From Vibrio lentus (GTDB lineage: Bacteria > Pseudomonadota > Gammaproteobacteria > Enterobacterales > Vibrionaceae), in the NCBI RefSeq assembly GCF_030409755.1, contig NZ_JAUFQE010000001.1, forward strand, positions 1,736,001 to 1,800,000: 64,000 nt of DNA, written 5' to 3'. Position numbers and translations under genes: made by a program. Every line of letters starts with the position of its first letter. Within the stretch, counting starts at the first letter, position 1. Shown here in pieces: positions 1 through 64,000 of this stretch. The notes beneath the pieces are model-generated. The model was not told the DNA's origin and did no database searches. It saw nothing but the letters and a program-made list of their open reading frames with translations.

Positions 1-248
1 CTGTCGTCAGCAATCGCATCAATACCGAGTAACCCATTTTCAGATTGCAGTATGAGCTCGACTTCTGAGTCAATTTCATTTGCAACCAAAGAGGGCATGC
101 CGATCCCCAAATTCACGACGTCGCCATCATGCAGTTCTTGAGCTACTCTCCAAGCAATATTTCGACGTATAACTGCCTTATCGGTAATCTTGCTCGCCAA
201 AGGCGTATTGCCATAAGTAGGTTGAGGTTTACAGATAATATCCGTCAT
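1..248 (-). CDS. atoA: 3-oxoacid CoA-transferase subunit B (partial, C-terminus outside window)
   Basis: This is the N-terminal 82 codons of the beta subunit of a class I CoA-transferase, which with the alpha subunit moves CoA from an acyl-CoA to a 3-oxoacid or short fatty acid. The reverse complement reads MTDIICKPQPTYGNT, then NLGIGMPSLVAN and LQSENGLLGID. The SENG motif holds the catalytic glutamate of the family. The start overlaps the stop of the upstream subunit A gene by one base (TAATG), which indicates translational coupling. The 3' end runs off the window edge. The assignment to subunit B is firm; the acceptor substrate is not determined. Confidence 0.9.
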   Translation of the reverse strand, partial: MTDIICKPQPTYGNTPLASKITDKAVIRRNIAWRVAQELHDGDVVNLGIGMPSLVANEIDSEVELILQSENGLLGIDAIADD

Positions 249-904
249 TATTTCGCTTCCTTTTGATAGACGTAATCTACAAATAGACCAGGGGTATGAA
301 CCGACTCTGGTTCGATGTCTCCAAGTGGAACAATTGTTTCAGCTTCAACAATCACGAGGTCGGCAGCGGTCGCCATTAATGGATTGAAGTTTTGAGTGGT
401 TTTTTTGTAAAACACATTCCCTTTGGTATCGACAACTGAACCGCGTATAAAAGCAAGGTCAGCGCGAAGAGGTTTTTCTAACAAATAGTCTTTCTCATCA
501 ATGGTAATCACTTGTTTACCCTCTGCCACCAAAGTGCCAAGGCCTGTTGGGGTAAGAATGCCACCAAGTCCAGCCCCTCCTGCACGAATACGCTCGGCTA
601 ATGTGCCTTGTGGAACCAGTTCAACATCTAGCTCTTGATTATTCATCTGGTTTCCCGTTTCTGGGTTGGTACCAATGTGCGAGGCGTAGAGTTTTTTTAC
701 GAGTTTTGCGGCAATCAGTCGACCGGAACCTGTGACTTGAGTTCCTGTATCGGTCGAAATTAGTGTGATGTTTTTGATGTTGTGTTCAAGCAGTAGGTCG
801 ATAAGGCCCTCAGGGGCACCATTTGCCATAAAACCGCCAATCATGATGGTCATCCCATCATGCAATTTTTCTGCAATCTCGTTGGCTGTGATTTTCTTTC
901 TCAT
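248..904 (-). CDS. atoD: 3-oxoacid CoA-transferase subunit A
   Basis: This 218-residue protein has the usual length of the alpha subunit of class I CoA-transferases (AtoD/ScoA). The N-terminus carries the glycine-rich segment MIGGFMANGAPEGLI, and the centre has GAGLGGILTPTGLGT, typical of the family. It should form a heteromer with the product of the gene that begins at its stop codon. Together with the thiolase upstream it suggests use of acetoacetate or butyrate as acyl-CoA (ato pathway). A succinyl-CoA:3-ketoacid transferase is equally possible from sequence alone. Confidence 0.9.
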   Translation of the reverse strand: MRKKITANEIAEKLHDGMTIMIGGFMANGAPEGLIDLLLEHNIKNITLISTDTGTQVTGSGRLIAAKLVKKLYASHIGTNPETGNQMNNQELDVELVPQGTLAERIRAGGAGLGGILTPTGLGTLVAEGKQVITIDEKDYLLEKPLRADLAFIRGSVVDTKGNVFYKKTTQNFNPLMATAADLVIVEAETIVPLGDIEPESVHTPGLFVDYVYQKEAK

Positions 905-992
905 AATTTGCCCTTATACAGAGTTGGCTTATCGCCTTGTCTAACTTAATTTTTGGTATGACTGCTGATGATAATTTTTACGCAGTCATGTT

Positions 993-1038
993 AGTCGTTG
1001 TTTACTTGGTCGTTTTCTACTTTGTCGTTTAGTACTTG
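993..1038. repeat. Degenerate tandem repeat, 15-16 nt x3, just after a stop codon
   Basis: Three imperfect units start at 993, 1009 and 1024 (agtcgttgtttacttg, gtcgttttctacttt, gtcgtttagtacttg). The array begins within two bases of the thiolase stop codon at 1040-1042, on the 3' side of that minus-strand gene. It is one of several such arrays in the window. Confidence 0.7.
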
Positions 1039-1039
1039 G

Positions 1040-2248
1040 TTACGAACAACGTTTGATGATCACGGCAGTACCCATGCCTCCACCAATACATAAAGATGCT
1101 AAGCCATAGTCTTGCTGTTTTCGCTCTAGTTGATACGTCAAGCTAACAAGAATACGGATACCGGATGCTCCAAGTGGATGACCTAAAGCAATAGCACCAC
1201 CATTATGGTTTGTGCGATCTAAGATCCAACGTTGCTCAACATTGTGTTGTTCAGCGAGCTGCTTTGTTACGCCGATAGCTTGAGCTGCAAAGGCTTCATT
1301 AAGCTCAAAATACTCGATGTCTTGCAGTGAGAGGTCAGATTTTTCTAGTGCATTCGCGATAGCTGGAACAGGTCCTAACCCCATAATTTCCGGAGACAAA
1401 CCAGCTTGAGCGTAACTAATGATTTCAGCCATTGGTTTTAGTTGATACCGTTCCACAGCTGATTTTGATGCCAAGATGATCGCGGCTGCACCATCGTTAA
1501 TACCCGAGGCATTTCCAGCGGTAACAGTGCCATCTTTTTTAAAAGCTGGACGTAAACGGGCAAGGCTTTCTGATGTGCTATCGGCTTTTGGGTACTCATC
1601 AAATTCGACGGTATATTGCTTGCGACGTAACGATACTTCTATTGGTTCTATTTCACTTCTAAAGCCGTGGGTCTCCAGTGCACTTGCCGCGCTTAACTGA
1701 CTTTTGAGTGCAAACGCATCTTGTTCTTCACGCGAAATAGACAGTGATTCTGCAATGTTTTCTGCGGTGATTCCCATGTGATATTGATTAAACGCATCGG
1801 TTAAACCATCGGTAATGATGCTGTCTTCTAACGAAATATTTCCCATGCGAACGCCACTTCTAACTTTATGCGTTTGTACAAATGGGGCTTGAGACATGCT
1901 CTCCATTCCACAGGCAACTACTATCTCAGCATCTCCCGCTTTGATATGACTTGCCGCATCCATGACCGTTTTCATTCCACTTCCACAGATCATATTGAGT
2001 GTGTATGCCGGGACCGTTTCTGGAACCCCTGCCTGAATAGCGGCTTGGCGCCCCGGTCCCATGCCAATACCAGCACTGAGCACATTACCGACTATAACTT
2101 CATCAATAAGAGTCGGGTCGATATGACATTGACTGATTGCACCTTTAATCGCTGCAGCGCCGAGCGTGGGCGCAGAAACTGAAGATAGTGCGCCGTTGAA
2201 GCTGCCGATTGGTGTGCGTTTCGCTGCAACAATGTAGATAGGTTCCAT
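1040..2248 (-). CDS. atoB: Acetyl-CoA C-acetyltransferase (thiolase)
   Basis: This enzyme condenses or cleaves acetoacetyl-CoA. The acylated cysteine lies in NMICGSGMKTVM, the catalytic histidine in GGAIALGHPLGASG, and the second catalytic cysteine in CIGGGMG near the C-terminus. Length (402 residues) is normal for type II biosynthetic thiolases. An upstream TTG at 2266 would add six residues, but the ATG at 2248 has CAGGAT about 7 nt upstream and gives the family start MEPIYIVAAKRTPIG. It is the first gene of a minus-strand set with the two CoA-transferase subunits, which fits acetoacetate or short-chain acid catabolism. Confidence 0.92.
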   Translation of the reverse strand: MEPIYIVAAKRTPIGSFNGALSSVSAPTLGAAAIKGAISQCHIDPTLIDEVIVGNVLSAGIGMGPGRQAAIQAGVPETVPAYTLNMICGSGMKTVMDAASHIKAGDAEIVVACGMESMSQAPFVQTHKVRSGVRMGNISLEDSIITDGLTDAFNQYHMGITAENIAESLSISREEQDAFALKSQLSAASALETHGFRSEIEPIEVSLRRKQYTVEFDEYPKADSTSESLARLRPAFKKDGTVTAGNASGINDGAAAIILASKSAVERYQLKPMAEIISYAQAGLSPEIMGLGPVPAIANALEKSDLSLQDIEYFELNEAFAAQAIGVTKQLAEQHNVEQRWILDRTNHNGGAIALGHPLGASGIRILVSLTYQLERKQQDYGLASLCIGGGMGTAVIIKRCS

Positions 2249-2498
2249 CGTAATATCCTGTATCAAGGTAAAGCTGAATTAACAGTTCAATGAGGCGCTG
2301 TGAGTTCGTAAATACACAAAACGCAGCGTGCAGTTATTTTCTGTTGATGAATTCATTCTAAAGGCACTGATAAAGAGGTGTTATAGCCATTGGTAGAAAC
2401 GCGGTTTGCATAAATGCAAGATGAAGCTGCAAGTAATTGGCGTATATTACTTGAGCGTTATTGCTGCGTATTAACGCCGAATTGAATGGAGAATAGTC

Positions 2499-3389
2499 AT
2501 GAATAGCTTAATTGCATGCGCACCTTGTTGTTGGGGCGTGGAATCTGCCACTAACATCCACAATCCATCATGGAATACCGTAATCTTGGAAAGCAAAGCT
2601 GCTGGATATCAAGGTATAGAGCTAGGCCCGTTTGGCTACATGCCTCTAGAAGGAGAGTTTGTTAACACGGCGACCAAAGAGAATGGTTTGGTGATTTGTG
2701 CAGGGACACTTTTTGAGCCACTTTCCTCCTTAGAACATAAAGAAGATATATTGAGCCGAACACATGATTTATGTTCGATGCTTCAGCGTATCGGCAGCAA
2801 AAAATTGGTTGTGATCGATTGTGTTAATGATGCGCGAAGTGCATGCGCTGGATTGAGTGATGAAGCTCCAAGATTAGATAACCAGCTTTGGGACACAATG
2901 ATGCAAACGATTCGTGATATTGCTGTCATCGCGAAACACTATGGAATTCGTCCTGTCGTTCATCCCCATGCGGGAGGCTATATAGAATATCGCGATGAGA
3001 TTGATCGAATGTTGGCAGATTTGACGAGTGAAGAGGTCGGGCTCTGTTTGGATACGGGTCATCTGTATTACGCTGGAATGGATCCAGCGGGCAGCTTAAT
3101 CGCATACGCATCTCGCTTAGAATATGTTCATTTTAAAGATATCAACCATGCAATTTTTTCTGGTGTCATTAAAGCAAAGGTTGGTTTTTGGAAGGCTTGT
3201 GCACAAGGTGTAATGTGTCCGATCGGTGAAGGCGTTATCAATTATGCTGAAGTACAGTTGGCTTTAAATCAAATCGGTTATTCAGACTGGATTACCATTG
3301 AGCAAGAGCGTGATCCTAGAAATTCTGATGGTACTTTAATCGATATTAAACGCAGTCGACTCTTTTTGAATCAAAAAGGGTTTGGTTGA
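2499..3389 (+). CDS. Sugar phosphate isomerase/epimerase-type TIM-barrel protein (IolE-like)
   Basis: The 296-residue protein looks like the xylose-isomerase-like TIM barrel (AP endonuclease 2 superfamily) that includes inosose dehydratase IolE and hydroxypyruvate isomerase. Visible family features are the start CAPCCWGVE, the barrel strand GYQGIELGPFGYMP, and likely metal ligands in VHPHAGGYIE, LCLDTGHL and VHFKD, with WITIEQERD near the end. GAATGGAGAATAGTC precedes the ATG, giving a good ribosome site. It is divergent from the thiolase operon and 40 nt ahead of a TSUP permease. The true substrate is not evident. Confidence 0.75.
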   Translation: MNSLIACAPCCWGVESATNIHNPSWNTVILESKAAGYQGIELGPFGYMPLEGEFVNTATKENGLVICAGTLFEPLSSLEHKEDILSRTHDLCSMLQRIGSKKLVVIDCVNDARSACAGLSDEAPRLDNQLWDTMMQTIRDIAVIAKHYGIRPVVHPHAGGYIEYRDEIDRMLADLTSEEVGLCLDTGHLYYAGMDPAGSLIAYASRLEYVHFKDINHAIFSGVIKAKVGFWKACAQGVMCPIGEGVINYAEVQLALNQIGYSDWITIEQERDPRNSDGTLIDIKRSRLFLNQKGFG

Positions 3390-3429
3390 TGGTAAGAAAT
3401 GGCGTTGCTAAAAAAACCTTTGCAAACAA

Positions 3430-4191
3430 ATGGTACCGCTTATGCTTATTGTGACTGAACCTTGGTTTTATGTTACTGCAATCCCTGCTGTTTTGATCTA
3501 TGGAATTGGAAAAGGGGGCTTAGGTGGTGCATTAGGTATTATCGCGGTACCTCTTATGGCTATGACCATCGCACCTACTCAAGCTGCTGCTATCTTACTA
3601 CCAATATTGTGTGTAATGGATGTGTTTGCGGTGAAACATCATTATCGCAATGCTGATTACTCCGTAATTAAAAACATGCTTCCGGGGGCGGTTGTTGGAG
3701 TTGTATTAGCAGGGTTGTTTTTGAGTATCACACCAGAATCAGGCCTGAAGTTACTCATTGGTATTCTCTCCCTACTATTTTGCGGTCAGTATTTGTTATT
3801 AGGTATGGAAGAACAAAAAGCTGGTGGAAAAATAAGTGCGTGGTTTTGGAGTACGTTAAGTGGATTTTCTAGCACTGCGATTCACGCGGGTGGCGGGCCA
3901 GCCAGCATTTATATGTTGCCATTGAAACTAGACAAAGTTGTTTTGGTAGCGACGATGGCCGTATTGTTTGGTTTAGTCAATTTAGCCAAACTGGTTCCTT
4001 ACGCTGCCTTAGGTGAGTTTGACACGATGAATGTGATGACAGCCTTGATTCTGATGCCTCTCGCTCCTGTTGGCGTTGAGCTCGGAGTGTGGTTATTACA
4101 CCGTGTAAATCAAATATGGGTGTATCGATTGTGCTACCTGTTTCTCTTTATCTCTGGAGTGAAATTGACCATTGATGGGTTGAATATTTGA
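3430..4191 (+). CDS. TSUP-family membrane permease (TauE/SafE type)
   Basis: A 253-residue, highly hydrophobic protein with the duplicated four-helix pattern of the TSUP (sulfite exporter TauE/SafE) family. The first repeat has GIGKGGLGGALGIIAVPLMA and the second SGFSSTAIHAGGGPASIYMLPLK. Family members move sulfite, sulfonates or other small anions across the inner membrane. It follows the TIM-barrel gene on the same strand and ends at a hairpin terminator. No clear ribosome site marks 3430; an in-frame ATG at 3442 is an alternative. Confidence 0.8.
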   Translation: MVPLMLIVTEPWFYVTAIPAVLIYGIGKGGLGGALGIIAVPLMAMTIAPTQAAAILLPILCVMDVFAVKHHYRNADYSVIKNMLPGAVVGVVLAGLFLSITPESGLKLLIGILSLLFCGQYLLLGMEEQKAGGKISAWFWSTLSGFSSTAIHAGGGPASIYMLPLKLDKVVLVATMAVLFGLVNLAKLVPYAALGEFDTMNVMTALILMPLAPVGVELGVWLLHRVNQIWVYRLCYLFLFISGVKLTIDGLNI

Positions 4192-4224
4192 TGGTCTAGA
4201 GTGTTACTGAGAACCCGACTTATG

Positions 4225-4253
4225 AAAAAAGCAGCCCAAGTGGCTGCTTTTTT
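4225..4253. terminator. Bidirectional intrinsic terminator
   Basis: Stem aaaaaagcagcc / ggctgctttttt with A-runs and T-runs on either side lies between convergent genes (TSUP permease and MATE pump), so it can serve both strands. Confidence 0.88.
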
Positions 4254-4276
4254 GTATTTAATAACTTTCTCGCTAG

Positions 4277-5611
4277 TTAATTGGCAAGCTTAGCCTCAAC
4301 TTGCCCCAGTGCGCGTTGGTACATAAACCATGCACAGGTTCCGGCAAGCACATTACCTACCATTGCGCCCCAGAATATGCCTTCAATACCTGCAAGCTGC
4401 GAACCTACCCACAAGCAAGGCAAGAAGAAGGCGAACAGGCGCAGCGCTGAAATCGTCAAGGCGGTGTAAGATTTGCCCAATGCGTTAGAGACAGAAACCA
4501 TTAGCATACAGATTCCCAGTGGCCCTAAGCTGATAGGCACGATCAGTAGGTGATAGTTTAAAATCGTTGAGACTTCGCTTTCACTGGTCATTAGGTTTGC
4601 TAGTCCGCCAGAGAATAACCAAGTCACCAGTGCAATCACCAACTGGAAACCCAATACGAACATCACCGCAATCTTAACGAGCTTACGTATGTTTTCGAGG
4701 TTGTTCTCTCCCAACATGCGACCAATCATTGGAGGCATCGACATCGTTAATGCCAGTACAGCGACAATCGAGAAGAATTCAAAACGTGAACCCAGCGCCC
4801 AAGCTGCAACGGCAGCAGTGCCATAGCCAGCAAGCAGCTTAGTGGCGAACATGGATGAAACAGGTGGCAGCAGCTGACTGATCATCGCAGGCCCCATAAT
4901 GTTACCAATGGAGCGAACACTCTTACCAATGTCGAGATCGTGCCAGTCGAACGTCATCCAATGCTTCTTAGTCACCTTAGGAGCAACGAAAAATATACCC
5001 GCACCGAACGCTAAGATGGTCGCAATGGCGGCTCCATTGATACCCATGTCGAGCGTAAAGATGAAAATCGGGTCCAATATCAAGTTGATGATACTGGTCG
5101 CGATCATCATTGAACCGGGTAGCATGGTATTACCATTGGCACGACACACACTGTAGAAGAAGTAGAGCAGCGCACCTGTCCAAGAGCTGACTAGCCAATA
5201 GATCCAATAAGAATCAATGATTGGCAATACCGTCGGTGGCGCATCCAACAACTGTAAAATTGGCCCACGCAATAGGTAGATGATGACGGAGAAAAGCGCA
5301 ACACTCACGCTGCCCATCGCAATCACTAATCCACCTAGTTGCTTGGCGTAGCGCGTTTCATTCGCGCCAATGGCTCTAGCGATTACCGCGGTTGTCGCGA
5401 TACCTAACCCGACCTGAATACCAATGATGATCATCTGTATTGGAAGCGTGAAACCTTGAACAGCGAGCGGCAGCACGCCCAGTTGGCCAATAAAAGCACT
5501 GTCTACAAGCTGGAAGCTCATTAGGGAAAGCACCCCAAACAGCATTGGCCATGTCATTGTATAGAGTTGTCGGCCAAGAGAAGGCGAGGGAGTTGCGGTA
5601 GTAGAATTCAT
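4277..5611 (-). CDS. MATE family multidrug/Na+ antiporter
   Basis: A 444-residue inner-membrane protein with about twelve hydrophobic helices in two similar halves, as in MATE (NorM/DinF) exporters. Family signatures include the start LYTMTWPMLFGVLSLMSFQLVDSAF (read in two parts), the segment GLGIATTAVIARAIGA, and the conserved loop MSMPPMIGRMLGE. It should export cationic drugs or metabolites in exchange for Na+ or H+. It is monocistronic, with a terminator directly 3'. The substrate cannot be inferred from sequence. Confidence 0.9.
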   Translation of the reverse strand: MNSTTATPSPSLGRQLYTMTWPMLFGVLSLMSFQLVDSAFIGQLGVLPLAVQGFTLPIQMIIIGIQVGLGIATTAVIARAIGANETRYAKQLGGLVIAMGSVSVALFSVIIYLLRGPILQLLDAPPTVLPIIDSYWIYWLVSSWTGALLYFFYSVCRANGNTMLPGSMMIATSIINLILDPIFIFTLDMGINGAAIATILAFGAGIFFVAPKVTKKHWMTFDWHDLDIGKSVRSIGNIMGPAMISQLLPPVSSMFATKLLAGYGTAAVAAWALGSRFEFFSIVAVLALTMSMPPMIGRMLGENNLENIRKLVKIAVMFVLGFQLVIALVTWLFSGGLANLMTSESEVSTILNYHLLIVPISLGPLGICMLMVSVSNALGKSYTALTISALRLFAFFLPCLWVGSQLAGIEGIFWGAMVGNVLAGTCAWFMYQRALGQVEAKLAN

Positions 5612-5932
5612 AACGCTCTTATCGGTCTTGAAGTTAGGTTTGTATTAGTGACAAACCTCTCAATGAAGAATTGCGTAAAGGATAACGTAAGGTCAGCCCG
5701 ATACCAATAACTGTTAACAGATCTCGGCATATTCCCTAACTTTGAGTTCAGAGTAGTTGTTGCACTCTGTCCTGTGGCTTTATGGAAGTACCTCTCAAAC
5801 CTTATTTATTTTATAGGGTTATCGTTGTTGGCTAATGTAATTATCAAATCCATAAACTAATATCGTCAAAGGGAAAGGAATTGCGAGTCAGCAAGCACCG
5901 TTTTAACTGCATATTGGAGAGGGAACCTAAAT
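5612..5932. other. Intergenic region between divergent genes
   Basis: This 321-base AT-rich stretch separates the MATE gene from the RelA/SpoT-like gene and should carry both promoters. A perfect 10-base palindrome, ctgttaacag, sits near 5712. GGAGAGGGAACC just before 5933 is a strong ribosome site. No ORF was supported. Confidence 0.5.
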
Positions 5933-7048
5933 ATGCCGACGACAGAAGAAATTCAGATCAGCCAAGAACAGGTTAGAAAGAACAAGGCGAAGGTACTCGC
6001 TAAGATAAACCAACAAGGCATCATGTCTCAGGGCTTTCGTTTGGTTAACGTCAAAGATTACCAACAGAAGTTGCAAGCATTGAAACAAAAGGTCGAAAAT
6101 TTCGATTACATGAATGCCGCTAACAAGCAGCAAGATCAGGTCATTCTCGACATCATGACTCAGAAAGAAAAGATTCATAACTATCTGGATGAATCATCAA
6201 GTCAGAAGTTGGCGAATAGCAATCTAGATTTTGGTTCTCGAAATCAGGTCGCGAATGCCACGCTAAAGAAAAAGCAGCTGTTCATGATGTTTATGGAGAC
6301 GGTCGAGGCTCAAGAGGCGCTTAGAGAGTTCGCTGTGCAAGTCGCTTCAGTGTGTAACGGAACGCTCAAACAGCCTCCCGGTGCTTATTTGGGCGTAAAA
6401 GATTTTCATGGTGCGTTGGATAAAATCACCAATCGAAAACGTCATTATGATATTGGCGACCTTAAAGATGCAGCCCGCATGACCATCGTGTTTGAGAGTA
6501 TGGACGATATGATCGTGGCCAAAGCGATGATCATTTTGACTAAAGAGTTTGTCGAGCTGAAACACCATCAATCTGCGATGAAAGATCGCTATGGCACCAG
6601 CCAAGGCGACAACGCCAAATTCAACTGTGGCGCAACAGACGCTGGCTACAAAGACATTAAGTTCTTCTTAAAAATGGCTAATGGACATATTGGTGAATTG
6701 CAGCTCAATACCAAGAACATGATGGTGGCGAAAAAGAACGGTCACATCATTTATGACATCCTCCGAGACGGAGGCAATCTTGATAAGGCATTTACCATTA
6801 CCAATACCGAAGTACTTGCCAAGATAAGCCGTAACATGAGTGAAAAGTGGTTCACCTTTATGAATACTCGTGTTCCTAAAGCGAGAGATGATTTGCAGGC
6901 AGTTCAACAGCTAGTCGATCGCTTGAGAGCTAATCTAGGAAGAGGGCAAAACTCGCTCCAAGTCAGCTTAGAAGAGATAACCATACTGTCTCGTGTCAGC
7001 CTCTATATTTACGAGCAGGGTGATAACGCGAGAGCTTTATTAGAGTAG
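5933..7048 (+). CDS. Free-standing RelA/SpoT-like nucleotidyltransferase-fold protein
   Basis: The first ~140 of 371 residues are mainly charged helix without a recognised domain. Residues ~155-275 match the shape of the (p)ppGpp synthetase domain: LDKITNRKR (basic residues K164, R168, K169), then DIGDLKDAARMTIVF (D176, D179, R182), the GY pair at 238-239 in AGYKDIKFF, and GELQLNT with E255, matching the GYRSIH and EIQIRT motifs. There is no HD hydrolase, TGS or ACT domain. Possible roles are an alarmone synthetase, a toxic small alarmone synthetase or a tRNA pyrophosphokinase. No antitoxin-like partner lies next to it. The call rests on motif spacing only. Confidence 0.6.
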   Translation: MPTTEEIQISQEQVRKNKAKVLAKINQQGIMSQGFRLVNVKDYQQKLQALKQKVENFDYMNAANKQQDQVILDIMTQKEKIHNYLDESSSQKLANSNLDFGSRNQVANATLKKKQLFMMFMETVEAQEALREFAVQVASVCNGTLKQPPGAYLGVKDFHGALDKITNRKRHYDIGDLKDAARMTIVFESMDDMIVAKAMIILTKEFVELKHHQSAMKDRYGTSQGDNAKFNCGATDAGYKDIKFFLKMANGHIGELQLNTKNMMVAKKNGHIIYDILRDGGNLDKAFTITNTEVLAKISRNMSEKWFTFMNTRVPKARDDLQAVQQLVDRLRANLGRGQNSLQVSLEEITILSRVSLYIYEQGDNARALLE

Positions 7049-7073
7049 TGAACTGATATCAACATCTTCGATT

Positions 7074-7100
7074 AAGTCCGGTTATTTGACCGGACTTTTT
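7074..7100 (+). terminator. Intrinsic terminator
   Basis: Eight-base stem aagtccgg / ccggactt with loop ttatttga and following T-run, 26 nt after the stop of the RelA/SpoT-like gene. The next gene converges from the other side. Confidence 0.88.
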
Positions 7101-7110
7101 ATTTTGATAA

Positions 7111-8094
7111 CTACCTTTTTGTTTCTTTGCTCGTATTTCGATAACTTGGCGCTGTAGTGCCAGTCCAACCCTTAAAGGCGCGGTTAAAGTTACTCAAATC
7201 ACTGTAACCCACTTGCCAGCTGATCTCTTGCACTGAAAGATCGGTCTCATCGAGTAACTGCTTGGCTTTACTCTTCCTAACTTGTTCTTTGGCCTGCTTA
7301 AAGAGGATCCCGTTACTCTTCAGATTTCGTTGCAGCGTTCGCTTTGTCATGCCGAGCATGGTAGCGAACCATTCAATATTGAACCAAGGCAAGGTCGAGT
7401 AAGTGCTTATGAGTACCTCAACAGCTTGATGCCAATCTTGGGTTGTGTCTTGTTCGGAGATTGCGCGATAGTCACCCGGCAAGGGAATGGCGATCGCGCC
7501 ATATTGTTGCTCAAACTGAATATCAGAATTGAAGAAGTGTTTGGGTAACTTACGCTCACGGTTGTTTGCCGAGATTAGCTTAGCGTGTGATGGTTGCCAT
7601 GTGCTTTCTATGAATTTACGACACAAGCTAATTACGGTCAGTGTGCGAAACCACTCAGATTGCTCAAAACCCGATGTCGATGGGTGATAGCAGCTGCGAT
7701 GACATAGCCACCACATTCCATCGCGTTTTTCTGTCCACATGGTGACGTGATTGCTCAAGGTTGATATCTCAACAGTTAAACAACGGATTGCTTGCTCAAG
7801 TGATGTGCATTGGTCGATCTTTCGACTTAGCTCTGGCGACAGTTGTTCTAGAGATGCTTTTCGTCCAACCTCAATCCCAATTGAATAACCAAATTTACGC
7901 TCCAAGCTATGAATAAAGCGAACCAAATCCTGAGTAGGAAGCCACTGGTTAGAGTGTGTCAGCTCAATTGGCAACCCACATTCGATGGCCACCGAACGCC
8001 AGTCTAAAGAACGTGTTTGGCAATATTGAATATACGGTGCAATGTTACTGGTAGAGCTGAGCAGTATGTTGGTGGTGTTCGATGATGCTTTCAT
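7111..8094 (-). CDS. AraC-family transcriptional regulator (OruR/ArgR-like N-domain)
   Basis: A 327-residue regulator. The C-terminus has the two helix-turn-helix motifs of AraC proteins: WFATMLGMTKRTLQRNLKSN and VQEISWQVGYSDLSNFNRAF followed by GTTAPSYR. The N-terminal ~200 residues (QTRSLDWRSVAIECGLP, GYSIGIEVGRKA) resemble the arabinose-binding-like domain found in OruR-type regulators. It is divergent from the secreted serine hydrolase gene starting at 8189, with 94 nt between, so it is the natural candidate regulator of that gene and of the outer-membrane-type gene behind it. Confidence 0.88.
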   Translation of the reverse strand: MKASSNTTNILLSSTSNIAPYIQYCQTRSLDWRSVAIECGLPIELTHSNQWLPTQDLVRFIHSLERKFGYSIGIEVGRKASLEQLSPELSRKIDQCTSLEQAIRCLTVEISTLSNHVTMWTEKRDGMWWLCHRSCYHPSTSGFEQSEWFRTLTVISLCRKFIESTWQPSHAKLISANNRERKLPKHFFNSDIQFEQQYGAIAIPLPGDYRAISEQDTTQDWHQAVEVLISTYSTLPWFNIEWFATMLGMTKRTLQRNLKSNGILFKQAKEQVRKSKAKQLLDETDLSVQEISWQVGYSDLSNFNRAFKGWTGTTAPSYRNTSKETKR

Positions 8095-8188
8095 AGTTCT
8101 ATGAGTCTGCCTTTAAATGTCACCAAATGACCTAATTAAGTGTAGCGCAACTTCATATACTTCTTCCAACCCAAATGAGGAGAAGAAC

Positions 8189-9559
8189 ATGAAACTTAAA
8201 CCCCTTGCTCTAATTATTTCATCACTCACGATTTCATCACTTACCATTTCATCGATGGCTTTTGCAGAAAACCCAGTAGAGGCTGCACTTCAAGTAGAAG
8301 GCGCTCAGGTAACACTGACCGTGAAAGATGCTCAACAATCTTTTACTCCCTCGTTTGTTGCTTCAGCGCGAGAAAACTTCAATAACTTCCATTGGCAAAT
8401 GGGTGGTGACCACAGCGTTTACTACAACCTGCATATGAGTGAGTTTATGCCAACGGCTTTTGCTGCACCGAATGAGGACTACAAGCCACTGGTTAAAAAC
8501 CTTGATCCACGCCTTACGAAGTTGAAGGTTGAGACGGAAAGCAAGGGTGAAATGACAATGGCAGCGTACCTTGCTGATGAACAATTTAGAACTCAAGGCT
8601 TTATGCTGATTCATAAAGGCGAGATTGTTTACGAAGCGTATCCAGGCATGAGCCCGACAGACAGTCATGTATGGGCTTCAACGGCCAAAACTACCGTCGG
8701 TACAGTTGTGGCAATGCTGGTCGAAGAGGGCAAAGTCGACCCAGAGAAAGGCATTACTCACTATGTTCCAGAACTCAAAGGAACCAACTGGGAAGGCATT
8801 ACTGTGCATCAGGTGCTCAATATGTCTACGGCGTTAGATAACGAAGAGACGCTTAAATCGATCCTGAACCCAGACTCTGACGTTGTACGTTTCTTTGCTG
8901 CATCATTTAACTCGCCAAGAGCCAAAACCGGTGAAATGGAAACATGGATGAATGTGGCTAAAGGCGCTCAGAAGCTAGATGGCGAGAAAGCGGGCGACCA
9001 TTTCCGTTATGCCTCTATCAACACTATGGTACTAACCAAAATGGTTGAGAACATCGAAAACAAAACATGGACTCAAGTGTTTGAAGATCGTGTTTGGTCG
9101 AAAGTACACGCTCGCCAATCGATGGAATTTAACTTAACGCCTGATGGCATGGCGATCGCCGTTGGTTTGGTGTCTACAACAGTCGAAGACATGGCCCGCT
9201 GGGGTACTCTGTTTACGCCAAGCTGGAAAGCGGTAGCTGATGAACCTGTTATCTCTCAAGCCGTGATTGATCGTATTCGCAATGGCGGCGATCCAAAAGC
9301 CTTTGTCGGCACGAGCAAGGAGAGCAGTTCATTGCATGCATACAATGAAAAAGCGGATTACAACGCATATCAATTCGACTTCATCTTCAATGACGGTGCA
9401 ATGTCGAAAAGTGGCAACCTTGGTCAATTCATTTACATCGACCCAGAGCGTGATTTTGTTGGCGTGATGTTCTCAAACAACCCTTACCACTCTGGTTTTG
9501 GTGAAAACAAAGGCCCTGCGTTGATGCGTTCAGCTGCAAAATTACTTGCTGATAAATAA
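8189..9559 (+). CDS. Secreted serine hydrolase, beta-lactamase class C fold
   Basis: The enzyme belongs to the penicillin-binding-protein-like serine hydrolases (NylB/EstB group). Its nucleophile motif is STAK in WASTAKTTVGTV, and the tyrosine region is FRYASINTMVLTKM. The likely start is the ATG at 8189: it has GAGGAG 7-9 nt upstream and begins a signal peptide ending SSMAFA-ENP. An ORF open from 8117 would put 24 residues in front of the signal. An esterase, amidase or oligomer hydrolase activity is possible; a true beta-lactamase is unlikely. The gene behind it starts 66 nt later and probably shares the transcript. Confidence 0.85.
   Translation: MKLKPLALIISSLTISSLTISSMAFAENPVEAALQVEGAQVTLTVKDAQQSFTPSFVASARENFNNFHWQMGGDHSVYYNLHMSEFMPTAFAAPNEDYKPLVKNLDPRLTKLKVETESKGEMTMAAYLADEQFRTQGFMLIHKGEIVYEAYPGMSPTDSHVWASTAKTTVGTVVAMLVEEGKVDPEKGITHYVPELKGTNWEGITVHQVLNMSTALDNEETLKSILNPDSDVVRFFAASFNSPRAKTGEMETWMNVAKGAQKLDGEKAGDHFRYASINTMVLTKMVENIENKTWTQVFEDRVWSKVHARQSMEFNLTPDGMAIAVGLVSTTVEDMARWGTLFTPSWKAVADEPVISQAVIDRIRNGGDPKAFVGTSKESSSLHAYNEKADYNAYQFDFIFNDGAMSKSGNLGQFIYIDPERDFVGVMFSNNPYHSGFGENKGPALMRSAAKLLADK
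8216..8253 (+). repeat. In-frame 15-nt tandem repeat in a signal peptide
   Basis: Units ATTTCATCACTCACG (8216) and ATTTCATCACTTACC (8231), then a third partial unit ATTTCATC (8246), encode the repeated hydrophobic string ISSLT-ISSLT-ISS within the signal sequence of the serine hydrolase. Confidence 0.85.
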
Positions 9560-9625
9560 CAGCCCGTTTGAGACAGAAGGACTTTCTTGCTTCAAGGAAG
9601 AAGCAAACTACTTTCGAGAGATACA

Positions 9626-10411
9626 ATGAAAAAGTTTGCCCTTATTATTCCATTGAGCTTGGGTTTGTCGATCCCTGTGCATGCCGAATCAGAACGTGTT
9701 ATCGATCCTGCAGACGTAACCAAGGTGTACACACAATCCGCACTGATGTTCAGCGGTAGCTCCGATATTCAATTTCAGGGACAGGTTTCTGGTGGGATGG
9801 ACAATGGTCAGCAGTTTGCGTTGCTCGCAGAGGCGACCTTTGTTGATGATAATGATGTGACACAACGTGACCCAAATAAATTTGGTTCGGATTACAGTAA
9901 CTCCCGACTCCAGTATTTTCATGTTTTTGAGCCGGGGCTAGAGGTGACTCCAAAAATTGGCGTGTCGCTAGATTATATTAATACTCGCACCAACATTAAA
10001 AATGATTTGCTCTCGGTCGGTGGTGTTGTTGCCATCAATCCGGCTTACACAGCAGGATTCCTAGTCTTTCCAAGAGCTGGGCTGATGACAGGAAGCATGG
10101 AAATATCAGGTGTCAGCTCGTCTAAAGACGACTTAACGGGATATTCACTTGGGCTTATCACGGCAAAACACTTAGGTAATTCTGGCGCTTATGTTTCTTT
10201 GGTTCCTGAGTGGCAAGATTTATCTGGTAGCGATATCAACATGCAAAACTTCTCATTGAAAACATCTTTGAATGTACCAATGAACAGTGCGCGTACTTGG
10301 TGGTTGAATACTCGTTACGACATCACCAAAGGCGATATCGATGTGAACGGTTTGTCTATACCAAGTGAGTGGCAGACCGAAGCTTGGGTAGGCGTTAGAT
10401 ACTACTTCTAA
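9626..10411 (+). CDS. Outer-membrane beta-barrel-like secreted protein, unknown function
   Basis: The protein of 261 residues starts with a signal peptide MKKFALIIPLSLGLSIPVHA and ends in a C-terminal aromatic residue (WVGVRYYF), the typical signature for insertion by the BAM complex. The body has alternating hydrophobic strands and GS-rich turns. The ATG at 9626 has CGAGAG upstream; an ORF open from 9587 only adds a prefix without a signal. It lies directly behind the secreted hydrolase. I do not recognise a named family. Confidence 0.7.
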   Translation: MKKFALIIPLSLGLSIPVHAESERVIDPADVTKVYTQSALMFSGSSDIQFQGQVSGGMDNGQQFALLAEATFVDDNDVTQRDPNKFGSDYSNSRLQYFHVFEPGLEVTPKIGVSLDYINTRTNIKNDLLSVGGVVAINPAYTAGFLVFPRAGLMTGSMEISGVSSSKDDLTGYSLGLITAKHLGNSGAYVSLVPEWQDLSGSDINMQNFSLKTSLNVPMNSARTWWLNTRYDITKGDIDVNGLSIPSEWQTEAWVGVRYYF

Positions 10412-10446
10412 AGTGTTCGATGTCTCGTCCTAAAATGCAGTAAATA

Positions 10447-10473
10447 AAAAGCCAGTCGCAGTGACTGGCTTTG
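10447..10473. terminator. Bidirectional intrinsic terminator
   Basis: Stem gccagtc / gactggc with loop gcagt between convergent genes. The minus-strand side, 3' of ppsA, is followed by TTTTTATTT and is the stronger direction. Confidence 0.85.
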
Positions 10474-10516
10474 TAGTATTTACTTTTTTGTTAAATCGAC
10501 TTTTGGGCGCTAAGCG

Positions 10517-12889
10517 TTACTTGTTCGCAACGTTACCAAGCTTCAACCACGTGTCGATAACCGTATCTGGGTTTAGTGAAACAGAGCTGATGCCTTGCTC
10601 CATTAACCACTCCGCTAGGTCGTCATGGTCAGATGGGCCTTGACCACAAATACCCACGTACTTACCCGCTTTAGCTGCTGCATCGATGGCCATTTTCAGC
10701 ATCGCTTTCACCGCTGGGTTACGCTCATCGAATAAGTGAGCAACGTCACCTGAATCTCGGTCTAGGCCAAGTGTCAGCTGTGTCATGTCGTTTGAACCGA
10801 TAGAGAAGCCATCGAAGTACTTCAAGAATTCCTCAGCCAAAATCGCATTCGATGGAAGCTCACACATCATGATGACTTTCAGACCTTGGTCACCGCGACG
10901 TAGGTTAAACTTAGCCAGAATGTCGATAACCGATGCCGCTTCACTTGGAGTGCGCACGAATGGGATCATGATTTCAACGTTCTTCAGTCCCATCTCGTTA
11001 CGAACACGTTTTAGCGCTTGAGTTTCAAGCTCGAAACAGTCTTCAAATACTGGAGAGATGTAACGAGATGCGCCACGGAAGCCCAGCATTGGGTTCTCTT
11101 CATGTGGTTCAAACGTTTTACCGCCAACAAGGTTGCTGTACTCGTTCGACTTGAAGTCAGACATACGTACGATCACACGCTTAGGCCAGAATGCAGACGC
11201 GATAGTCGCGATGCCTTCCGTTAGCTTGCTTACGTAGAAATCGATAGGATCTTTGTAGCCACGAATGCGCTGGTTGATTTCTGCTTTGATCTCATCCGTT
11301 TGCTCATCGAAGTTCAACAGAGCTTTAGGGTGAATACCGATCATCTTGTTGATGATGAATTCAAGACGAGCAAGGCCAACACCTTCGTTCGGGATTTGAG
11401 CGAAGTCGAAGGCACGATCTGGGTTACCCACGTTCATCATTACTTTGGTTGGCAGCATTGGTAGCTCATCAACCTCAGAACGTTTGATCTCAAAGTCGAG
11501 TTCGCCATTGTAAACGTAGCCTGTTTCGCCTTCTGAACATGACACTGTTACGGTGTCGCCGTCATTCAGGCTGCTTGTTGCAGTACCACAACCAACAATG
11601 GCAGGAATGCCTAGCTCACGAGCAATGATTGCTGCGTGACAAGTACGGCCACCACGGTTAGTCACAATCGCAGAGGCTTTCTTCATCACAGGTTCCCAGT
11701 CCGGGTCTGTCATGTCAGTTACCAGCACGTCGCCTTCTTGAACCAGTGACATTTGGTCTAGAGAATCAACCAAGCGAACAGGGCCTGAACCGATACGTTG
11801 ACCGATAGCACGGCCTTCAACTAAGACATCTGCCTTGTTGTTTAGCTCGTAACGCTCGATAACGTTTTGGTCGCTTTGAGAACATACTGTTTCAGGACGA
11901 GCTTGAACGATGTAAAGCTTGCCGTCGATGCCATCTTTTGCCCACTCAATATCCATCGGACGTTGGTAGTGCTTCTCGATGATCATCGCTTGTTTTGCTA
12001 ATTCTTTGATCTCTTCATCGTTCAATGAGAACTCGTTACGCTCTTGAGTATCTGTGTCGATGATATCAACTTGCTTGCCGATCTCTTGGTTGGTTGAGTA
12101 GATCATCTTGATCAACTTAGAACCAAACGTCTTTTTAACAACTGGGTAGTGGCCTGCTTCTAGCATTGGCTTATGAACGTAGAACTCATCTGGGTTCACC
12201 GCGCCTTGCACGACCATTTCACCTAGGCCCCAAGAAGAGGTGATGAATACCACTTGGTCGAAGCCTGATTCAGTATCAAGAGTGAACATTACACCTGAAG
12301 AAGCTTTGTCTGATCGAACCATGCGCTGGATGCCCGCAGACAGTGAAATGCCACGGTGATCAAAGCCTTGGTGTACTCGGTAAGAGATAGCGCGATCGTT
12401 AAACAGTGAAGCGAACACGTGTTTCGTTGCTTCGATAACCGCATCGATACCTTTCACGTTAAGGAAGGTTTCTTGTTGGCCTGCAAAAGAAGCATCTGGA
12501 AGGTCTTCAGCTGTTGCCGATGAGCGAACCGCAACAGACAATTCTTCGTTGCCTTCAATCAGTTCGCGGTAGTTATCACGGATATCTTGCTCTAGTGATT
12601 CTGGGAAGGGTGCGTCTAGAACCCATTGTCGAATCGTTGCACCTGTCTTACGCAGTGCGTCAACGTCTTCAACATCAAGTTCATCAAGGAGTTGGTGAAT
12701 ACGCTCATCAAGACCTTTGTAGTCAAGAAAGTTATTAAACGCATAAGATGTGGTAGCAAAACCATTAGGTACTGATACGCCAGCGTTAGCTAGGTTAGAA
12801 ACCATCTCGCCAAGTGAAGCATTCTTACCGCCGACTTTGTCGACATCTTCCATGGAAAGGCCATTGAACCATAGGGTGTTATTTTGCAT
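10517..12889 (-). CDS. ppsA: Phosphoenolpyruvate synthase
   Basis: PpsA makes phosphoenolpyruvate from pyruvate and ATP, feeding gluconeogenesis from three-carbon compounds. The 790-residue length is standard. The ATP-grasp nucleotide-binding half begins [20 protein letters not shown] and includes [20 protein letters not shown]. The swivelling phosphohistidine domain has [20 protein letters not shown]. The PEP-binding barrel has [32 protein letters not shown] and [10 protein letters not shown]. It is divergent from ppsR, whose product controls it by phosphorylation. A clear terminator follows. Confidence 0.98.
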
Positions 12890-13067
12890 TTATTTCTCCA
12901 GAAACATAGCAAGCATTGTAGGGATTTAAAGGCAAACGATTACGTATCAGTTTAAAAAAATGTAAATTATTTTCTAAAGCTGTGGGGGACGTAATAGTCA
13001 GCAGGGTTTCGTTATATATATTATGGTTCCCATCCTACTCAAAATAATTTTAAACATTAAATAAAAA

Positions 13068-13901
13068 ATGCAAATTGATATCCAAAGTCGTGATGTATTC
13101 TATGTTTCTGATGGAACGGCCATAACATGTGAGACTTTAGGGCATGTTGTTCTAGGTCAATTCCCATTCGAAGCTAATGAAAAAACCTTCCCGTTTGTCG
13201 AAAGTGAAGACAAACTTTCTGATTTATTGAAAGAGATCGAGATTTCATATCGAGCAACAGGCCATGAACCTTTGGTCTTTTTCTCGATTGTGATTCCGGA
13301 GATAAAACTCAAGCTGTTAGATGCGCCTGCGCATTGTTATGACGTGTTAGAGAGTATCGTGCAGAAAGTGCAAGATGATACGAAAATGGCGCCTAAGCCG
13401 AAGCTGCAGCGTTCTCGTAGCGTCAATAAAGACTCGGACAAATACTTCGACCGTATTGCTGCTATCGAATACACGTTAGCGCACGACGACGGCATTACTT
13501 TAAAAGGCTTGGAAGAGGCAGACATTATCTTGTTGGGAGTCTCTCGCAGCGGTAAAACGCCAACGAGCTTGTACATGGCAATGCAGTTTGGTTTGCGCGT
13601 CGCAAACTATCCGTTTATCCATGATGATATTGCTCGCTTAAGGTTGCTACCGGAATTTGAGATATATCGTCATAAGCTGTTTGGTTTGACGATTGATGCG
13701 GAAAGGCTGACCGAGATCCGTGAAAATCGATTAGCAGGCAGTGAGTACGCAAGTGACTCTCAATGTTTGTATGAGCTGCAAACGGTAGAAGGTTTGTTCA
13801 GACGTGAAGCCATTCCATACATCAATACCTCGTCACTGTCTGTTGAAGAGATTTCGACACGAATCTTGGAACGTACAGGGTTGCGACGCCGCTTGCTTTG
13901 A
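13068..13901 (+). CDS. ppsR: PEP synthase regulatory protein (bifunctional kinase/pyrophosphorylase)
   Basis: This DUF299-family protein inactivates PEP synthase by ADP-dependent threonine phosphorylation and reactivates it by Pi-dependent dephosphorylation. The family P-loop is [19 protein letters not shown], preceded by the start [19 protein letters not shown]. Length is 277 residues, as usual. The divergent pairing with ppsA is conserved in many gammaproteobacteria and supports the call. The ATG at 13068 follows an AT-rich stretch without a strong ribosome site. Confidence 0.96.
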
Positions 13902-13922
13902 TTCTAACTGCCGAGAAGTACT

Positions 13923-13954
13923 CGTTGTTGGTTTACCACTTGTGACCAACAACG
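13923..13954. other. Hairpin after ppsR without a T-run
   Basis: Perfect 10-base inverted repeat CGTTGTTGGT / ACCAACAACG with a 12-base loop lies between ppsR and the convergent flavoprotein gene. Neither strand has a U-rich tail, so an intrinsic terminator is not established. Confidence 0.5.
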
Positions 13955-13976
13955 ATCCTTGTTGCTTGGCGTCTTA

Positions 13977-15206
13977 TCATCTCATAACAAAGTTTTCATT
14001 GTGCCAATGACTAGGCTTTAATCCTTTACTTACCAGTTGCTTTTTTAATGAGCTGAGCATTGGAGTCGGCCCACAACCGAACACTTGATACATCGACAGT
14101 GGCAAAGATAGTTTCTCACTAATACCATCAGCAGACAGGCGATCTTGTTCACTATCTTGTATGTGTAATTGAATGTTCTTAGTTCCAATTATCTCCGTCA
14201 CCTTTTGAACCATTAGGCGGTAAAACTTTCCTCGGCCAACAAAAAATAGGTGAATCTCTTGCTCCGGAGTAGCCGTTGCCTTTATCCAAGAAATAAAAGG
14301 TGTGATGCCTATACCTCCGGCTAACCATACTTGTGGCTGACTTGCCTTCTTTTTACGTATGAGTTGTCCATAACCACCATCAACGGTTACCTTTTGGCCT
14401 ACGACTAGTTGCGTTTGTAGCGCCTGAGTATGCTTGCCTAAGTTTCTAATAATAAAGCTCAATTGTTGCTCACTGGGATGAGACGTAATAGTAAAAGGAT
14501 GGAAGTGGGATACTTTATCCAAATTAAAGTCGAGGTAAGCAAATTGTCCTACTTGGTAATCAATTGTTTTGGATTCAGCTTCGAGGGTAATCTCAACAGC
14601 GTTGTCTATCGGTTTAATATCGCTAACCGTGTAAGCGCAGAAATATCGCTTCTTAAAGATGATCTTGTAGACCCAACTTACAATGCCGATAGCGGAAACC
14701 ATTAGCAGAGTGATACCAGTTACGCTGGTCAGGCTAAACGGCACGTCTGAGAAGAAAGTATGATAAACCGAGATGATAAAAATCGGCCCCATTAGCATGT
14801 GGGTGTAATACCAAATTCGGTATGGGATCTGACGGACCATGCTAATAGCTCCTAATAAAATGAGGCCATACATCGCCCACTGTCCCACTTCTTCTCCAAA
14901 ATCAGCAAAGGTTGGATCTATACCATTACCTGCGGGGCCAGGAACCAATAACCAGTGGAAGCTAGCACCAAGTACACCTGAAATGCCTAGCCACTTGTGC
15001 CAAACATAAGCCTTATCTATCCCACCAATCAGGCGGTCTAGCCATTTAGTTCGACAGCTAATGAGCATTGCCATCGCCATACTTAACATTGAGATTGCGG
15101 CAAAAAATGCAGGGACTTTTCGTGCTAGTTCGAGCTCAACAGGCAATATGAACCAGATAGATAGTGATACGAATAGGATTAGTAGTGTGGTTTTTAATGT
15201 GCTCAT
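13977..15206 (-). CDS. Ferric-reductase-like membrane flavoprotein (FAD/NAD(P)H)
   Basis: The N-terminal ~200 residues contain about six membrane helices with haem-ligand histidines, as in the ferric reductase-like transmembrane domain (YVWHKWLGISGVLGASFHW; YTHMLMG; VYHTFF). The C-terminal half is a ferredoxin-reductase module: the FAD motif HFHPFTITSHPSEQ, the NAD(P)H glycine motif WLAGGIGITPFISW, and FGCGPTPM. It should carry electrons from NAD(P)H through FAD and haem across the inner membrane. I place the start at the ATG at 15206; a TTG at 15221 would add five residues. No operon partner is seen. Confidence 0.85.
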   Translation of the reverse strand: MSTLKTTLLILFVSLSIWFILPVELELARKVPAFFAAISMLSMAMAMLISCRTKWLDRLIGGIDKAYVWHKWLGISGVLGASFHWLLVPGPAGNGIDPTFADFGEEVGQWAMYGLILLGAISMVRQIPYRIWYYTHMLMGPIFIISVYHTFFSDVPFSLTSVTGITLLMVSAIGIVSWVYKIIFKKRYFCAYTVSDIKPIDNAVEITLEAESKTIDYQVGQFAYLDFNLDKVSHFHPFTITSHPSEQQLSFIIRNLGKHTQALQTQLVVGQKVTVDGGYGQLIRKKKASQPQVWLAGGIGITPFISWIKATATPEQEIHLFFVGRGKFYRLMVQKVTEIIGTKNIQLHIQDSEQDRLSADGISEKLSLPLSMYQVFGCGPTPMLSSLKKQLVSKGLKPSHWHNENFVMR

Positions 15207-15308
15207 ACAAGGCTCTAACAATACAGGAATACATATATCGTACGGGTGTCAGTATGAATGAATTGTGAATGGTATTGTTGGAATTGATTAAGATAGAAAA
15301 TAGAACGA

Positions 15309-15348
15309 AATAGAAGCTAAAAGCTGGTCACAGCTCCTAGCTTCTTTT
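15309..15348. terminator. Probable intrinsic terminator 3' of grxB
   Basis: Stem GAAGCTA / TAGCTTC with an inner AGCTG / CAGCT stem. T-rich sequence follows on both strands. It lies 35 nt beyond the grxB stop codon. Confidence 0.7.
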
Positions 15349-15382
15349 AGGAAAAGCGTTTTAGCGAAATTGAGGTGGCTTT

Positions 15383-16015
15383 CTAACGAAGTAAAGACAG
15401 CTTTAGCGTTTCACTTTGCTTCTCTAACCAACGTTCAAGCGCTGGTGGCCATGTGATGCTTGGTTCAACACAGAAACCGCGCAACATCGAGAAGTACACC
15501 GCTTGGTCAATAAGCGGCAGTGCCGACTCACCATTTTCTAGGTTCAGTAGAAGATCGGCATCTTTCAATAGCGGATTAATCTGTTCAACGAACTGCGGCG
15601 TTTGCTCAATCAGTTTGTCGAAGTTGAGTTCTTCGGTTTCTTTGGCTGCGCGCCATGCTGCTTTACTGGCTTCTGATTGGTATTCAGCAAGGTCCAGTTT
15701 CCACCAACGCGGCAGACCAATGCGTTGGCTTAGCGGGAATGCGCGGCTTTGGAACAGAGTAACTTGTTCTGATGGCACACGTTGTTCATCACTTGATTTC
15801 AAGTCCATGAAGTAAGCAATGATATCCAAGCTTTCCGCCATGATAGAACCGTCGTCTTTCTGTAAGACGGGCACCATCTTTTTACCGATCAAATCGATAA
15901 GGGTTTGGGCGTCATCATAATCCACAGAAACAAGCTCGATGTTCAAGCCTAGAGATTGAGCAATGTAGGCCACTCTTGCACAGAAGGGGCAGTGGTCGTA
16001 AATGTAAAGCTTCAT
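15383..16015 (-). CDS. grxB: Glutaredoxin 2
   Basis: Grx2 is a GST-fold glutaredoxin that reduces mixed disulfides with glutathione in the cytoplasm. The active site CPFC occurs in YIYDHCPFCARVAYIA near the N-terminus, followed by the GSH-binding region KKMVPVLQKDDGSIMAES. Length is 210 residues, close to the E. coli protein. The gene is monocistronic with a terminator-like hairpin behind it. Confidence 0.95.
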   Translation of the reverse strand: MKLYIYDHCPFCARVAYIAQSLGLNIELVSVDYDDAQTLIDLIGKKMVPVLQKDDGSIMAESLDIIAYFMDLKSSDEQRVPSEQVTLFQSRAFPLSQRIGLPRWWKLDLAEYQSEASKAAWRAAKETEELNFDKLIEQTPQFVEQINPLLKDADLLLNLENGESALPLIDQAVYFSMLRGFCVEPSITWPPALERWLEKQSETLKLSLLR

Positions 16016-16252
16016 AGCTTCCCTTAGTTCAGGTCATTATAAATATAAGTTAATGCTAATGTATCAGAAAGTATTGCGAACATTAAGCGTCGATAACGTT
16101 AAGTATCAATAAATCCTAAGATTCAAAATAGTGAGCATCAACCGACAATAAGCACTTGGTATTAATACTATTTTATTAATTCTATTGTCTGTTGGATTCG
16201 GCTTTACTGCAATGAGTAAACTAATGGGAAGGTTGTTGGGAAATAGCAGGTA

Positions 16253-16308
16253 CAAAAAAGGCTCTGGCAATCCCCTCTAATGCAGAAGAGTGAGATCAGC
16301 CAAAGCCT
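16253..16308 (-). terminator. Intrinsic terminator of the small 16.4-kb gene
   Basis: On the minus strand a 10-base stem AGGCTTTGGC / GCCAGAGCCT (one G-U pair) with a ~30-nt loop is followed by TTTTTTG. It lies 52 nt beyond the stop of the 52-residue gene. Confidence 0.7.
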
Positions 16309-16359
16309 GTATTCTGTTACCTTTAGCAGATGGTCTACTAAAAGAGCAAAGTGGTTAAA

Positions 16360-16518
16360 CTATGCTTTTTTAAGATCTTGCACTGGGTAAGTAAGCGTCA
16401 TTGCGCCTTCTACAGTTGTAACGTGAACGTAGCCGCCACCAGCGCTTAGGCCAGTCACTACCATTTCACCAAGTTCAACACCTTTTGTTGCTACAACGCG
16501 ATCATCAACTGAAAACAC
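16360..16518 (-). CDS. Small conserved-looking protein, 52 residues
   Basis: A minus-strand frame starts at GTG 16518, with GAAGG 8 nt upstream, and ends with TAG at 16360. It encodes a 52-residue protein with MFSVDDRVVATKGVELGEM at the start, a glycine-rich turn TGLSAGGGYVHV and the end TYPVQDLKKA. Codon use is that of normal genes and a terminator follows. The beta-rich KOW/SH3-like rhythm suggests a small barrel, but I do not recognise the family. A second GTG at 16527 is less well spaced from the ribosome site. Confidence 0.7.
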   Translation of the reverse strand: MFSVDDRVVATKGVELGEMVVTGLSAGGGYVHVTTVEGAMTLTYPVQDLKKA

Positions 16519-16682
16519 TTTACACACCTTCAATAAATTAAATAAGTACGATAGATATCGAACGCGGATTTAAACAGATGACTCTCTAATCAACTAATCC
16601 AGTTGTTTGTCGTAAAGATTAAATTTGGTTATGTATAAATGACTATTTCTTAGTTATCAGACCATTAGCGTATTTGTGGTGC

Positions 16683-17663
16683 CTATTTGTCTGCAGGGTA
16701 AACGACACCAACTTGCTGACGCATCTCTGTAATTAGCTTGCAAACGGTTAAAGCGCGCTGTGTTGTTTGAGCCTTGGTTGCTTGATCGCCATGAATACAA
16801 TCGGCAAAGGCTTGCGCTTCATAACTCATTGAGTTCTCACTTTGATGTTGCGTGAGGTTTTCTATCGAGCCATCACGATAGCGGATCTTAACATCCGTAC
16901 ATTCAGCGATGTGATCGATAATGATCGCCCCTTGTTCACCTTGGATCTCACTAGGCGCATAGGAATCACTGACCTTAGAGTGCGCGAGAGTGGCATCGAA
17001 CTCAGGGTACTGGAAGATCGCACAGCCATGAGCATCCACGCCAGAATCAAGCAATTTAGCAGAAGCGTGAGCTGCTTGAGGCTTGCCAAACAGTGCCACG
17101 GAAGCGGCGACACAATAAAAACCAATGTCTACCATTGAGCCGTTAGAGAAGGCAGGGTTGAACGTATTTGGATTTTCACCGTTGAGGTACTTTTGGTAGC
17201 GTGATGAATACTGGCAGTAGTTGATGTGTGCTTTATGTACTTTACCAATCTTTTCTAACCCAAGTTGGATTTGCTTAAAGTTCGGTAGAAACTGGGATTT
17301 GTACGCTTCAAATAACACCACGCCGTTTTGTTCTGCGACTTCAAACATTCGAGTGGCTTCATCAATATTTGACGCGACAGGCTTTTCACAAATCACATGC
17401 TTGCCGTGCTTCATCATCAAGATCGATTGCTCACAGTGCATTGAGTTTGGAGATGCGATGTAAACCGCTGTTATTGTACTGTCACCTGCTAATGCATCGA
17501 GTGAGTCATAAGTCGTTTCAACGTCAAATTCTTGGGCGAACTGTGCCGCGCTATCTAAGTTTCGTGAATAAACCGCAGCAAGTTGCATCGATTGAGTTTC
17601 ATGGGCAGCTTGAACAAACTTTTGTGTAATCCAATTGGTTCCAATTACAGCAAACTTAATCAT
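16683..17663 (-). CDS. Gfo/Idh/MocA-family NAD(P)-dependent oxidoreductase
   Basis: The 326-residue protein has an N-terminal Rossmann fold (FAVIGTNWITQKFVQAA), the dinucleotide-domain strand VYIASPNSMHC, and the catalytic lysine motif VICEKPVASN diagnostic of the family. The C-terminal half is the usual alpha/beta substrate domain with DIGFYCVAASVALFG. Family members oxidise sugars, inositols or reduce biliverdin; the substrate here is unknown. The gene stands alone between the small 52-residue gene and a divergent acetyltransferase. Confidence 0.92.
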   Translation of the reverse strand: MIKFAVIGTNWITQKFVQAAHETQSMQLAAVYSRNLDSAAQFAQEFDVETTYDSLDALAGDSTITAVYIASPNSMHCEQSILMMKHGKHVICEKPVASNIDEATRMFEVAEQNGVVLFEAYKSQFLPNFKQIQLGLEKIGKVHKAHINYCQYSSRYQKYLNGENPNTFNPAFSNGSMVDIGFYCVAASVALFGKPQAAHASAKLLDSGVDAHGCAIFQYPEFDATLAHSKVSDSYAPSEIQGEQGAIIIDHIAECTDVKIRYRDGSIENLTQHQSENSMSYEAQAFADCIHGDQATKAQTTQRALTVCKLITEMRQQVGVVYPADK

Positions 17664-17872
17664 ATAGGTATCCAGTCGTTAGTGTATTGATTCTGCAGAG
17701 ATAGTAGCATTCAAAGGTCGCCAATGTGCCTTAGATTTGCGGAACAATTCCCGTTTAAATACAGCCTAATATCCATTTTTGCCGTCAAAAACATACCTGA
17801 GTTGGCTAGGACAACGGTGCACAAGTAAGTCATTTTTGCTAAGGTATTATGGAATTCAAACAAGGTGATGAT

Positions 17873-18355
17873 ATGCAAATCCGTACCGCAAAGGTAACTG
17901 ACATCCGCTCTATTTTAGCGCTTTCTGAGCAGATAAACCGTCAACATCATCTTGGTGCACCTATGGTGTTTGCACCACCGTCACGAAGCCTTGGCGACAG
18001 CGAAGAGTATTGGTTAGGGTTGATGATAGACCCGCTCGGTTCTTTCTTTGTTGCGGTTCAAGACGAACAGGTCGTTGGCTTTCTTGCCGGCAAAGTGACG
18101 CAGAACAAAGGGGTGAGCTTTATTCAGCCGCATAAAGTCGCGCGTGTGAATACGATTGTGGTCAACGATCAGATTCAAAGCCAAGGTGTCGGCAAGGCGT
18201 TGATGAAGTCATTCAACCAATGGTCGCAGGCCAGAGGAGCGATAGAGCTTCGTTTGGAAGTGATGGAGTTTAACCAGCAAGCTCAGAGTTTCTATGAATC
18301 GTTGGGAATGGAAACTCAGTCGCGAACCATGTCTATGAGCTTAGAGGGGATTTAG
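17873..18355 (+). CDS. GNAT-family N-acetyltransferase
   Basis: Typical GNAT fold of 160 residues: N-terminal MQIRTAKVTDIRSILALSEQ, central strand FFVAVQDEQVVGFLAGKV, the acetyl-CoA loop DQIQSQGVGKALMKSFNQWS (V-x-x-x-Q-x-x-G-x-G/A pattern) and the C-terminal LRLEVMEFNQQAQSFYESLG. I choose ATG 17873 because AAGG lies 7-8 nt upstream and the family starts there; ATG 17849 would add eight residues. The stop is two bases before the next gene, so the two are cotranscribed. The acceptor substrate is unknown. Confidence 0.9.
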   Translation: MQIRTAKVTDIRSILALSEQINRQHHLGAPMVFAPPSRSLGDSEEYWLGLMIDPLGSFFVAVQDEQVVGFLAGKVTQNKGVSFIQPHKVARVNTIVVNDQIQSQGVGKALMKSFNQWSQARGAIELRLEVMEFNQQAQSFYESLGMETQSRTMSMSLEGI

Positions 18356-18357
18356 GA

Positions 18358-19200
18358 GTGCGGTTGTTTTTACCTTTATCACTGTACTTACTCTTTGCTA
18401 GTTCTCTGGTTTATTCAGCGACTTCCTTTGCTACTGATACGCCGCAATATGTAAAGCCGCTCGCAACACAGAAGTCACAAGCGCAGAAGCTTGTAGTAGA
18501 TAAAATAGTTTCTGATGCAACGGCGATAGAAACCATCGTGTTTGAGTCAGCACCTTCTCACGCTCAAGCTCTCTCAACGTCTCCTACGAGCGCGAACTCA
18601 AACAATGTGATTGTTGTGGATGACGTTCTTGAAAGTGGCTCTGACGACAATTCTAACGACAATAAGAATAAGGTTGCTCAGCTTTCTCAAGGTTCATCGA
18701 AGCGCCCACCTCAAAGCTCATCTCAACAGTTTTACAACGTACCTAATATTGCTTCAGAGATAGACCCGCTACTTCAAGTAGTCACTTTGGTTAAGGTCGA
18801 TAAATCAAAGCGTCGAATGTACTTGTTTAAAGACGATGAGGTCGTACAAGAGTTTCGGATAGCCTTGGGTAAGCAGCCCAAAGGGCATAAGCGATTTGAA
18901 GGGGATAATCGAACCCCAGAAGGGCAATACAAGCTCGATTATATTATGGAAGAGTCTGATTTTTATCGTTCAGTACACATCAATTACCCACAATCCGCCG
19001 ACAGAGAGTGGGCGGAAAAACACGATCTGAGTCCGGGAGGAAATATCAAAATCCACGGCATCAAAAATGGTGAGCGCCGTTCGCCAAGTTTTATTCAAAG
19101 TTTTGATTGGACGGATGGTTGTATTGCTTTAACCAATCAAGATATGGATGCGTTTATTGAACTAGTTAAAATGGGCACTCCTATCCATATCGAATGGTAG
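18358..19200 (+). CDS. YkuD-family L,D-transpeptidase (YafK/ErfK-like), secreted
   Basis: The 280-residue protein starts with GTG behind TTAGGA and has a signal peptide (LFLPLSLYLLFASSLVYSA). A low-complexity S/N/Q-rich linker spans residues ~60-135. The YkuD catalytic domain follows: FRIALGKQPKGHKRFEGDNR, then the active-site histidine and cysteine in IKIHGIKNG and FDWTDGCIALTNQDMDAF. Such enzymes act on peptidoglycan, making 3-3 crosslinks or attaching or releasing Lpp. It overlaps the acetyltransferase operon and converges on a TSUP gene across a repeat array. Confidence 0.92.
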   Translation: MRLFLPLSLYLLFASSLVYSATSFATDTPQYVKPLATQKSQAQKLVVDKIVSDATAIETIVFESAPSHAQALSTSPTSANSNNVIVVDDVLESGSDDNSNDNKNKVAQLSQGSSKRPPQSSSQQFYNVPNIASEIDPLLQVVTLVKVDKSKRRMYLFKDDEVVQEFRIALGKQPKGHKRFEGDNRTPEGQYKLDYIMEESDFYRSVHINYPQSADREWAEKHDLSPGGNIKIHGIKNGERRSPSFIQSFDWTDGCIALTNQDMDAFIELVKMGTPIHIEW

Positions 19201-19213
19201 CCCCCAGATTTTT

Positions 19214-19290
19214 TACTCGTTCAGTTTAGATTTTCACTTACCCAGATTATGTTGCACTTACCGAGTTTAGGTGTTCACTTACCCAATTTA
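19214..19290. repeat. Degenerate 20-21 nt tandem repeat overlapping a stop codon
   Basis: The core CACTTACC(C/G)A occurs at 19235, 19255 and 19276, and a weaker copy (actcgttcagttta) precedes it at ~19215. In minus orientation the units read CTAAATTGGGTAAGTGAACA, CTAAACTCGGTAAGTGCAAC and AATCTGGGTAAGTG. The first contains the stop codon of the TSUP gene (19288-19290), so the array grows out of that gene's 3' end. Confidence 0.75.
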
Positions 19291-20025
19291 GACGAGTACT
19301 CGCCCTGCACTGAATATGGCTATCACCATCAGCAGGGCAATAGTGACTGGCTTGAATTTCTCTCCGCCAAATCTCTCGAACAATTTAGACCCGACATAGC
19401 CACCAAACATGCTGCTTGGCAAAAGTACAATCGTAAGCCAAACCACATCACGGTCGACTAATCCTGCTATCGATGCCGAGACAAACGCACTGGAATCAGC
19501 CAATACAAAGAACGCGATAAGACCGGCTCTGGCAATGTGAGGTTCGACTGGGCTTGCTAATGCATGTGTGCCAACTGGAGGCCCAGACATTGAAGCCGCG
19601 CCATTCATTACTCCAGCAAGGCTGCCGAGAATATAAGGCGCAAATCTAGGTTCACTTCGGTATTGAAAGCCTTTGTAGATCATAAGTGCAGACGCAAAGA
19701 TAAAAGCGCTGATGATCAAGATGATCGTGTCTTGGCTAACCGATTTGAGTAAGAGTAAGCCGACTGGAGTGAAGGCCAAACAAGGAATAAACACCTTTGA
19801 AACCCAGCGCCAGTTAACGTGCTTTCGAACCTTAGGTAGCAATTGAATATTGCCGAGTAGGTCGATCAACATGAAAACAGGAACCAGTTCGATAACAGGG
19901 ACGAATAGCGCGCTTAATGGCAATGCCACTAAGGTGAAACCGAAACCTGAGAAGCCACGAACAATAGCGGCGAAAATGAAGATTGCACCCAAAATTGGGT
20001 AAGTTGGACTAAAAATGAGATCCAT
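19288..20025 (-). CDS. TSUP-family membrane permease (TauE/SafE type)
   Basis: A 245-residue hydrophobic protein with two related four-helix repeats: FIFAAIVRGFSGFGFTLVALP in the first and GSLAGVMNGAASMSGPPVGT in the second. The SGFG and SGPP signatures are typical of TSUP anion exporters. It is a different subgroup from the TSUP protein at 3430-4191, since the two share little sequence. It is not obviously in an operon. The substrate is unknown. Confidence 0.85.
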   Translation of the reverse strand: MDLIFSPTYPILGAIFIFAAIVRGFSGFGFTLVALPLSALFVPVIELVPVFMLIDLLGNIQLLPKVRKHVNWRWVSKVFIPCLAFTPVGLLLLKSVSQDTIILIISAFIFASALMIYKGFQYRSEPRFAPYILGSLAGVMNGAASMSGPPVGTHALASPVEPHIARAGLIAFFVLADSSAFVSASIAGLVDRDVVWLTIVLLPSSMFGGYVGSKLFERFGGEKFKPVTIALLMVIAIFSAGRVLV

Positions 20026-20185
20026 AAATTAAGTAACCAATGAAGCTGTCTGAATAGAGCGAGCTAATGAAACCAAGTGAGTAGCGGAATGTACTCCTAC
20101 TCACTTGTGTTTGCTACCTAATTTTCAGGTTTATTGGGGTTAATTTTAATGTCTCTTGAGGCGTGCTTTTTCGGTATTCGCTCGG

Positions 20186-20905
20186 TCAATTTATAGAGCT
20201 AAATTGATTCGGAAAATCAGTGAATACAGCGTCTACTTTTGAGAGGAATTCGAAGTGAGACGGATCATTGACGGTGTAGCACCATGTTTGAATATTCGCT
20301 TCTTTTAACGTGTCGAGATCGTTCTGATCGACATGTTCATAGTTCATGTGACAACTGAACGCTTTTACCTCATTGATAAGCATTAGATCGGCTTGGGTCA
20401 GTTGCTCTGTGATCACGCCAACTCGGTATCTCGGTAAATGGTGAGCCATTTCAGCAACGACTTGGTGACTGAAGCTTGAAAGTAAGATCCTGTCGGTATC
20501 CAGCGTTGAGCGGATCAGTTCAGAGTGCAGAAGATCGACGACATGAGGCGCTTGGTGTTTGCTATCGACTTTAATTTCCAGATTAACACTCAGGTCATGG
20601 GCTTCAACCAAGCTCAACAACTCAGTGAGAGTCAGTATTTTTTCGCCAGTGAACTGTTCTGATTTCCAGCTACCAAAATCTAACAGGCGCAGCTCTGCCA
20701 AGGTGTGTTCATCAACACGGCCTTTACCATCACTACAACGTTCTAGTGTGTGATCGTGACAAACGACAAGTTGGTCGTCGAGAGTCACTTGAATATCGAC
20801 TTCGACCCACTTCAAGCCAAGGTTAGCGGCTTGCTCAATGCTTACTTTGGTGTTTTCTGGGTGAGTACCCGCCACACCACGATGACCTACGATGATAGAC
20901 GACAT
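20186..20905 (-). CDS. Cytoplasmic-type glycerophosphodiester phosphodiesterase
   Basis: This enzyme hydrolyses glycerophosphodiesters to glycerol-3-phosphate and an alcohol. The GDPD signatures are HRGVAGTHPENT at the N-terminus (catalytic His), KWVEVDIQVTLDDQLVVCHDHTLER (read in parts: metal-binding E and D, then catalytic H), and LEIK further on. No signal peptide is seen. ATG 20905 has AAGGA 6 nt upstream; the longer frame from 20938 adds eleven residues without homology. UgpQ is the closest well-known relative. Confidence 0.92.
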   Translation of the reverse strand: MSSIIVGHRGVAGTHPENTKVSIEQAANLGLKWVEVDIQVTLDDQLVVCHDHTLERCSDGKGRVDEHTLAELRLLDFGSWKSEQFTGEKILTLTELLSLVEAHDLSVNLEIKVDSKHQAPHVVDLLHSELIRSTLDTDRILLSSFSHQVVAEMAHHLPRYRVGVITEQLTQADLMLINEVKAFSCHMNYEHVDQNDLDTLKEANIQTWCYTVNDPSHFEFLSKVDAVFTDFPNQFSSIN

Positions 20906-21055
20906 AATTAATCCTTCTTTAAGACGCATCGTAAACATTTATTAAATATCAGTTTTCTCTATTACGCCAGAGCAATCGTGAAGCCAAATAGCCGTGTTGT
21001 GACCCTGCTAATGAAAGCGGTCGATTAGACTTGTCACCTCTAGTGATTCTCATCT

Positions 21056-21083
21056 ACGAAAAAGCCTCTCGATGGAGAGGCTT
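21056..21083 (-). terminator. Intrinsic terminator
   Basis: Stem AAAGCCTCTC / GAGAGGCTTT with a tetraloop and TTTTT on the minus strand, 42 nt beyond the stop of the 2OG-Fe(II) oxygenase gene. Confidence 0.88.
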
Positions 21084-21124
21084 TCGATGACATAGGTTCT
21101 GGATAATATAGAGATTGGACTGGC

Positions 21125-21727
21125 TTAGTGTGCGATGTCCAGTTGGTTGTCTTTCACGCCATTAATACGGAACCAACCCGCGATACTGAATCGCTCTGTG
21201 TTTGTCGGCAGTACCTCGTGTGGGAACTGTTCAGACAAGAATACCAACAGTCGCCCACCCTTTGGCGGAATGGTCGCGATGTGGTTGTCTTTTAGATCGT
21301 AAACCACGAGCTCCCCTGCATCTTCCTCAGACCATTCGTCATTCATGTAGAACACGGTGGTTAGGCGGCGGTTTTCGTTGCCTTTGAAGCAGTCTAAGTG
21401 CTTCTGGTAGAAGTCGCCTTCTTCGTATTTCGCAAAGTGCGCTTCGTATTCGAACAGACCTAAAAAGAACGCTTGGTTTGCTTCTAAACGAATTTGTTCC
21501 ATTTTGTCTAGAAACAGAGATGCTGGTTCGCCCATATCACGGCGCACCCACTGAATTTTGTCACTACGAATCGTAGCTTCTCGTGCTACATCATCGTTAC
21601 GGCCGATCCTAGCCTTTTTCCAGTTCTCTGGAATGCAATCCCTCAATGCCACTACTTCTTCGTGAGTTAAGAAGTCATCCCAAACAAAGTAACCTTGGGT
21701 AGAAAGAGCATCGATTAATTGGTTCAT
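21125..21727 (-). CDS. 2-oxoglutarate/Fe(II)-dependent oxygenase (prolyl 4-hydroxylase type)
   Basis: The 200-residue protein has the double-stranded beta-helix motif of Fe(II)/2OG dioxygenases: iron ligands HLD (in QKHLDCFKGN) and the distal H in EQFPHEVLPT, then the 2OG-binding arginine in RFSIAGWFRING. The middle strand TTVFYMNDEWSEEDAGELV is typical of P4Hc-domain proteins. Related bacterial proteins hydroxylate proline in proteins such as EF-Tu or act on small molecules. I place the start at ATG 21727 with GAG upstream; a GTG at 21736 is possible. Confidence 0.88.
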   Translation of the reverse strand: MNQLIDALSTQGYFVWDDFLTHEEVVALRDCIPENWKKARIGRNDDVAREATIRSDKIQWVRRDMGEPASLFLDKMEQIRLEANQAFFLGLFEYEAHFAKYEEGDFYQKHLDCFKGNENRRLTTVFYMNDEWSEEDAGELVVYDLKDNHIATIPPKGGRLLVFLSEQFPHEVLPTNTERFSIAGWFRINGVKDNQLDIAH

Positions 21728-22124
21728 GTATAGCACTCAGACAATAAATTAGAGGCGCATATATAGTCCGAATAACTCAGGTCAACAAATCACATGTTTT
21801 GTCGTCACGATAAATGGTGCTGAGCGCTTAAAGCGTAAGGCTTGTTGAGCAAGGTTTTCGGTAATGTGAGCATTCAATAATGCTGAAAAATATCGGATGA
21901 AATTGATGTTCATCTTTGGAATTTTTTCCCATTCTTCTGAGTTGAATTGGATTTGAGTAACATTGGTTTTGAGTAATTGAGTAATTGAGTAATTGAGTGG
22001 ATACCAATGGAAATCTTGATTCGAGCTGTCTATCTGGTTTTAGATTGTTGCTTTTAACAAAATGATCACAATTGATGGTGAGTTTGCTATTGTATAGGTC
22101 TGACCAGTTGGTTTATCACAAGGG
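21728..22124. other. Long intergenic region with an 8-nt repeat
   Basis: Nearly 400 bases separate the divergent oxygenase and metallohydrolase genes. Apart from the tandem octamer array at 21953-22000 and AT-rich promoter-like sequence, nothing coding is supported. Confidence 0.5.
21953..22000. repeat. Tandem octamer TTGAGTAA
   Basis: TTGAGTAA occurs at 21969, 21977 and 21985 in exact tandem, followed by TTGAGT at 21993, with one more separate copy at 21953. It lies 125 bases upstream of the metallohydrolase start. Confidence 0.9.
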
Positions 22125-22919
22125 GTGGGTTTGCAGCTGCATACCATTAAAGGTTACATCCAAGATATGTACTTGGTGGAGTACCCAGACAAATTACTGT
22201 TACTTGATGGCGCATGTCGAGCTGACATCCCGCATTTGAAGGGTTTCATCGAAACCGAGCTGATGCGTGATTTTTCTGATTTACATACGGTTGTGGTTAC
22301 GCACATGCATCCCGATCACGCAGGGGCAGCGCACAAGCTCAGAAAGCTGACGAATTGTAATTTGGTTGCAGCAAACCGAGATAAGGATTGGTATCACGGC
22401 ATCGATGGCATATTGATGCATTTGACCGATCTGGCATTGGCACGCTGGATGGCGAACCGATTAGGGAAGCCTAAAGCAAATCTATGGTATTCAAGGAAGT
22501 TAAAGCCGGACTATAAGCTGTCGGATGGTGATAGCATTCCTGGCTTTGATGATTGGTTGGTTCTGGAAACGCCAGGCCATACCGACAGAGATCTTTCTGT
22601 CTATTGTCCATCACACAGTGTCGCCTATGTGGCGGACTTAATGGTTGAGGTCAAAAAGAAGCTGATTCCGCCTTTTCCAATTTTTCATCCCAATAAGTAC
22701 CGAGAGTCGGTATCCCGTATTTATAACATGCAGCTCGACACTTTGCTGGTGGCGCATGGGGGGCAAGTGAATTTGAGTGAGCAAGCGTTTGAACATCTGT
22801 TGATGAGTGCGCCAAGAAGGCCTGTGACACATTGGCGAGTAACTAAAATTAAACTCAAAGGTTTGGTTAAATCTGTTTGGCGGTTTGGGTTTAACGATAA
22901 AAAGAATCGCCATAAATAA
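22125..22919 (+). CDS. MBL-fold metallohydrolase
   Basis: The metallo-beta-lactamase fold is shown by the HxHxDH motif in VVTHMHPDHAGAAHK, the later ligand H in LETPGHTDRDL, a D in VAYVADLMVE and a final H in LLVAHGG. Length is 264 residues. The longest frame begins with GTG 22125, but AAGGGG lies only two or three bases before it; TTG 22131 is better spaced. No signal peptide is seen, so it acts in the cytoplasm. The substrate is unknown. A strong terminator follows. Confidence 0.85.
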   Translation: MGLQLHTIKGYIQDMYLVEYPDKLLLLDGACRADIPHLKGFIETELMRDFSDLHTVVVTHMHPDHAGAAHKLRKLTNCNLVAANRDKDWYHGIDGILMHLTDLALARWMANRLGKPKANLWYSRKLKPDYKLSDGDSIPGFDDWLVLETPGHTDRDLSVYCPSHSVAYVADLMVEVKKKLIPPFPIFHPNKYRESVSRIYNMQLDTLLVAHGGQVNLSEQAFEHLLMSAPRRPVTHWRVTKIKLKGLVKSVWRFGFNDKKNRHK

Positions 22920-22921
22920 TT

Positions 22922-22948
22922 AAGGCCAGTCTCAAAGACTGGCCTTTA
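22922..22948. terminator. Bidirectional intrinsic terminator
   Basis: Eleven-base stem aaggccagtct / agactggcctt with loop caa between convergent genes; T-runs follow on the plus strand and A/T-rich sequence on the minus strand. Confidence 0.88.
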
Positions 22949-22994
22949 TTAATACGCGTTGTTGACTCACTATTTGAGCTGTGGAGCAGTTCAA

Positions 22995-23423
22995 TTAGTG
23001 AGAAATTAGAAATTCGCCCGCTGGGTCAACAATCACTTTGTCGCTCATGCCTTGACGACCAAGCAGCATCATATAAGTCATATCCTGACGGTTGCTTAGT
23101 GTGATATCGATAGGCCATTCCTGACCACCAATTTTTAGCATGGTTTCAATCACACAACGGTGTTCAACTTCACCATTCGATGATTTGATTCTTTTACTTG
23201 TTTTCAGCTTGGCCTTGCAGCGCACTGTTTCTTCTAGGTGGTAAACGTCTGGGTGAAGATCGAACTCTACGAAGTTTTCACCATCTGTTTTTACACATAG
23301 TAGATTGTCTACGTGTAGAGAAGAGGTTTGAGCCCCTGTATCAACACGCGTATGTAGTCCAGTTATCCCTAACTCTGGTAAGCAAAGTGCTTCTGTATTC
23401 CCTATGATCATTTTATTGTTCAT
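22995..23423 (-). CDS. ATP-dependent zinc protease family protein (RimB-like)
   Basis: This 142-residue protein belongs to the small retropepsin-like family annotated as ATP-dependent zinc protease, with the aspartate motif in LHTRVDTGAQTSSLH and the family segments VRCKAKL, RCVIETML and MLLGRQGM. It lies 32 bases behind rimK on the same strand. In Pseudomonas the homologous RimB is encoded with RimK and modulates ribosome glutamylation. ATG 23423 has GGA about 8 nt upstream and is preferred over the ATG at 23438. Confidence 0.88.
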   Translation of the reverse strand: MNNKMIIGNTEALCLPELGITGLHTRVDTGAQTSSLHVDNLLCVKTDGENFVEFDLHPDVYHLEETVRCKAKLKTSKRIKSSNGEVEHRCVIETMLKIGGQEWPIDITLSNRQDMTYMMLLGRQGMSDKVIVDPAGEFLISH

Positions 23424-23455
23424 GTTTTTTCCAATCATGAGTAAACGGCGTTTAA

Positions 23456-24361
23456 TCAGCCTTTGCCACGAGTACGGTTAGCGTTTGGTTTTGCATTTTT
23501 TTCGATGAATCCGAAAATCATGTCTGCTACATCTTTACCTGTCGCTTTCTCGATACCTTCTAGGCCTGGAGAAGAGTTCACTTCCATTACAACAGGGCCA
23601 TTCTTAGATTGTAGAATATCGACACCACATAGGTTTAAACCCATGATTTTAGCTGCATTGATCGCTGTAGCGCGCTCTTCTTTGGTTAGTTTAACCAGTT
23701 GAGCTGTACCGCCACGGTGCAGGTTAGAGCGGAATTCACCCTCACCAGCTTGGCGTTTCATTGCTGCAATAACCTTGTTACCCACAACAAAACAACGGAT
23801 GTCTGCGCCATTAGCTTCTTCAATGAACTCTTGAACCAAGATGTTCGCTTTTAGGCCCATGAATGCTTCGATAACGCTTTCTGCTGCTTTGTTTGTTTCT
23901 GCTAGAACCACGCCGATACCTTGAGTACCTTCAAGAAGCTTGATAACCAGTGGCGCACCACCTACGTTTTTGATCAAGTCTTGAATTTTGTCTGGGCGGC
24001 TAGCGAAACCTGTTTTTGGTAAGCCAATACCTTTACGAGACAACAATTGTAGTGAGCGCAGTTTATCGCGAGAACGACTGATTGCTACTGACTCATTGAT
24101 ACAAAAAGTGCCCATCATTTCGAATTGGCGAACAACCGCAGTGCCGTAAAAGGTAATGGAAGCGCCAATACGTGGAATAACAGCATCGTATTGAGGTAGC
24201 TCTTCACCCATGTAGCGAATCTTCGGATTGTTACTCGCGATATCTATATCACAGTGCAGCGTGTCGATAACATCGACCTGGTGACCACGAGCTTCTCCTG
24301 CCGCTTTTAAGCGAGAAGTAGAGTATAGATTTTCGTTGCGAGAAAGAATTGCGATACGCAT
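23456..24361 (-). CDS. rimK: Ribosomal protein S6--L-glutamate ligase
   Basis: RimK is an ATP-grasp ligase that adds glutamates to the C-terminus of ribosomal protein S6. The 301-residue protein starts [18 protein letters not shown] and has the ATP-grasp elements [38 protein letters not shown] and [18 protein letters not shown], all typical of RimK. It heads a two-gene unit with the RimB-like protein. Ligase activity may be tuned by cyclic-di-GMP, as reported for Pseudomonas RimK; that is inference here. Confidence 0.95.
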
Positions 24362-24574
24362 GGCGTTTCCTTAGTTAATACCTGATTGGTAACTGCAAAT
24401 AAATTAGTTGTTAGCTGAGCTTTCAGTTTTTCTGAGGCTCCTTGCTTGCTTCGGGGCGAACCTTAAGGCTTTTCGTTTAACTAAGAAAACGAATTAAATT
24501 TGTCGAGTCGATAACAGAAATTTATCGTATGCGTGAGTGATTGGTACAGCAGGGTTTAGAGGGCGTTTTGAATG

Positions 24575-24638
24575 GAAAAGCGAGTTGAGACCTAACTCAT
24601 ATTGGGGGTAGGAGCATATTAGGTTGTACTCAACTCGC
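24575..24638 (-). terminator. Terminator hairpin with C-rich apical loop
   Basis: Outer stem GCGAGTTGAG / CTCAACTCGC (10 perfect pairs) and inner stem ACCTAA / TTAGGT enclose a 23-base loop. On the minus strand TTTTCC follows directly. This is the 3' end of the candidate sRNA. Confidence 0.8.
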
Positions 24639-24662
24639 GTTAACTCGGTGCTTAAAAGTGTA

Positions 24663-24761
24663 CTAATAACGCCAGTTACATAGCTCTATAAGTGTTCGTA
24701 GTGCTTCTCTTTCGAGCTTGCTACAGGTGCTTTTAAGCTTATTAAGATAGTATTTTCTCAT
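24663..24761 (-). CDS. Small basic protein, 32 residues (SgrT-like candidate)
   Basis: ATG 24761 has GAGAAG about 8-9 nt upstream, and TAG at 24663 closes a 32-codon frame. The peptide begins MRKYYLNKLKS and ends LIELCNWRY. It is short, basic and amphipathic, with a leucine-rich second half. E. coli SgrT (43 residues), encoded inside SgrS, inhibits the glucose PTS transporter and also starts with Met-Arg followed by polar and aromatic residues. The resemblance is from memory and weak; position beside sgrR is the main argument. Confidence 0.5.
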   Translation of the reverse strand: MRKYYLNKLKSTCSKLEREALRTLIELCNWRY

Positions 24762-24964
24762 GATGATTACTTCTCTTGTATTAGGCTTTGGTGGGAACTC
24801 AAAGTTCCTTGTTGACCCATTAATTATGGTCATTTAATAGGAAGTAATAAACAGATGGTTTTTTACTAAGTTGTTCCTGTTTTTGTCTTTTAGCGCTACT
24901 TTTTGGCCGATGTGTTTTATAATGGGCTTAATCAGGAAGGTTTTTTTCTAAAAAGGTTCATTAT

Positions 24965-26749
24965 TTGTCTGATCTAAACATGATGCGTTACTACACAAGG
25001 CTAGATTCGTTTGAGCCTAACCTCTCACATTCGGTTACCTTAACTGAGGTGGCAGACAAGCTGTTCACCAGCTTGCGCCATGCACGAACTTTGTTAGGCA
25101 AGATGCATCAGGCTGAATGGTTGGTGTGGGAACCAAAAGTCGGCAGGAATCAACGTTCTAATCTGACTTTACGTTTTAGCAATCAAGAATTGACTCAACA
25201 TGTTGCTAGTAAACTGATAGAGCAGGGCAAATACGAAAAAGCACTCTCAATTCTAGACAACGACCGCGCGATATTTGGCTCTCTCCTCCAAGAAACCTCT
25301 GGCGCGACGATGCGTGAAGGGCTGCTGCACGTTCAATTAACCTATAAACGTAAGTTTGAAGACCTATTTCCGCATCATATTCACCGCAGTAGCGAACGAT
25401 TTTTGATCAGGCAAGTGTTCAGTTGCTTAGTCACTTGTAATGGCAAGGGCAAGTTGAAGTCTGAACTGGCGCACCATTGGGAATATGATGCTGAAAAATT
25501 AGTTTGGACTTTCTATTTGCGCCCTGGCTTAACCTTCCACGATGGTCAACCCGTCGACGCCAAGCAACTCGTGTCGTTATTTACCGCCTTACAACCGCTA
25601 CCTTTCTATCAGACAGAGTTAGCCCATGTTGCTTCGGTTTACAGTGAACAGCCGTTAAGGATCAGCTTCCAATTGACCAAAGCAGACACCGGCTTTGCGG
25701 GCTTATTGGCTGGCGTTAAGTATTCGATTCAACCTGCTGCGCAAGTGACTCGTGAGCCATCGCCCTTAAATTCGGTGTCTCATGCCGTGATTGGAACCGG
25801 TCCATTTAAAGTGGTTGAGACTAATAACGAACGTATAAAACTTGCCGCGTTCGAACATTATTACGGGTGTCGTTCCCTGACGGATGAAGTGACGATTTGG
25901 CAATTCGAAGAGTCGATGACGGGCAGTGCTCGCTTTGATGACAGCCAAATGCAGGTGTCACCTTATGAAGATTCGTCTTGTTTTCATCAACTCGGAAAAA
26001 GCGACGCGAAGCTGGTGTCGGCTGAAACTGATGGCCTTCGTAGCCGAGTCGAGGATGGGTGTCTGTTTATCCTATTCAATCAGAACTTAGCGGCTAGCCC
26101 ACTAAATAATGAGCAGCGAAAATACCTTTCAGAACTGACCAACCCACAAGCGATTTTGTCTCAGTTGGAACGTAACAAGGGTTTGTTTAGTGTCTCTTTA
26201 GCTCAAAACATACTGCCAAGTTGGCAGGAGTTGTATCGAACGCCTGCGAAAGAGACGCAACTGCCGAAAAAGATGAGTATTGCAGTTTACGACTATTATG
26301 CGTTGCATCGATGTGCTATCTGTGTGTCAGACATACTCAAGCGATATGGCGTGGAAGTGGAGGTGAATACTTATAGCTTTCGCGAACTGGCGCAGCTCTC
26401 TCAAAGTGGCGATTTAAAAGAAGACTTGGTGCTGTGTAACTTGAACCTAGACGACAATGCGCCATCTTCGCTGTTCTCGTGGTTGATGAATGACCCTGTT
26501 TTGCACTCGGCACTAGGTGAGATGAACAGTGATTGGCTCAAACAGCGCTTAGATCATCATAAAGCCTCGGTTGAACTGCCGAATTACTTGGCAGAGTTGG
26601 AGCCCGTTGCATCGACGTTGATTTCTGATTATTGGTTAGTGCCTATGTTCCATCATCTACAAACCGTGCGTTTCCAAGGCATTTTGAAAAATGTGGCCAT
26701 CACCAACTGGGGGTGGCCAGATTTCAAAAATGTATGGTCTGCTGATTAG
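24965..26749 (+). CDS. sgrR: SgrR-family transcriptional regulator
   Basis: SgrR senses sugar-phosphate stress and activates sgrS in enteric bacteria. The 594-residue protein has an N-terminal winged helix (residues ~15-70: TLTEVADKLFTSLRHARTLLGKM) fused to a solute-binding domain of the oligopeptide-binding type (VWTFYLRPGLTFHDGQPVDA, IGTGPFKVVE). This DNA-binding plus SBP layout is specific to SgrR. The start is TTG 24965, with AAGG 8 nt upstream; ATG 24980 is an alternative. A -10-like TATAAT lies at 24918-24923. Confidence 0.92.
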   Translation: MSDLNMMRYYTRLDSFEPNLSHSVTLTEVADKLFTSLRHARTLLGKMHQAEWLVWEPKVGRNQRSNLTLRFSNQELTQHVASKLIEQGKYEKALSILDNDRAIFGSLLQETSGATMREGLLHVQLTYKRKFEDLFPHHIHRSSERFLIRQVFSCLVTCNGKGKLKSELAHHWEYDAEKLVWTFYLRPGLTFHDGQPVDAKQLVSLFTALQPLPFYQTELAHVASVYSEQPLRISFQLTKADTGFAGLLAGVKYSIQPAAQVTREPSPLNSVSHAVIGTGPFKVVETNNERIKLAAFEHYYGCRSLTDEVTIWQFEESMTGSARFDDSQMQVSPYEDSSCFHQLGKSDAKLVSAETDGLRSRVEDGCLFILFNQNLAASPLNNEQRKYLSELTNPQAILSQLERNKGLFSVSLAQNILPSWQELYRTPAKETQLPKKMSIAVYDYYALHRCAICVSDILKRYGVEVEVNTYSFRELAQLSQSGDLKEDLVLCNLNLDDNAPSSLFSWLMNDPVLHSALGEMNSDWLKQRLDHHKASVELPNYLAELEPVASTLISDYWLVPMFHHLQTVRFQGILKNVAITNWGWPDFKNVWSAD

Positions 26750-26810
26750 CTTTAAGTCTTGCTGAAAAATTCAGGTTACTAGTTTTTCTAGGACGACTTA
26801 AATTTTGAGA

Positions 26811-28709
26811 TCAACATTTGAACTGAGAAACCAGATTCGTTAAATGCATCGCTTTGGTGCGTAAGTGCTGACACTCCTGAGCCGTTTTCTCAATCATGTT
26901 ATCGCTCTCTCTGGCTATTTCAGAAATACCGGAGATGTGCGGTGATATCTCGTTGATCACATTAGATTGTTGCCCTGTCGCAGAGGCGATCTGCATGTTC
27001 ATAGCATTCATCTCATCGATGCTATGAGAAATGCTCGATAGCTGTTGCTCTGAATTGGAAGCCTCTATTCGGCAGTTAGTTCCTAATGTTGTGCTCGTTT
27101 CTATCGCTGCCACGGCTTGTTGCGTGCGTTGTTGAAGTTGCTCGATGATGCCGCGTATCTCTTCAGTTGATGCTTGGCTTCGTGAGGCGAGTGTTCTTAC
27201 TTCATCTGCAACCACCGCAAACCCTCGGCCCTGTTCTCCTGCCCGAGCGGCTTCGATTGCCGCATTCAATGCTAATAAGTTCGTTTGTTCAGAAACACCG
27301 CTGATTACATCCAGTACAGTGTCGATAGAGTTAGCATCTTGAGCGAGTTGATTAACGATGGCCGTGGTGTCGTCGAGTTGTTGGTTCATGTGTTCGATAC
27401 TTTCTGAGGTGACAGTAACCGATTTTTGACCGATGCTTATCGCACCTGAAGCTCTGCTCGCACTATCGGCAGCACCGTTAGCATTTTGGGCGATTTCGTC
27501 AGAGCTGGCTCCCATCTCGTGAATGGCTGTGGCGACTTGTTCTATTTGGCTAGTTTGTTGTTTGATGTCTTGTTCCATCGATTGAGCCATTCGATCCACG
27601 CTCTGAATGGATTCTGATATTTGCTGACCCGTATTCGACACGTCTTTAAGCAGGTCGCTAAGGTATTGAACAAATTGGTTGTATCCTTTCGCAATCTGGC
27701 CTATTTCATCATGACGGGAGTCATCCAAGCGAAGTGTTAGATCGCCACCGCCTTTTCCTATCTGCTGCAATAGTTCTGCAACTTCAACGAAAGGCAGCAA
27801 CAGTTTGTTGGTCGCCCACGCTGCGATTGGCGTGTAGATTGCAGCGATGAGTAAAGCCATAAAGATAATGGTTTGACTGAAGCCGTTTAATTCACTCAAT
27901 ACTTCTTGCTTGGGGATCTGAGTAATCAGAGTCCAACCAATACCCGGCATCGCTTTGGAGCCTAGAATTTGAGGCTGCCCGTCAACAACACCCTCATGAA
28001 CAATGGTTTGCTGACTACCGAGTAGCAGGCTACTTTCAATCCCGACAGAGTTCAGTGACTGACCAATTAGGTTTTTGTCAGGGTGAACCTTGATGATCCC
28101 TTGTTTATCGACCAGAAAAACAATACCGCTTTTACCCACGCTGTAGTTGCTGATCAATTGGGTAATACTTTCCAAGGTCAAGCCGATGCCAGTTACACCG
28201 ATACGTTCGCCGTTTCGAGTAACCGCATAGTTGACAAATAGCGCTGGGATTCCAGTGCCGGCATCAATATCTAAAGAGAGCTCAAACGCTTTATCTGACT
28301 GGATGAAACGGTAGAACCATTGGTCACTTTGTTCGTTAGCTGAGATAGTTTTCAGAACACCATTGTGTGTGTAGTAAGTACTTGCTTCGTTTGATACGTA
28401 ATAGGCACTGATGGCATTGAATTCGTTTTTGACCGACTCAAGATAGGCGCGGAGGTTTTTCTCTGAGAGTGAGGCTTGCTTCATCAAAGGAGACAGCGTC
28501 ATCATCTTTGATGCAAGAATAGGGGTTTCTAACTTAAGGTTGATTTCATTACTCACCTCGCCAAGCGAAGCAGGTAGCTCTCTTTCAAAGGTTCTATCAA
28601 TTAAAATGGCTCGGCTCGATTGAAATGAATAAATCCCCATCACGCTGATAATGGCGAGAGCTGCGATGATCGTCGCCAATATTGCCTTAGTTCGTATAGT
28701 AAATTGCAA
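26811..28709 (-). CDS. Methyl-accepting chemotaxis protein with dCache sensor
   Basis: A 632-residue chemoreceptor. TM1 covers residues ~8-28. The periplasmic region to ~275 is a double Cache ligand-binding domain ([44 protein letters not shown]). TM2 lies near 279-300 and a HAMP domain near 300-355. The cytoplasmic signalling tip [20 protein letters not shown] continues into [15 protein letters not shown] and is fully conserved. It should couple to CheA/CheW; no ligand can be assigned. It converges with sgrR. Confidence 0.95.
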
Positions 28710-28898
28710 TTTAGAGTCCCTTCTATAAACGGCTAATGTTTATTTGTAAATATAATGTTAAATAAAACCTGACTCTTTGGTCAATAAACGAATTGTAGAA
28801 GTGAGAGTTGAACGATATTTGTACAAGTATGGAAGATCATTCTTATTAGTACTTTCGAAGCCGAGTTCTATACATTTTCGTCTCGCAAATTAAAACTT

Positions 28899-28946
28899 AC
28901 ACTCATTGGTTTACTTTTTGGTTTTGATATGTAAACTAATCAGTGT
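28899..28946. promoter_or_regulatory. Long inverted repeat upstream of the metallohydrolase
   Basis: Arms acactcattggtttac (28899-28914) and gtaaactaatcagtgt (28931-28946) pair at 14 of 16 positions with a 16-base spacer. It lies 43 bases before the start of the downstream gene and looks like a repressor operator. Confidence 0.6.
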
Positions 28947-28988
28947 AGTTTTTGAGTTGGGATAGACCCAATGATTAAAGAGATACCA

Positions 28989-30050
28989 ATGAAAAAATAT
29001 CTATTACCGATTTTAGGAGTACTTGCCGTGGTCGCTATCGTAAGCACAGGTTCACAATCAAACGATAATCTAGATAAGCTTCCGAAGAAGTTTGTTAACA
29101 GTGAGCTGGAATACAAATCGGGTATGTCTGATATTTTTTCAATCCTGAAAGCTTATGTGACAGCGGAAAGGAATGAGCCGGTGCCACGTTCTGCATTGCC
29201 TCTAATTCCTATGACTGCCGAGCAACTGATCGAAGAACAAGACGACGTTGCTTACCGCTTAGGTCACTCCAGTGTGATGATGAAACTGGATGGCAAGCTA
29301 GTGATGACCGATCCTGTGTTCAGTGATCGCGCATCGCCAGTGCAATGGATGGGGCCAAAGCGCTTCCACCCAACACCAATCTCACTGCAAGAATTGCCTG
29401 ATATTGATGTGGTGGTGATCAGCCACGATCATTATGACCATTTAGATAAAGGTGCCGTAAAGGTATTAGCCGATAAAGTAGGTACGTTTTTGGTGCCACT
29501 CAGAGTTGGCGCATTACTGGAAAAGTGGGGCGTGGATAAAGCGAAGATTATTGAGTTGAACTGGTGGGAATCAGCAACAGCCGCCGATATCGAGTTTACT
29601 TTGACGCCGACACAGCACTTCTCTGGTCGTGGCTTACTTGATCGTGACCAAACACTGTGGGGGAGTTGGGTTATCAAGGCTTCAGATAAGAAAGTATTCT
29701 TTAGTGGTGACTCTGGTTACTTCAATGGCTTCAAAGAGATTGGTGAGCGCTACGGGCCGTTTGATTTAACCATGGTCGAAACGGGCGCATACAATTCACT
29801 TTGGGCGGATATTCATATGTTCCCAGAACAGAGCGTTCAAGCACACATCGACCTGCAAGGTAAGGTGATGATGCCAATTCACAACAGTACGTTCGATCTT
29901 TCTATGCACGACTGGCAAGACCCAATGGAACAAGCTCTCGCGATAAGCAAAGAGCGAGATGTGCAGATGGTGAGCCCTGTGATGGGTGAGCGTTTGGTGA
30001 TTTCAGAACCAGTACCTGTTCAAGCATGGTGGAAACTAGCATCGAATTAG
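28989..30050 (+). CDS. MBL-fold hydrolase, membrane-anchored or exported (UlaG/NAPE-PLD-like)
   Basis: The catalytic fold shows HxHxDH in VVISHDHYDHLDKGAV, H in LTPTQHFSGRG, D in KVFFSGDSGYF and a late H in VMMPIHNSTFDLS, the pattern of UlaG/NAPE-PLD-type lactonases and phosphodiesterases. The N-terminus MKKYLLPILGVLAVVAIVSTG is a hydrophobic anchor or signal. I prefer ATG 28989 (AAAGAG 7 nt upstream); ATG 28971 would place six residues before the signal. A large inverted repeat upstream suggests regulated expression. The substrate is unknown. Confidence 0.85.
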   Translation: MKKYLLPILGVLAVVAIVSTGSQSNDNLDKLPKKFVNSELEYKSGMSDIFSILKAYVTAERNEPVPRSALPLIPMTAEQLIEEQDDVAYRLGHSSVMMKLDGKLVMTDPVFSDRASPVQWMGPKRFHPTPISLQELPDIDVVVISHDHYDHLDKGAVKVLADKVGTFLVPLRVGALLEKWGVDKAKIIELNWWESATAADIEFTLTPTQHFSGRGLLDRDQTLWGSWVIKASDKKVFFSGDSGYFNGFKEIGERYGPFDLTMVETGAYNSLWADIHMFPEQSVQAHIDLQGKVMMPIHNSTFDLSMHDWQDPMEQALAISKERDVQMVSPVMGERLVISEPVPVQAWWKLASN

Positions 30051-30110
30051 AGCTTGTATCCAGATAGACATAGCTAAACCGTTAAGCTGCACAAACCCAG
30101 CTTATACACA

Positions 30111-30145
30111 AAACGCCACCGTCTTACGATTCGGTGGCGTTTTTG
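30111..30145. terminator. Bidirectional intrinsic terminator
   Basis: Stem aaacgccaccg / cggtggcgttt with T-run on the plus strand, between the metallohydrolase and the convergent marR-type gene. Confidence 0.88.
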
Positions 30146-30168
30146 CTTTTTGACACGAGTGGCTTCTT

Positions 30169-30603
30169 CTACTTAGAGCAACTTTCGAGATTCTTAGCCA
30201 TTTTGTTCGCGATTTTTCGGAACTGTTCTAACTCATCGTCGGCCATGCCTTTGGTCATTCTCTGCAGCATCTCTCGATCAATATTCGAAACCTTACTCAT
30301 GATCTCTTGACCCTTATCGGTCAGAACCAATAACTGGCTGCGCTTGTCTTCTGGGTTCGGAGATTTCTTCACAAGTTCCTGACTGATCAAAGCGTTAATC
30401 AATCGAGTGACCTGTGCTTTATCGCGATTTAGGAAGTGTGCGATATCGATAGCCGTACATGGAGACTTCTTGGTAATGATCTTCATGACGCGAATGTTCA
30501 TTGGTGCGATCTCAGAGTCCAAGCTCTCAATCTGCTCGCTCATTTGACGTTTCAAAGAGTGCACTAAGCGAAAGATAGACTCTAGCGATGTGTTATCAGA
30601 CAT
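30169..30603 (-). CDS. MarR-family transcriptional regulator
   Basis: A 144-residue winged-helix regulator. The recognition region is CTAIDIAHFLNRDKAQVTRLINAL followed by the wing motif SPNPEDKRSQLLVLTDKG, whose DxRS core is typical for MarR proteins. It is divergent from the DUF2798 gene with two matching palindromes between them, which suggests that it represses both itself and that operon. Its ligand is unknown. Confidence 0.93.
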   Translation of the reverse strand: MSDNTSLESIFRLVHSLKRQMSEQIESLDSEIAPMNIRVMKIITKKSPCTAIDIAHFLNRDKAQVTRLINALISQELVKKSPNPEDKRSQLLVLTDKGQEIMSKVSNIDREMLQRMTKGMADDELEQFRKIANKMAKNLESCSK

Positions 30604-30621
30604 AAACGATCCTCAGGAAAG

Positions 30622-30667
30622 TAGTTGACAAAATCAACTACTATATTTATAGTTGACATTATCAACT
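30622..30667. promoter_or_regulatory. Paired palindromic operators of the MarR-type regulator
   Basis: Two copies of AGTTGA-N5-TCAACT occur at 30623-30639 and 30651-30667, 28 bases apart centre to centre, between the divergent marR-type and DUF2798 genes. The identical 6-base arms make a specific dimer operator very likely. Confidence 0.85.
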
Positions 30668-30700
30668 TAATTGTTCGTAAATTCAAGACAGGAAATAGAT

Positions 30701-31192
30701 ATGACGATTCAAGCAACACTAACGCCAACTCTTCCTGAGCAAAAAGGCACACCCGTTTTATACAAAGTTTTGGTCATGATGAGCTTAATGCTAACCGTTG
30801 GCGGCAGCTTAACGGCTGTGATGACTTACATGAATGTCGGATTCGGTGAGGCATTCATCGGCAACTGGCTCTCTTCGTTAGCCCTAGTTGTCGTGATTAT
30901 GATGCCAATTGGCATGGTGATGATGACTTTGGTGACTAAGTTGGTCGCCAAGGTATTACCCAATTATGGCGAGAAAGTTCGCAACCTAATCGTGGGATTG
31001 ATTATGGCTTTTATCATGGAGTCCATCATGGCATTTGTAACAGCGGCAAATAACATTGGATTTTCGGATACATCGGCGTTTACCAGTGGATGGTTTAATG
31101 GACTTATTGCTGCGCTTCCTATTGGCCTTACGATTATGGTCGTAATGTCGATGACGGTTAAACCTAAGCTCGAACGATTCATGAAGAGCTAG
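30701..31192 (+). CDS. DUF2798 membrane protein (tandem domain)
   Basis: The 163-residue protein has four membrane helices in two related halves. Each half contains the DUF2798 pattern of a W followed by a hydrophobic segment with a proline-containing helix (FIGNWLSSLALVVVIMMPIG and FTSGWFNGLIAALPIGLTIM). ATG 30701 has CAGGA 8 nt upstream; the frame is open from 30671. It sits behind the MarR operators and is followed after 34 bases by the DUF3861 gene. Function is unknown. Confidence 0.85.
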   Translation: MTIQATLTPTLPEQKGTPVLYKVLVMMSLMLTVGGSLTAVMTYMNVGFGEAFIGNWLSSLALVVVIMMPIGMVMMTLVTKLVAKVLPNYGEKVRNLIVGLIMAFIMESIMAFVTAANNIGFSDTSAFTSGWFNGLIAALPIGLTIMVVMSMTVKPKLERFMKS

Positions 31193-31226
31193 CCAACACA
31201 CTTTTTAAGTATTGTAGGAGATCCAC

Positions 31227-31532
31227 ATGACAGTATTCACAGGCAAACATAACAACTACCGCATCACTATCGAAGAAGTGAACATCAAAGAAGATCGTGA
31301 ACTGCAAACCATGCAGTTTGAAATTGAAGACAGAGAAAACATGTTCGCGATTGTTGAGAAGATCAAACAAGACAGCGGCTTAGACGAACAATCAGCAGCG
31401 CGACTAGGGGTGAGTATTCGTTTACTTGGCCCTATGATGATGCAAGATAGAAAGCACCCTCTGTTTGTTGACTTCATGCCTCACTTCAGAAACTTCATGC
31501 AAAATCTGAAGAAGACGTTAAAAGGGCAGTAA
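31227..31532 (+). CDS. DUF3861-family small protein
   Basis: A 101-residue soluble protein that looks like the DUF3861 family: HNNYRITIEEVNIKEDRE at the start, FEIEDRENMFAIVEKIKQ, and PLFVDFMPHFRNFMQNLKK at the end. The ribosome site TAGGAGATCC is strong. It is the second gene of the MarR-controlled unit. No enzymatic motif is visible and the role is unknown. Confidence 0.8.
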   Translation: MTVFTGKHNNYRITIEEVNIKEDRELQTMQFEIEDRENMFAIVEKIKQDSGLDEQSAARLGVSIRLLGPMMMQDRKHPLFVDFMPHFRNFMQNLKKTLKGQ

Positions 31533-31727
31533 AGCCTAATTATCAGTAACACACCGAAACACCAGTAATGAATTTACTGGCTTAAATCAACATAGTTTCA
31601 GTTGTTTGCGTCTAGAATATGCGGAAATTAATGGCTGAATTTGCGATGTTGCTTCGTTGTTTAATTGTCTATTCAAGCTTCAAGAAATCCGATATTATAC
31701 TGGTCATAAAAATAAAGGTGGTATTAT

Positions 31728-32492
31728 ATGACAAATGTATTTAGGCAAGCAGCTGAAGAGCTGCTAAGTCGCCGCGTTGCGGGAACCAAAGCACCAAGAT
31801 TGGACGAACAGTATCGTCCGAATAACTTGGAAGATGCGCTAAAGATCCAATCATCAATGATCGATCTCAAGAGCGACAAGGTCGGTGGTTGGAAGTGTTT
31901 GCTTCCTTTAGCTGAAGACAAGTTCATTGTTGCGCCTATTTTCTCGGGTAGTGTTCAACAAGGCGAGGTTTGCGAACTGTTTGCTGACAACGACGTAGTA
32001 CGCGTTGAGCCTGAAATAGCATTTACGCTTGCTAAGAGCCTACCAGCAAACCAAGAAGGTTACAGCGAAGAGCAAATCAATGACGCTATTGGTTCTTGTC
32101 ATATGGCTCTTGAGTTAATGCAATCTCGCTTTGCTGATGACAGTGGTGCCGAGTTCTACGAAAAGCTTGCCGATGGCCTAGTAAACCAAGGTCTGTTCAT
32201 TGGCCCAGAGATTGACCGTGAAAAAGCGTTCACTTCTGCTGAGATCAACATTGAAGTGACGCAAGGCGAACAAGTTCAAGCATTCGCAGGTAAGCACCCA
32301 AATACATTACCGCCAAGCCCAATCTACTGGCTGATTAACTACATGACTCGTCGTGGCGTAGATTTCCAAGCAGGTGAAGCAATCATCACGGGTTCTTACT
32401 GCGGTGTCGTAGAGATGGGATTCGATAAACCAACAACCTTCCACTACGAAGGCATTGGTGAATACCAAGTGACGTTCAAGCAAAAGTTATAA
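31728..32492 (+). CDS. Fumarylacetoacetase-fold hydratase (2-keto-4-pentenoate hydratase-like)
   Basis: The 254-residue protein resembles MhpD/HpaH-type hydratases that add water to 2-hydroxypenta-2,4-dienoate. Visible features are GWKCLLPL, the metal-binding RVEPEIAFTLAKSLP, ALELMQSRF and GEAIITGSYCGVVEM near the end. An AAAGGTGG ribosome site precedes the ATG. No other genes for aromatic meta-cleavage lie nearby, so the physiological substrate is open. Confidence 0.85.
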   Translation: MTNVFRQAAEELLSRRVAGTKAPRLDEQYRPNNLEDALKIQSSMIDLKSDKVGGWKCLLPLAEDKFIVAPIFSGSVQQGEVCELFADNDVVRVEPEIAFTLAKSLPANQEGYSEEQINDAIGSCHMALELMQSRFADDSGAEFYEKLADGLVNQGLFIGPEIDREKAFTSAEINIEVTQGEQVQAFAGKHPNTLPPSPIYWLINYMTRRGVDFQAGEAIITGSYCGVVEMGFDKPTTFHYEGIGEYQVTFKQKL

Positions 32493-32497
32493 AGCTT

Positions 32498-32536
32498 GTT
32501 ATCTACTTGATCTGTTACCCACATGATCTGTTATCT
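32498..32536. repeat. Degenerate 16-nt tandem repeat just after a stop codon
   Basis: Units gttatctacttgatct (32498), gttacccacatgatct (32514) and a partial gttatct (32530) have an exact 16-base period and begin five bases after the hydratase stop codon, running into the terminator. Confidence 0.7.
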
Positions 32537-32570
32537 AAAGGCTGCTTACTTGGTTAGTAAGTAGCCTTTT
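32537..32570 (+). terminator. Intrinsic terminator
   Basis: Stem aaggctgcttact / agtaagtagcctt (one G-U) with loop tggtt and T-run, 45 bases after the hydratase stop. Confidence 0.88.
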
Positions 32571-32699
32571 CTATTATGTGATGTTCAATGGCGTGCTTAT
32601 TACTTTGCATTAAATTGGGCGTTTAGACGTCTAGACGTTGACAAGCTCTAAGTGTGACATTAGTCTGCTCACCTTCCTGTTCTATTGCGTTGATGTTCC

Positions 32700-34058
32700 A
32701 TGTCCAATTCGAAAAATTCTAATGCGGTAATTGCCCCTTCTGCAGTTGCGCTTATCCCTCTGATCGTGTTCCTAGCGCTGTTTATTGGCGTAGGTACGTA
32801 CTTGTCACTGCAAGGCGTCGATTTTGCTTTCTATCAGCTTCCAGCTCCAATTGCAGCTTTGCCTGCTGTGATGTTGGCGTTGTTGCTAAGCAAAGATAAG
32901 TTGAACCGCGCTATCGAGCAATTCTTGGGTGGAGTCGGTCACAAAGACATTATCGCAATGTGTATGATCTACCTATTGGCGGGTGCTTTTGCGGCTGTGG
33001 CTAAAGCGTCTGGCGGCGTTGACGCGACGGTAAATCTTGGTCTATCTGCGATTCCGACAAGCATGATCCTGCCGGGTATCTTCCTAATTTCAGCTTTCAT
33101 TGCGACCGCAATGGGTACGTCGATGGGTACCATCGCTGCGGTTGCACCTGTTGCGTTAGGCATTGCAGATTCAGCAGGCATGAGCATCCCACTGACGGCT
33201 GGTGTTGTTTTAAGTGGCGCGATGTTTGGTGACAACCTTTCTATTATCTCTGATACCACGATTGCCGCGACACGCTCACAAGGCTGTGAAATGAGAGATA
33301 AGTTTAAAGAGAACATCCGTATTGCACTGCCTGCTGCTCTTATCGCGATCGTTATCTTTGCTTTCAACAGCACGGCAACTCAGGTTCCTGAAACAGGCCC
33401 AATTGAGTGGCTCAAAGTACTGCCGTACATCACTATTTTGATTCTTGCAGTATCGGGCATGAATGTGTTCGTTGTGCTCACGATTGGTATCTTACTGGCG
33501 GGTGGCGTGAGCCTAGGTTCTGTTGAGAACTACGGTATGACTGATTACGCTCAAGATATCTATGCAGGCTTCGGCAACATGCAGGAAATTTTCTTACTGT
33601 CGATGCTGATTGGTGGTTTGAGTGAGCTAATGCGTCGTCAAGGTGGATTGGCGTTTCTGACTAACTTGGTAAGTGGTGTGATTCGTGCGTTTGGCTCTTC
33701 ACACTCTAAGCAAGCGAATGGCCGTGCGAGTGAGCTAGGTATTGCTGGCTTGGTATCTATGGTGAACCTATGTACTGCAAACAACACGGTAGCGATTATT
33801 GTATCTGGTAGTGTGGCTCGCCAATTGGCGGAAGAGAACAATGTGTCTCCGCGTCGCTCAGCAAGCTTGTTGGATATCTTCTCTTGTGTGATTCAAGGCG
33901 TGTTGCCTTACGGTGCTCAGGTATTGCTATTGGGCTCTGTGTTTAACCTATCGCCTCTAGAAATCGTGTCTAACTCTTACTACTGTTTTGCACTTGCAAT
34001 CGTGGCTGTAGTCGCTGTGTTTATCAAACACCCGGCACGCCAAGTGGCTAACGCTTAG
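32700..34058 (+). CDS. NhaC-type Na+/H+ antiporter family protein
   Basis: A 452-residue inner-membrane protein with about eleven helices. The segments FIATAMGTSMGTIAAVAPVA, LSGAMFGDNLSIISDTTIAA and LCTANNTVAIIVSG are characteristic of the NhaC/NhaD-like ion-transporter superfamily. It should exchange Na+ (or a carboxylate) for protons. It is monocistronic and followed by a terminator. A role in coping with marine sodium is plausible but not proven. Confidence 0.88.
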   Translation: MSNSKNSNAVIAPSAVALIPLIVFLALFIGVGTYLSLQGVDFAFYQLPAPIAALPAVMLALLLSKDKLNRAIEQFLGGVGHKDIIAMCMIYLLAGAFAAVAKASGGVDATVNLGLSAIPTSMILPGIFLISAFIATAMGTSMGTIAAVAPVALGIADSAGMSIPLTAGVVLSGAMFGDNLSIISDTTIAATRSQGCEMRDKFKENIRIALPAALIAIVIFAFNSTATQVPETGPIEWLKVLPYITILILAVSGMNVFVVLTIGILLAGGVSLGSVENYGMTDYAQDIYAGFGNMQEIFLLSMLIGGLSELMRRQGGLAFLTNLVSGVIRAFGSSHSKQANGRASELGIAGLVSMVNLCTANNTVAIIVSGSVARQLAEENNVSPRRSASLLDIFSCVIQGVLPYGAQVLLLGSVFNLSPLEIVSNSYYCFALAIVAVVAVFIKHPARQVANA

Positions 34059-34097
34059 TTGTCATTGACCAAACTCAGTCGTAACTGGCTTTGATAA

Positions 34098-34124
34098 GAA
34101 GGCTCCTTAATTGGAGCCTTTTTT
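34098..34124 (+). terminator. Intrinsic terminator
   Basis: Stem aaggctcc / ggagcctt with loop ttaatt and a six-T run, 40 bases after the antiporter stop codon. Confidence 0.88.
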
Positions 34125-34163
34125 GTGTTTGTAATGAACAGACTGAAAATTTAGGCTTCCTTG

Positions 34164-34724
34164 TTAAAGAAGACTTTCAAGCTCACTGGCCGTTGCGACA
34201 TTGCAGTAACCAAAGCTCAGTGCAGCCATGAAAGCGGCATGTACATGGGCTGCGGGCACGGTAACACCATTGAACTCCATGTCTAAGGTTGTGCAAGCGT
34301 CATGCGCTACGTGGCATTCATAGCCTAAGTCGGTTGCTGCACGAGTTACAGCATCGATACACATGTGGCTCATTGCGCCAACGATGATCAGCTTTTCAAC
34401 GCCTTGCTCTTTTAGCACCTTGTTTAGTTCGGTGTCTCTAAAGCTATTGATTTGATGCTTTACGATAACAGGTTCGCCTTCTAGCGGAGTCACACTGCTG
34501 TGGATTTGAGCACCGTCTGATTCTGGCAAGAAGAAAGGAGCATCATTCGTCGGAAACTCATGACGTACATGAACCACAGGAAATTGCTTGTCTCTGAAAG
34601 CGGATAATAACTGTGCACCTTTTTCGGCTGCTTTCTCTGTTTTAGACAGCGCCCATTTTGCACCTTCGTATGAAGGGAAATAGTCATTTTGAAAGTCGAT
34701 AAGTAGTAGTGCAGTGTTCTTCAT
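34164..34724 (-). CDS. Isochorismatase-family cysteine hydrolase
   Basis: The 186-residue protein has the cysteine-hydrolase triad: D in LLIDFQNDYF, K in VIVKHQINSFRDTELN, and the nucleophile C in GAMSHMCIDAVTRAA. This group includes nicotinamidase, isochorismatase and various amidases. It is divergent from a GlxA-type regulator with a 9-nt repeat array in the shared promoter. That pairing is common for this family and suggests regulation by the neighbour. Confidence 0.92.
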   Translation of the reverse strand: MKNTALLLIDFQNDYFPSYEGAKWALSKTEKAAEKGAQLLSAFRDKQFPVVHVRHEFPTNDAPFFLPESDGAQIHSSVTPLEGEPVIVKHQINSFRDTELNKVLKEQGVEKLIIVGAMSHMCIDAVTRAATDLGYECHVAHDACTTLDMEFNGVTVPAAHVHAAFMAALSFGYCNVATASELESLL

Positions 34725-34740
34725 ATTCTATACCTTTGTA

Positions 34741-34786
34741 TTTGGTGTATTTGGTGTATTTGGTGTATTTGGTGTATTGCGGTGTA
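34741..34786. repeat. Tandem nonamer TTTGGTGTA x4
   Basis: Perfect units at 34741, 34750, 34759 and 34768, then a degenerate ttgcggtgta, lie 16 bases upstream of the isochorismatase-like gene and within the divergent promoter region. Confidence 0.92.
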
Positions 34787-34828
34787 GGGATATTATGAAT
34801 ACTCTGTAGTTTTTATCGCACGTCAAAA

Positions 34829-35773
34829 ATGACAGACTCTATGGCAATAGTGACAAAATCAGTAATGGTCGAAATCATCGACTACCCAGGCTCTCTGCAA
34901 AGTGCCGTGTTTGGCGTGAAAGAGTTTCTGCAGATGGCAAATTCTCTTGAACCTTCTGCTGAGAAGACTCAATTCAACGTTCAGATCCAAGCGCATGACA
35001 GTGTTAGCGTATCGAACGCCGATATCATCATACTCCCACCAAATTTAGATGGTTGTTACTATCTAGAGCCGAGTGACACCTTGCTTGAGTACCTGATTGA
35101 GTCTCACCAAAGGGGGGCGATACTTTGCTCAGCTTGTGCGGGCGTGTTCATTTTGGCAAAAACAGGTTTGTTAGAAGGGCGAACCGTGACCACTCACTGG
35201 CAAGCGCAAAAGAAGTTTACGGAGCTTTACCCACAGGTCGCAGTCGATATCGATAAAATCTTGATTGATGATGCGGATGTGATGACCGCTGGTGGTTTGA
35301 TGTCGTGGATGGATCTCGCTTTGTTTATCCTGACCAAATACACGACACCGACCAACACTCGTAATCTAGGTAAATATTTGGTGCTTGATACGGGGTTGAG
35401 AGAGCAACGTTACTATCAGAGCTTTGTGCCGAACTATGCTCACGGCAATGACAAAATTGTGTCGGTGCAGCGTTTTATTCAAAAGAACCATCACCTTTCG
35501 TTGTCTCTTGATCAATTGGCTGAAGAAGCGTTTATGACTCGAAGAACCTTTATTCGTCAATTTACCAAGGCGACCAGTTTTACGCCGATTAACTATATCC
35601 AACACGTACGTATTCAAAGTGCCTGCGAGTTATTGGAAAGCTCTCATAAACCGGTTGAGCAGATCAGCTACCTAGTTGGCTATGAGGACGTAAATAGCTT
35701 TCGTAAGGTCTTCATGAAAATCATTGGCTTAACACCATCAAGATTTCGTTCTAGATTTCTCTCTGAGGAATGA
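34829..35773 (+). CDS. GlxA-family transcriptional regulator (DJ-1/PfpI + AraC HTH)
   Basis: Residues ~10-190 form a DJ-1/PfpI-like domain with the nucleophile-elbow sequence AILCSACAGVFILAKTGLLE and TTHWQ. Residues ~210-314 are an AraC DNA-binding domain (LDQLAEEAFMTRRTFIRQF; VEQISYLVGYEDVNSFRKVF; GLTPSRFRSRF). The layout is that of GlxA/FtrA regulators. It is divergent from an isochorismatase-type hydrolase, its likely target. The start at 34829 lacks a strong ribosome site; ATG 34841 is possible. Confidence 0.92.
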   Translation: MTDSMAIVTKSVMVEIIDYPGSLQSAVFGVKEFLQMANSLEPSAEKTQFNVQIQAHDSVSVSNADIIILPPNLDGCYYLEPSDTLLEYLIESHQRGAILCSACAGVFILAKTGLLEGRTVTTHWQAQKKFTELYPQVAVDIDKILIDDADVMTAGGLMSWMDLALFILTKYTTPTNTRNLGKYLVLDTGLREQRYYQSFVPNYAHGNDKIVSVQRFIQKNHHLSLSLDQLAEEAFMTRRTFIRQFTKATSFTPINYIQHVRIQSACELLESSHKPVEQISYLVGYEDVNSFRKVFMKIIGLTPSRFRSRFLSEE

Positions 35774-35886
35774 TTTACCATAGATTGATATTCAATACTT
35801 ATCACTCGCATTGATTCAATGGTTTACTTACGGAATAGGTGACGTGATATTGAAATAATCTTTTCTCGAACATAAATGGAATTTTG

Positions 35887-36951
35887 ATGCTTGCCATTCC
35901 CTTGCCATTTGTTGCTGCGCTGTTGTTATTTATCACGGCTGTTTTGCTTCGATATCGTTACCCACAAACAAGCCAAAAACCGTTTTGGTTTATTATGTTG
36001 TGTGCGTTGATGATTACTGTTGTTGGGTTACGTTGGACGTTTGATATTGCACTGTTCCGTTTCTTACAACCGGTTCTAGGGGCAAGTGTACCGGTGGCTG
36101 CATGGATCTGCTTTGCGGGAGCTCATCGAAGTAAACCTTTGTCTCTCTTGCATTGCTTAGGTCCAGTGGTTGTTCTGGTTGGCTCCTTTTCTTATTCGTA
36201 TATTTGGGATGGAACGATTGATCTATTGTTGATCTCGTTGTACCTCGGCTATGGCTGCTTGTTGTTGAAATCATCGTTTAACTTCCCAGAGCACGTCAGG
36301 CTGAGTGATGTATCGAATGTTTTGCTTGCTGAACGTGTTGCTGGTTTTGCTTTGCTGTTTTCAGCTCTCGTGGACGGTATTATCTCGTATGATATTTTGC
36401 TGCTTAACGCACAACACACCGACTTAATTCTGTCTATTGGTTACCTAGTTCTTATTCCCTTAATTGTTGGGGCTGTAGTCGTTGTGAGTACTAGCACGGC
36501 ACCAATTCAGGAACAAAACCTACAGCAGAGTGAACTGACAACGTCAAACCATTATCCTGAAGCAATTGATGTATCTTCGGCATCGTCGACAAGCTTAAAA
36601 GTGGATGAAGAAGTCATGCAGATCGTCGCTAAGTTTGATGCGTTAATGAAGGATCATCAGGTGTTCAAAGATCCTGACTTGTCCCTGAATCGAGTGGCGA
36701 GAAAGCTAGGTATCCCAGCTCGAAAAATATCCTCTGCGGTTAATCAAACTCACCACCAGAATATTTCAAAGGTGATTAACGCCTATCGAATTGAGCACGC
36801 TAAGACTCTCCTGATGCAAAGTGATGAAGCGATAACTGATATCTTCCTTAGTTCAGGCTTTCAGACCAAGTCCAATTTCAATCGCGAGTTTTCAAGGATA
36901 ACTGGGCAAACTCCGAGTGAATTTCGGAGCTCGCCAAAAGTGTTAGATTAA
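35887..36951 (+). CDS. Membrane-bound AraC-family regulator
   Basis: The N-terminal ~210 residues contain about six or seven membrane helices (PLPFVAALLLFITAVLLRYR; FWFIMLCALMITVVGLRW; LILSIGYLVLIPLIVGAVVV). The C-terminal ~110 residues are an AraC DNA-binding domain (LSLNRVARKLGIPARKISSA; ITDIFLSSGFQTKSNFNREF; GQTPSEFR). ATG 35887 has GGA 7 nt upstream and is preferred over the TTG at 35884. It is tail-to-tail with an alpha/beta hydrolase gene. The membrane part may sense an envelope or lipid signal; that is inference. Confidence 0.85.
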   Translation: MLAIPLPFVAALLLFITAVLLRYRYPQTSQKPFWFIMLCALMITVVGLRWTFDIALFRFLQPVLGASVPVAAWICFAGAHRSKPLSLLHCLGPVVVLVGSFSYSYIWDGTIDLLLISLYLGYGCLLLKSSFNFPEHVRLSDVSNVLLAERVAGFALLFSALVDGIISYDILLLNAQHTDLILSIGYLVLIPLIVGAVVVVSTSTAPIQEQNLQQSELTTSNHYPEAIDVSSASSTSLKVDEEVMQIVAKFDALMKDHQVFKDPDLSLNRVARKLGIPARKISSAVNQTHHQNISKVINAYRIEHAKTLLMQSDEAITDIFLSSGFQTKSNFNREFSRITGQTPSEFRSSPKVLD

Positions 36952-36971
36952 GTGTGTTTGCTTTCCGTTTA

Positions 36972-37985
36972 TCAATTCAGAAAGCTAATGATGTCGTTTA
37001 AGAACAATTGATGCAGCTGGTCGCGTGATGTACCAACGCCATCTTTGCAAATAATGCCATCGCCTGGCACTTCTTCTTCAAGCATCGGTACTGCCCCAGA
37101 TTTGCAGCTTTGAATGAAGCTGAAATGGGTAGCGCTTTCATAGACCTTATAGCGTCTTAAATTAAGAGGTATGTGCTCAGCAATGTAGCCAGACTCTAAT
37201 GCCTGAGGTAGCTCCCCAATATCAATCCCAGCCGCCAATATTAAGGTTGGCACTGTAACGTCATTTAAGCTGCCGACTGAGAAGCTGCGAGCAAGCCCTA
37301 AATCAAGGCTGACCACACGTTGAATTCTTGGATCTGAAAGATCTTTATTGTTTGGTTCTTTAGCTTGGACTTTGGATAGCCCTAACTCTTCAGAAAGCCC
37401 ACAAGTTCTCGGATTGTTATATGTCTTACATTCTGATTCAAACGTTGCTCTATCCAATCTCGCGCCCGCTAATTGCATTACAGTCCAGCCACCTAGAGAG
37501 TGTCCGATTGCGGTAACCTTTTCAGCGTTAGCAAATTGCTTCCACGGTGTTTCGGATAACAAGTAGTCCAGAATGCGTGACATATCTTGTGGTCTCTCCC
37601 ACCATTTAGCTGCTTGCTCTGGAGATTGGTCGAAAGAAGTGGTTCCCGGGTGGTCAGTGGCCGCTACGATGTAGCCACGACTCGCAAGTTCGGTCGCCAA
37701 CCAATTTTGGTTTCGCCAGTTTCCTCGGTAGCCGTGTGATAGCAGTACTACTGGAAAAGTGCCGGATTGAATCTCTCCATCTTTGATGACTTGCGTACCG
37801 ATGAAGGCAGGATTATCGCCAATCAAGGTTGTGTCTGATGCATCTTGTGTGGGGTACCAAATGGCAGTGTTTAGCGGACGATTAGGATCGTCAGTTAAGG
37901 TGACTTGAGTGAATCCGACATCGGAAGCGATGGCAGAAGTACTAAGGAAAAGTAGGGATGTGAACAGTAAATGTGTCCATTTCAT
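36972..37985 (-). CDS. Secreted alpha/beta hydrolase (dienelactone hydrolase / PAF-acetylhydrolase-like)
   Basis: The protein has a signal peptide (WTHLLFTSLLFLSTSAIASD) and the alpha/beta hydrolase fold: oxyanion region VVLLSHGYRGNWRNQNWLA, nucleophile elbow ATDHPG earlier and GHSLGGWTVMQLAG with the catalytic serine, and the histidine region ESATHFSFIQSC. Length is 337 residues. Cysteine pairs (C at SECKTYNNPRTCG and near the C-terminus) fit export to the periplasm or outside. A perfect 12-base inverted repeat lies about 60 bases upstream. Confidence 0.85.
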   Translation of the reverse strand: MKWTHLLFTSLLFLSTSAIASDVGFTQVTLTDDPNRPLNTAIWYPTQDASDTTLIGDNPAFIGTQVIKDGEIQSGTFPVVLLSHGYRGNWRNQNWLATELASRGYIVAATDHPGTTSFDQSPEQAAKWWERPQDMSRILDYLLSETPWKQFANAEKVTAIGHSLGGWTVMQLAGARLDRATFESECKTYNNPRTCGLSEELGLSKVQAKEPNNKDLSDPRIQRVVSLDLGLARSFSVGSLNDVTVPTLILAAGIDIGELPQALESGYIAEHIPLNLRRYKVYESATHFSFIQSCKSGAVPMLEEEVPGDGIICKDGVGTSRDQLHQLFLNDIISFLN

Positions 37986-38045
37986 AGTTTAACTCCAATT
38001 TAGGTGATTGGAGCCAATATGCGCTAAAGCCAGTGGTGGCGAGAC

Positions 38046-38083
38046 CTCAAACACGATCGAGGACGCCCTAAATCGTGTTTGAG
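38046..38083. promoter_or_regulatory. 12-base inverted repeat upstream of the alpha/beta hydrolase gene
   Basis: Perfect arms CTCAAACACGAT (38046-38057) and ATCGTGTTTGAG (38072-38083) with a 14-base spacer. No T-run follows, so an operator is more likely than a terminator. The MFS gene ends 27 bases away on the same strand. Confidence 0.6.
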
Positions 38084-38109
38084 TACAAACTTAGCTATTT
38101 TGGATGTGC

Positions 38110-39306
38110 CTAATTCAATTTCTTAGTCACATACTCTTTGTTTCTGACCATCAGCCACATCAAGCCGCCTAGGATTCCCACCGATAATTGGATAAAGCCT
38201 AGGTTGTCAATTAGCGAATCTGGGCGGATTGAAACCAAAACCATACCAAGTGAACCACAAATCATGCTAAAGAACTGAATCAATGCGACGGCAGAACCTG
38301 TGTCTTGATCTTGCTGATTCAACATTAAGTTGGTGCCAGGTACTCGCATGATGATAACCATCAGCGTCGCTGGTGCTGCGATAAACATAAAGAACCAAGG
38401 TGACAAACCACCGACTGTCAGCGTAAAGATTCCGGCAATCGCCAGTAGAGCAAAACACGCTGAAATCACTTTTTGAACCGACACTCGGTAGGACAACTTC
38501 ATATAAAGCGTTGGCCCAAATGAGGCACATAATGCATTGAACGCGAAAGCGTAACTGAATTGCTGTTCGGTCAATCCAAAGTCATTGATGTAGATATAAG
38601 AACCTGCGGCAAGAAAGCCCATTAGCGCCATTGGTGTGATAGAAAAAATAACCAGCAGCTTTATGAATGAGCGGTTTTTCATGACCACGGCCAGTCTTCC
38701 CCATGACCGGAAAATAGAGCCTTGGTATTTGCTTTCAAGCGTCTCTCGGTAGCAAAGCGCCAGTACTGATGCGAATGCACCAAAAATAGCGAGAGTGACG
38801 AACATCATTCGCCAAGACGCTATTTTCAGCAGGAAAGCACCAAATACAGGCGCAACCATCGGTGCGATGATCACCAACGACATGATAGTTGCCATGATCT
38901 TTTCACGTTCTCGGCCGTCATAAAGGTCTTTCACAATGGCGGTTGCGATAACGGTGATGGCACTGCCCGCAAAGGCTTGGAATATACGAGCACCAATCAA
39001 CTGCTCGATGCTATTGGTCATAGCACATAAGACGCTCGCCACCATATAGCTCGCGATGCCAATGAGTAGAATCGGCTTACGCCCGAACTTTTCGCTGAGT
39101 GGTCCCCAGAACAACAGGCCAACCGCATAGGTCACGAAGTAGCTGCTCAGGGTTAGGTTGACCATCGATTGGTCGGTATTGAACACCTCGACCATTTGTG
39201 GAAGGGCTGGCAAATACAAGTCGATGGTCAATGGAGGAAACGCACTGATGATGACGAGGAAAAATAGCATACCGGTCTTACCCAGTATTGGTTGTGGTTT
39301 CTTCAA
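38110..39306 (-). CDS. Bcr/CflA-type MFS drug efflux transporter
   Basis: A 398-residue, twelve-helix major facilitator. Family signatures are FPPLTIDLYLPALPQM in helix 1 (typical Bcr/CflA), the loop motif GPLSEKFGRKPILLIG, and helix 5 VIIAPMVAPVFGAFLL. It should export drugs or small peptides and sulfonamide-like compounds by proton exchange. The next genes on its strand are well separated, so it is probably monocistronic. Confidence 0.93.
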   Translation of the reverse strand: MKKPQPILGKTGMLFFLVIISAFPPLTIDLYLPALPQMVEVFNTDQSMVNLTLSSYFVTYAVGLLFWGPLSEKFGRKPILLIGIASYMVASVLCAMTNSIEQLIGARIFQAFAGSAITVIATAIVKDLYDGREREKIMATIMSLVIIAPMVAPVFGAFLLKIASWRMMFVTLAIFGAFASVLALCYRETLESKYQGSIFRSWGRLAVVMKNRSFIKLLVIFSITPMALMGFLAAGSYIYINDFGLTEQQFSYAFAFNALCASFGPTLYMKLSYRVSVQKVISACFALLAIAGIFTLTVGGLSPWFFMFIAAPATLMVIIMRVPGTNLMLNQQDQDTGSAVALIQFFSMICGSLGMVLVSIRPDSLIDNLGFIQLSVGILGGLMWLMVRNKEYVTKKLN

Positions 39307-39505
39307 AGTATTCCCCGCTATCCAATAAAGGGTTTTTAATGGATGTGATGTTGGTTTTCAGAAGGTTTAAGACACGCTAGACATGAAGGATGGATTCGCT
39401 CAAGAACTTGGCGGAAAATCTCTAATGGTTTGTCTTGGTACTTATTGTATTACAAAATATTATCACTCTTATAGTGAACGAGTTCAACCTGTTAGTGACT
39501 AGGTT

Positions 39506-39595
39506 AGATTGCAATGATGATCGATAGATTGTAGTGCGGATAGATAGTTTGTAATGCTCATCGAAAGCTTGTAGTAGCTGTGAGCTAGCTGGTTA
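39506..39595. repeat. 20-nt tandem repeat, exact period, overlapping a stop codon
   Basis: Degenerate units begin at 39506, 39526, 39546, 39566 and 39586 (agattgcaatgatgatcgat, agattgtagtgcggatagat, agtttgtaatgctcatcgaa, and so on). The period is exactly 20 bases through four full units. The fifth, partial unit runs into the stop codon (39593-39595) of the 126-residue gene. Confidence 0.85.
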
Positions 39596-39973
39596 TCTTT
39601 TCTTTGGGCGTTTTTCTACCAAGCCGTTGCGTTCTAAGCCACGTCTAACGCTACTGCATAGCTTACCAAAACGGCGTAATTCTTCGAAGTTAGGGCCTTG
39701 GCCGATTGAAATACTGTGTTCCCAGTACATCAATTCACTGTCGACCATCTCCAATAATTTCTTAGAGCAACCAGAGCAGTTTCCTTTCGGTCCACAGATA
39801 AACGTCTCCGACTCGTAAAGAGGGAGTTCGTTTTTCACTTCTTCAATTAGATTGAGCATTGCCGACTTTAAGTCTGGCTTTTTCTCTGTGAGTGGTTTCA
39901 AGCTTAGTGCTTGCGAAGCGATCACGGAAGAAGTCGTTGTGTTGGGTTGTATATTCAAAGCAGCTGATGACAT
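39593..39973 (-). CDS. Hypothetical 126-residue protein with a cysteine motif
   Basis: I do not recognise the family. The N-terminal ~35 residues are S/T/N-rich. The rest is helical and holds the cluster FICGPKGNCSGCSKK with three cysteines in a C-x6-C-x2-C pattern, plus one more cysteine in FGKLCSSV. The C-terminus is basic (KRPKKR). A zinc or iron-sulfur site or a nucleic-acid role is conceivable. The gene stands alone between the MFS pump and the pseudouridine synthase. Its 3' end is extended by a 20-nt repeat array. Confidence 0.7.
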   Translation of the reverse strand: MSSAALNIQPNTTTSSVIASQALSLKPLTEKKPDLKSAMLNLIEEVKNELPLYESETFICGPKGNCSGCSKKLLEMVDSELMYWEHSISIGQGPNFEELRRFGKLCSSVRRGLERNGLVEKRPKKR

Positions 39974-40090
39974 ATCAAAGGCCTCAAGGAAAGAAGAAGA
40001 GGCGAATGCTACTCGTCACAAGAAAGTGAACCTTGATGTAGTGCAATAAGCTTGGAGAATTATCCGAAAGGGGTAGGAGAAAGAGGGAGT

Positions 40091-40117
40091 CAGAGTCACA
40101 AATGGTTTGTGACTCTG
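40091..40117. terminator. Perfect 12-base hairpin, probable terminator
   Basis: CAGAGTCACAAA / TTTGTGACTCTG with loop tgg, 60 bases beyond the end of the pseudouridine synthase gene. The tail on the minus strand is pyrimidine-rich (ACTCCCTCTTTC) and not a pure T-run, so efficiency is uncertain. Confidence 0.6.
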
Positions 40118-40127
40118 GTTTATCTCC

Positions 40128-40181
40128 TAGGCTTAACGCAAAAAATAGTCTTAACGCCGAAAATAGGCTTAACGCTTAGAA
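40128..40181. repeat. 18-nt tandem repeat overlapping a stop codon
   Basis: Units taggcttaacgcaaaaaa (40128), tagtcttaacgccgaaaa (40146) and taggcttaacgcttagaa (40164) have an exact 18-base period. The last unit contains the stop codon (40176-40178) of the pseudouridine synthase gene. Confidence 0.88.
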
Positions 40182-41888
40182 TTCGGCATCGAACTGGAAC
40201 TCCATCCATTCTTTGGTGACTGGGTGGTGCAGTGCTAGCCTTTCTGCGTGTAGGTGTAGTCGGTCGGCTTTGTTGCCGTATAAGCCGTCACCAACGATAG
40301 GCATGTTAAGCCCTTCTTCATGTGAACAGTGAACACGTAATTGGTGTGTGCGTCCCGTTTTCGGGTGCAGATAAACCTTTGTGGTGTCTTGGTTTCGCTC
40401 AATCACTTCCCACTTAGTTTCAGCAGGCTTGCCGTGTTCGAAGCAGACAATCTGACGAGGACGATCGTATAAATCTCCACGTAGTGGCAGTCGAACATAG
40501 CCTTCATCTTCTGCTAGAACGCCTTCAATCATTGCCACGTAACGCTTCTCGACTTCACGAGTAATGAACTGCTTCTGCAAGCTCTTGTTCGCACGTCGTG
40601 TGAGAGCGAAGATTAGAATGCCAGAGGTCGCCATATCCAAGCGGTGGATAACAAATGGCCCTTCAACATCGGGATGCATTTCTTGAACACGAGTGTAGGC
40701 CGAATCTTTGATGGTTTTACCCGGTACGGATAAAAAACCTGCTGGTTTGTGTACCACAACGATGTGATCGTCTTGGAATAAGATATCCAGCTCTTTGCCT
40801 TCTGCTGGGTTCTCTAGCAATGGGTTGGGATCGACTTCTAAGCCTTTCATCATATGGCCTAAAATCGGAACACACTTACTTTGGCAAGAGGCGTAGTATT
40901 TTTTGTGTTTACGGATTTCCGATTTCGGTGAACGACCCCACCAAAATTCAGCCAGTGCCAATGGTGTGTAACCGTTTAAATACGCGTATTGCAAAAGCTT
41001 GGGTGCGGCACACTCGCCAGAACCTGCTGGTGGTATCTTGTTTGGCGTGTTTTCAAAGATCTGGTTAAGGTCTTCAACGTTTCCTTCTGCATTTTGGAAA
41101 GCGTATTGTGAAAACAACTTGTGTTGAAGCTGATGAGAGATGTGTGCTCTTTGCTCTTTGAGTTCAGCTAATTGATTAGTGAACACATCAACTTTGATTT
41201 GTAACTCGTTTAGGCTCTGTTCCCAGTTGAGCTTGAGATATTTTTGCTGATTTTTGTCGGCAACACTGGCCTTGTTTAACTCGTTATTTAGCTGTTCGAA
41301 GGCTTGCTCATCAAGGTTTTCTTTACCTTGTTCACGCTGTTCTTTGCGTGTTTTTCGGCCTTCTATAATTAATAAACGCTGAGCTTCAATCTCTTGTTCA
41401 GCTTGTGCTTTTTGTTGTGCCAGTTGCTCGCACAGTTCAAGGTAATCAGCGTTTGCTTGCAGCGCTTTAAATTTCGCATTCACAGCCATCATGTCGGCCG
41501 TGTCTTGATGGAAAAAGCTGTCGCTGCTCAACATGTCGAATACGGGTGGCACAAAGTGAGGCAGTAGGTTTTGGTCGGCGATTTTTCCAGAGAAAGCAGA
41601 GAAGTAACCAAGCTCACCTTCAGGGCTTTTCACCAGTAACACACCAAACATTTTGCCGCGACCTGCGTCAGAATCTAAGCCGAAGTCATGTTGCCAATCG
41701 GTTTGCGTTTCTAGATATTGTTGAAGCTGATGAGAGGCGATTTCACACAGTGGATGCGGTTCATAATAGAACGGGAATGTGAAACGCTCAGGCAACGAAT
41801 ATGACTCGATCGGCTGTTGAAAACGAGTGAAGCAATGCTCAGGAGTATGGCTGTTTTCTGAGTCGTGCGTTGGTTTTGATGAGTGCAT
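40176..41888 (-). CDS. RluA-family pseudouridine synthase with long N-terminal region
   Basis: The C-terminal ~220 of 570 residues form an RluA-type pseudouridine synthase: DDHIVVVHKPAGFLSVPGK, the catalytic aspartate motif FVIHRLDMATSGILIFALTR, and GRTHQLRVHCSHEEGL. The N-terminal ~350 residues are unusual in length and include a coiled-coil (LAQQKAQAEQEIEAQRLLII to about 260) and a four-cysteine-like stretch (GSGECAAPKLL, YASCQSKCVPI). This long form is known in Vibrio and related bacteria. The RNA target is not determined; 23S rRNA or tRNA are usual. Confidence 0.9.
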   Translation of the reverse strand: MHSSKPTHDSENSHTPEHCFTRFQQPIESYSLPERFTFPFYYEPHPLCEIASHQLQQYLETQTDWQHDFGLDSDAGRGKMFGVLLVKSPEGELGYFSAFSGKIADQNLLPHFVPPVFDMLSSDSFFHQDTADMMAVNAKFKALQANADYLELCEQLAQQKAQAEQEIEAQRLLIIEGRKTRKEQREQGKENLDEQAFEQLNNELNKASVADKNQQKYLKLNWEQSLNELQIKVDVFTNQLAELKEQRAHISHQLQHKLFSQYAFQNAEGNVEDLNQIFENTPNKIPPAGSGECAAPKLLQYAYLNGYTPLALAEFWWGRSPKSEIRKHKKYYASCQSKCVPILGHMMKGLEVDPNPLLENPAEGKELDILFQDDHIVVVHKPAGFLSVPGKTIKDSAYTRVQEMHPDVEGPFVIHRLDMATSGILIFALTRRANKSLQKQFITREVEKRYVAMIEGVLAEDEGYVRLPLRGDLYDRPRQIVCFEHGKPAETKWEVIERNQDTTKVYLHPKTGRTHQLRVHCSHEEGLNMPIVGDGLYGNKADRLHLHAERLALHHPVTKEWMEFQFDAEF

Positions 41889-42202
41889 AGTCGTATTAAT
41901 ACTTATATCGTGGTGATAAATGGTTGTGAGTCTACTGTGTGAGAGTCTAAAAACTGATGCGCTAAAAACAAAAGTGAAGAAACACAGTACAAGGCGGCGA
42001 TTCTACTCTTTATCGAAATACGCCTCAAATAAGAATCGCTCAATGACTGGGTACAAAGGTTGTTATTAGATATACAAACCTCAAGAGTTGCGCTTGATGT
42101 TTATAAATTGATGAGTGGCCTCTCGTTTTTAATCAAAGAAGACAACTTCACAAACGAAGGGTGGTAGCCTTGCCGCCCTCTTGCTCAATCTAAGGTAACG
42201 TT
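41889..42202. other. Divergent promoter region
   Basis: A 314-base region between the pseudouridine synthase and Nudix genes. AAGGTAACGTT ahead of 42203 provides a ribosome site. No ORF, repeat or structured RNA was recognised. Confidence 0.4.
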
Positions 42203-42655
42203 ATGATTCCACTCAATACTTCGATTGTATCCGGTGTCGCAATTTCTGAGATCGACGGACAAACGAAAATGCTATTAATGAAACGTGTGAAAGGCGAGTT
42301 TTGGTGCCATGTCGCAGGCTCGATTGAAGCGGGTGAAACAGGTTGGCAGGCTATCGTGCGCGAGTTTGAAGAAGAGACCCAAATTAAAGTGAAAGCTTTG
42401 TATAACGCGCAGTTTCTGGAGCAGTTTTACGAGGCTCACGTTAATGTGATTCAGCTAATCCCAGTGTTTGCGGTGCTATGCCCGCCCAACCAAACGATTG
42501 AACTGAATGACGAACATACAGAGTACCGCTGGTGCGATTTAGAGGAAGCGAAAGCACTTGCGCCGTTCCCCAACCAACATGCCGTCTACGATCATATTTG
42601 GTCGTATTTTGTCGATAAGCCAGTCAATCCGCTTTACCGAGTCAAATTGAATTAG
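42203..42655 (+). CDS. Nudix hydrolase
   Basis: The 150-residue protein has a complete Nudix box: GSIEAGETGWQAIVREFEEE followed by TQI, matching G-x5-E-x7-R-E-U-x-E-E-x-G-U apart from T for the last glycine. It should hydrolyse a nucleoside diphosphate linked to another group. The NudB-like neighbourhood (FWCHVAGSIE) hints at dihydroneopterin triphosphate or a related nucleotide, but this is not certain. It converges with the deaminase gene. Confidence 0.92.
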   Translation: MIPLNTSIVSGVAISEIDGQTKMLLMKRVKGEFWCHVAGSIEAGETGWQAIVREFEEETQIKVKALYNAQFLEQFYEAHVNVIQLIPVFAVLCPPNQTIELNDEHTEYRWCDLEEAKALAPFPNQHAVYDHIWSYFVDKPVNPLYRVKLN

Positions 42656-42672
42656 CGCTGGTTATTCAAGAC

Positions 42673-43110
42673 CTAGGATTTACCAAGATACGGGGTTAGA
42701 AAAGCGCTCACTTGTGCTTGGCATAGCCCTACATCCACTTTCACGCCGTGCGATTCAAGTATCGCCACACCACGACCATTATTGCGAGCGTCTGGGTCTA
42801 GCATCGCCACTACTACGTGTTTTACACCTGCTTTAACCAATGTATTGGCACAAGCGGGTGTTCTGCCAACAAATGAACATGGCTCTAAAGTTACGTAAGC
42901 GGTAATGCCTTCCATTTCTCCGTCCGTTTCGCCGTCATAGCCATTCAGTGCTTCAACCTCAGCATGGTTTCCACCGACCTTTTGCGTATATCCAACAGAC
43001 ACCACCTTATCGTTCTTCACCAAAACACAACCCACAGGCGGGTTTGGTTGGCAATCGGGTAGGGCTTGGCGCGAAGCTTCAAGAGCTTGCAGCATATATT
43101 GTTGGTTCAT
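42673..43110 (-). CDS. Stand-alone RibD-like deaminase domain protein
   Basis: The 145-residue protein has the cytidine-deaminase zinc site: H-A-E in GGNHAEVEALNGYDG and P-C-x-x-C-like TLEPCSFVGRTPACANTLVK. The spacing (C-x8-C) matches the deaminase half of RibD of riboflavin synthesis. The reductase half is missing, so it is a single-domain version, roughly 40% of RibD length. It could be a second pyrimidine deaminase or a modified-base salvage enzyme. No rib genes lie nearby. Confidence 0.85.
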   Translation of the reverse strand: MNQQYMLQALEASRQALPDCQPNPPVGCVLVKNDKVVSVGYTQKVGGNHAEVEALNGYDGETDGEMEGITAYVTLEPCSFVGRTPACANTLVKAGVKHVVVAMLDPDARNNGRGVAILESHGVKVDVGLCQAQVSAFLTPYLGKS

Positions 43111-43226
43111 GGTCGTTACTCAGTATGACGAGAGAGCGCAGCAGTTCGTGAAGTGCGCGTTTGATTTGAGAAGTGGGGCATGTTCGATCTGATTGGGCTT
43201 TTAGTCAATGGTTTTCATTTTGAATC

Positions 43227-43315
43227 TGGCCGATCGTTGACTGTAGCCGCTCCTTAACTCACTGTGGCTAATCGTTAACTGTGACCAATCGTTAATTTGG
43301 GCCAATGAGTTAACC
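43227..43315. repeat. 17-nt tandem repeat spanning a gene end
   Basis: Units start at 43227 (tggccgatcgttgactg), 43244 (degenerate, 21 nt), 43265 (tggctaatcgttaactg), 43282 (tgaccaatcgttaattt) and 43299 (gggccaatgagttaacc). The last three have an exact 17-base period and the stop codon of the nucleotidyltransferase gene (43275-43277) lies in the third unit, so part is coding and part is downstream. Confidence 0.85.
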
Positions 43316-43829
43316 AGTTCTTAGACTGAACTCGTTGGTCAAACACGTCTTTGTTGCGATTGGGGGTCGGTGTGATCTTTAAATCAAACAAACTCTCTAA
43401 ACCAAAAGCGGAAATACACTCGATTTCTCCTGTTGGGCTTTGCTTTAAGGCGACCGCGGTTTCTTTCTCTGGCCAGTAACGCATCGCATCCAATGAACCT
43501 TGGTAAGGCCCATCCCCATTTCTGGTGTGCATGCTGGCTTGATTGCGAACTTGCCAGTTGAGTTCAGGTAACCACTCTTGAAGCTCAACCTCGTATCGAA
43601 TAGCCGATTCGTAAGAGGTATCAATGGGATCAAAGTAGATCACATCAATATCATTGAGTGGAGTCGGGGAGGCATAACCATGTAGGTAGTCCCAAACGAG
43701 ATTTCGCACAAAGCCTGCGGCGATATAGCATTGTGGTAAACCCAGCTTAGAGACGCAGTCTAAAACCTGTATTCGCAAGGGATCTTGTTTGATCAATGTG
43801 ATGATACGGTTGGCTAGCGGGTCAATCAT
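43275..43829 (-). CDS. Nucleotidyltransferase-family protein (DUF925 / NTP_transf_6)
   Basis: The 184-residue protein has the DUF925 pattern: CYIAAGFVRNLVWDYLHG, PLNDIDVIYFDP with the metal-binding D-x-D, and FGLESLFDLKITPTPN. It overlaps the upstream monooxygenase-like gene by eight bases, so the two are translated together. The reaction is not established for the family. Its last codons are part of a 17-nt repeat array. Confidence 0.85.
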   Translation of the reverse strand: MIDPLANRIITLIKQDPLRIQVLDCVSKLGLPQCYIAAGFVRNLVWDYLHGYASPTPLNDIDVIYFDPIDTSYESAIRYEVELQEWLPELNWQVRNQASMHTRNGDGPYQGSLDAMRYWPEKETAVALKQSPTGEIECISAFGLESLFDLKITPTPNRNKDVFDQRVQSKNWLTHWPKLTIGHS

Positions 43830-44115
43830 TAGGTGTCAGAACATCGGTGACTTGGTAGTGACGTGTTGCGTTCTTCGAAATGTCACCCCACTCAGAAGTT
43901 TTTACTCGCTGTTGGTGCGCTTCAAACGCCTCACGGCTAGTGAATTCTTCATAAACTTCAAAACGATTAGGTTGAAGTGAGCTTTGACTGACTCGAAACA
44001 CGATACAACCGGGTTCTGAGAGTGTGAGTTCCTTATGAACAACCAGTGCTTGTGTGACGGCTTCTAGGTCGTTGTCTGGCACAAGAATATGCCCTTGTAG
44101 AATAACTTTACTCAT
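43822..44115 (-). CDS. Antibiotic biosynthesis monooxygenase (ABM) domain protein
   Basis: The 97-residue protein has the dimeric alpha/beta-barrel ABM fold: KVILQGHILVPDNDLEAV, EPGCIVFRVSQSSLQPNRFEVYE (read in parts) and FTSREAFEAHQQRVKTSEW. Relatives such as YgiN are small quinol monooxygenases. ATG 44115 has GGA 7 nt upstream and is preferred over ATG 44127. It is the first gene of a two-gene unit with the nucleotidyltransferase. Confidence 0.88.
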   Translation of the reverse strand: MSKVILQGHILVPDNDLEAVTQALVVHKELTLSEPGCIVFRVSQSSLQPNRFEVYEEFTSREAFEAHQQRVKTSEWGDISKNATRHYQVTDVLTPND

Positions 44116-44624
44116 GATCACGTCCATTTGATTTTATCCATTACTGTCTTTTTCTATTAAAAGCTCTTCCGTTACAAACATAATCCCATTTTGAGTTTGT
44201 GTCGTATAGGCTTATGTGAATAAAAAATAGTCAATTAAAAAGGAATTATAGTTACGGTGTAACTTTGGTTTGAAGGAGGTAAGTATTACGCGAGAAAGGC
44301 CAGTTAATGGCAGGGGCAGGAAAGGCAAATTATTGGGAACTAAATCCGTGTTAGTCCGGTCTATTAAATACGTATCATTGAACTGTATTGATACTGAAAT
44401 GAATTTGTCATCTGAGATAACTAATCTAAATTTCGAACAACGGCTTAATAGATTGAATTGAGCCATAGTTGATAACTAGGTCATACTTTGATGTAAATGG
44501 TACTCAAAACTCTATATATTTTGTGATTTGTATCATTGATCTGGCCGTCAAACACCGTTAGATTCGAATAGTTGGCAATAAAAATAGCTCATGAAGAGCA
44601 GTTAAAGAAAAGGAAATATCCCTT

Positions 44625-44708
44625 ATGAAAAAAATGAGAAGAGCACAGCTTCATCGCGTTCGTATCCAATACTGGAAAGACACAGCGAAAGAAGCTTCAA
44701 AGAAATAA
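44625..44708 (+). CDS. Candidate small basic protein, 27 residues
   Basis: ATG AAA AAA ATG at 44625 opens a 27-codon frame ending with TAA at 44708, with AAAGGAAA about 10 nt upstream. The peptide starts MKKMRRAQLHRVRIQYWK and ends EASKK; it is strongly basic. A hairpin aagcttta / taaagctt begins at the stop codon. I do not recognise it. Existence as a gene rests on the ribosome site and composition only. Confidence 0.4.
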   Translation: MKKMRRAQLHRVRIQYWKDTAKEASKK

Positions 44709-45021
44709 GCTTTAAATCGTAAAGCTTTAAAAAAGCTGAACAGCTTAATCAAATGTAAAACGCAGCAAACCGATTTCAATAGCGCTCTCAAGGACCTTCA
44801 TCTGGTCGGCGACTAAAGAAATCATCCCCCAAAGAGCTGGCAGGCATTAACAATAATGCAATTCAATGTCAGCTCATTAATACCTCCTAGATTATCCTTA
44901 CCTCACTCAGTACTCAGCTCTCTGAAGCAAAACCAAAACCAACCACCAATCCGTATCTTTGCCTCTATCACGAAAACCGTTGTTAGAATTCAAAGCACCT
45001 AACAATAAAACAGCAGCCAAT

Positions 45022-45050
45022 AAAAAAGCTCCCGATCTCTCAGAAGCTTT
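45022..45050 (-). terminator. Intrinsic terminator of the ABC transporter operon
   Basis: Minus-strand stem AAGCTTC / GGAGCTT followed by TTTT, 57 bases beyond the stop codon of the permease gene. Confidence 0.7.
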
Positions 45051-45106
45051 GATTTAGATTTTGATATCTAATTTGGTTATCCGTTGAGGGCTCAGAATAA
45101 GTGACT

Positions 45107-45964
45107 CTATCGCTGGAACAGCGTCTTCAAGCTCACATCGTCCGTTCTATTTAGCTTTAGGCTCAACAGATAGCCGCCAACACCAATCAGTACATAAATA
45201 CCCAAAGACAGAAATGGCGCTTCTGCAATCACGTTGAATGGATTGCTTGCTGTGAGCAGATTCATCGGCAGTGAAGCGATGAGAGAGAAGAAGTCATTGA
45301 TGCCATAAAATCCAAATACGGCGACAGACAGAAACTTAATCGCATAGCTTGAGATGAAAATGACAAGCAATGGAGAGTTCACCAGTTGTGAAATCGCCAG
45401 AGTAACCGTTGCTAATGGCAGTAGAACTAATGCAATTAACATCATTCGTCCAAAGAACACCAACCAATTGCTCAGCACATAAAACAGTGATTGCTGCTCT
45501 ACTATCAATGCCAATTGTTGTTCGCTTGAAACGTTCAGTACCCAAAACAGGAAGTCAGCGAATAGAACTAATAGCGCGCAGATAGCCGGAATAACCACTA
45601 GACCGAAGCCTAGCTTCACGCCGTGAGTCATGGCATTGGATACTGGCATACTTCTCCAAAACATCGAACTGCCTTCTTGGCGCTCTTTACGCAGTGTTTT
45701 AGGGATGTAAAGCGTCGAAAGTATGAGTGAAATAAGGCCAGCACCAAAGTAGATCACTGAGTTGAGGTCTTGTGCGAACTCTCTGTGGATGTCGCTCACG
45801 TCACCATTCACTCCCATTTGGAAGAAAAACTCATGCTGCGCTGCGCCATTGAAAAACAAACTAACGAACAGCAAGAAACCACATAACGCGATAAATAGAG
45901 GTAATCGAGTGTTAATTTTGTGCTCGATCAGTTCTTTTTCTAGCATATAAAAAGTTGGGTGCAT
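45107..45964 (-). CDS. ABC-2-type transporter permease
   Basis: A 285-residue membrane protein with about six helices (LPLFIALCGFLLFVSLFFNG; LGFGLVVIPAICALLVLFAD; LISLILSTLYIPKTLRKERQ and others). The segment LRKERQEGSSMFWRSMPVSN is typical of ABC-2 permeases. It overlaps the ATPase gene by one base (TAATG). With it and the GntR gene it forms a YtrABC-like cassette. The substrate is unknown; cell-envelope antibiotics are a common inducer in relatives. Confidence 0.85.
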   Translation of the reverse strand: MHPTFYMLEKELIEHKINTRLPLFIALCGFLLFVSLFFNGAAQHEFFFQMGVNGDVSDIHREFAQDLNSVIYFGAGLISLILSTLYIPKTLRKERQEGSSMFWRSMPVSNAMTHGVKLGFGLVVIPAICALLVLFADFLFWVLNVSSEQQLALIVEQQSLFYVLSNWLVFFGRMMLIALVLLPLATVTLAISQLVNSPLLVIFISSYAIKFLSVAVFGFYGINDFFSLIASLPMNLLTASNPFNVIAEAPFLSLGIYVLIGVGGYLLSLKLNRTDDVSLKTLFQR

Positions 45965-46818
45965 TATGCCTTCTCCGTCTGTGTTGCAAGGAATAGGTCT
46001 GCGAGACCAACGTTGTAGATGTTACCCAATGATTCAACTTGCGCTTTATATTGGCCTTCCAATAACCACTTAGTGGTTCCTAGCCCAGGCTGTGAGGTCA
46101 GTGGATTGAGTTTCTGGATTTCGTTTGAGTGGTTGTTTGCGACATCGATAATGAAATAGTCGTTCTCGATGTCTTCCATGCTCTTTTGCAGTACACAATG
46201 GCCTTGCTTTAAAATCAGTACATCCGTTAATAGGTGTTCAATCTCTGAAACCTCGTGGCTAGCAATGATCATCGCGCGTTCGCCATCGTGGAACCACTCT
46301 AGGAGGTGGCGATAAAAAGTATCGCGGTAGAGCAGATCTAGACCTAGCGTTGGCTCATCTAAGATCAACACTTGAGTGTCGGTCGCGATAATGATTGCAA
46401 GGTGAAGCTGTACCTTCATCCCTTTAGAAAGCTGTTTGATCGTTGAAGATAGCTTAATGTTGGTGCTACTTAACGTCTGTTCTGCTTTTTGCTTGTTGAA
46501 GCTTGGGTGAACGCCTTGTGTGTATCGAAGCAGTTGCTTTACTGTCATCCACTCAGGCAATACGTTCACATCTGAAATGTACGATAAGTGCAGCATGAGT
46601 TCAGCGTGCTGGTGGATAGGGTGGTAGCCATTTACTTCAATCTCACCTTGATAGTTGTGCCCACCAAGCAGTGATTTGATCAAGGTCGATTTACCTGCGC
46701 CATTGTGACCTAGCAGCCCAAGCACTTGCCCCGGCTTTAACTCAAAGCTGATGTTCTCGACACCCACTTGATTTGAATAGGTTTTGGTTACGTTTTTCAC
46801 TGAAAGTAAAGTACTCAT
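45964..46818 (-). CDS. ABC transporter ATP-binding protein
   Basis: The 284-residue ATPase has Walker A GLLGHNGAGKSTLIKSL, the signature LSKGMKVQLHLAI, Walker B VLILDEPTLGLD, and the H-loop IIASHEVSE. The signature is a variant (LSKGM for LSGGQ), as often seen in ABC-2 exporters. It overlaps the upstream GntR gene by four bases (ATGA) and the permease by one, so the three are coupled. Confidence 0.94.
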   Translation of the reverse strand: MSTLLSVKNVTKTYSNQVGVENISFELKPGQVLGLLGHNGAGKSTLIKSLLGGHNYQGEIEVNGYHPIHQHAELMLHLSYISDVNVLPEWMTVKQLLRYTQGVHPSFNKQKAEQTLSSTNIKLSSTIKQLSKGMKVQLHLAIIIATDTQVLILDEPTLGLDLLYRDTFYRHLLEWFHDGERAMIIASHEVSEIEHLLTDVLILKQGHCVLQKSMEDIENDYFIIDVANNHSNEIQKLNPLTSQPGLGTTKWLLEGQYKAQVESLGNIYNVGLADLFLATQTEKA

Positions 46819-47186
46819 GACTTGTCCTTTATATGTTGTTCTAGCTGTTTCACGAGTTCTTCGACACTCATATCAATGATGCCTAGCGTCTCAGCGATGG
46901 CTGGGATCTGTGTGTTGATGAATGATTGATGTGCGGACTCTTTCAATTTTTGAAGAGCCCCTTCTGCGACATACATACCTTGGCCGCGTTTTTTCTCGAC
47001 TAGGTCTTCATCAACCAGTAACTGATAGCTTTTCATGACAGTAAGGTGGTTGATTTTAAGATCGGCGGCAACAGCACGCACTGAGGGCAATGCTTGTTGT
47101 TCTAACCAAACACCTTGAAGAATTTGGTCACTGATCTTTGCAGCTAGCTGCCTAAAGATCGGTTGGTCGTCTTTCCATTCGGTCAT
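46815..47186 (-). CDS. GntR-family regulator (YtrA-like)
   Basis: A 123-residue short GntR regulator. The winged helix has PIFRQLAAKISDQILQGVW, LPSVRAVAADLKINHLTVMK and EDLVEKKRGQGMYVAEGA; only a short helical tail follows, as in YtrA-type members that lack an effector domain. It is the first gene of the unit with an ABC ATPase and permease, and probably represses it. Confidence 0.92.
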   Translation of the reverse strand: MTEWKDDQPIFRQLAAKISDQILQGVWLEQQALPSVRAVAADLKINHLTVMKSYQLLVDEDLVEKKRGQGMYVAEGALQKLKESAHQSFINTQIPAIAETLGIIDMSVEELVKQLEQHIKDKS

Positions 47187-47413
47187 AATTAAAACTGCAT
47201 GGTGATATATATGTGTATAACACTAACCTTTTTATCCAGATTGGCAAGGTTTTTATTGGAAATAATTATTATCGACGGACTAGAAGTGCTTGAAGGTAGA
47301 GGTGTGAAATATAGATAAGATGCTGAATTTTAAGTGATTTAATTTTGGCTGTTCACATGATGATTACTTCGATAAGCTGTTGCCTGTTTGATTTTAGGGT
47401 AGGCAATATTTCC

Positions 47414-47478
47414 CCTGTGAGCTCTGGCATGATTGTCTTTTCGTGCCTAATGTCATTCAGGATAAATGAGCTCACAGG
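47414..47478. other. 11-base inverted repeat in the 47.2-47.5 kb gap
   Basis: Perfect arms CCTGTGAGCTC (47414-47424) and GAGCTCACAGG (47468-47478) enclose 43 bases. It lies 22 bases beyond the stop of the EAL gene. Neither strand has a T-run, so it is not a standard terminator. The rest of 47187-47500 shows nothing else. Confidence 0.6.
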
Positions 47479-47500
47479 TAGTTAAATGTCTAGAGGGTGA

Positions 47501-49243
47501 TCAAGTCGTGGTGCTTTGAGGTCTGCTGTACAAGTAGCCTTGTTGCAGGTTGTAGCCGAGTTGACACAAGATGTATTGCTGTCGGCGAGTTTCGACACCT
47601 TCGTAAATCATAGTGATGTTAGATAAGCGTCCAATTTCGGATATGTTGAGCAACACTCCTTGATGATGTTCTCCTGATTCAATGTCTTTGACAAAGCAGC
47701 GATCTAACTTCAGGTACGTCGGAGAAATAACGCTAATAATTTCGATATTATTGTTTCCGGTACCGAAGTCATCCAGCGCGATAGTAATCCCCAACTTTTT
47801 AATTTCTTTGATGTTATCAATCACCTCACACCCATACCCGATGTTCGAGTATTCGGTGATCTCGACAACAAATTCGTTCGCTTCCATTGCCGCTAAATGG
47901 TACTGAATTTTAGCAAAGTTAGTACCCACTAACGCGCTCGGGCATACGTTGACGCCATAGATCTCATGGCTATTGTTTGATTTAGCGTTTTTAACCGTCT
48001 CAATCAGCAAAATGGTATGGAAGGTCAATAGGTTAGTGCGTCTCATGGCATTGATGAAATCTAACACACCGACATTGCGTACTCTGGACAACAGTTCATA
48101 GTACAAGACGCTGTTGTCTTCCGTGTTGATGATAGGCTCTTCTTCAAAGGAGGTGTTCTTCCAGCGAAACAGATAAACGACAAAGCCCAACAGGTAAGAA
48201 CGATAAAATATTAGAGTTAACAGTAAAGTTAGCCCGATCCAGAATGCGATTATATTGTGACTATAAAAAGTGATAGTCGCACCGCTTGGCAGTGAGTGTT
48301 GGTAAATGGGCTGGCTTTGCTCTCCGAGATTCAGAATGTAATAGCCGTTTTTTTGTATCGAGACTGAATCTATGAACAGCGGCAATAATGAGTTTCTATA
48401 GCGAGCTTCTATTGAGTTCTTGGAAATGCGAGCGGTAAGGTAAACGCCGTTTTCAGGCAACGTAAAACGTGAGTAAGCAAAATCTAGGCTGTCGTAGAAC
48501 TCATCAACTTGGTTTGGCTCTATGAACTTGGAGCGGCTCTTGGATATGTAACATGAGCCATCTGGTGTTGTCATGATGACGGAGTCAAAGTTTAGAGAGT
48601 GCCTTAGCGCGTAGACAGCAACGTCGCTGTAACAACCATCACTCATCACTTCTTCTGCGACCTGCTTAGTGTTGAGGCTGTATTCATCGGCAATTTTCGT
48701 TGTGTAAAAGATTTGGGAAAAGTAGATAACGAATAAGATAAACGAAGAAACAGTCAGCATGAGTATGAAAGAGCGTATCAGTTCTTTGTGGTAAGAGCGG
48801 TACATCAGCTTTAGCACATCGATATGGCTGGGCTTGAATTGGTTGATGTTGTGCTTAGGTTTGATGCGATCTGCCGGACTTTTATCTAAATCAATAAAGT
48901 AGCCGACCTTATATAAGTTGGTGATCAGTTCGTTATTATTATCAATCTTTGCTTTTTTACATAAACTTCGATACTTCTTTCTTATCGAAGCGATAATGTT
49001 TTTTAATGCGTACAAACTAAACTCTTCATCAAAATGTAATTTAAACGATTCTTCAACGTCTCGTGCTGATTGAGGGTTCGATATTGAAGAGTGCTCAACA
49101 AGATATTTAAATACAAAACTCTCTTTACTATTTAGACTTTCCTCTGATATTTTATTACTGTTTCTTTTGATGTATATTTTTTCTTCATTATAAATAAGTT
49201 GCAAGCTCTCATTATTGTTATTTATATTGAAAGAACAGTGCAT
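47501..49243 (-). CDS. Membrane protein fusing a ToxR-like winged helix to an EAL domain
   Basis: 580 residues in four parts. Residues ~40-120 look like an OmpR/ToxR-type DNA-binding domain (FKYLVEHSSISNPQSARDVE, LYALKNIIASIRKKYR, LITNLYKVGYFIDL). TM1 is ~158-178. A periplasmic part to ~330 has two cysteines (204, 231), recalling redox-sensing CSS domains. TM2 is ~331-357. Residues ~375-575 are an EAL domain in which ELL replaces EAL but N432, EITE, DDFGTG, K513, EGVE and QGY remain, so cyclic-di-GMP hydrolysis is possible. The AT-rich 5' region suggests silencing or transfer. Confidence 0.8.
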   Translation of the reverse strand: MHCSFNINNNNESLQLIYNEEKIYIKRNSNKISEESLNSKESFVFKYLVEHSSISNPQSARDVEESFKLHFDEEFSLYALKNIIASIRKKYRSLCKKAKIDNNNELITNLYKVGYFIDLDKSPADRIKPKHNINQFKPSHIDVLKLMYRSYHKELIRSFILMLTVSSFILFVIYFSQIFYTTKIADEYSLNTKQVAEEVMSDGCYSDVAVYALRHSLNFDSVIMTTPDGSCYISKSRSKFIEPNQVDEFYDSLDFAYSRFTLPENGVYLTARISKNSIEARYRNSLLPLFIDSVSIQKNGYYILNLGEQSQPIYQHSLPSGATITFYSHNIIAFWIGLTLLLTLIFYRSYLLGFVVYLFRWKNTSFEEEPIINTEDNSVLYYELLSRVRNVGVLDFINAMRRTNLLTFHTILLIETVKNAKSNNSHEIYGVNVCPSALVGTNFAKIQYHLAAMEANEFVVEITEYSNIGYGCEVIDNIKEIKKLGITIALDDFGTGNNNIEIISVISPTYLKLDRCFVKDIESGEHHQGVLLNISEIGRLSNITMIYEGVETRRQQYILCQLGYNLQQGYLYSRPQSTTT

Positions 49244-50085
49244 AGCTCAACTCCTAAGCGATAGTTATTATATTCGTGTAATTGATATGTGGTGGCTGAG
49301 ATTGTCATTCAACCCAAGAGTCCTTTCAAAATAACATAACTAAAATGTCACCATTTCCTCTCAAGATATTGATACTAATCGCAGAATCTGGGCTGTAATG
49401 AAAGGTTATCGAGATGTTCACCCAAAACTTGAATTTATAAATGAAAGGCGATTTTTTACAAGAGAGAAGGGGGATTTATCCATTTGTTTTGGTATTTATC
49501 CAATTATAAGCTTCTATACTAGCGGTTTTAATCATAAATCAAGCAGTTGCTAATGTAGATGGTCGTAGTATTTGTGGTGGCTATTGATGAGGCAGATTTA
49601 TCAGAATTTTTCAGGATAAAATTTAATTACAAGAACTTAGGTGACATTAATATCATTTAATATAGATACTACTTTTTATTATTGAATATGAATTTAAATT
49701 AATTAAATCATCAATAGTGGGATTTTAAAAAGGTTTGTAAGTTGGGTTTGCTAATTAATCTGTTCGGATAAGAATCTAATTGATTTATTTTACCTGGAAG
49801 GATTAAATCTAAAGCGATACGTTGTTTTAATTGTGATTTTTATTCCATAGTTAACCTATTTGTGGTTAGCATTTGAACTCTATTTTGTTGATGAATATTG
49901 TGATTTGATATGAGTTAGGTTGGTAAAATGCTTAGATCTCTAATTAAACGTAGATATATTAACGACTTGACTCAATTAGTGTTACTTTTTAGTCAGTTAT
50001 AATTAGAAGTGAAATTGGCTTTTGATTATTTAACAAACACCATCATAAATCCCCCTAGGGGAAAAGACGTAGATTTCCGTATAAG
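49244..50085. other. AT-rich gene-free stretch upstream of the winged-helix/EAL gene
   Basis: More than 800 bases of strongly AT-rich sequence hold no convincing gene. A 24-codon ORF at 49929 (MLRSLIKRR start) has only a weak ribosome site. The palindrome ccccctagggg lies at about 50050. The region would carry the EAL gene's promoter and is a likely target for H-NS-type binding. Confidence 0.5.
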
Positions 50086-50125
50086 GTTAAAAATAAAGCT
50101 CCTAATTAGGTGACTAATAGGAGCT
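50086..50125 (-). terminator. Intrinsic terminator
   Basis: Minus-strand stem AGCTCCTA / TAGGAGCT with an inner TTAG / CTAA, followed by TTTATTTTT, 41 bases beyond the stop of the beta-barrel gene. Confidence 0.82.
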
Positions 50126-50165
50126 CTCGATTGCTTTCTATTGGTGAGAGGTAGAAAGCTAAAGG

Positions 50166-50693
50166 CTAGAAATTGAAGCTTGCGGTAACGCGTACTACGT
50201 CTTCTTCAAATGGTGTTGTGCTAGAGTTAGGGCCTGTACCCGTTGGCACCATTGCAGAATCATTGATCTTACCGTAATCCACCGTTAAGCCTATCATGCG
50301 CCAGTTAACCGAGCCATAGACATTGTCGATATTGATGTCGTTAAATGAAGAGTTGTCAAATCTCACATCTGCATTCAGATAGTTAATACCGATCTTTGGG
50401 ATAATATCGAACTCAGCGATTTCAAATTTGTAGCCAATGTTGGAGTATAAGCCCCATGCATCTTGTGAGTTTGGCTCATCTAAATCTACCGCTTCCGTTC
50501 CTAATGAGAAACCGCCACCGACAACGATGTTGTTCGACAACTCTTTACTATAGCCGAAGCTTGCCAGTTCTTGATTTCCGATGAAGGTCACACCAGCTTC
50601 GATAGAGTTGTCACGGCTATTTGCGAATGCAGACAATGACATACATACCGTTGAAATTACGATGGCTGGTAAAACGAAGGTGTTCTTTTTCAT
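50166..50693 (-). CDS. Small outer-membrane beta-barrel protein
   Basis: The 175-residue protein has a signal peptide (MKKNTFVLPAIVISTVCMSL, cleaved after AFA) and a mature part of about 150 residues with alternating hydrophobic strands ending in VRVTASFNF, whose final phenylalanine is a BAM signal. It resembles 8-stranded OmpX/OmpW-sized barrels. ATG 50693 with AAGAGAA upstream is preferred; the frame is open from 50807 but the added part lacks sense. It stands upstream of the winged-helix/EAL gene across the AT-rich gap. Function is unknown. Confidence 0.78.
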   Translation of the reverse strand: MKKNTFVLPAIVISTVCMSLSAFANSRDNSIEAGVTFIGNQELASFGYSKELSNNIVVGGGFSLGTEAVDLDEPNSQDAWGLYSNIGYKFEIAEFDIIPKIGINYLNADVRFDNSSFNDINIDNVYGSVNWRMIGLTVDYGKINDSAMVPTGTGPNSSTTPFEEDVVRVTASFNF

Positions 50694-50871
50694 GATTCTC
50701 TTTCTCATTTGGTTAAGATGGAAAAAGTTTACAAAAGAACGAGACTCAAATATGAGTCGTGACAGAGTCAAGAATGAGCTAAACAAGAACTGACATAAAG
50801 CGAACAATACTCACCCAAAGATGGCGATTAAGGCCAAGTTTTATGGCTAGGCGGAAAGCTGTGAATGGTGA

Positions 50872-51351
50872 TTAACATGCGCCATCAAGCACGACGATTT
50901 GTGGTTCTTTTTCTGGTTGATACAGCACCTGACAAAAGTCCCCTATAGGTGAATAGGTGTAACTTTCCGTATCAAAAGAGATAACGGCGACCCTTTCTGC
51001 ATTGCTGCCATCCTCGACTTCTTTGTTGTTTACGTATAGCTCCGTTGGGTCAATGCTAAGCAAGCGCCTTAACGAATCGACATAAGCGATTGGATAACCA
51101 TGGCACACGTAGTAGGTTTCGATTTCAGTTTTTTCCACGTAGTTACATTCACCCTCAACGCCCGCGATTGCTGATTTAGCGTAGATCATGTCTATACCAG
51201 TACGAAGGTTGCCTGCCACGTCGTGTATTTTACTTGCTCGTGCGTTTCCTTGAACATCTAAGAACTTCACCATCGCGGTAGCAGAAACCAGTCCTAGAAT
51301 AACTAAACAAGTGATCAGTTCCAAAATAGTAAAGCCGCGTTGTGTTCTCAT
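50872..51351 (-). CDS. Type IV pilin-like / pseudopilin protein
   Basis: The prepilin peptidase motif RGFTILELITCLVILGLVSA lies directly at the N-terminus: cleavage would fall after the glycine, and the glutamate at +5 is present. The 159-residue length fits minor pilins, MSHA-type pilins and type II secretion pseudopilins. The C-terminal domain has cysteines (GECNYVE, YVCHGYP, DFCQVL and the last residue), probably paired. No other pilus genes are next to it, so it is an orphan. Confidence 0.9.
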   Translation of the reverse strand: MRTQRGFTILELITCLVILGLVSATAMVKFLDVQGNARASKIHDVAGNLRTGIDMIYAKSAIAGVEGECNYVEKTEIETYYVCHGYPIAYVDSLRRLLSIDPTELYVNNKEVEDGSNAERVAVISFDTESYTYSPIGDFCQVLYQPEKEPQIVVLDGAC

Positions 51352-51614
51352 ATTGGTAGCTTTAGAGCCTTATGCAAGTGTTGGCGTAGGGTAAACGAAA
51401 TACTGATATCATTACAGTTAGTAGGTATAAGTGCGTACTACTATATTAACGGGTGATGTTATTTAAGTTTATAATAAACAATAGGTTATCTTGTTTCCTT
51501 TCTTGGTTGGTGCAATGTAAGCTTGCGTAAGCGTTAACAAAGACAGCACCATGCTGTTCACTAAGCAACCAAAGATCTAACGTATTGATAAATAAATCTT
51601 TAGTTGTCTATTTA

Positions 51615-53606
51615 TCAAGCGGATAAAAATCGACTTTCGACTTCATTTGAGGGAATAGGCCTACTGAACAAGAACCCTTGAAGGTAGCGGTAACCACAGT
51701 CGATGAGGAACGCTTTTTGTTGTTCTGTCTCGACGCCTTCAGCCACCACTTTTAACCCCAGTTTGTCACAGATCGCATGAGCTGCTCGGACGATCGCTTT
51801 ACTCCCTTTGTGTGAACCGTGGACAAAGCTTTTATCGAGTTTAACCGTGCTAATTGGCAGGTCGTGCAACATAGAGAGAGAAGAATAGCCGGTTCCGAAA
51901 TCGTCGAGGTGAAGCTCAACACCCAATTTCGATATATCGTTCAGTGCTTGCCTAACTTCACCGTGTTTGAAAATCATTGAAGATTCCGTGATTTCAAGAG
52001 CAATGCTTTGAGGGTTGATATTGTAGAAGTTAAGCATTGCAGACAGCTGTTCAGCAAAGGTTGCATGCATCTGAATACTCGAGATATTGATGCTCATCAT
52101 CAATTCACTATCAAACTCCCGATGCCATATCGATAACTGTTTGAGTGCTGAATTGAGCACCCATTTTCCTAGCGGTACGATTTGACCCGTTTCTTCCGCT
52201 AATGTGATGAATTCATCAGGGCCAATGTTACCCAGCTCTTTGTCTGACCATCGGAGTAGCGCTTCAAACCCTTTCACCTTGTCATTGTTGATGTTCATGA
52301 TCGGTTGATAATGCAGATTAAGATCGTCGTTTTCTAAGGCTTGAGTCAATCGATGGCGGATTTCTACTTTCCGATGAAGGATCTGCGCTAAGTTAGGGGT
52401 GAAAGTTTGGAAACGATTTCGACCATTAGCTTTGGCAATGTGCATCGCCATCCCTGCTTGTTTCAGCAATGACTCTTGATCGACGGCATTGTCAGGGAAG
52501 TGTGCCGTACCAATGCTGCAACCCACAGACAAGGTGCCAATCCCTCTAATATGGAAACTGCGGTTTAAGGCATTGATAATACGCGAGCAAAGTAACGGGA
52601 TGTTGTGGTTTCGGCAGGTGTGGGCGATGACGATGAATTCGTCGCCACCAAATCGACCAATCATGCAGGTTTCATCAACGAGCTGTTTGAGACGTTCACC
52701 CACTTGTTTGAGTAGCTGGTCGCCGACATTGTGTCCATACGTGTCGTTAACCAGTTTGAAGCCATCAAGGTCAACGAACATCAACTCAAAGGGGGAGCGA
52801 TAGGCGATACTGGTTTCCAGAAGGTTGGTGATGCCACGGCGGTTATAAAGCTCAGTTAAGCAGTCGTGCTCCGCGTTGTATCTGGCTCTTATCAGCTTCT
52901 CTTTTTGTTTGGTTGTGCAAGTCAGATCTAACAGCAATTCACTCTTATCAAATAACCACTTTCCCTGTACATCAAAATGATGCGCTTTATCACCAATCTG
53001 GCAGCTAACTTCTTCTAAAATCTCTTGGCCTTTACGTGCTGAAAATAACCATTGGTCGGCTATTTCTTCACTTGAAACGAAATCGGAGAGGGTGGTAAAC
53101 GGTGATCCGTAGTTTTGGGAAAATGCAGAGTTAGCACTCACTACCGCTCCCGATCTATCAAACAAAAGGGATAGGTTAGAGCCATCAGAGCAAGCAAGGT
53201 CGTGCTTTAGGCTGCCTTCTTCTGCGATGACCTGTACCAGCATTCCGGTACGACCATCTGGTAATGGGATCCCAGAGAACAAACACAGTGCCCGCTTAGC
53301 AATGTACTTGGGTGTGAAGTTCCACCATGTCTTGATGCTTTCATCTCGTAAAAACTGCCTTTGATACTCTTCAAGAGTGGCTTCTATCGCCTTGGACATC
53401 TCGACACTAAAATCGCGCGACGTCAGTTCAAATAAGGACTCAGACTCCCAGAGAGGGAGGGCGCTGCTATTTGCCCAAGTTATTCTCTTATTATCAATGT
53501 CATATATCCAAATTGGACACTGGAGATACTCGAAAGGTTGATAACTTGTCATCATATTGAACTCGGTGAACTGATATTTGGGACGATCGATGCCTACTGA
53601 ACTCAT
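51615..53606 (-). CDS. PAS-GGDEF-EAL cyclic-di-GMP protein
   Basis: The 663-residue protein has two PAS-like segments (residues ~25-130 and ~140-230), a GGDEF domain with intact GGDEF at ~320-324, and an EAL domain with intact EAL at 448-450 (FEALLRW), the catalytic EITE and DDFGTGYSS, and EGVETEQQ. Both motifs are complete, so it could be a synthase, phosphodiesterase or both. No membrane helix is seen; it is soluble and may bind a small cofactor through PAS. It lies near the HD-GYP and winged-helix/EAL genes. Confidence 0.94.
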   Translation of the reverse strand: MSSVGIDRPKYQFTEFNMMTSYQPFEYLQCPIWIYDIDNKRITWANSSALPLWESESLFELTSRDFSVEMSKAIEATLEEYQRQFLRDESIKTWWNFTPKYIAKRALCLFSGIPLPDGRTGMLVQVIAEEGSLKHDLACSDGSNLSLLFDRSGAVVSANSAFSQNYGSPFTTLSDFVSSEEIADQWLFSARKGQEILEEVSCQIGDKAHHFDVQGKWLFDKSELLLDLTCTTKQKEKLIRARYNAEHDCLTELYNRRGITNLLETSIAYRSPFELMFVDLDGFKLVNDTYGHNVGDQLLKQVGERLKQLVDETCMIGRFGGDEFIVIAHTCRNHNIPLLCSRIINALNRSFHIRGIGTLSVGCSIGTAHFPDNAVDQESLLKQAGMAMHIAKANGRNRFQTFTPNLAQILHRKVEIRHRLTQALENDDLNLHYQPIMNINNDKVKGFEALLRWSDKELGNIGPDEFITLAEETGQIVPLGKWVLNSALKQLSIWHREFDSELMMSINISSIQMHATFAEQLSAMLNFYNINPQSIALEITESSMIFKHGEVRQALNDISKLGVELHLDDFGTGYSSLSMLHDLPISTVKLDKSFVHGSHKGSKAIVRAAHAICDKLGLKVVAEGVETEQQKAFLIDCGYRYLQGFLFSRPIPSNEVESRFLSA

Positions 53607-53705
53607 GCATTCAGTAGACCGTTGATCAAATTGGAATCTGGCTTTTAACAGTCAGTACAAGACTGTGTTAAAGAAGAAGCGATGCATTAAAGTGAAAACA
53701 ACGTG

Positions 53706-54263
53706 TTACAGGTTCAGTGAGCGGATGATCTTTGTCACTTTACCTTGAGGTGTTGTTTCGATGACATAACCTTTTTTATCATCAAATATCTCACCATCAA
53801 TTAATTGCCATCCATTGGGTGTCTTGGTGATCTCTTTAGGGAAATTATCATCGAACATCGAATAATTTGGATAGACAGTTTCGATGGCTTCGAACAACAG
53901 TTGTGCTTCGTCCTGATTGGTGATGACGAAGTCTTCTTTAAGGCACATGGTCAACTCAGGCAAAGGTTGAGTGGTATAAGGTTCTGTCACGGTTCCTAAT
54001 ACGCCTTTGTGTGAGTAAAAGAGGTATGAGCCACTGCTGCTCTCATTGCCGTCTGGCGATTTGATGTAAGGGGTGGCACTGTAAAACTCACAGTTAAAAA
54101 CCATCTTCTGAATAATGCTGTTTTGTGGTGTGACTTGAATATCTATCCAAGCGCTTACCTGTTCTTGAATTTTAGTTACCATTTCATGTTTATTGGTATC
54201 AGCAATAAGTGGTGTTGACATTAATGCTGTGGTTGTAAGTAACAGTGAAAGCGATTTATTCAT
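53706..54263 (-). CDS. Periplasmic hypothetical protein, 185 residues
   Basis: A signal peptide (MNKSLSLLLTTTALMSTPLIA) is followed by ~165 mainly beta-stranded residues with two cysteines (FNCEFYSATP and LTMCLKED). I do not recognise the family. It is the next minus-strand gene upstream of the GGDEF-EAL gene and is divergent from a response regulator gene, so the two-component system may control it. The ribosome site is AGGGCTCACGTTAAG, only moderate. Confidence 0.65.
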   Translation of the reverse strand: MNKSLSLLLTTTALMSTPLIADTNKHEMVTKIQEQVSAWIDIQVTPQNSIIQKMVFNCEFYSATPYIKSPDGNESSSGSYLFYSHKGVLGTVTEPYTTQPLPELTMCLKEDFVITNQDEAQLLFEAIETVYPNYSMFDDNFPKEITKTPNGWQLIDGEIFDDKKGYVIETTPQGKVTKIIRSLNL

Positions 54264-54798
54264 CTTAACGTGAGCCCTGTGAAGAAGTGATTAATGGCTA
54301 ATATCGGTTCGAATTATTAGTTGGGTGAATGTTACGTTAAGAGCCCGTCGCTTAACAGGATTTGTCATGTGTTTAAAAATGGAAAGTACTGGTGAACCGA
54401 AAAGGTAATCGATTTCTTTTGAGTTGATTATTGATGTAGTGGTTTTTTAGGCTGCTTTTGGGCTTATTATTAGTAATATCAACTGATGGGTGGTAAGTGA
54501 GTAGATGGTTGATTTGATTGTGATTTGTAAATGTCTTAAATGTAAGTGCGCGTAAGAAAATAAAGCAAATGTAAGCATTGGATGAGTATGTAAAACCCTA
54601 AGAGTGATTCCTCCAGTTGAGTTGGGCCTTCATAAACTGAGGCGTACGGGTTGTTGAACGACGTGTTTTGTAAACGTGTATGTACAAAAGTGATTACAAT
54701 GTTTTGCGTACGGTAAACTCAAGGCTCTAATAACAACATTGATGATATATGACCAGTATATATACTGCCCTCGCTTTTAATAAATACTGGTGATAGGA
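54264..54798. promoter_or_regulatory. Long upstream region with inverted and direct repeats
   Basis: The region carries AAATGTAAG at 54538-54546 and 54567-54575 (29 bases apart) and the 14-base palindrome CAGTATATATACTG at 54754-54767. ACCAGTAT (54752-54759) is also mirrored by ATACTGGT (54784-54791), whose last bases fall in the ribosome site of the response regulator. The layout suggests autoregulation by that regulator or folding of its mRNA leader. Confidence 0.55.
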
Positions 54799-55488
54799 AT
54801 GTCGAAAACCAAAGTGCTCATTGTCGAAGATGACCAAGAGATCGCTCGTTTAACGACGCTTTATCTCGAAGCGGAAGGTTACAATGTCAGCGTTGTTCAT
54901 GATGGGAATTTAGCACTTGAAGCGATTCGTAATACTGAACCTGATCTTGTTCTGTTGGATCTGATGTTACCAGGTTTGAGTGGTGCTCAAATTTGCCGCC
55001 AGGCTCGTGAGTTTTACAACGGAATCATTTTGGTGCTTACCGCTTCAGCAGATGAGATGAGTGAAGTTAGCTTATTTAAATTTGGTGCAGACGACTACGT
55101 GACTAAGCCTATTCGTGGACACGCGTTGTTAGCTCGCATTGAAGCCTTGTTGCGTAGAGCTTCGCCTGCGGTTGAAACAATGGATACAGGCACTGAAAAA
55201 CAGTGTGATATTGTCATTAATACTACGGCTCAAAGTGCCACGTTATATGGTCAAAATCTCAAGTTAACCTCTGCTGAATTTGAAATTCTCAACCTTCTTG
55301 TCAATAACATCTGTCAGGTCGTGACTCGCGATCAGTGCTGTCAGCTATTCAGAGGGATTGATTACGCGTTTAATGACCGTTCGATTGATATGCGAGTTTC
55401 AGGATTACGTCGCAAGCTTCGTATACATGCAAAAGACAAACAGTTGATTCGTACGGTTCGTAACAAGGGGTACATGCTGGTTGCGTAA
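54799..55488 (+). CDS. OmpR-family response regulator
   Basis: The receiver domain starts KVLIVEDDQEIARLTTLYLE, and the phospho-acceptor aspartate is in LVLLDLMLPG. The switch lysine is in DDYVTKPIRG. The C-terminal winged helix has LTSAEFEILNLLVNNICQVV, DRSIDMRVSGLRRKL and IRTVRNKGYMLV, typical of OmpR/PhoB. ATG 54799 follows GGTGATAGGA. It overlaps the sensor kinase gene by eight bases. A RstA-like role is possible but unproven. Confidence 0.95.
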   Translation: MSKTKVLIVEDDQEIARLTTLYLEAEGYNVSVVHDGNLALEAIRNTEPDLVLLDLMLPGLSGAQICRQAREFYNGIILVLTASADEMSEVSLFKFGADDYVTKPIRGHALLARIEALLRRASPAVETMDTGTEKQCDIVINTTAQSATLYGQNLKLTSAEFEILNLLVNNICQVVTRDQCCQLFRGIDYAFNDRSIDMRVSGLRRKLRIHAKDKQLIRTVRNKGYMLVA

Positions 55489-56830
55489 GTTTATTGTTAC
55501 CAAGTTTCGTTCGGTTTCTATGTTCGCTCGTTTATACCTCGGTATAGTCATTGGGATGTCGGCGACGATCTTCTTGTTCTTAAATCTTGGTGAAGGGCAT
55601 ATGCGAAGAACCGAGATAGAGACGTTTCTCAACGATGGTTCTTACTTTGTTGAACAATATATCCGCCAGCGCAATCAAGAGAACTCGCTATACCAAGAGC
55701 TCGATAAAACAGGCTACCAACAATTTTATATCTTCAATTTACGCCTGTTAGAAAATTGGTCGGGAGAGGCTCCTTGCCAAAAATGCGAGTTATATACAAG
55801 GTTAAATGGTGTTCCGATTTATCTCAGTGAGAACAATCTCTATTCGGCTGTATTTCAACTACCCAACTCTAAATTTAGCTTTGCATTCAGCGAGGTAGGG
55901 GATTTCTTCTCGCCTGATATTGAATGGTATGAGGATTCTGAAAGGCACTTCCTATTAGGGCTACTGCTGGCGGTTATCGTGGCAATTGGTGCAAGTGTTT
56001 ACTTACCTGTGAGACGCTTTCAGGAAAGAATCGAGTTACTCGTTGAGAAGCAGAAGCAGTTTGGTCGAGGTAAGTTGAGTACCCGTTCTAGTATGGATGA
56101 GATACATCCAGTGTCTGATCTTGCTTGCAGCTTTAACGTCATGGCGGAAGAGATCGAAAGTAAAGTTAAGCAAAGTCATATCTTCGCCCAAGCCATCCCA
56201 CATGAAGTTCGTACGCCGTTGAGCCGTATACAGCTAGCAACGGATCTATTGAGGAGAGGGGCACCAAGTCATCATCAAGCCTTGTTTGATGACATTGATG
56301 GTTATATTGAAGACATCAACGAGCTGACCTCAGAAATTATCATGCTGTCGAAGTTGAACGTGATGGATAACTCTTTCTTTGAGTTGGTGAAAGTGAGAGC
56401 GGATCTTGCTGAGTATTGCTTGGATAGGATTCGTTACTCGGAATTAGACAACATCATCTTTGAATCTAAGATAACGCGAGACTTCAATATTAAATGCGAT
56501 TGCATGATGGCTCGTTTGGTGTTCGATAATATTCTCAAGAACGCGGGTAACTATACACAAGATAAAATCTGGATGACTCTGGATGAAAACTCGGAGAGTT
56601 GGCTGGTGGTTATTGAAGACAACGGTTCTGGGATTCCAGAAGATAGACGCGATGAAGTCTTTCTGCCATTTTCTCGCCTAGATTCAAGTAGAACGTCGAG
56701 TACGGGAGGCTCGGGGTTAGGGCTTGCGATTGCTATTTCGGCGGCTAAGAAGCTTGCTTGGGATATCAAGATCGATGACAGCAATCACGGTGGCGCTAAA
56801 TTCAGTATCGTGATTCCTAAGGTCGTATAA
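55481..56830 (+). CDS. Sensor histidine kinase
   Basis: The 449-residue kinase has TM1 near residues 14-36 and TM2 near 158-178 with a ~120-residue periplasmic sensor between (one C-x-x-C: PCQKCELY). A HAMP-like linker follows (RSSMDEIHPVSDLACSFNVMAEEI, read in parts). The phosphorylation box is AIPHEVRTPLSRIQLATDLL; N-box VFDNILKNAGNYTQ; G1 EDNGSGIP; G2 GGSGLGLAI. TTG 55481 overlaps the regulator's end; ATG 55520 is an alternative. The signal is unknown. Confidence 0.93.
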   Translation: MRKFIVTKFRSVSMFARLYLGIVIGMSATIFLFLNLGEGHMRRTEIETFLNDGSYFVEQYIRQRNQENSLYQELDKTGYQQFYIFNLRLLENWSGEAPCQKCELYTRLNGVPIYLSENNLYSAVFQLPNSKFSFAFSEVGDFFSPDIEWYEDSERHFLLGLLLAVIVAIGASVYLPVRRFQERIELLVEKQKQFGRGKLSTRSSMDEIHPVSDLACSFNVMAEEIESKVKQSHIFAQAIPHEVRTPLSRIQLATDLLRRGAPSHHQALFDDIDGYIEDINELTSEIIMLSKLNVMDNSFFELVKVRADLAEYCLDRIRYSELDNIIFESKITRDFNIKCDCMMARLVFDNILKNAGNYTQDKIWMTLDENSESWLVVIEDNGSGIPEDRRDEVFLPFSRLDSSRTSSTGGSGLGLAIAISAAKKLAWDIKIDDSNHGGAKFSIVIPKVV

Positions 56831-56860
56831 CTGGGTGCTTTAAGATCTACTTAGGCTCGT

Positions 56861-56903
56861 AAAATAGCAAAGCCACGGTCGAATGCCGTGGCTTTGCTAT
56901 TTT
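56861..56903 (+). terminator. Strong intrinsic terminator
   Basis: Long stem aaatagcaaagccacgg / ccgtggctttgctattt with a short loop and T-run, 30 bases beyond the kinase stop codon. Confidence 0.93.
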
Positions 56904-56960
56904 TAATCTACAGGTGTTTATCGTGAACTTGCTAGCTACTCTGTGGAATTTTCAAATAGC

Positions 56961-56988
56961 TATCGCTTATCGCTTATCGTTTATCTCT
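56961..56988. repeat. Tandem heptamer overlapping a stop codon
   Basis: TATCGCT at 56961 and 56968, TATCGTT at 56975 and TATCTCT at 56982 form four units with an exact 7-base period. The stop codon of the acetyltransferase gene (56981-56983) falls inside. Confidence 0.88.
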
Positions 56989-57517
56989 TTGAACGATGCA
57001 GGCCATAAATAGCGTGGTCGATGATGCGACCATTCAAGTTCTCGTTACAAGTGATGATGCCTTCCAATGTGAAATGTAAGCGCTCACAAACTTTACGACT
57101 ACTCATGTTCTCAGTAGCGGCTGATATTTCAATCTTTTCCATATCTAACTCATTGAAAGCAATATCAATCAGTTTTTGAACCACACGAGTGACGATGCCT
57201 TTGCCTTGTTGAGTCTGTGACAACCAATAACCAATCGTTACCTTCTTGGTATTGTGGTCGATGGTATTGAAGCTGCAGTTACCGACGATCTTTCCTTGAT
57301 ACACGATGGCACATGTCATGCTTTTCCCTTCAGCATAATCGTGTAATGAGCGTTGGATGAAAATCCTAAAATCTTGCTCTGTTTTGCAGTGCGGTGGCCA
57401 TGCTAACCACTGGCTAAGATACTCATTTTGGCTTTGTGAATAGTCAGCGTAATGGGTCGCGAAGCTTTCTTCGACCAATGCAATGGAGAGTTCTTCGTCT
57501 ATAACAGTTTCGAACAT
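56981..57517 (-). CDS. RimJ/RimL-type GNAT acetyltransferase
   Basis: The 178-residue protein has GNAT motifs in the order of RimJ/RimL enzymes: CAIVYQGKIVGNCSFN, KVTIGYWLSQTQQGKGIVTR (acetyl-CoA loop Q-x-x-G-K-G), and ISAATENMSSRKVCERLHFT. ATG 57517 gives the family start MFETVIDEELSIALV; the longer frame from 57598 is unlikely. It should acetylate an N-terminal amine or a small molecule. Its last codons form part of a heptamer array. Confidence 0.88.
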   Translation of the reverse strand: MFETVIDEELSIALVEESFATHYADYSQSQNEYLSQWLAWPPHCKTEQDFRIFIQRSLHDYAEGKSMTCAIVYQGKIVGNCSFNTIDHNTKKVTIGYWLSQTQQGKGIVTRVVQKLIDIAFNELDMEKIEISAATENMSSRKVCERLHFTLEGIITCNENLNGRIIDHAIYGLHRSKR

Positions 57518-57741
57518 ACGTGTTTTTGTCCTCGGTTGGTTTGAAAATGTACGATTAACAGCAGGATATAATGTCGCATAATAAACAATATGCAACAACT
57601 TGTAGCACGAATATTACGTGATACGTTAGTTCTATCACGAAACTCATTAAACCTTACAATAGTTGTGTATATAATCATTAACTATGCATTAGTATTGGCA
57701 ACCTAAATATATAAAAACTATAAAAATGCTAGGCTTAAATA

Positions 57742-59007
57742 ATGAATCAACATTGCCAGAATGTAACCGTAGACCTTAGAAAGGCTCTATTTGGTATTGC
57801 GAAGGCGCTTGATAACGTCGGTTTTGAAAGCAAAAATCATGGACAGAGGGTGGGTTACATCGCGTATCGATGTGCTCTGAGTGTTGGGTGGGAAGAAGAG
57901 CAGGCACAACTTGCGTTCTCATTGGGGTTAATTCACGACTGCGGCGTATCGCAAATTGATGAGCAACTCAGCCTGACTTCTGGGTTTATTCCAGATGCGA
58001 GCTATCACCATTGCCAAAAGGGCTACCAAATCCTAAAAGAGTGCCCGGTTCTGTCTATATTCGCTAAGCCGGTGCTTTATCACCATACCCCTTGGGTTGA
58101 GCTTAAAGCGATGCCGATCAGTGAGTTAGAAAAAGAGTTGGCTGCGATTGTCATGCTCGCGGATCGAGTGGACTACCTTTACGGCATCACTTCTTCAGAT
58201 CGGTATGGAAACCTAACACCGGATGGCAAAGCGAGCATTATTGAACGTTTAACTGAACAAGCGGACGAGATGTTCGAAACCAATCTCGTGCAACATATGT
58301 GTGAGTTAGTCGATCTGGACGATTTCTGGTTTTCGATGGAGATCCCTTACATTGAAAACATGCGGGACAACTTTGAGCCTGTGCCGTTCTTCTCTCAACA
58401 AATGTCGCTGGATGAAACCGTGGCTTTTGCCGAATTCATTGCCAATGTGGTTGATACCAAGAGTTCATTTACCTTTAAGCACTCTTTGAAGGTAGGGCAA
58501 CTTTCAGAATATCTCGCCAAGCAGTTGGGTTATTCATACACAACTCAGCGCAAACTCTATTTAGCAGGGCTAGTTCATGACATCGGCAAACTGCAAACAC
58601 CTAATGACATTCTTCATAAGCCGGATTTGCTAACGGAAGAGGAGTATTGTTGTATTAAGCGACATGCAACAGATACTCGATTTGCACTGCAAGAGTTGTT
58701 TAGTTCTCCTCAGGTTTGCCAGTGGGCATCCAATCATCATGAAAGATTAGATGGTTCAGGTTATCCGATGGGCAAAACGGCAGAAGAGTTGGATCAACCG
58801 AGTCGGATCGTCGCTGTGGTCGATGTATTCCAAGCATTATCTCAGTCACGTCCGTATCGTGCTGGTATGACGTTAGAGCAGACGATGGCAATTTTGAGAG
58901 ACCATGTTGAAAACTATAAGTTAGATCGAGAAGTGTTTGAATGCCTTGAAAAACACGCACAATACTGCTTTGAATTATCGACCGATAAAAGAATGTTTGC
59001 GTTTTAA
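57742..59007 (+). CDS. HD-GYP protein with a second degenerate HD domain
   Basis: The C-terminal half (residues ~235-400) is a complete HD-GYP phosphodiesterase: HDIGK in LAGLVHDIGKLQTPNDILHK, HHERLDGSGYP in WASNHHERLDGSGYPMGK, and VVDVFQALSQSRPYR. The N-terminal half (residues ~10-200) is a second HD-type domain with HDCG in LGLIHDCGVSQID but no GYP. The combination suggests a sensory or structural HD half and an active cyclic-di-GMP hydrolase half. Confidence 0.93.
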   Translation: MNQHCQNVTVDLRKALFGIAKALDNVGFESKNHGQRVGYIAYRCALSVGWEEEQAQLAFSLGLIHDCGVSQIDEQLSLTSGFIPDASYHHCQKGYQILKECPVLSIFAKPVLYHHTPWVELKAMPISELEKELAAIVMLADRVDYLYGITSSDRYGNLTPDGKASIIERLTEQADEMFETNLVQHMCELVDLDDFWFSMEIPYIENMRDNFEPVPFFSQQMSLDETVAFAEFIANVVDTKSSFTFKHSLKVGQLSEYLAKQLGYSYTTQRKLYLAGLVHDIGKLQTPNDILHKPDLLTEEEYCCIKRHATDTRFALQELFSSPQVCQWASNHHERLDGSGYPMGKTAEELDQPSRIVAVVDVFQALSQSRPYRAGMTLEQTMAILRDHVENYKLDREVFECLEKHAQYCFELSTDKRMFAF

Positions 59008-59066
59008 CGCTAGTGAATGCTTATTGGTTGTGAGGCGTTGGTGTGATGCACTTGTTAGTCGTGTAA

Positions 59067-59190
<124 letters not shown>

Positions 59191-59251
59191 AATGGGGCTT
59201 TTAGGAGATAAACATCAGCAGGAGCTAAAGGTTAAGACCTAAAAATTGAAG

Positions 59252-59701
59252 CTAGTATCGCTTTAAGATCTCGATGATCGCTTGCTCTGTTTCCGCTGCG
59301 ATAATGGCATCAATGTCATCATCATTTTGGAACAGTTCAGACAGCGCCATAATGGTATGGATGTGGCTATCTGAATCCATGGCTGCCAGAGTGATTGAAA
59401 GATAAACGTCACCGTTGTCTTCCGACTCTAAATCAACACCCTTCTTGAATACTGTCACTTGCAGTGATGCTTCGTTTACACCATCTTCAGGGCGAGCATG
59501 AGGCATCGCAATCTTTGGTGCAAGCACATAGTACGCGCCAATATCCTTGTGCTTTTGCTTGATAGCTTCAACATAGCTTGCTTCGATTTTGTTGCTCGCT
59601 AGCAGTGTTGAACATGTCACATCAATCGCTGTATCAACCGTTAGGTTTTCTTCAGAGTTGATGATAACGCCTTGGTTACCCACTAAATCAAACAGGCTCA
59701 T
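59252..59701 (-). CDS. ulaC: PTS EIIA component, ascorbate/fructose-mannitol type
   Basis: The EIIA protein (149 residues) has the phospho-acceptor histidine in KIAMPHARPEDGVNEASLQV. It passes phosphate from HPr to the EIIB protein. ATG 59701 has GGTGGA 8 nt upstream and overlaps the stop of the EIIC gene (ATGA), so it is preferred over ATG 59713. It is the last gene of a B-C-A transporter set resembling UlaC. The sugar may be L-ascorbate or another polyol; the catabolic ula genes are not next to it. Confidence 0.9.
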   Translation of the reverse strand: MSLFDLVGNQGVIINSEENLTVDTAIDVTCSTLLASNKIEASYVEAIKQKHKDIGAYYVLAPKIAMPHARPEDGVNEASLQVTVFKKGVDLESEDNGDVYLSITLAAMDSDSHIHTIMALSELFQNDDDIDAIIAAETEQAIIEILKRY

Positions 59702-60954
59702 GAAACAATCCACCCTAGAATCAGACCAACCACACCGAAGTCGAAGTCAGCGAATGTTGTTGCTTCAAGGCCAAGGCCACCCAGTACTGGAAGTAGCAGC
59801 ATTGGTAGGAATGAAATACACAGACCTTGCGTAAATGAACCTAGGATTGCACCGCGTAAACCGCCTGTTGCGTTACCGTAAACACCAGCCGCGCCACCAA
59901 CGAAGAAGTGAGGAACTACGCCCGCTACAATGATTGTCCAACCAAGTGCGCCTTGTACTGCCATTGCGAGTAGACCAGCGCCGAAAGAACATAGGAAGCC
60001 GATAAGTACTGCGTTTGGCGCTACTGGGAATACCATAGGGCAATCAAGAGCAGGTTTTGCACCCGGTACTAGTTTGTCTGAAATACCTTTAAATGCAGGA
60101 ACGATTTCAGCAATCAGCATCTTCACACCTTGCAGTACGATGTAAACACCACCCGCAAAGATGAGAGATTGCATGAAGGTAAATACAACCCAGTTCTGAC
60201 CACTTGATACTGTTTCTACAAACTCACCGCCAGCAATAATAGACGCAAGCATGAAGAAGATAGCCATGGTTGTTGCTACTGCGACTGGTGTATCACGTAG
60301 GAACATTAAGCTTTTAGGAACTTGAATGTCTTCCGTTGTTTTCGATGTGTCACCGAACTTGCTACCAATGAAACCAGACACGATGTAAGAAAGGGTAGAG
60401 AAGTGACCGATAGCCAGTTGGTCTGTACCCATTACTTTTTCAGTGTACTTCTGGCCCAGTGCAGGCATCACAACCATCAGTGTGCCGACAAGAATTGCAC
60501 CAATAGCGACTAAAACGGTTCCTTCGATGCCAGCTGAAGACAGAATAACTGCCACTAGCATCGACATAAACATGGTGTGGTGACCCGTTAAGAAAATATA
60601 TTTTAAAGGAGTTAAACGAGCCAATAAAATATTCACAACGAATGCAAAGAACATGATTAGAGCCATTTCATAACCGAATGCTTCTTGTGCTAATGCCACA
60701 ATCGCTTCGTTATTTGGAATAACACCATGTACACCGAATGCTTCTGTAAATACAACTGAGAAGTTATTTAGAGCGCCAACAAGAGCGCCAGCACCAAAAC
60801 CTAAAATTAGGAAACCCATTACGGTTTTAATTGTGCCTTTTAGAATGGTAGAAATATCTGCTTTCTGTGCAACAAGACCAATGAAAGCAATTAAACCTAC
60901 CATGATCGCTGGCTCTTTTAATAAGCCGAGCATGAACTCGAAAAAGTTTTGCAT
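59698..60954 (-). CDS. ulaA: PTS EIIC component, ascorbate (UlaA) family
   Basis: A 418-residue inner-membrane protein with about eleven hydrophobic helices (FMLGLLKEPAIMVGLIAFIG; TVMGFLILGFGAGALVGAL; AFVVNILLARLTPLKYIFLT). The segment FLTGHHTMFMSMLVAVILSS is typical of the ascorbate-galactitol (AG) PTS superfamily. It should move the substrate while EIIB phosphorylates it. It begins 10 bases after EIIB. The actual substrate is inferred only from family. Confidence 0.92.
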   Translation of the reverse strand: MQNFFEFMLGLLKEPAIMVGLIAFIGLVAQKADISTILKGTIKTVMGFLILGFGAGALVGALNNFSVVFTEAFGVHGVIPNNEAIVALAQEAFGYEMALIMFFAFVVNILLARLTPLKYIFLTGHHTMFMSMLVAVILSSAGIEGTVLVAIGAILVGTLMVVMPALGQKYTEKVMGTDQLAIGHFSTLSYIVSGFIGSKFGDTSKTTEDIQVPKSLMFLRDTPVAVATTMAIFFMLASIIAGGEFVETVSSGQNWVVFTFMQSLIFAGGVYIVLQGVKMLIAEIVPAFKGISDKLVPGAKPALDCPMVFPVAPNAVLIGFLCSFGAGLLAMAVQGALGWTIIVAGVVPHFFVGGAAGVYGNATGGLRGAILGSFTQGLCISFLPMLLLPVLGGLGLEATTFADFDFGVVGLILGWIVS

Positions 60955-60964
60955 AATTTTGACC

Positions 60965-61234
60965 TTACATGAAAGTTTTTAGTTGTTCTTCGATTGATGC
61001 TTTGTCAAAAATATTTTTAAGGCTGATGATGTTTTCTTTTCCGCCTTCTTTTAGTTGGTTTGCAACGTCTGTTGCAGCTACCCAAATATCCGCATTGCTT
61101 GATGCTGCAGATGATAGATCTTCGTGATCAACTTCTGCTTCGAAACCGATTTTTTTAGCTACTTCTTTTACTGCCATTTCCATCATAAGTGAAGTACCAA
61201 GGCCGTTACCGCAAACTACAAGAATCTTTTTCAT
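60965..61234 (-). CDS. ulaB: PTS EIIB component, ascorbate type
   Basis: The 89-residue EIIB has the phosphocysteine motif VVCGNGLGTSLMMEM at the N-terminus and the usual Rossmann-like pattern (VDHEDLSS, DIWVAATDVANQLK). It is the first gene of the B-C-A set and is preceded by a region with inverted repeats. Confidence 0.93.
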   Translation of the reverse strand: MKKILVVCGNGLGTSLMMEMAVKEVAKKIGFEAEVDHEDLSSAASSNADIWVAATDVANQLKEGGKENIISLKNIFDKASIEEQLKTFM

Positions 61235-61330
61235 AATATTTGTCTCAATTGGATTTTAAGGGTTGAGAAGCTTCGTTCTCTTATTGTGTGAGAGCATAGT
61301 AATGGAAATATTGAGATTTCAATAAGACTT

Positions 61331-61361
61331 GCATCACAAAGTCAAAATGAGATTGTGATGC
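61331..61361. promoter_or_regulatory. Inverted repeat upstream of the PTS operon
   Basis: Perfect 9-base arms GCATCACAA (61331-61339) and TTGTGATGC (61353-61361) with a 13-base spacer lie ~100 bases upstream of the EIIB start. Smaller palindromes (TTGA-N4-TCAA, GACTT-N8-AAGTC, GAGAT-N10-ATCTC) overlap it. Each arm includes a TGTGA half-site, so a CRP or sugar repressor site is possible. Confidence 0.55.
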
Positions 61362-61518
61362 AGATCTCGTTAATTTATGGCAAAGATCCAGAGTGAGACT
61401 TTGATCAAATTTAACTTTTCACTCGAATATGCAACGTATTTTATTGAGAAAGGCAGGGCTTGTTTTTATTTGTCTATCGGAATGTGAATATTGTGGAGTT
61501 TATAGCGGAATTAATGCA

Positions 61519-62004
61519 CTAATCGTATCGACCGTAGTCGGTAAGCATCTTCTTAAGCATATTATTAACGTCTTTGGTCTTTTTATTTCTTTTGGTTAAT
61601 TGACTCAGAGAGGTTGGTTTTGGCATCTCGGTTTTTTCATTGTCGATTTCTTCTACTTTGTCTTTCATTTTTTGCACAGCGGGTAATAACATTCTAATTT
61701 CTTCGTTATTAGCATTTTTGAGCACGACAATATTTTCAGATTCAACTTGAGTGATAGTAAGAATGCCATGTTTAACGGATTCAACTTTTTCACCAATTAT
61801 AATTGATTCAGGCGCAATAGAACGATCGGTAAGTTGACCTGTACGTAATTTCGCCGCACTGATAGCGCGGATATTTCCGGTGTTTTCAAACGCGACAATA
61901 ACAGTATGGGTATTATAATATTCAACTACTGTCACATAGCCATGTCTATTTGTTTTGAATTTAGCTCCGTTCGTCATGTCGTGTGGAGCGTCCATTTTCT
62001 TCAC
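61519..62004 (-). CDS. Phage-type repeat protein, 161 residues, upstream of the PTS genes
   Basis: Residues ~11-68 (GAKFKTNRHGYVTVVEY, IVAFENTGN, AAKLRTGQLTD) match the small beta-repeat that precedes HNH/AP2 domains in many phage homing endonucleases: G-x-x-F-K-T-N, then Y/W, F-x-x-T-G and K-x-G-x-x-x-D. A second, weaker copy covers ~70-112. The rest is a basic helical tail without a nuclease motif. GTG 62004 has GAGAGGAAACAC upstream. It is on the PTS strand, 284 bases upstream, and may have its own promoter. Role unknown; DNA binding is possible. Confidence 0.6.
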   Translation of the reverse strand: MKKMDAPHDMTNGAKFKTNRHGYVTVVEYYNTHTVIVAFENTGNIRAISAAKLRTGQLTDRSIAPESIIIGEKVESVKHGILTITQVESENIVVLKNANNEEIRMLLPAVQKMKDKVEEIDNEKTEMPKPTSLSQLTKRNKKTKDVNNMLKKMLTDYGRYD

Positions 62005-62302
62005 GTGTTTCCTCTCTTAGTCTCGAAGGCCGTTATATCTAATCAGCTCTATTGGAATTTTATAGATAATTATTTTGTGAGATCAAACAAAGTATATACG
62101 TATCTAAACTCAAGATGAATATTGAAGTGTTCGGAAATGAGGTAGAGCACAGAAAAGCTTAAAGAATGACACAGAATTAACCGAGTGGTTACTCGAAGAC
62201 TCTTAAAGATTTAACATTCCAAAATCAACCTCATACAGATTGTTTACAGCTTTTGAAGCACGTAGATGATGATAAACACCGCGTTTTGTTTAATCCTTGA
62301 CC

Positions 62303-62318
62303 GCGCGAACGTTTGCGT
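62303..62318. promoter_or_regulatory. PurR-like operator upstream of nupC
   Basis: GCGCGAACGTTTGCGT agrees with the PurR consensus ACGCAAACGTTTGCGT at 14 of 16 positions. A -35-like TTGACC (62297-62302) touches it. CytR and other LacI-family proteins have similar half sites. Confidence 0.65.
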
Positions 62319-62363
62319 TAAGAAATGTGATGAAAGTCTCACTTAACTGTTTATACTTCTTTT

Positions 62364-62456
62364 CCGGTTTTAAGCCGGTGCTTAGCCAATACAAGCCGTC
62401 ACATGGATATGTGAATGACCCCACGGACCGGACCAGCTACGTTCCACTGCTTGTAT
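62364..62456 (+). promoter_or_regulatory. Structured mRNA leader of nupC (possible attenuator or riboswitch)
   Basis: The leader can form a 5' hairpin CCGGT / GCCGG (62364-62378) and a closing stem ATACAAGC (62389-62396) / GCTTGTAT (62449-62456). The closed domain holds a hairpin TCACAT-GGAT-ATGTGA (62399-62414). The segment acggaccgg (62423-62431) can pair instead with the CCGGT arm, allowing two states. The small ORF begins 16 bases later. I do not recognise a known riboswitch class. Confidence 0.4.
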
Positions 62457-62471
62457 AAGGTGATTTTTTAC

Positions 62472-62591
62472 ATGAACAACTCGTTGTCACACTCGCTAAC
62501 CTTGTTAGCTCCTTCATCGCGTAGCGTTTTGCTTGCGGTTCTTTGTCCTATTCCTTTGATGTCATTTGTTTGGCTCATGTTCACTCTTTAA
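62472..62591 (+). CDS. Small hydrophobic ORF upstream of nupC, 39 residues
   Basis: ATG 62472 (AAGGTGA 8-11 nt upstream) to TAA 62591 encodes 39 residues: polar start MNNSLSHSLTLLAPSS and hydrophobic end CPIPLMSFVWLMFTL. It ends 18 bases before the nupC start, with AGGA between. It could be a leader peptide that couples translation, a small membrane protein, or a chance frame. No family is recognised. Confidence 0.4.
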   Translation: MNNSLSHSLTLLAPSSRSVLLAVLCPIPLMSFVWLMFTL

Positions 62592-62609
62592 GGATTACTA
62601 GGACACATT

Positions 62610-63818
62610 ATGAATATTCTATTTGGTCTTGTCGGTGTTATTGCACTGATTGCTTGCGCATGTCTGTTATCTGAGAGTCGCTCTTCTATTAACTGGAAAA
62701 CCGTGTCTCGTGCATTGTTACTTCAAATTGGTTTTGCAGCCTTAGTGTTGTATTTCCCATGGGGACAATTGGCACTAACGAGCATGAGCAATGGTGTTTC
62801 AAGCCTGCTTGGTTTTGCGGACGCTGGTATCGCTTTCCTTTTCGGTGACCTTGCTACTGATGGTTTCATTTTCGCGATTCGCGTACTTCCTATTATCATC
62901 TTCTTTAGCGCTTTGATCTCGGCACTTTATTACTTAGGCATCATGCAGAAAGTGATTCAAGTTCTTGGTGGGGCGGTGCAAAAACTGCTGGGCACCAGTA
63001 AAGCTGAATCTTTGGTTGCGACAGGTAATATCTTCCTTTCTCAGGGTGAGTCTCCTCTTCTTATTCGTCCATTTTTAAAGTCTATGACTCGTTCTGAACT
63101 GTTTGCTGTAATGGCGGGCGGTATGGCGTCGGTAGCGGGCAGTGTGCTTGGTGGTTATGCTGGTTTAGGTGTTGAACTTAAATACCTTATCGCAGCAAGC
63201 TTCATGGCAGCTCCGGGTAGTCTGTTAATGGCGAAGATCATCGTTCCTGAGCGCAGCACACCAAGTGACTACGACCATATCGAACTTGATAAAGCTGACC
63301 AAAGCAACGTGATCGATGCACTGGCAAGCGGCGCAATGAACGGTATGAAGGTAGCGGTAGCCGTTGGTACTATGTTGATTGCATTCGTGAGTGTGATTGC
63401 GATGGTGAACACGGGCCTAGAAAGCTTAGGTGAGACGTTCGGTTTTGCGGGTATTACGCTGCAAGCTATCTTCGGTTACCTGTTCTCACCACTAGCATGG
63501 CTGATCGGTATCCCGAGTGATGAAGTATTGATGGCGGGTTCTTACATTGGTCAGAAGATCGTAATGAACGAGTTTGTTGCTTTCATCGATTTCGTTGAGA
63601 ATAAAGCGCTGCTATCTGAACACAGCCAAGTCATCGTGACTTTTGCTCTATGTGGCTTTGCTAACATTGGTTCTATCGCAATTCAGCTGGGTTCAATTGG
63701 TGTTATGGCACCAGAGCGTCGTGCTGAAGTTGCTAACCTAGGTTTGAAAGCGGTAGCTGCTGGTACGCTAGCCAACCTAATGAGTGCGTGTTTAGCAGGT
63801 ATCTTCATCCTGCTTTAA
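62610..63818 (+). CDS. nupC: Concentrative nucleoside transporter (CNT family)
   Basis: A 402-residue inner-membrane protein with the three-part CNT layout: N-terminal helices with FYFPWG-like region (ALVLYFPWGQLALTSMSNGV), the gate domain (FRIRVLP-like FAIRVLPIIIFFSALISALY) and the core with GNIFLSQGESPLLIRPFL, MTRSELFAVMAGGMASVAGS. The nucleoside site usually reads G-Q-(T/S)-E; here it is S-Q-G-E-S, which may change base or ribose recognition. Transport is driven by Na+ or H+. The PurR-like box upstream fits a purine nucleoside role. Confidence 0.93.
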   Translation: MNILFGLVGVIALIACACLLSESRSSINWKTVSRALLLQIGFAALVLYFPWGQLALTSMSNGVSSLLGFADAGIAFLFGDLATDGFIFAIRVLPIIIFFSALISALYYLGIMQKVIQVLGGAVQKLLGTSKAESLVATGNIFLSQGESPLLIRPFLKSMTRSELFAVMAGGMASVAGSVLGGYAGLGVELKYLIAASFMAAPGSLLMAKIIVPERSTPSDYDHIELDKADQSNVIDALASGAMNGMKVAVAVGTMLIAFVSVIAMVNTGLESLGETFGFAGITLQAIFGYLFSPLAWLIGIPSDEVLMAGSYIGQKIVMNEFVAFIDFVENKALLSEHSQVIVTFALCGFANIGSIAIQLGSIGVMAPERRAEVANLGLKAVAAGTLANLMSACLAGIFILL

Positions 63819-63832
63819 GCGAGATTCAGTAG

Positions 63833-63884
63833 AAGCGGACATCTTTCTTGCGGATTCAACGTGAGAAGGGTGTCCGCTTTTTTG
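63833..63884 (+). terminator. Intrinsic terminator of nupC
   Basis: Stem gcggacatctttct / agaagggtgtccgc (with internal mismatches) and a six-T run, about 15 bases beyond the nupC stop codon. The remaining bases to the window end show no gene. Confidence 0.85.
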
Positions 63885-64000
63885 TGCCTGCTAATCAAGT
63901 GAACTTAAGTTTTCGTTGTCGAGTGCCATTTGCCTGTCGTGACTAAAGCTCACTCGGAAGAGTAATAGAGCCAGCGCCTTTTATCCGATATACTTGAATA

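What the first reader, a model, noticed from the sequence alone, without database searches (positions are those of the whole stretch)
24575..24820. SgrS/SgrT-like dual-function RNA candidate beside sgrR in a Vibrio
Seen: a ~245-nt minus-strand unit divergent from sgrR with a 5' hairpin, a 32-codon ORF behind a ribosome site, and a 3' hairpin ending in a T-run. Its apical loop displays CTCCTACCCCC, complementary to ribosome-binding sequences. Known: in enteric bacteria sgrS sits divergent to sgrR, is ~227 nt, encodes SgrT and represses ptsG mRNA; SgrR activates it. Inference: this Vibrio locus encodes the counterpart, with a different seed (C-rich loop in the terminator hairpin) and a different peptide.
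Basis: partly seen in the sequence, partly recalled or inferred. Interest (0 to 1): 0.75.

Follow-up and report, generated by a model that had tools for sequence, protein, structure and literature searches.

The report
Vibrio sgrR-linked dual-function small RNA
Beside a sugar-stress regulator gene, this Vibrio and about half of the Vibrio genomes examined carry what looks like a small RNA that both switches off sugar-uptake genes and encodes a tiny protein, a counterpart of the E. coli RNA SgrS that was reported to be missing from the cholera bacterium.

Summary
A unit at about 24828-24576 (-) runs divergently from an sgrR homologue: 5' hairpin, 32-codon ORF, 3' hairpin whose loop shows TATGCTCCTACCCCC. 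The 44 Vibrio genomes (of 227) with SgrR of at least 65% identity are exactly those with a strong model hit (two copies broken by an insertion). Beside more distant sgrR-like genes (42-52%), 64 of 82 upstream regions show the same design: CTCC...CCCC in a hairpin loop, stem arms differing in sequence but paired (controls 0). The ORF belongs to a new small-protein family: profile matches in 126 of 329 Vibrionaceae genomes (not all beside sgrR), and database proteins named from V. cholerae, V. vulnificus and V. natriegens. The loop can pair with the ptsG Shine-Dalgarno region (at least 9 nt perfect in 19 of 25 leaders). It is not VcdRP (a fitting locus lies elsewhere in this genome) and matches neither Rfam SgrS nor Pfam SgrT. 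Two papers call SgrS absent or unidentified in V. cholerae. Best reading: a Vibrio counterpart of SgrS/SgrT with its seed in the terminator-like loop. Transcription, SgrR control, Hfq binding and repression are untested.

The parts
24965..26749 (+). sgrR-like regulator gene (594 aa), divergent from the RNA
   Evidence: Pfam SgrR_N 3.2e-30 and SBP_bac_5 1.3e-26; NCBIfam SgrR model 278 bits, below its 476 cut-off; 27% identity to E. coli SgrR
24840..24877 (-). candidate operator: GGAAC ... CTGTTT ... TTCC arrangement overlapping the expected -35 region
   Evidence: GGAAC...TTCC in 24 of 25 aligned loci; looser pattern in 30 of 65 regions against a mean of 0.2 in shuffles (pattern chosen after seeing the sequences)
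24834..24839 (-). candidate -10 box TATTAA; start expected near 24828
   Evidence: TATTAA or TATTAT after TTCC in 18 of 25 aligned loci; inference, no start-site data; not found by the consensus scan
24576..24828 (-). inferred dual-function RNA, about 250 nt
   Evidence: fold z -3.43; conservation
24794..24808 (-). 5' hairpin GGAAC-TTTGA-GTTCC
24663..24761 (-). 32-codon ORF, member of a new small-protein family
24580..24638 (-). 3' hairpin, 10-bp stem GCGAGTTGAG/CTCAACTCGC with a long loop
   Evidence: covariation
24604..24618 (-). seed TATGCTCCTACCCCC in the loop; TATGCTCCT (24618-24610) can pair with the ptsG Shine-Dalgarno region
24576..24579 (-). short T-run (TTTT) after the 3' hairpin; weak as an intrinsic terminator in this clade
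   Evidence: 53 of 64 distant relatives have a T-rich tail

Best explanation
The unit is a dual-function small RNA made from a promoter divergent to sgrR and most likely activated by SgrR when sugar phosphates build up. Its 3' hairpin shows a C-rich seed (UAUGCUCCU plus a C-run) in the loop. The seed pairs with the Shine-Dalgarno region of ptsG and probably of other PTS mRNAs (crr, treB-like, ptsH, nagE-like), blocking translation, presumably with Hfq. The 5' part is also translated into a small protein (28 to about 60 residues across the family) that probably works in the same response, the simplest guess being direct inhibition of a sugar transporter as SgrT does. Shown by comparison: the unit, its covarying stem, the conserved loop, the protein family and the linkage to sgrR. 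Predicted: pairing with ptsG. Inferred only: transcription, SgrR control, Hfq, repression and protein function.
For: The 44 genomes with SgrR of 65% identity or more are exactly the 44 with a strong R1 hit, of 227 searched. 64 of 82 more distant sgrR-like loci have the loop motif in a stem; reverse strand 0 of 82, reversed letters 0 of 82, five shuffles 0 each. Of 65 loci with the motif, 64 have it in a stem's loop, against 119 of 1640 random windows; 40 distinct 5' arms among 64. Stem covariation: 5 pairs, 14 cells. Own loop against own ptsG leader: perfect run of at least 9 nt in 19 of 25. Twelve PTS start regions as a set bind the window loop better than 351 other start regions (p 0.0005; 0.0025 against strong-SD genes). 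Peptide profile in 126 of 329 genomes. Synonymous excess in the ORF. The genes downstream of the unit differ between lineages, so the linkage is to sgrR.
Against: No expression data. The T-run in this clade is short. The reversed-loop control also gives a PTS preference (p 0.04; 0.10 against strong-SD genes), so part of that signal is G-rich PTS leaders meeting a C-rich loop. ptsG is not the best target in the sampled genome (19 of 353 start regions bind at least as well), and CUCCU fits many Shine-Dalgarno sites. 24 of 25 ptsG leaders carry the same UCAGGAGCAU, so the pairing hardly varies; of two possible matched changes, G179's loop letter is shared by a whole group (for example G173) whose leader is unchanged, leaving G080. 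G030 pairs over only 6 nt and G092 shows no matching pairing. 18 of 82 distant loci failed the finder. In V. cholerae the SgrR homologue studied in PMC13060122 (VCA0578/DsvR) has a different regulon.
Confidence: 0.72

Rival explanations
1. It is mainly a small mRNA: the conserved peptide is the product and the 3' hairpin is only a terminator.
For: The peptide is widespread and in some genomes sits beside sgrR directly before a glyoxalase gene, with no such hairpin seen.
Against: The loop, not the stem, is the conserved part. It stays where the ORF is broken (G122, G030) and in loci where no such ORF was found (31 of 64 by script, at least three of which do have one).
Confidence: 0.13
2. It is a base-pairing RNA with targets other than PTS genes; the ptsG match is a by-product of an anti-Shine-Dalgarno-like seed.
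For: CUCCU fits many ribosome sites; several non-PTS start regions bind better; the reversed loop also prefers PTS leaders slightly.
Against: The match often extends beyond the Shine-Dalgarno core, crr is the second-best of 353 start regions for the widespread loop, and the neighbour is sgrR.
Confidence: 0.11
3. It is a VcdRP orthologue or recent paralogue.
For: VcdRP is also a Vibrio dual-function RNA that represses PTS mRNAs with a C-run (PMC8672173, abstract and named sections).
Against: A separate locus that fits the published VcdRP layout lies elsewhere in the same genome, beside pepD, with ORF MKGLPSAMFWLNSSVYTSNFAYPTSFGY and TCACCCCTAT; peptide, neighbours and seed context differ.
Confidence: 0.02

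Closest known systems
SgrS/SgrT of enteric bacteria (E. coli sgrS; Rfam SgrS, Pfam PF15894)
   Same: Divergent from sgrR; similar length (227 nt in E. coli; about 250 nt here); ORF of about 40 codons upstream of the pairing part; short conserved segment complementary to the ptsG start region; ORF missing in some lineages (review PMC4021124, passages seen).
   Different: No Rfam SgrS or Pfam SgrT match; different seed letters; seed inside the terminator-like hairpin loop rather than upstream of it; different peptide; SgrR only 27% identical. setA was not searched for.
VcdRP of Vibrio cholerae (PMC8672173, abstract and sections 7 and part of 10 read, other passages)
   Same: Vibrio dual-function RNA, small ORF upstream of a C-rich seed, PTS mRNAs as targets.
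   Different: Other locus, other peptide (29 aa VcdP acting on GltA), repressed by CRP; a fitting locus and this unit both occur in this genome.
TarA of Vibrio cholerae
   Same: Small RNA reported to repress ptsG (passage in review PMC5225090).
   Different: Activated by ToxT; its sequence and place were not compared here.

Membership tests
SgrS | Match to the Rfam covariance model | tested here: not met
   No SgrS hit in the window or in 12 related loci
SgrS | Adjacent to and divergent from sgrR | tested here: met
SgrS | Short conserved segment complementary to the ptsG translation start region | tested here: met
   Perfect run of at least 7 nt in 23 of 25 leaders, at least 9 nt in 19 of 25; prediction only, and the segment's letters differ from E. 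coli's
SgrS | Rho-independent terminator with U-tail | tested here: inconclusive
   T-rich tail in 53 of 64 distant relatives; only TTTT in the window and no hit of the terminator scan
SgrS | Induction by SgrR under glucose-phosphate stress; Hfq binding | not testable with these tools
   Needs experiments
SgrT (PF15894) | Pfam profile match or significant sequence similarity | tested here: not met
   None of 24 peptides matches PF15894 at E up to 1; BLASTP of the window peptide none; hhalign probability 4.4%, E 0.009 over 14 C-terminal columns
VcdRP | Published locus (between vc2278 and vc2279) and VcdP peptide | tested here: not met
   A locus fitting the layout lies elsewhere, beside pepD, with another peptide. 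That pepD is VC2279 is recalled; the VcdP letters are in a figure not held
SgrR (NCBIfam NF010149 equivalog) | Score above the curated cut-off | tested here: not met
   278 bits against 476; the Pfam SgrR_N domain is met

The most novel reading that the evidence does not exclude
A widespread Vibrio glucose-phosphate stress module, SgrR plus a dual-function RNA, is present in at least half of the genus, V. cholerae and V. vulnificus included. Its seed sits in the terminator loop, and its small protein belongs to a family older than the RNA that elsewhere lies between sgrR and a glyoxalase gene. The RNA function would then have been built onto, or lost from, an ancestral SgrR-peptide module.
Probability: 0.5. 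Interest if true: 0.82.

Novelty: new variant of a known kind. Interest (0 to 1): 0.7.

Why it matters
Two recent papers say that V. cholerae has an SgrR homologue but that SgrS is absent or not identified, and relate this to its sensitivity to sugar phosphates (PMC13060122 and PMC12345230, passages seen). A conserved SgrR-linked unit in at least 108 of 227 Vibrio genomes, with a peptide that is also annotated in V. cholerae, makes that question directly testable. It adds a new small-protein family and offers a natural comparison of how seed position, peptide and regulator evolve in dual-function RNAs.

Tried and rejected
Rfam scans of the window and 12 related loci gave no relevant match. The idea that it is VcdRP was dropped after a separate fitting locus was found. 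Homology of the peptide to SgrT was tested by BLASTP, Pfam and hhalign and left open. A whole-genome pattern search for the loop complement gave only the locus itself without mismatch, and fewer matches than the reversed pattern (101 against 194), so long perfect targets were not pursued. The upstream regions of the other three SgrR_N genes were read by eye and show no comparable unit, though one has a TTCCTACCCCCC hairpin that was not followed up. R1's weak hit in G199 lies away from sgrR.

The first alignment of the DNA hits mixed strands and was redone. Two of the 27 genomes (G134, G019) are short stray matches. A2 used 21 of 27 distinct hairpins; left out were L013, L014, L026, L044 and the insertion-split L020 and L047, and two loci (L011, L023) were missed by the script's pattern. 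A7 (42 of 56 hairpins plus the window's) was aligned but no model was built from it. The 80 upstream regions were taken from the top's list down to 42% identity, second copies mostly skipped; that list was cut, so lower matches were not read. The finder needs CTCC...CCCC in a stem's loop; L180, L188, L203 and L204 look like variants by eye but count as misses. The peptide script misses L185, L201 and L205. In one search one of ten EIIC genes (L092) was left out because its start was unclear. Operator patterns were composed after seeing the sequences. Structure prediction was not run.

Full report
What is there. The minus strand from about 24828 to 24576 carries a 5' hairpin, a 32-codon ORF and a 3' hairpin with CTCCTACCCCC in its loop. 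It folds better than all 200 shuffles. The divergent gene is an SgrR homologue and the downstream gene is rimK. The organism is a splendidus-clade Vibrio: the SgrR part compared is 89-95% identical to that of V. splendidus, V. lentus, V. tasmaniensis, V. crassostreae and V. chagasii.

Close relatives. A DNA search of 148 genus genomes matched 27, two of them short strays. Of 25 loci aligned on one strand, all keep the loop with minor variants (L021, L023, L028), 24 keep the stem (L020 is split by an insertion), 24 have GGAAC...TTCC upstream and 18 a TATTAA/TATTAT box after it. Named loci include V. fortis and V. profundi, the latter with a quite different but paired stem. Pair counts on 21 sequences: 91% of cells paired and 5 pairs with changes on both sides; slid versions at most 45% and 2 pairs; one of five measures no better than shuffled letters. 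Two relatives have a broken ORF but keep the loop (G122, G030).

Linkage to sgrR. A model of the 3' hairpin (R1) hits 47 of 227 Vibrio genomes at E up to 0.1, 44 of them strongly. The 44 genomes with an SgrR at least 65% identical to the window's are the same 44; in G108 and in the SWAT-3 assembly the copy is split. Of the three weak hits, two lie beside sgrR (G151, G070) and one does not (G199).

The wider family. About 1.1 kb around the start of 80 more distant sgrR-like genes was fetched (42-52% identity); with G151 and G070 that makes 82. A finder asking for CTCC...CCCC in the loop of a stem succeeded in 64 of 82 and in none of the controls. Without the stem condition 65 loci have the motif, 64 of them in a stem's loop, against 119 of 1640 random windows; there are 40 distinct 5' arms, and 53 of 64 have a T-rich tail. 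R1, built only from close relatives, run without filters on 46 of these loci at E up to 10, marks the same place in 35 (19 at E up to 0.1) and gives 11 matches elsewhere. In all, at least 108 of 227 Vibrio genomes have the unit. The genome's own second SgrR copy and its likely orthologue in G211 show no such unit.

The protein. The RNAs often encode a peptide with the core xYYxxRLxxSxSxLExxALxxLIxLCxW (24 aligned, one invariant E). The script found it in 33 of the 64 hairpin loci, and at least three more have it (L185, L201, L205); many shorter RNAs appear to lack it, as reported for Yersinia SgrS (PMC4021124, passage). The profile matches 126 of 329 Vibrionaceae genomes at E up to 0.01 and 28 database proteins; those with a species name are Vibrio 'hypothetical proteins', including V. 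cholerae, V. vulnificus, V. natriegens, V. jasicida and V. metoecus. Of 20 of the more distant matches read, 11 lie beside a divergent SgrR and 9 do not. In the splendidus clade 13 distinct ORF sequences show 11 synonymous codon changes over 19.3 sites and 13 others over 76.7 sites, three of the latter only in the broken G122 copy. No Pfam family fits, SgrT included; the profile comparison with SgrT aligns only a C-terminal LxxLxxW part at 4.4% probability.

Targets. Of 32 genomes searched, 29 have a ptsG-like match, and 25 leaders could be read (four starts not found). UCAGGAGCAU stands in 24 of 25. Own loop against own leader gives a perfect run of at least 9 nt in 19 of 25 and at least 7 in 23 of 25. 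G080 (GGAGCAUGAA with loop UUCAUGCUCC) may be a matched change; G179 (AGGAGCUU with loop UUAGCUCC) is weaker, because its loop letter is shared by relatives with an unchanged leader. In the window's genome 12 PTS start regions as a set bind the loop better than 351 others (p 0.0005; 0.0025 against strong ribosome sites), but the reversed loop gives 0.04 and 0.10, so base composition explains a part. With the widespread Vibrio loop, crr is second-best of 353. E. coli ptsG has CAGGAGCA at the same place.

Promoter. A GGAA...TTT...TTCC arrangement occurs in 30 of 65 regions against 0.2 in shuffles, and a GTTCCNNTTT-type box in 41 of 65 against 0.59; E. coli has AAAGGGGAAC in its sgrR-sgrS interval. 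Both patterns were chosen after inspection. They suggest, without proving, SgrR control.

Relation to the literature. In the listings and passages seen from seven searches no paper describes this RNA. PMC13060122 (passages) says V. cholerae lacks SgrS, discusses VCA0578, and leaves open an analogous system; PMC12345230 (passages) says SgrS has not been identified. Four genomes that look cholera-like by their peptide (G033, G057, G061, G088) have the unit beside an SgrR gene, on a contig of 2.9 Mb or more in three of them, and the V. cholerae proteins P0037 and P0044 are close to the G033 peptide. A V. cholerae record itself was not read. A 2012 V. splendidus small-RNA survey is not held and may list the transcript.

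Beyond Vibrio. G277, in another genus, has SgrR, peptide and loop hairpin. In four other loci of that genus (L300, L305, L312, L313) the peptide lies beside sgrR and is followed at once by a glyoxalase-like frame, with no such hairpin seen. In the order, nine genomes of one genus of another family match the peptide profile; of the two read, both have the divergent SgrR and one an intact glyoxalase gene next, while in the other that frame is interrupted. Glyoxalases remove methylglyoxal, a known product of sugar-phosphate overload (recalled), which fits the proposed role.

Verdict. A sgrR-linked dual-function RNA family of Vibrio that works like SgrS/SgrT on present evidence, but is not shown to be a member of those sequence families.

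Noticed in passing
L135 2137-3282 (G108), L020, and L047 (Vibrionales bacterium SWAT-3): Foreign sequence starts at the same place just after the C-run of the seed loop in two relatives; in G108 it encodes an IS110-family transposase.
   Followed up: partly
L038 about 3599-3295 (-), own genome G000:C2: A locus fitting the VcdRP layout, with a 28-residue ORF and TCACCCCTAT.
   Followed up: partly
L329, L300, L305, L312, L313 (L330 with an interrupted frame): sgrR - SgrT-like peptide - glyoxalase order without the C-rich hairpin in another genus and another family.
   Followed up: partly
L297, L298, L299, L301, L306, L307, L308, L310, L311: Peptide-like ORFs (such as FYLQRLNDTENKEEYDAI...LCNW) in another Vibrionaceae genus with no SgrR frame found upstream.
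   Followed up: no
window about 24495-24520: Conserved TCGACTCGACAA stretch upstream of rimK in 24 of 25 aligned relatives; perhaps an operator.
   Followed up: no
L033, G000:C1:461591 region: A hairpin with TTCCTACCCCCC about 480 bases from another SgrR paralogue.
   Followed up: no
L199 671-1099 and L202: In cholera-like genomes a gene beginning MAIRNVVFDVGNVIVKW or similar (weak match to pyrimidine nucleotidase models) follows the RNA.
   Followed up: partly
G000:C1:462073, C1:1301980, C2:401974: Three further SgrR_N genes in the same genome.
   Followed up: partly
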